Shown here piece after piece: positions 1 through 12,272 of a DNA stretch of 12,272 nucleotides. The stretch is from an uncultured Gammaproteobacteria bacterium (GTDB lineage Bacteria; Pseudomonadota; Gammaproteobacteria; UBA9214). A model generated the notes under the pieces. It had not been told where the DNA came from and ran no database searches. It saw only the letters and a program-made list of their open reading frames with translations. The DNA lies in assembly GCA_905480305.1 (NCBI GenBank), contig CAJQPV010000257.1, positions 1 through 12,272 of the forward strand, in the 5' to 3' direction. How positions within the stretch are numbered: the stretch's first letter is position 1; the number at the start of each line of letters is the position of its first letter. A program made the translations under genes and the position numbers.

Positions 1-94
1 TTTTACTTGTATCAAAATCAGCTGGTAGCGTTGCTGACCCTGATCAAAGCAAGTCGTAATTGCGGAATCAAAGCTGGCGGCGCTACCTCCAGGC
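1..94. other. Non-coding flank downstream of the lactate permease
   Basis: No convincing gene is seen. The stretch lies just after the stop codon of the permease. It holds a 7-bp inverted repeat, GGTAGCG at 24-30 and CGCTACC at 81-87, separated by 50 bp. ATCAAA occurs three times, at 11, 43 and 67. No run of T follows the inverted repeat, so I do not call a terminator. Confidence 0.5.
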
Positions 95-1708
95 CTAGTA
101 AATAACCAGCGCCAGCAGGCCCGCACCTGTGGCATAAAGCAACATGGGTCCCAGCGTAAAGCGAATAATTTGCCCTTCTTTGCCCACCAAACCAACAACC
201 GATGCCGCCGCGACAACATTGACCACGCAAATCATATTGCCTGCGTTGGCGCCAATAATCTGCAATGCCAGCATCACTTGTGAATTCAGGCCCAGGCTGT
301 TGGTAGTAGTCAGCTGCAAGTCGGCGAACATCATATTTGAAAATGTCGCACTGCCGGCAATAAACGAACCCAGGGCTCCAACCATTGGCGCAAATACAGG
401 CCAGGCTCCGGCAAAGGTTTCCGCCGCCAGGCTCCCAAGCGCAAGCGGCATGCTGCTCAGATCTGCCGAATTTACATCTGAGTTCAGGAAGATACGCACC
501 ATAGGCACGGAAGCCGCCAACGCAATTACGGTGGGCCCGAGCGACACTGCAGACTCACGCCATGCGTTCGCCACTTGTACCGCACTCTTCTTGTGGAAGA
601 ACGCCGTAAGTACAACAACCAAAACAAATACCGTTCCGGGCAAATACAGGGTATGTGCGGTTACACTGACATCGGATGACAAAATATTGCGCCACGTCAC
701 CGCAGTTTCAACCAGCCATGCTTTCAGCGGCAGTGCATCCAGGCGGGTAAGAATAAGGAACACCACCACCAGCAGATATGGCAGCCACGCCATGCTCAAC
801 GACAGTGGTTTATCAGGCTTGTCATCGACAATTGCCTCTGCAGTACCAGCATTACTATTATTCAGGTCCGAGGCAAAATCCCAGATTTTTTTCGGCATAA
901 AAATACCGAGCTTTGTGGCGCCGATGCATATCATCAGCCCCGTCAGTGCACCCAATATGGATGGAAACTCTGGTCCCAGAAACTTCGCAACGGCAAGCGC
1001 CGGTAGCGTAAATGAAAACCCGCCAAGCAAGGCAAACCGCCATACCTGTAAACCTTCGCGTACGGATTTATTGGGGCCAAAAAATCGGGTGAGGATCACC
1101 ACCATTAGCAGCGGAATAAAAGAAGCGATAGCAACATCGAACATAACCGCCTGTACCGCTATGGCAGCCAGTTCGTCACTGCCAATACTTTCCAGTCCCT
1201 GGCCAATGCCTACCAGCACCGGCAGTCCTACCGCCCCGGAAGACACTGCGGCACTGTCGGCAATTAACGCTAACACTACCGCTGCCAGCGGCGGAAAGCC
1301 AAGAACCACAAGTAGCGGCGCAACAATTGCCGCCGGCGTTCCAAAGCCGGCAGCGCCCTCTAAAAAAGACACAAACAACCAGCCAATGATGACTGTTTGA
1401 ATGCGGCGGTCGGGGCTGATTTGAAAGAAACCCTCGCGTATCACGGTAATCGCACCACTGTGTTTCAGGGTGTTTAACAGCAGGATGGCACCGAAGATAA
1501 TCCACAGTATGGTCAGTGCAATTACCCAGCCCTGTAGCAGCGATGCTGCGATTTGCAAGAATGACAAGTGCCAAACGAAATAGGCGCTGGCCGCCGTCGC
1601 CAGCAGGCTCACAGGCATGGCTTTGGCTGCAGGTAATCGCATTAGCACAAGCAGCACAAAAACGGCGAGAATCGGCATAGCTGCCGTTAGAAACTGAAGG
1701 AAAGTCAT
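95..1708 (-). CDS. lctP: L-lactate permease family transporter (LctP/LldP)
   Basis: This 537-residue polytopic inner-membrane protein resembles the lactate permease family, which imports lactate or glycolate with protons. The length is close to the usual 530-560 residues. The N-terminus ([17 protein letters not shown]) and the long series of hydrophobic segments to the C-terminus fit the family. The segment around residues 110-170, containing [19 protein letters not shown], matches its most conserved region. I start at the ATG at 1708: the reading frame runs open another 42 codons upstream, but that extension (Cys-rich and not membrane-like) does not look like family sequence. The Shine-Dalgarno match is weak. 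No lactate dehydrogenase gene is adjacent, so the substrate could also be another small hydroxy-acid. The gene is followed by the window edge and preceded by a 298-bp gap, suggesting a separate transcript. Confidence 0.93.
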
Positions 1709-2006
1709 AGGGGCTCGTGCCGGGGTATATTCTTGATTATGTCCCCATATGCACCTAAAGGTACATGCACATGAGCCGCGATTAGCCAGGCAGTAATATA
1801 ACGCAAGCACGATTATTGTGCCTGGATATAACAAAGCCCCTGTGTCAGATCAGGTAAAAACATCCTGAACACTCAGCAAATCAAAAAGGGTTAATGTCGC
1901 CCGGTTTAATCTGGATGTGTAGGGGTTTGGTTGTTTTATGCGCGGCACAAACCAGTATTAATTATGGAGTATCAGACAGGTTTTATCTTTACATTATTAC
2001 CGGAAA
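1709..2006. other. Intergenic region upstream of lctP
   Basis: This 298-bp gap lies between the permease start and the stop codon of the methyltransferase, both on the minus strand. I see no protein-like frame with a credible start. It presumably holds the lctP promoter, but no clear -35/-10 pair stands out. The notable element is the palindrome at 1749-1766, listed separately. The part from about 1950 is AT-rich compared with its neighbours. No hairpin plus T-run is visible for the upstream operon. Confidence 0.5.
1749..1766. promoter_or_regulatory. Operator-like interrupted palindrome upstream of lctP
   Basis: Read on the minus strand the sequence is ATGTACCTTTAGGTGCAT. The arms ATG-x-ACCT and AGGT-x-CAT are inverted copies around a central TT, with one mismatch per arm pair. 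Its near edge is 41 bp from the lctP start codon, a usual place for a transcription factor site. ATGCAC also recurs directly at 1749 and 1765. I cannot assign a regulator; a GntR-type regulator would be in keeping with lactate permeases but is only a guess. Confidence 0.35.
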
Positions 2007-2528
2007 TTATGTTTTAACCTTTAAGCGGTTGTTGGTGTCTCTGTTGTTGCGGATGTGTTCATTATTATTAAATCCCCGGGCTGATTTCGTCATCCTGTCG
2101 TAGAGAACAACATTCACGGTTGCCGACAGGTTCATGCAGCCATTGGTTGGCACATAGACAACGGCATCCGCCTTGTCCAGAACCTGCTGGCTGATGCCGC
2201 CATCTTCTGGCCCGAAAATATAGAAAGCATTTTCCGGGTGCTGGTATTCGGGCAGGGGCATGGCGTTTTCCGCAAACTCGACGCACACTATTTTCATGTT
2301 CCCGGGGGCAGCTGCTATAAGGCATGTGACGCCGGACAGCGGGATGTCTTCACTTATCTTGCGGCTCATGTCGGGCGCAGCCGGGTTGCGCTGCAATGCC
2401 AGTGGAAAACGCTTGCCGGTATAAAAAACACGGTCGGCTTTAAAGTTACCCGCGGAGCGCATAACCGCGCCTACATTATCCGGACTCTTCGGATTTATTA
2501 ATCCAATGCAGACTTTTTCTTCTTTCAT
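2007..2528 (-). CDS. SpoU/TrmH-family RNA 2'-O-methyltransferase
   Basis: The 173-residue protein is a compact SPOUT-class methyltransferase, expected to methylate a ribose 2'-OH in tRNA or rRNA using S-adenosylmethionine. Motif 1 is seen at residues 12-24 (NPKSPDNVGAVMR, with the conserved Asn and Arg). Motif 2 is at 105-111 (FGPEDGG). Motif 3 is at 129-144 (NGCMNLSATVNVVLYD, with the N-L-S of the knotted SAM pocket). There is no extra N-terminal RNA-binding domain, so it resembles the short TrmL-like members. The exact target cannot be told. The last 20 or so residues form an Asn- and Arg-rich tail that looks like an add-on. GGAAA lies upstream of the ATG. It is the third gene of the run beginning with the DUF2339 gene, 15 bp after yjbQ. 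Confidence 0.88.
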   Translation of the reverse strand: MKEEKVCIGLINPKSPDNVGAVMRSAGNFKADRVFYTGKRFPLALQRNPAAPDMSRKISEDIPLSGVTCLIAAAPGNMKIVCVEFAENAMPLPEYQHPENAFYIFGPEDGGISQQVLDKADAVVYVPTNGCMNLSATVNVVLYDRMTKSARGFNNNEHIRNNRDTNNRLKVKT

Positions 2529-2543
2529 AATAGTATTTCCGGG

Positions 2544-2960
2544 TTATTCACCGGACACGGTGATGGCCAGGTTGCGCCGGTGTCCGGCGCTACGATGTTC
2601 CCACAGGTAGACGCCTTGCCATATGCCCAGGGCACACTGTCCGTCAGTAACCGGCAGGGTCAGATCATGTCCGCAGAGGATGGTCCTGATGTGGGCCGAC
2701 ATGTCATCCGGACCTTCATCGGTGTGATCAAACAGCGGGTCACCGTCAGTAACCAGCCGTGTCATGTAACGATCCAGGTCGCTGCGAACATCGGGGTCGG
2801 CATTTTCACATAGTATCAGCGAGGCGCTGGTGTGCTGCAGGAACACATGGCACAGGCCGGTTGTTACCCCGGACAGGCGTACCTGCTCGCGTATGGCAGC
2901 GGTAATGGATAAGGTACCACGCCCGCGTGTTTCGAAAGACAGTTTTCCCTGCAAGATCAT
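2544..2960 (-). CDS. yjbQ: YjbQ/UPF0047 family protein
   Basis: This 138-residue protein matches the small, widespread YjbQ (UPF0047) family over its whole length. Family hallmarks are visible: LQHTSASL around residues 41-48, HTDEGPDDMSAHIR around 78-91, and the C-terminal LGIWQGVYLWEHR. The conserved His, Asp and Glu residues of these motifs form a metal-binding site in known structures. Family members have been linked to thiamine-phosphate synthase activity, but the true role is uncertain. The start has a good ribosome site (AAGGGGT) in the 24-bp gap after the DUF2339 stop codon, so the genes are very likely co-transcribed. Confidence 0.92.
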   Translation of the reverse strand: MILQGKLSFETRGRGTLSITAAIREQVRLSGVTTGLCHVFLQHTSASLILCENADPDVRSDLDRYMTRLVTDGDPLFDHTDEGPDDMSAHIRTILCGHDLTLPVTDGQCALGIWQGVYLWEHRSAGHRRNLAITVSGE

Positions 2961-2984
2961 GATGAGACCCCTTGTGATTTCGTC

Positions 2985-5612
2985 TTAACCGGATAGCTCG
3001 CTGTTGCTGGCTGCAGTACCATTCTGTTGCATGCGCCGATGCAGCCAGGCCAGTCCCAGCAGGGAAAGCCCCAGGCCCATAAACGAGGCAACCCGTAACA
3101 GACCCTCCAGGTCCGACATGTCGACGATGAATATCTTGGCAATCACCACGGCCAGCAGGGCGATACCTGACTTGTAGAGATCCCGCACATGCCAGCTGGT
3201 TCCGGCAAGGATGGCGGCGATAGCCATCATTAACCAGCTAATGGAATAGCTATACAGTTCGCCGTCACTGGTGGGATTATGCAGGGAAAGGCTGCCACCC
3301 TGCCACAGCTGGCGAATTTCCAGTGACACAAACAGCAGTGTTCCCAGGCCGGCTATAACAAGGGCTGCTTTTCGGAGCTGCGGTTCATGATAGCGCGCTA
3401 TCAGCAGGGCCATGAGTACAGGCAGGCCGTAGGCAAGCAGCAGGATGTTGAATAGCGGTGCGGCACCGATGCTTGCGTTACTCCACCACGGATTATGCAG
3501 GATGACGACAACGCCATAACTGGCCAGCGACAGTGCCAGCAGAATGCGCGAGCACAGTATGTATAGCTGCTTCAGGCTTTCACTGGCCGCGCTGCGGCGG
3601 TAGTAAGTCACTGACAGGGCCGCCCACAGCGAGGCATTGATGGCGGCTTCCCTGAAGCTGTAGCGGTGACTGAATATTTCGCCGTCGTAGAGCCAGTAAC
3701 GTAACTCGGCAGCCAGCGTCAGTACCAGCAGGTGCAGGGTGGCGGCTTCCAGCCACTGCTGTATTTTCGGGTTTGAACGACACTGCAGGGTGGCAAGTGC
3801 ACTGAATATAGTGGCGCCGCCATAGGTCCACAGTGACCAGTGAATGTCGCCCGGGTAGCTCAGCAGCCAGGGGTTAAACGTCAGGCGTGCTACCACCACT
3901 GCCAGCAATGCCTTGATCAGGTAGCCAAGCCAGGGAAGCTGATGGCGTTTCATTAACCAGCTTAACGACAATAGCTGGGCGGACAGAGCCAGCGTCAATC
4001 CGGCCTCGCGGAAATACATGGTCACGGCGAGCGAGTAGGCAAGGTGTGCGCCAAGCGTTAGCCACAGCGCCGTGTCATTGCGATTGCCACGCGCCAGCAA
4101 CACGCCGGCGGCAGCGCCATAGCTTGCGCCGGCAAGCAGCGTCAGCACACTCCAGGGAACGGACTGTGACAGACCATTGACCAGCAGGTAGGCAAGTGCC
4201 AGCCAGGCAAGCGGGGCGAGCAGGGCGAGCGACACCTGGCCGTGTGAAAATCCGCGCTCGCGCACATGCAGCAGTGCCAGACCGCTATAGATGAGACTCA
4301 TAAACCCTGCATAGCTGAGAAAATGCGCTTGTGCTGCCGCCGGCAAACCGGCCAGCACTATCTGCTTAATGGCAGGGTCATAATGGGCCCCGGAAATGAG
4401 CCAGCCGAGCCACTGCACAACCAGGCTTACCCACGGCAGTGCTGCGAGGCTGTCCCGCTGGCGTGCAGCGAAGAACACCACGGCGACCAGCGGTGCCCAC
4501 AATCCCGGGGCGCTTGCGTCGAATCCCTGCCAGTACAGGCTGAATCCCCATGCCAGGATTAGCAGTAACAGGCATATCTGGTTAAGTTGCAGGCGAAACC
4601 TGAAAAGCTTGACGGGTCGAGCGCCAGCTTCCGCAGGGCTTGCAGTGGTCGTTTGGCGCCGGCGTAACAACCAGTCAAAGCCGGGGAGCGCCATCAGACC
4701 CCAGGCCAGCAAGGCAAGATAGGGGCCGCGGAACATGTCTGCCTGTGGCTCGCTGAGTGAAATAAACCACCAGCCAAGACCGCCGGCCATGACACCCCAC
4801 CATAACCAGTAGCGGAACACGTAATGCTGTAACAGCAGCGCGGCGCCGCTGATGATAAGGCTGTAGATCATGGCGGCGACCAGGTTGCTACTGCCGGTGT
4901 TGACCAGGATTGGCACAATATAGGCGCCGATCAGGCCGATGATGGCCAGTAGCGGTCCGTGCAGCAGAGACAATGCCATGGTCATCAGCGAGACAATTGC
5001 CAGCAGTGTAAATACCAGGCGTGGGTCGAGCAGGTGGTAAAGATGCAGGGCGGCGAGCAGGGCAGCATACAGTGTAATGCTGGCACCGCCTGCCAGCGCG
5101 GCGAACACCGGGTCATTGCCACCGTTACGCCGGCGTAACCATTCCGCTGCCGCGTGCAAACCGATTCCGGTGGATATTGCGAGTGAGATACGCGCGCCGG
5201 GTCCAAGCAGTCCCACCTCCATGCTGTACTTGACCATAAAAATACCGGCCAGCGCGACACAGATGCCACCAAGCCAGATCATCCAGTTATCCGCCAGCAG
5301 GGTCTGCCAGCGAGGGGGTTCGTTTGCAGCCGTTGTGACGGGCCTGGATATTATTGGTTGTGGTGGTTGCGGCTGTTTGTCACGGGCGGCTGTTGGTGCA
5401 ATGTAAGGTGTGTCGGTTTTGGCCTGTTTCTTTGCTGCCGTGATGTGTGGTGCGGGTTGTTGAGTCTGTTGCTGCAGCCTGTTCAGCTCCCGTTGTAGTT
5501 GGTTTAACTGCTTGCGTAACCTGCCAGCCCGAAAAAATGCTACCCAGCCTAGTACGGCGCCTGTGACAAGACCCAGGCACATAACAGTTAACAACAGGAT
5601 TTCTGAGCCCAT
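2985..5612 (-). CDS. DUF2339 multi-pass membrane protein
   Basis: This 875-residue protein begins with one membrane helix (residues 3-26). A short coiled coil rich in Leu, Gln and Arg follows (about 28-50), then a Pro/Gln/Thr-rich linker to about residue 100. The rest is a very long hydrophobic domain with probably more than 20 membrane helices. The segment NWMIWLGGICVALAGIF followed by MVKYSMEVGLLGP is the recognisable DUF2339 entry motif. Function is unknown in this family; roles at the cell envelope are often guessed. The gene leads a three-gene run with yjbQ and the RNA methyltransferase. AGGTAGAA precedes the ATG at a suitable distance. It is transcribed divergently from the cytochrome gene at 5853. 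Confidence 0.9.
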   Translation of the reverse strand: MGSEILLLTVMCLGLVTGAVLGWVAFFRAGRLRKQLNQLQRELNRLQQQTQQPAPHITAAKKQAKTDTPYIAPTAARDKQPQPPQPIISRPVTTAANEPPRWQTLLADNWMIWLGGICVALAGIFMVKYSMEVGLLGPGARISLAISTGIGLHAAAEWLRRRNGGNDPVFAALAGGASITLYAALLAALHLYHLLDPRLVFTLLAIVSLMTMALSLLHGPLLAIIGLIGAYIVPILVNTGSSNLVAAMIYSLIISGAALLLQHYVFRYWLWWGVMAGGLGWWFISLSEPQADMFRGPYLALLAWGLMALPGFDWLLRRRQTTTASPAEAGARPVKLFRFRLQLNQICLLLLILAWGFSLYWQGFDASAPGLWAPLVAVVFFAARQRDSLAALPWVSLVVQWLGWLISGAHYDPAIKQIVLAGLPAAAQAHFLSYAGFMSLIYSGLALLHVRERGFSHGQVSLALLAPLAWLALAYLLVNGLSQSVPWSVLTLLAGASYGAAAGVLLARGNRNDTALWLTLGAHLAYSLAVTMYFREAGLTLALSAQLLSLSWLMKRHQLPWLGYLIKALLAVVVARLTFNPWLLSYPGDIHWSLWTYGGATIFSALATLQCRSNPKIQQWLEAATLHLLVLTLAAELRYWLYDGEIFSHRYSFREAAINASLWAALSVTYYRRSAASESLKQLYILCSRILLALSLASYGVVVILHNPWWSNASIGAAPLFNILLLAYGLPVLMALLIARYHEPQLRKAALVIAGLGTLLFVSLEIRQLWQGGSLSLHNPTSDGELYSYSISWLMMAIAAILAGTSWHVRDLYKSGIALLAVVIAKIFIVDMSDLEGLLRVASFMGLGLSLLGLAWLHRRMQQNGTAASNSELSG

Positions 5613-5852
5613 ATTTTCTACCTGGAATGGTTGTATTTATACCTGCTGTTTGCAGCGACCGATCATAATAGCCAAGCGCGGCAGGCCACAGTTATTTTTC
5701 GCGATGCAGGCATTGTAATATTTGTGATGAATCCTGTCGGAGAATGCCCTTTTTTGTTGGTGCGACGTATTATTCCCGTGCCAGGTTCACTATTATGGCG
5801 TGAATTTATTTTCTGTATGCAGGGCTTTTTCTTAACAGGGACGGATTTTCTT
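5613..5852. other. Divergent intergenic region
   Basis: These 240 bp separate the divergent DUF2339 and cytochrome genes and should carry both promoters. The plus frame of the cytochrome stays open across it, but the translation (MYLYLLFAATD onward) has no resemblance to an exported cytochrome and would bury the signal peptide. I see no strong -35/-10 pair or palindrome. Confidence 0.45.
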
Positions 5853-6356
5853 ATGAAAAGAATTATTCAACTGGTCTTTCTGGCGTCACTGATACCGGCC
5901 CTGTGTCAGGGTGAAGAAGACATGCGTCATCAGGTCAAGCAAACGCAATCAGTTGTGGCTGGCCTGTCACCTGAGTTGCAGGCGCTGTTTTCCAGGGAAA
6001 TGCTCGAGTTGCAAAAAGGCATGATGGCGATGGTGCCCCTGTACGTTGCGGGCAAGCTGGATGATATCGAAAAAATTGCAGCTCAAATGGAAAGCAGTTA
6101 CGTGCTCAAGCAGAATCTGACCGAGTCGCAAATGCATGAGTTGCACGCAAAACTTCCCGATGCGTTTATAGAACAGGATCAGCAATTTCACTACCTGGCC
6201 GGCATGCTTGCACATGTCGCGAATGTCGGAAAGACCGAACTGGTGGGCTTTTATATCGCGAAGATGAGTGAAAGCTGCCTTGCCTGTCACAGTGCCTATG
6301 CGACTGACAAGTTTCCTGCCCTGGCTGGCAAAGGGCAGGGCGAGCACAATCACTAG
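5853..6356 (+). CDS. Exported class II-like cytochrome c
   Basis: The 167-residue protein has a signal peptide (MKRIIQLVFLASLIPALCQG, likely cut near residue 20). Its single heme-binding motif CLACH is close to the C-terminus (142-146). A mostly helical body with a heme motif near the end is the layout of class II cytochromes (cytochrome c' or c556 type), so a periplasmic electron-transfer or gas-binding role is likely. The frame is open 74 codons further upstream, but the ATG at 5853 is chosen because it gives a proper signal peptide. A GGGACGG stretch upstream is a possible ribosome site. The gene converges on the soxX-soxA pair, so it is not in the same transcript even though it could work with it. 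Confidence 0.82.
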   Translation: MKRIIQLVFLASLIPALCQGEEDMRHQVKQTQSVVAGLSPELQALFSREMLELQKGMMAMVPLYVAGKLDDIEKIAAQMESSYVLKQNLTESQMHELHAKLPDAFIEQDQQFHYLAGMLAHVANVGKTELVGFYIAKMSESCLACHSAYATDKFPALAGKGQGEHNH

Positions 6357-6384
6357 CGAGGGTGTTAGCGAGCAGTCGGTTTTT

Positions 6385-6758
6385 CTAATACCTGACGGCC
6401 GGCGTTTCTATTTTAAGGCCGTTTGAACGCGACATGATGTAAAGCCCCATCAGGTTGATTTCTTCGGAACCGGCTTCGAACGGTTGCGCGCAATACGTCT
6501 CACATCCAGGCCATCACCTTCACTACCATGGCAGACAGCGCATGATTTCCCCGGGCCTTCCGGTGTCATGTTAAAGAGTTGCTGGCCCTGTTCCAGGGTA
6601 TGCATACCGGGGTTCTCAAAATCATCGTCCTGCATGTCACGCGTGCACTGCTTGATATATTCATAGCCGGAACGTGGTTCACCAGCGGTTGTGTCAGCTG
6701 CCGGCAAGGCCAGCAGCAGGGCAGACACCAACAGCAGGAATTTGTCGGGCAATATCAT
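6385..6758 (-). pseudogene. soxA: Broken soxA (internal deletion plus frame change)
   Basis: SoxA is the catalytic subunit of SoxAX, which attaches thiosulfate to SoxY in the periplasm. It is normally about 270-290 residues with two cytochrome-like domains. Here the frame gives a signal peptide, the typical domain-1 stretch with MQDDDFENPGM (42-52), and heme motif CAVCH (73-77, bases 6542-6528). It then runs into unrelated residues and stops at 6450, 102 codons in. In another frame, open from 6513 and ending with TAG at 6387-6385, the sequence reads AQPFEAGSEEINLMGLYIM and ends SNGLKIETPAVRY. This is the extreme C-terminus of SoxA domain 2. So roughly 150 residues are missing and the frame is changed, with the junction between about 6527 and 6490. 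The start codon overlaps the soxX stop (ATGA). An assembly error would look the same. Confidence 0.82.
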
Positions 6759-7240
6759 TTTAGTGTCACGAGCCAGGCAATCACGTCTTCCACCTGTTGT
6801 GCATTCAGGAAGGTTCTGCCGGCAAAGCGTTTGCCGGGGCGATGAATCAGGCGCGGATCACGGTAAAAACCGGGCATGATCGACATCGGGTTGATTTCAC
6901 GTGTGTCGACGACGCGCAGGCGTATCTGGCCTTCTGTAAGACGCGCTTCGATGCCGGACAGTGGCGGCCCGATGGTGCCATAGGCCTCAACATCCGGGAT
7001 GGGGAGCTGGTGACAGGCGAGGCAATTACCGCGGTCACTGTCGGACGCGATTGCCATGCCGCGCGAGGCATCCCCGGCAAGACCACACAGTGGCTGCGCG
7101 ATAGCGTAGTCGCTAACGTGCCACTGGCAATAATCAGCCGGCAGCGCTTGCTCCCCGGCATTGGCAATACCCTGACCGGTCAACAGCACAAGCTGCAGCA
7201 GCAGGATTCCCGCTAGTAAAAAAATTCGGCCGTGTGTCAT
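6755..7240 (-). CDS. soxX: SoxX, monoheme cytochrome c of SoxAX
   Basis: SoxX is the small electron-accepting subunit of the periplasmic SoxAX thiosulfate-oxidising complex. The 161-residue protein has a signal peptide (residues 1-28) and the heme motif CLACH (73-77), preceded by GDASRGMAIA. Typical SoxX sequence follows: IGPPLSGIEARLTEGQ (90-105), VVDTREINPMSIMPGFY (110-126; Met122 is the likely axial heme ligand) and a C-terminal VEDVIAWLVTLK. Length and order are normal and it looks intact. Cys38 and Cys52 lie outside the heme site and could form a disulfide. The stop overlaps the soxA start by 4 bp, a sign of coupled translation. No clear ribosome site precedes the ATG. soxY, soxZ and soxB are not in the window. 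Confidence 0.93.
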   Translation of the reverse strand: MTHGRIFLLAGILLLQLVLLTGQGIANAGEQALPADYCQWHVSDYAIAQPLCGLAGDASRGMAIASDSDRGNCLACHQLPIPDVEAYGTIGPPLSGIEARLTEGQIRLRVVDTREINPMSIMPGFYRDPRLIHRPGKRFAGRTFLNAQQVEDVIAWLVTLK

Positions 7241-7246
7241 AACATG

Positions 7247-7275
7247 TATCTACACAGTGGCAGTTGTCCGGGCAA
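7247..7275 (-). promoter_or_regulatory. Possible soxX promoter abutting the start codon
   Basis: On the minus strand TTGCCC (7275-7270) and TAGATA (7252-7247) are separated by 17 bp, as in a housekeeping sigma factor promoter. The -10 element ends only 6 bp before the soxX ATG, so transcription would begin at or next to the start codon. That would fit the lack of a ribosome site in front of soxX, but the match may be chance. Confidence 0.3.
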
Positions 7276-7375
7276 CCGACCGCTGTCGTTGTTTTCTGAC
7301 ATTGATGCAGATTAAGTCCTTTACAGGAAAATTTGGGCCGCTCGGCATGGTCATGCAGAAGCGCAGGGGCAGATT

Positions 7376-7402
7376 AAAAATCAACAGGGGCGTGCCTGTT
7401 GA
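7376..7402 (-). terminator. Intrinsic terminator of the hemerythrin-like gene
   Basis: Read on the minus strand, TCAACAGG pairs perfectly with CCTGTTGA (8 bp, positions 7402-7395 and 7388-7381) around a 6-base loop. Five T follow directly (7380-7376). It lies about 60 bp past the stop codon at 7460, so it should end that transcript before soxX. Confidence 0.75.
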
Positions 7403-7459
7403 GCGGACAGGTGCATGGCCGGTCAATCGAGTCCGGGCCTCTGGTTGGGCTTGTGTTGT

Positions 7460-7900
7460 CTAGGCGACCTTGTTGCTGAGTTCCCGGACCAGTGGATAGA
7501 GTTTCTCGGTTTCATCCTGGATCCGCTTGAGTATCAGTTCAAACATATCCTCTGACTCCTTCAGGAACTGGTCGTATTTTGCAATTGCCAGTGTGTCGGC
7601 CTTTTTCTTCGGGCACCATGTTTTTATGTAGGTCGCTATAATTTTTTTGATCTCCTGGGAACCGGACATGAAATTTTTTGCCAGTTGCTGGATTTCATGG
7701 TCTTCGTGCGTCAGCAGCTTGCTGTAGAGATTCTTGTCAACGGTATCAATATGGTGTTTGACTTTTTCTGTATAGCGGTAGAACAGGTCACAGCAGGTCC
7801 CGGTGTCGCACATGGAACGCTCCTTAAACAGGTACAGCAGTACGTTGGAGAGTTCCGTGATGTCGTGGTTTTCTGAATGCAATTCGTCGTAGGTAACCAT
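7460..7900 (-). CDS. Hemerythrin-like (HHE) domain protein
   Basis: This 146-residue, all-helical, cytoplasmic protein without a signal peptide resembles hemerythrin/HHE cation-binding proteins, which use a di-iron site for oxygen, nitric oxide or redox tasks. Likely ligands are His12 (with His8 nearby), His49/His50 in VKHHIDTVDKNLYSKL, His68 in HEDHEIQQL, and Glu130 in RIQDETEKLYPL. Two expected ligands differ: Val54 stands where the HxxxE Glu would be, and Arg126 where the last HxxxE His would be. The site may therefore be altered. A cysteine group is seen (Cys31, Cys36, Cys37, plus Cys96). AAGGAT lies 7 bp before the ATG. It is a single-gene transcript with its own promoter region and terminator. 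Confidence 0.75.
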   Translation of the reverse strand: MVTYDELHSENHDITELSNVLLYLFKERSMCDTGTCCDLFYRYTEKVKHHIDTVDKNLYSKLLTHEDHEIQQLAKNFMSGSQEIKKIIATYIKTWCPKKKADTLAIAKYDQFLKESEDMFELILKRIQDETEKLYPLVRELSNKVA

Positions 7901-7944
7901 TTTATAATCCTTTCTGTTGGTTCCGGCTAGGAAGGTTCATGATG

Positions 7945-7977
7945 ATCTGTATATCTATCTGTATTATATGGATAATA
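7945..7977 (-). promoter_or_regulatory. Promoter and repeat elements of the hemerythrin-like gene
   Basis: The minus strand has a perfect TATAAT (7968-7963) 62 bp before the start codon, with no good -35 at 17 bp, hinting at activation by a regulator. An inverted repeat, TATTAT-ATGG-ATAATA (7962-7977), overlaps it; flanking CTG and CAG extend it with one bulged base. A direct repeat ATCTGTAT lies at 7945-7952 and again at 7957-7964, a 12-bp period. The regulator is unknown. Confidence 0.45.
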
Positions 7978-8253
7978 TCAGTCCCCGCTGTTTCCGCTCT
8001 GCGCGCGACAGCTCACAAGCGGATACAGTGTTCGCTATTATCGACACAGTCAATAGTACACGACCATGAGCTGGATCAAATACTCCCCGGATAGGGGCAG
8101 GTGCTTTTGCCGGACCGGGTGTTTCCACAAAGACTGACCGTGAGGAGCCGCAGGCGGATCGCCGGCGCCTGAAAATTTTGATAACTTAGACTATTGGCGT
8201 GGGCGTGGCGAAACAGAAAGCCGGAAATTTAAATAATGTATGAGGATAGTCCC
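7978..8253. other. Divergent intergenic region before the glycine-zipper lipoprotein
   Basis: No gene is seen. A 6-bp hairpin, CAGGCG at 8151-8156 and CGCCTG at 8166-8171, precedes the AT-rich stretch before the lipoprotein start. On the minus strand TTGATCCAGCTCAT (8079-8066) resembles only one half of an FNR-type site, so I do not call it. Confidence 0.4.
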
Positions 8254-8712
8254 ATGAAGAAATATCTTGTTGTGTTGTTAGTGTCTTTTGTGACCGCCCT
8301 GTCCGGTTGCGCATCTGACCTGTCCGGTGACACCTATAGCCGCTCCGAAGCGCGCCGGGCTCAGCAGGTCGAATACGGTGAAATTATCACTTTGCGGCCG
8401 GTACAGATTGAGGGTACGAAATCGCCTGTAGGTGCTGGCGCCGGCGCGGTGGTGGGCGGTATTGGCGGCAGCACGCTGGGTGGCGGCAAGGGCAGTTCCA
8501 TTATGGCGGTGATTGGTGCCGTTGCAGGTGGCATGGCGGGTGCGGCAGTTGAAGAAGGTGTTACCCGCAGTCAGGGTGTGGAGATTACCGTCAAGCTGGA
8601 TAGCGGCCGGATCATCGCAATTGTGCAGGGCTTGTCTCCGCATGAAAAATTTGCCGTCGGTGACCAGGTGCGCGTCCTGACCAGTCAGGGCACCAGCCGT
8701 GTGGCACAATGA
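8254..8712 (+). CDS. Glycine-zipper outer-membrane lipoprotein (SlyB/Pcp-like)
   Basis: This 152-residue lipoprotein has a lipobox LSGC, with Cys19 as the lipidated residue. Ala at the next position favours sorting to the outer membrane. A glycine-zipper segment (about residues 60-105: GAGAGAVVGG, then GGSTLGGG, then AVAGGMAGAAVEEGV) predicts a pair of short membrane-associated helices. The C-terminal part, with VEITVKLDSGRIIAIVQ and FAVGDQVRVLTS, resembles the SlyB/Pcp family domain. Such proteins help keep the outer membrane sound, and SlyB is induced by envelope stress. An ATG six codons upstream is in frame, but the one at 8254 follows an AGGAT ribosome site and gives a clean signal peptide. 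It stands alone on the plus strand. Confidence 0.88.
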   Translation: MKKYLVVLLVSFVTALSGCASDLSGDTYSRSEARRAQQVEYGEIITLRPVQIEGTKSPVGAGAGAVVGGIGGSTLGGGKGSSIMAVIGAVAGGMAGAAVEEGVTRSQGVEITVKLDSGRIIAIVQGLSPHEKFAVGDQVRVLTSQGTSRVAQ

Positions 8713-8792
8713 TTTGTAGCGCAAATACGCGCGTACGTGAGATTGCTGCGCAGCTTGTGAGTCTTTGTCGATACCGGCAGCGGTAACCGGCC

Positions 8793-8945
8793 ATGGCTGC
8801 GCTTTTTGGTTACTCATTGATTAGTGTTGTGCTGATCATGTTTGTCGGTCGCAACCTTTCTCGCACAGCACGGCTTCAACTGATGCTGCTGGCGCTGGTG
8901 GTGCTGAATGGACCAAGCCTGCTGACGTTGTTTTTCAGCAAATAA
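8793..8945 (+). CDS. Possible small membrane protein of 50 residues
   Basis: The frame reads MAALFGYSLISVVLIMFVGRN, then a short basic stretch (LSRTARLQ), then LMLLALVVLNGPSLLTLFF and a final SK. Two hydrophobic helices with a basic turn between them look like a genuine small membrane protein, with positive residues in the turn expected on the cytoplasmic side. An in-frame stop lies two codons upstream, so the ATG at 8793 is the only long start. No clear ribosome site is present, which weakens the call. I recognise no family. It lies 80 bp after the lipoprotein gene. Confidence 0.4.
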   Translation: MAALFGYSLISVVLIMFVGRNLSRTARLQLMLLALVVLNGPSLLTLFFSK

Positions 8946-9091
8946 GTTAACGCGACTTTCCGGATGTTGGTCATGACGCTACACCGGCAGTGATCAGTAT
9001 TTCCTGGTACAGGAGTGACTCAAGCGGCACTGCATGGATGTCCTGCGGCTGCTGAAAAAAGAACATTAAATTTTACAGGCAAAGGTAAACT

Positions 9092-9116
9092 GAAACCGGG
9101 CCAGGGGCCGTTTTTT
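9092..9116 (+). terminator. Weak intrinsic terminator candidate
   Basis: GGCC-AGG-GGCC forms a 4-bp GC hairpin followed by six T at 9111-9116. It would serve plus-strand transcripts from the lipoprotein and small ORF and would limit reading into the minus-strand gene that ends at 9115. The stem is short, so confidence is low. Confidence 0.4.
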
Positions 9117-9786
9117 ATGGGCGGGCGTTTTCAGCCGCTGCTACTGATTGCAGCAATTGTTCGCGGTGTGCGCTGAATGCCCGGGGCTGCAGGTATTGCA
9201 GCACGTCCTTGCCTGCTGTATCGAGAATTATCTCCAGCCCCTTGTCAGGGTAGAGCAAGTGCCTTTGCTGTGTGGTGACTTGTACAATCTCGGCGGGTGT
9301 CCCGAAACGTGATTCTGTTATCTCCTCATCAAGGTTTATGCTGGGCAGGAAGTCGATCACGCTGACCGGTGCCAGGTAAGCAACCGGCAGGTCGTCCGGG
9401 TGCAGGCGATAACGGCGCATGCCGCCTTCCTGAAAAGCCCGCCGGCGCAGCGAGGCCAGTTGCTGCGGTGCAACATCCAGTACCAGTAACAGCTTGCCGG
9501 TAATGGGGCCTGCCGAGTAGTGGCTGTAATAGGCTTCCAGCGCGCCGCTTTCCTGCGGTGCAGCAATAATTGCCAGTTTCAGGTCATCGCCATGCTGCTC
9601 GATGATTTCTCCCAGTGTGGTCTGTCCGAGCGTAATGCCAAATACCCGGGTACTGCCATCCGGCTGGATATCGATCTGCCAGGGCAGTCCGGTCACCGCT
9701 GTGTTGTTGTCAGACGGCTTGTTTTGCAGCAACACCAGGCTGGATGCGGCAACAACAACGACAAGTAGTGCAATAAGGTATTTCAT
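9115..9786 (-). CDS. Hypothetical exported or membrane-anchored protein
   Basis: This 223-residue protein has an N-terminal hydrophobic segment (residues 4-20), an uncleaved anchor or signal peptide, placing the rest outside the cytoplasm. The body reads as a mixed alpha/beta domain with features such as STRVFGITLGQTTLGEI (about 45-61), a middle region with GPITGKLLLVLDV, and RFGTPAEIVQ with HLLYPDKGLEIILD near the end. No enzyme motif or cofactor site is seen, and I cannot name a family with certainty. It resembles conserved proteins of unknown function in gammaproteobacteria. It lies 60 bp after the VF530 gene on the same strand and may share its transcript. No good ribosome site precedes the ATG. 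Confidence 0.75.
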   Translation of the reverse strand: MKYLIALLVVVVAASSLVLLQNKPSDNNTAVTGLPWQIDIQPDGSTRVFGITLGQTTLGEIIEQHGDDLKLAIIAAPQESGALEAYYSHYSAGPITGKLLLVLDVAPQQLASLRRRAFQEGGMRRYRLHPDDLPVAYLAPVSVIDFLPSINLDEEITESRFGTPAEIVQVTTQQRHLLYPDKGLEIILDTAGKDVLQYLQPRAFSAHREQLLQSVAAAENARP

Positions 9787-9846
9787 CTGTAATGTTCGCT
9801 AGCTATTATTCACCGGGCAGGAAGAAATCCCGGGCACTGCTGGCTG

Positions 9847-10074
9847 TTAATGGTCTGGCCATTGTGTCTGCAGATACAGTGCCTCGACTTTTTCTCGTGC
9901 CCAGGGTGTCTTTCTCAGAAACTTGAGGCTGGAGCTGATGCTCGGTTCATTGCTGAAGCATTTTAGTTTGATACGATGCCCCAGTTCCTCCCAGCCATAT
10001 TTTTCCACCAGCCGCTTAAGCAGTCGTTCCAGTGTCACACCATGCAACGGGTCTCGGGCGCCGGATTCAGTCAT
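9847..10074 (-). CDS. VF530 family protein (DUF2132)
   Basis: This small 75-residue protein matches the VF530/DUF2132 family almost end to end. Visible hallmarks are DPLHGVTLERLLKRLVE (8-24), YGWEELGHRI (26-35), CF near 39-40 and PSISSSLKFLRKTPWAREK (44-62). A family structure, VF530, has been described as possibly DNA-binding, but the function is unproven. The gene overlaps the end of the RRM gene by 8 bp, suggesting coupled translation. Confidence 0.93.
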   Translation of the reverse strand: MTESGARDPLHGVTLERLLKRLVEKYGWEELGHRIKLKCFSNEPSISSSLKFLRKTPWAREKVEALYLQTQWPDH

Positions 10075-10336
10075 GGTTGCTGCTGTCCGGCACTGTTTTT
10101 GTCTCGGCCTTTTTTACCCGGATCTTGCTGCCGTCGATTTCCTCGCCGTTGAGGGTCTTCATCGCCGCCCTGGCCTCACCCTGTCTGGGCATTTCGACAA
10201 AGCCAAAACCCTTGGAGACCCCGGTGTTTTTGTCAATCACCAGCTTGCAGGACTGTACCTTGCCATGGGTTTCAAACAGGGCGCGTATTTCCGCCTCGCT
10301 GGTGGTGCGGGCAAGGTTACGTATCAGTAATTTCAT
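10067..10336 (-). CDS. RNA-recognition-motif (RRM) protein
   Basis: This 89-residue protein consists of one RRM domain plus a short charged tail. RNP2 is seen at residues 3-8 (LLIRNL) and RNP1 at 42-49 (KGFGFVEM), with the aromatic residues that stack on RNA bases. It should bind single-stranded RNA in the cytoplasm. Bacterial single-RRM proteins of this size are common and some respond to cold, but nothing in the sequence proves a role here. The stop overlaps the VF530 gene by 8 bp. The region upstream is shared with the divergent tusE/dsrC gene. Confidence 0.93.
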   Translation of the reverse strand: MKLLIRNLARTTSEAEIRALFETHGKVQSCKLVIDKNTGVSKGFGFVEMPRQGEARAAMKTLNGEEIDGSKIRVKKAETKTVPDSSNHD

Positions 10337-10598
10337 GAGTTATCAGGCCGGTTTAAGAGACAACCACTATACAGAAAACCAGCTGCCGGCCCTTGTTATG
10401 ATTGGCGCTAACGGTCTGAAAAATCAGCAGTCAGGCAGCATTGATGCCGGCGATCAAAATTTACCAGATAATTTAAAGGGCTATGCGGGCATAAAAAATC
10501 GTTCTAATTTTATGCTGACCCGACTATGCTGCTGATCCGGCGTGTCCTGACAGGACAACAGCCTTATAATTTCAGATAAATACCAGGGAGTGAGAATT
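10337..10598. other. Divergent intergenic region between the RRM gene and tusE/dsrC
   Basis: This 262-bp region carries the promoters of both genes. The dsrC side holds a perfect TATAAT and a palindrome, listed separately. I see no other gene or clear structure in it. Confidence 0.5.
10543..10570 (+). promoter_or_regulatory. tusE/dsrC promoter with a 15-bp palindrome
   Basis: TATAAT at 10565-10570 is a perfect -10 element. No good -35 lies at 17 bp (GTGTCC). Instead a perfect inverted repeat, TGTCCTG-A-CAGGACA (10543-10557), spans the -35 zone. A regulator bound here could block or recruit RNA polymerase. It does not match an operator that I recognise. Confidence 0.5.
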
Positions 10599-10934
10599 AT
10601 GGAAGCAGTGGTGGATGGCAAGACGATCCAGTTGAGCGAGGCCGGTTGGCTGGAAAATCTGGACGAGTGGAGCGAGGCGCTGGCCGCCGAGATCGCGAAG
10701 AACGAGAACATTGACGGGCTCACCCAGGAACACTGGGACATTATCAATCTGGCGCGCCAATATTTTGCTGACAACGGTACTGTGTGTGACCCGCGCAGTT
10801 TTTCCAAGCTGATGAAAAAGCAGTACGGCAAGGACCGCAGTGACCAGAAGTACATTTATTCATTATTCCCGACCGGCCTGATCAAGTGCGCCAACAAGAT
10901 TGCCGGCCTGCCGCGTCCGAAGGGTTGTAGCTAG
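10599..10934 (+). CDS. tusE: TusE/DsrC-family sulfur carrier protein
   Basis: The 111-residue cytoplasmic protein belongs to the TusE/DsrC/DsvC family, which carries sulfur on C-terminal cysteines in sulfite reduction, sulfur oxidation or tRNA thiolation. Typical parts are visible: GWLENLDEWSEALA (16-29), the segment CDPRSFSKLMKKQYG (63-77), and the flexible C-terminal arm with IAGLPRPKGC. The penultimate Cys110, the universal sulfur-binding residue, is present. The second DsrC cysteine, expected at residue 99, is Asn, and there is instead Cys97. By its cysteines the protein is more like TusE or single-Cys relatives than a classical DsrC. GGGAG lies 8 bp before the ATG at 10599; a GTG three codons earlier is less likely. 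The gene is followed by its own terminator. Confidence 0.88.
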   Translation: MEAVVDGKTIQLSEAGWLENLDEWSEALAAEIAKNENIDGLTQEHWDIINLARQYFADNGTVCDPRSFSKLMKKQYGKDRSDQKYIYSLFPTGLIKCANKIAGLPRPKGCS

Positions 10935-10957
10935 AAATCCTTGTGCAATATCCCGTT

Positions 10958-11011
10958 AAAGGGAACGACAACCATGCCGGGGTATTGCAGTTGGTTGTCG
11001 TTCCCTTTTTT
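10958..11011 (+). terminator. Strong intrinsic terminator after tusE/dsrC
   Basis: A 16-bp perfect stem is formed by AAAGGGAACGACAACC (10958-10973) and its complement (10993-11008), with a 19-base loop and a run of six T ending at 11011. It begins 23 bp after the stop codon and should end the single-gene transcript. Confidence 0.92.
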
Positions 11012-11152
11012 GTTTCTGTGCGGCAGGTGTTTTAAATAACCAAATGCTAAACGCTAATGCAGCGGCCTGGTTACATTAAATAGAGCAGATACGTGCATAA
11101 AAGTTGTTTTGTGAACTTTCTGTGATTTTTCAGGACTATTCTCCCTATTGTC

Positions 11153-11875
11153 ATGGCAACAAAAATACTCATTATTGAAGATAATGTGGATATCGCGCGA
11201 CTCGTGATGGTTAACCTGCAAAGCAAGCAGATGCAGGTCGATCATGCGGGAGATGGTGGTACTGGCCTGAAAATGGCTCTGACCGGCGACTTTGATCTGA
11301 TCATTCTTGACTTGATGTTGCCCGGTATGGATGGTCTCGATATTTGCAGAATTCTGCGTGGTAAACAGGTGTATACGCCGGTATTAATGCTGACGGCACG
11401 TACCTCTGAACTGGATCGTGTGCTCGGGCTTGAAGTCGGGGCGGATGATTATCTGACCAAGCCTTTTAGTGTGCCGGAGCTGGTGGCGCGTGTCAGTGCC
11501 ATTCTGCGTCGCTCGGGTCAATACCAGGCGGCGCCCATGCTGCAGCATGACGCACCATTGCAGTTCGGTCATTTGTGTATCGATCCGGACAGGCGCCGTG
11601 TGACGCTGGGGGCAGAGTGCATAGAACTGACAGCCAAGGAATTTGACCTGCTATGGCATTTTGCCAGTAATCCGGAGCGCGTGTTTAGCCGCAGCCAGTT
11701 GCTGGACAGTGTCTGGGGATACAGCCATGCCGGCTATGAGCATACGGTGAATTCACACATCAATCGCTTACGTGCCAAGATAGAGTCTGATCCGGCAAAA
11801 CCACACTATGTGATTACTGTGTGGGGAGTTGGTTACAAGTTTTCCGGTAGTGAGTCTGCCCGGGTGGCCGGCTGA
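11153..11875 (+). CDS. OmpR/PhoB-type response regulator
   Basis: This 240-residue regulator has a receiver domain (about 1-120) and a winged-helix DNA-binding domain (about 140-235). The phosphorylation site is Asp53, with the acidic pair Glu9 and Asp10, Thr81 and Lys103 (the LTKPF motif) in the usual places. The effector part shows LTAKEFDLLWHFASNPERVFSR, then SQLLDSVWGY and INRLRAKIE, as in OmpR-type proteins. All the key residues are present, so it should be active. The signal and targets cannot be told. A ribosome site is not obvious before the ATG. The stop overlaps the start of the histidine kinase gene by one base (TGATG), so the pair is translated together. Confidence 0.95.
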   Translation: MATKILIIEDNVDIARLVMVNLQSKQMQVDHAGDGGTGLKMALTGDFDLIILDLMLPGMDGLDICRILRGKQVYTPVLMLTARTSELDRVLGLEVGADDYLTKPFSVPELVARVSAILRRSGQYQAAPMLQHDAPLQFGHLCIDPDRRRVTLGAECIELTAKEFDLLWHFASNPERVFSRSQLLDSVWGYSHAGYEHTVNSHINRLRAKIESDPAKPHYVITVWGVGYKFSGSESARVAG

Positions 11876-12272
11876 TGTTTACGACACTCTACAGTCGCCT
11901 GGCGCTGACTTTATTCGTTTTACTGTGCGTGGTCGGGGTTATACTGATTCTGGTGACAGGCTATTCCAGTAGCCGTTACCAGCAGGAAGTTGCACAGAAG
12001 CTTAACAGCGAACTGGCGGCCCACATCGTTGCCGAAGCGCCTCTTATTCAGAACCGGGAGATCAATCAACCGGCTCTGGATCAGCTGTTTCACCAGTTGA
12101 TGGTCATTAACCCCAGTATTGAGTTATATCTGCTTGATGCGCAGGGTGCCGTGATGAGTTACTCGGCACCCGAAGGCAAGGTAAAACGCACTGTCGTATC
12201 ACTGGAACCACTACGTCAATTCATTAATGGTTCTGCACGATTTCCGCTGCAGGGCGATGACCCGCGGGACTT
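11875..12272 (+). CDS. Sensor histidine kinase, N-terminal part
   Basis: Only the first 132 codons are in the window. The translation starts MFTTLYSRLALTLFVLLCV, giving a first membrane helix to about residue 33. A probable periplasmic sensor domain follows, with segments such as VINPSIELYLLDAQG and SYSAPEGKVKRTVVSLEPL. The end reads FPLQGDDPRD. This is the typical start of a membrane-bound kinase that partners an OmpR-type regulator. The catalytic His and ATPase domains lie beyond the window. The start overlaps the regulator's stop codon, supporting a cognate pair. I cannot identify the signal sensed. Confidence 0.85.
   Translation, partial: MFTTLYSRLALTLFVLLCVVGVILILVTGYSSSRYQQEVAQKLNSELAAHIVAEAPLIQNREINQPALDQLFHQLMVINPSIELYLLDAQGAVMSYSAPEGKVKRTVVSLEPLRQFINGSARFPLQGDDPRD

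Follow-up and report, generated by a model that had tools for sequence, protein, structure and literature searches.

The locus and its intact counterpart

The window is a whole contig of 12,272 nucleotides (C257), belonging to an uncultured gammaproteobacterial bin (G000) of 343 contigs that is 76.8% complete. It contains a complete soxX gene, followed on the same strand by a soxA gene that is broken in two; they are called soxX2 and soxA2 here, and their features are collected in Table 1. The description of soxX in the initial annotation, intact and overlapping the start of soxA, is borne out: its score lies above the curated TIGR04485 cut-off of 61 bits. In a soxX search of 57 genomes, soxX2 is 88% identical to its counterpart in the same-genus genome G011 and 70–71% identical to those in G012, G019 and G003.

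Table 1. Features of the soxXA2 locus in the window.
Feature	Position	Strand	Evidence and remarks
soxX2, intact, 161 aa	6755..7240	-	ORF; TIGR04485 77.3 bits; stop overlaps soxA start by 4 nt
soxA2 gene, broken	6385..6758	-	codons 1–91 kept, then last 34 codons in another frame
soxA2 5' part: 102-codon open frame with signal peptide, CAVCH, 11 out-of-frame residues (NRSKPVPKKST) and TGA	6450..6758	-	ORF and translation
Heme-1 motif CAVCH	6528..6542	-	translation
Join GCGCGC	6486..6491	-	alignment to G011
soxA2 3' tail: 34 codons in another frame (AQPFEAG...PAVRY) and TAG	6385..6489	-	translation; match to G011 residues 222–256
Cytochrome c'-like neighbour gene, convergent with soxA2; same place in G011	5853..6356	+	

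The initial annotation proposed a comparison with soxA of relatives. Beside the soxX gene of G011 lies an intact soxA of 256 amino acids, and intact soxA2 genes are also present in G003, G012 and G019. The gene order is common to G011 and the window: lctP-like, trmH-like, yjbQ-like, cytochrome c', soxA, soxX and hemerythrin-like genes, with five more genes following, all 76–99% identical. The names lctP-like, trmH-like, yjbQ-like and hemerythrin-like are those we presume from the sequences themselves.

The G011 SoxA2 protein aligns over residues 26–255 and 28–256 with PDB entries 1h31 and 2c1d (E = 6.6e-44 and 1.1e-42), which we take to be SoxAX of Rhodovulum sulfidophilum and Paracoccus pantotrophus, respectively. 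Like these diheme SoxA proteins, it has both heme motifs and the active-heme cysteine; the window copy differs from them in that residues 92–222 are absent.

Window positions 3013–5657 hold a gene for an 875-residue DUF2339 membrane protein (445 bits). The sequences flanking it abut in G011 (L063, positions 7871 and 7876), so that the block has been either inserted or lost between the two. The adjoining cytochrome c' stretch (5657–6433) reaches an identity of only about 78% to G011, and dS between window and G011 is 0.87 for the cytochrome c' gene versus 0.15–0.39 for 12 other gene pieces. This stretch and the DUF2339 block may have been exchanged as one unit.

The internal deletion in soxA2

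The soxA2 frame on the minus strand, MILPDK...KSCAVCHGSEGDGLDVRRIAR, starts from the ATG at position 6758 and runs for 102 codons up to the TGA at 6450–6452. The carboxy-terminal tail, AQPFEAGSEEINLMGLYIMSRSNGLKIETPAVRY, is encoded in another frame and is closed by the TAG at 6385–6387. Residues 1–91 match the intact G011 SoxA with an E-value of 6.9e-39 and the tail matches its residues 222–256 with an E-value of 1.3e-14. A search of the window's own assembly at E ≤ 1 gave no SoxA2 match beyond these two pieces; since both match the ends of the G011 protein and nothing else in the assembly does, the resemblance is not due to chance. The same search revealed no sign of the second soxA that the initial annotation had suggested looking for, in a bin that is 76.8% complete.

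In G011 the gene is 771 nucleotides long, versus 374 in the window. The missing segment is thus 397 nucleotides (132 codons and one nucleotide, or about 131 residues), a length that shifts the frame. The initial annotation had already recognised an internal deletion with an out-of-frame carboxy-terminus lying about 40 bp from CAVCH. The motif does precede the join by 41 nucleotides, and a large internal part is indeed lost, although its size, given as about 150 residues, was slightly overestimated. The lost residues align with C110, the CQHCH motif at 172–176 and C217 of G011, all of which are conserved in 1h31 and 2c1d. The missing part thus comprises heme motif 2, the cysteine that corresponds in the alignment to the ligand of the active heme, as had been suspected for the catalytic cysteine region, and the remainder of domain 1. 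We take C217 to be the ligand and C110 probably the distal ligand of G011 SoxA2. A single CXXCH motif (CAVCH) remains; two are present in 118 of the 121 homologues that were compared (G011 and the best 120 of 843 matches). Three SoxA2-type database proteins, P0012, P0025 and P0037, have fewer than two; the second motif of P0012 is lacking three residues. According to PMC6879331, the active heme in SoxAX is ligated by a cysteinate.

The 5' part scores 20.9 bits against the Pfam model SoxA-TsdA_cyt-c, below the cut-off of 27, and the best match in the bin to TIGR04484 (SoxA, curated cut-off 110 bits) is the window tail, at 18.9 bits; of the two soxA2 pieces, this model finds the tail alone. Compared with its intact syntenic orthologue in G011, the gene carries an inactivating, frameshifting deletion of 397 nucleotides and is most likely a pseudogene.

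Both ends of the missing segment in G011 carry the sequence GCGCG. A sixth base of the repeat matches only if the ancestor had glutamine at position 224, the residue that P0012 has there. Repeats of at least 5 nucleotides flank 0.72% of the possible deletions of 100–599 nucleotides in the G011 gene, and 6 of 374 possible deletions of 397 nucleotides. This rarity favours a microhomology mechanism. Some bacterial pseudogenes arise by deletion between short direct repeats, and soxA2 resembles them in its two-ended microhomology, its frameshift and the recent loss of a dispensable paralogue, with no difference in kind. The lesion is ordinary in kind and most likely a common case of gene loss.

When the window and G011 are compared codon by codon, the 33 compared codons of the tail contain seven synonymous changes and one replacement (dN/dS 0.03), while dN/dS is 0.34 for the kept 5' part and 0.30 for soxX. 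The sole replacement in the tail is also present in P0012 and is thus either older than the deletion or parallel. The tail shows no decay beyond it, which points to a young deletion or, with lower probability, to a segment that is still constrained. In the kept part, S38C, L53H and A75V, one of them inside the CXXCH motif, introduce residues found in none of the 121 homologues. Taken together, the low dN/dS of the tail and these rare residues suggest that soxA2 was probably under selection until recently and may have been relaxed since, and that the lesion is young.

The same join in other proteins

When the 102-residue product was searched against about 5.8 billion proteins, ten candidates yielded six matches, and two of these matches contain the same join. 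P0001 (102 residues, 99% identical) has one change, R29P, which occurs in none of the 121 homologues. It represents a cluster of five sequences, the longest contig of which measures 34,393 nucleotides and so is not the window contig; its source is not given, and the sample could be that of the window, assembled separately. P0002 (101 residues, 87% identical) is from ENA, from a cluster of two members on a contig of 776 nucleotides, and has the join peptide of the window. It differs from the window near the join on both sides, with E82 and D83 before it and leucine for serine at residue 101 after it. In each of the three sequences that carry the join, the 102-codon frame is uninterrupted. The three also have in common R87, beside the join, which is present in none of the 11 other aligned rows; arginine occupies this column in 4 of the 121 wider homologues.

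In a tree of the 91 kept residues, P0002 stands apart from the window, with forks supported below 80%; a grouping of the two is not rejected (p-AU 0.41). The kept parts of the window and P0002 differ at 12 positions, those of the window and P0012 at nine and those of P0002 and P0008 or P0010 at ten. Most of the differences between the window and P0002 are variants also found in intact relatives. A young lesion fits poorly with the 12 differences, which recombination would explain. As the two sequences share the join and R87 yet differ elsewhere in the kept part, the deletion allele might be moving between lineages by recombination, with breakage of soxA2 favoured or at least spreading; we consider this rather doubtful. 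If true, the spread of the allele would run alongside other broken alleles, those of P0006 and of the genome G005 described below.

The remaining matches of the stub search are P0003 (166 residues), P0004 (81 residues, on a 231-kb contig), P0005 (132 residues) and P0006 (136 residues). The first three end in a frameshift, while P0006 lacks 79 residues in frame, at ACGGCT repeats if its DNA resembles that of G011. We do not take these alleles as proof of a preferential decay of soxA2: P0005 lacks an initial methionine and is perhaps cut by a contig end, the single-base shifts may be sequencing errors, and the search covered soxA2 alone.

A second soxXA pair and its loss

Of 12 other genomes of the genus, 10 have a soxA and a soxY on a common contig, elsewhere than soxXA2. 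In G011 this main set has the order soxX-Y-Z-A, with soxZ presumably so assigned from its sequence. The main SoxA is 30–37% identical to SoxA2 and, in G011, contains only the second heme motif. It is full-length in 19 of 23 genomes of the family, in two pieces in G002 and without a match in G000, G006 and G013. In G002 (C248:3279–3952) the two pieces of the main soxA are frames that overlap, a pattern that either a true frameshift or a sequencing error may have produced. SoxA2, delimited by us at an identity of at least 45% to the G011 protein, is intact in four of the 23 (G003, G011, G012 and G019, with two copies in each of the last two), and remnants are present in two, G000 and G005. The soxXA2 genes are a second, orphan pair with a patchy distribution in the family, and soxA2 is an accessory paralogue.

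The G005 remnant consists of 77 soxA2 codons (G005:C62:21368–21598; L086 7366–7590) at the place where G003 has an intact soxXA2. The gene that flanks it is the one found there in G003 as well; where soxX2 and the beginning of soxA2 would lie, G005 has 342 unrelated nucleotides. The loss of soxXA2 in G005 is a second, independent event. G005 is 97% complete and keeps the main soxA, soxY and soxB.

The initial annotation saw in the broken gene a clean stage in Sox loss. A reading of the deletion as one step in the loss of the whole pathway from the lineage has in its favour that soxB, soxY and the main soxA have no match in G000. We consider it unlikely. When the 8-kb region of G011 that holds the main sox genes is compared with G000, only four matches of 25–67 nucleotides are obtained, all at query positions 7041–7109. 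A missing contig therefore explains the absence of these genes, which is uninformative, and we rejected a recent loss of the main sox genes in G000 as unsupported. Moreover, the broken gene belongs to the orphan pair, and G005 has lost soxXA2 while retaining the main genes.

The other explanation raised initially, a collapsed assembly, is disfavoured as well. Either the assembler or chimeric reads might have created the join, and the organism would then have an intact soxA2: the window is a contig of a fragmented and incomplete bin, chimeric reads likewise favour short repeats, and the tail still resembles a gene under selection. Such an artefact is nevertheless quite improbable. The same join is carried by P0001, possibly from the same sample, and by P0002, albeit on a 776-nucleotide contig. 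The latter has differences a few codons before and after the join and so is not a copy of one artefact, which would have to have been repeated in a different haplotype. In addition, a repeat of 5–6 nucleotides would be too short for a de Bruijn assembler to join at, and no further soxA2 piece matches elsewhere in the assembly at E ≤ 1. That the stub is a functional mini-cytochrome, exported and kept for the one heme at CAVCH, is extremely improbable: its signal peptide, the CAVCH motif, the intact soxX-soxA overlap and the frame open in all three sequences would suit such a protein, but about half of domain 1 including C110 is gone, replacements have introduced residues seen in none of the 121 homologues, one of them inside the CXXCH motif, and the new tail is merely old DNA read in another frame. 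For the heme-binding stub that the initial annotation had envisaged, the analysis gave no evidence. The predicted structures are of low confidence for both the stub (mean pLDDT 55.7) and the intact G011 SoxA2 control (44.0).

The window thus very probably contains a real, inactivated soxA copy of a second, orphan soxXA pair, produced by a 397-nucleotide deletion between repeats of 5–6 nucleotides (GCGCG/C). Slippage or end joining at the repeat would have cut out about 131 codons and put the remainder out of frame. The resulting allele is predicted to be null for SoxA function, which would leave soxX2 without its partner. If translated, it would yield a short exported peptide that keeps one CXXCH motif but lacks heme motif 2 and the cysteine of the active site.

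Among the listed papers on soxA pseudogenes and second soxXA copies, no report of this allele was found. According to the excerpted text of PMC6382920, Thioalkalivibrio has extra copies of soxX and soxA of unclear function; as here, additional soxXA genes lie outside or beside the main set. In contrast to soxA2, the copies described in that excerpt are intact, tandem or extra, and the sole pseudogenes mentioned in it are soxY fragments at contig ends.

The locus shows a step of gene loss to the exact base, set against an intact copy in a neighbouring species and a broken allele that other sequences share. It is also a warning: a bin with soxX and a broken spare soxA should be scored neither as having nor as losing the Sox pathway.
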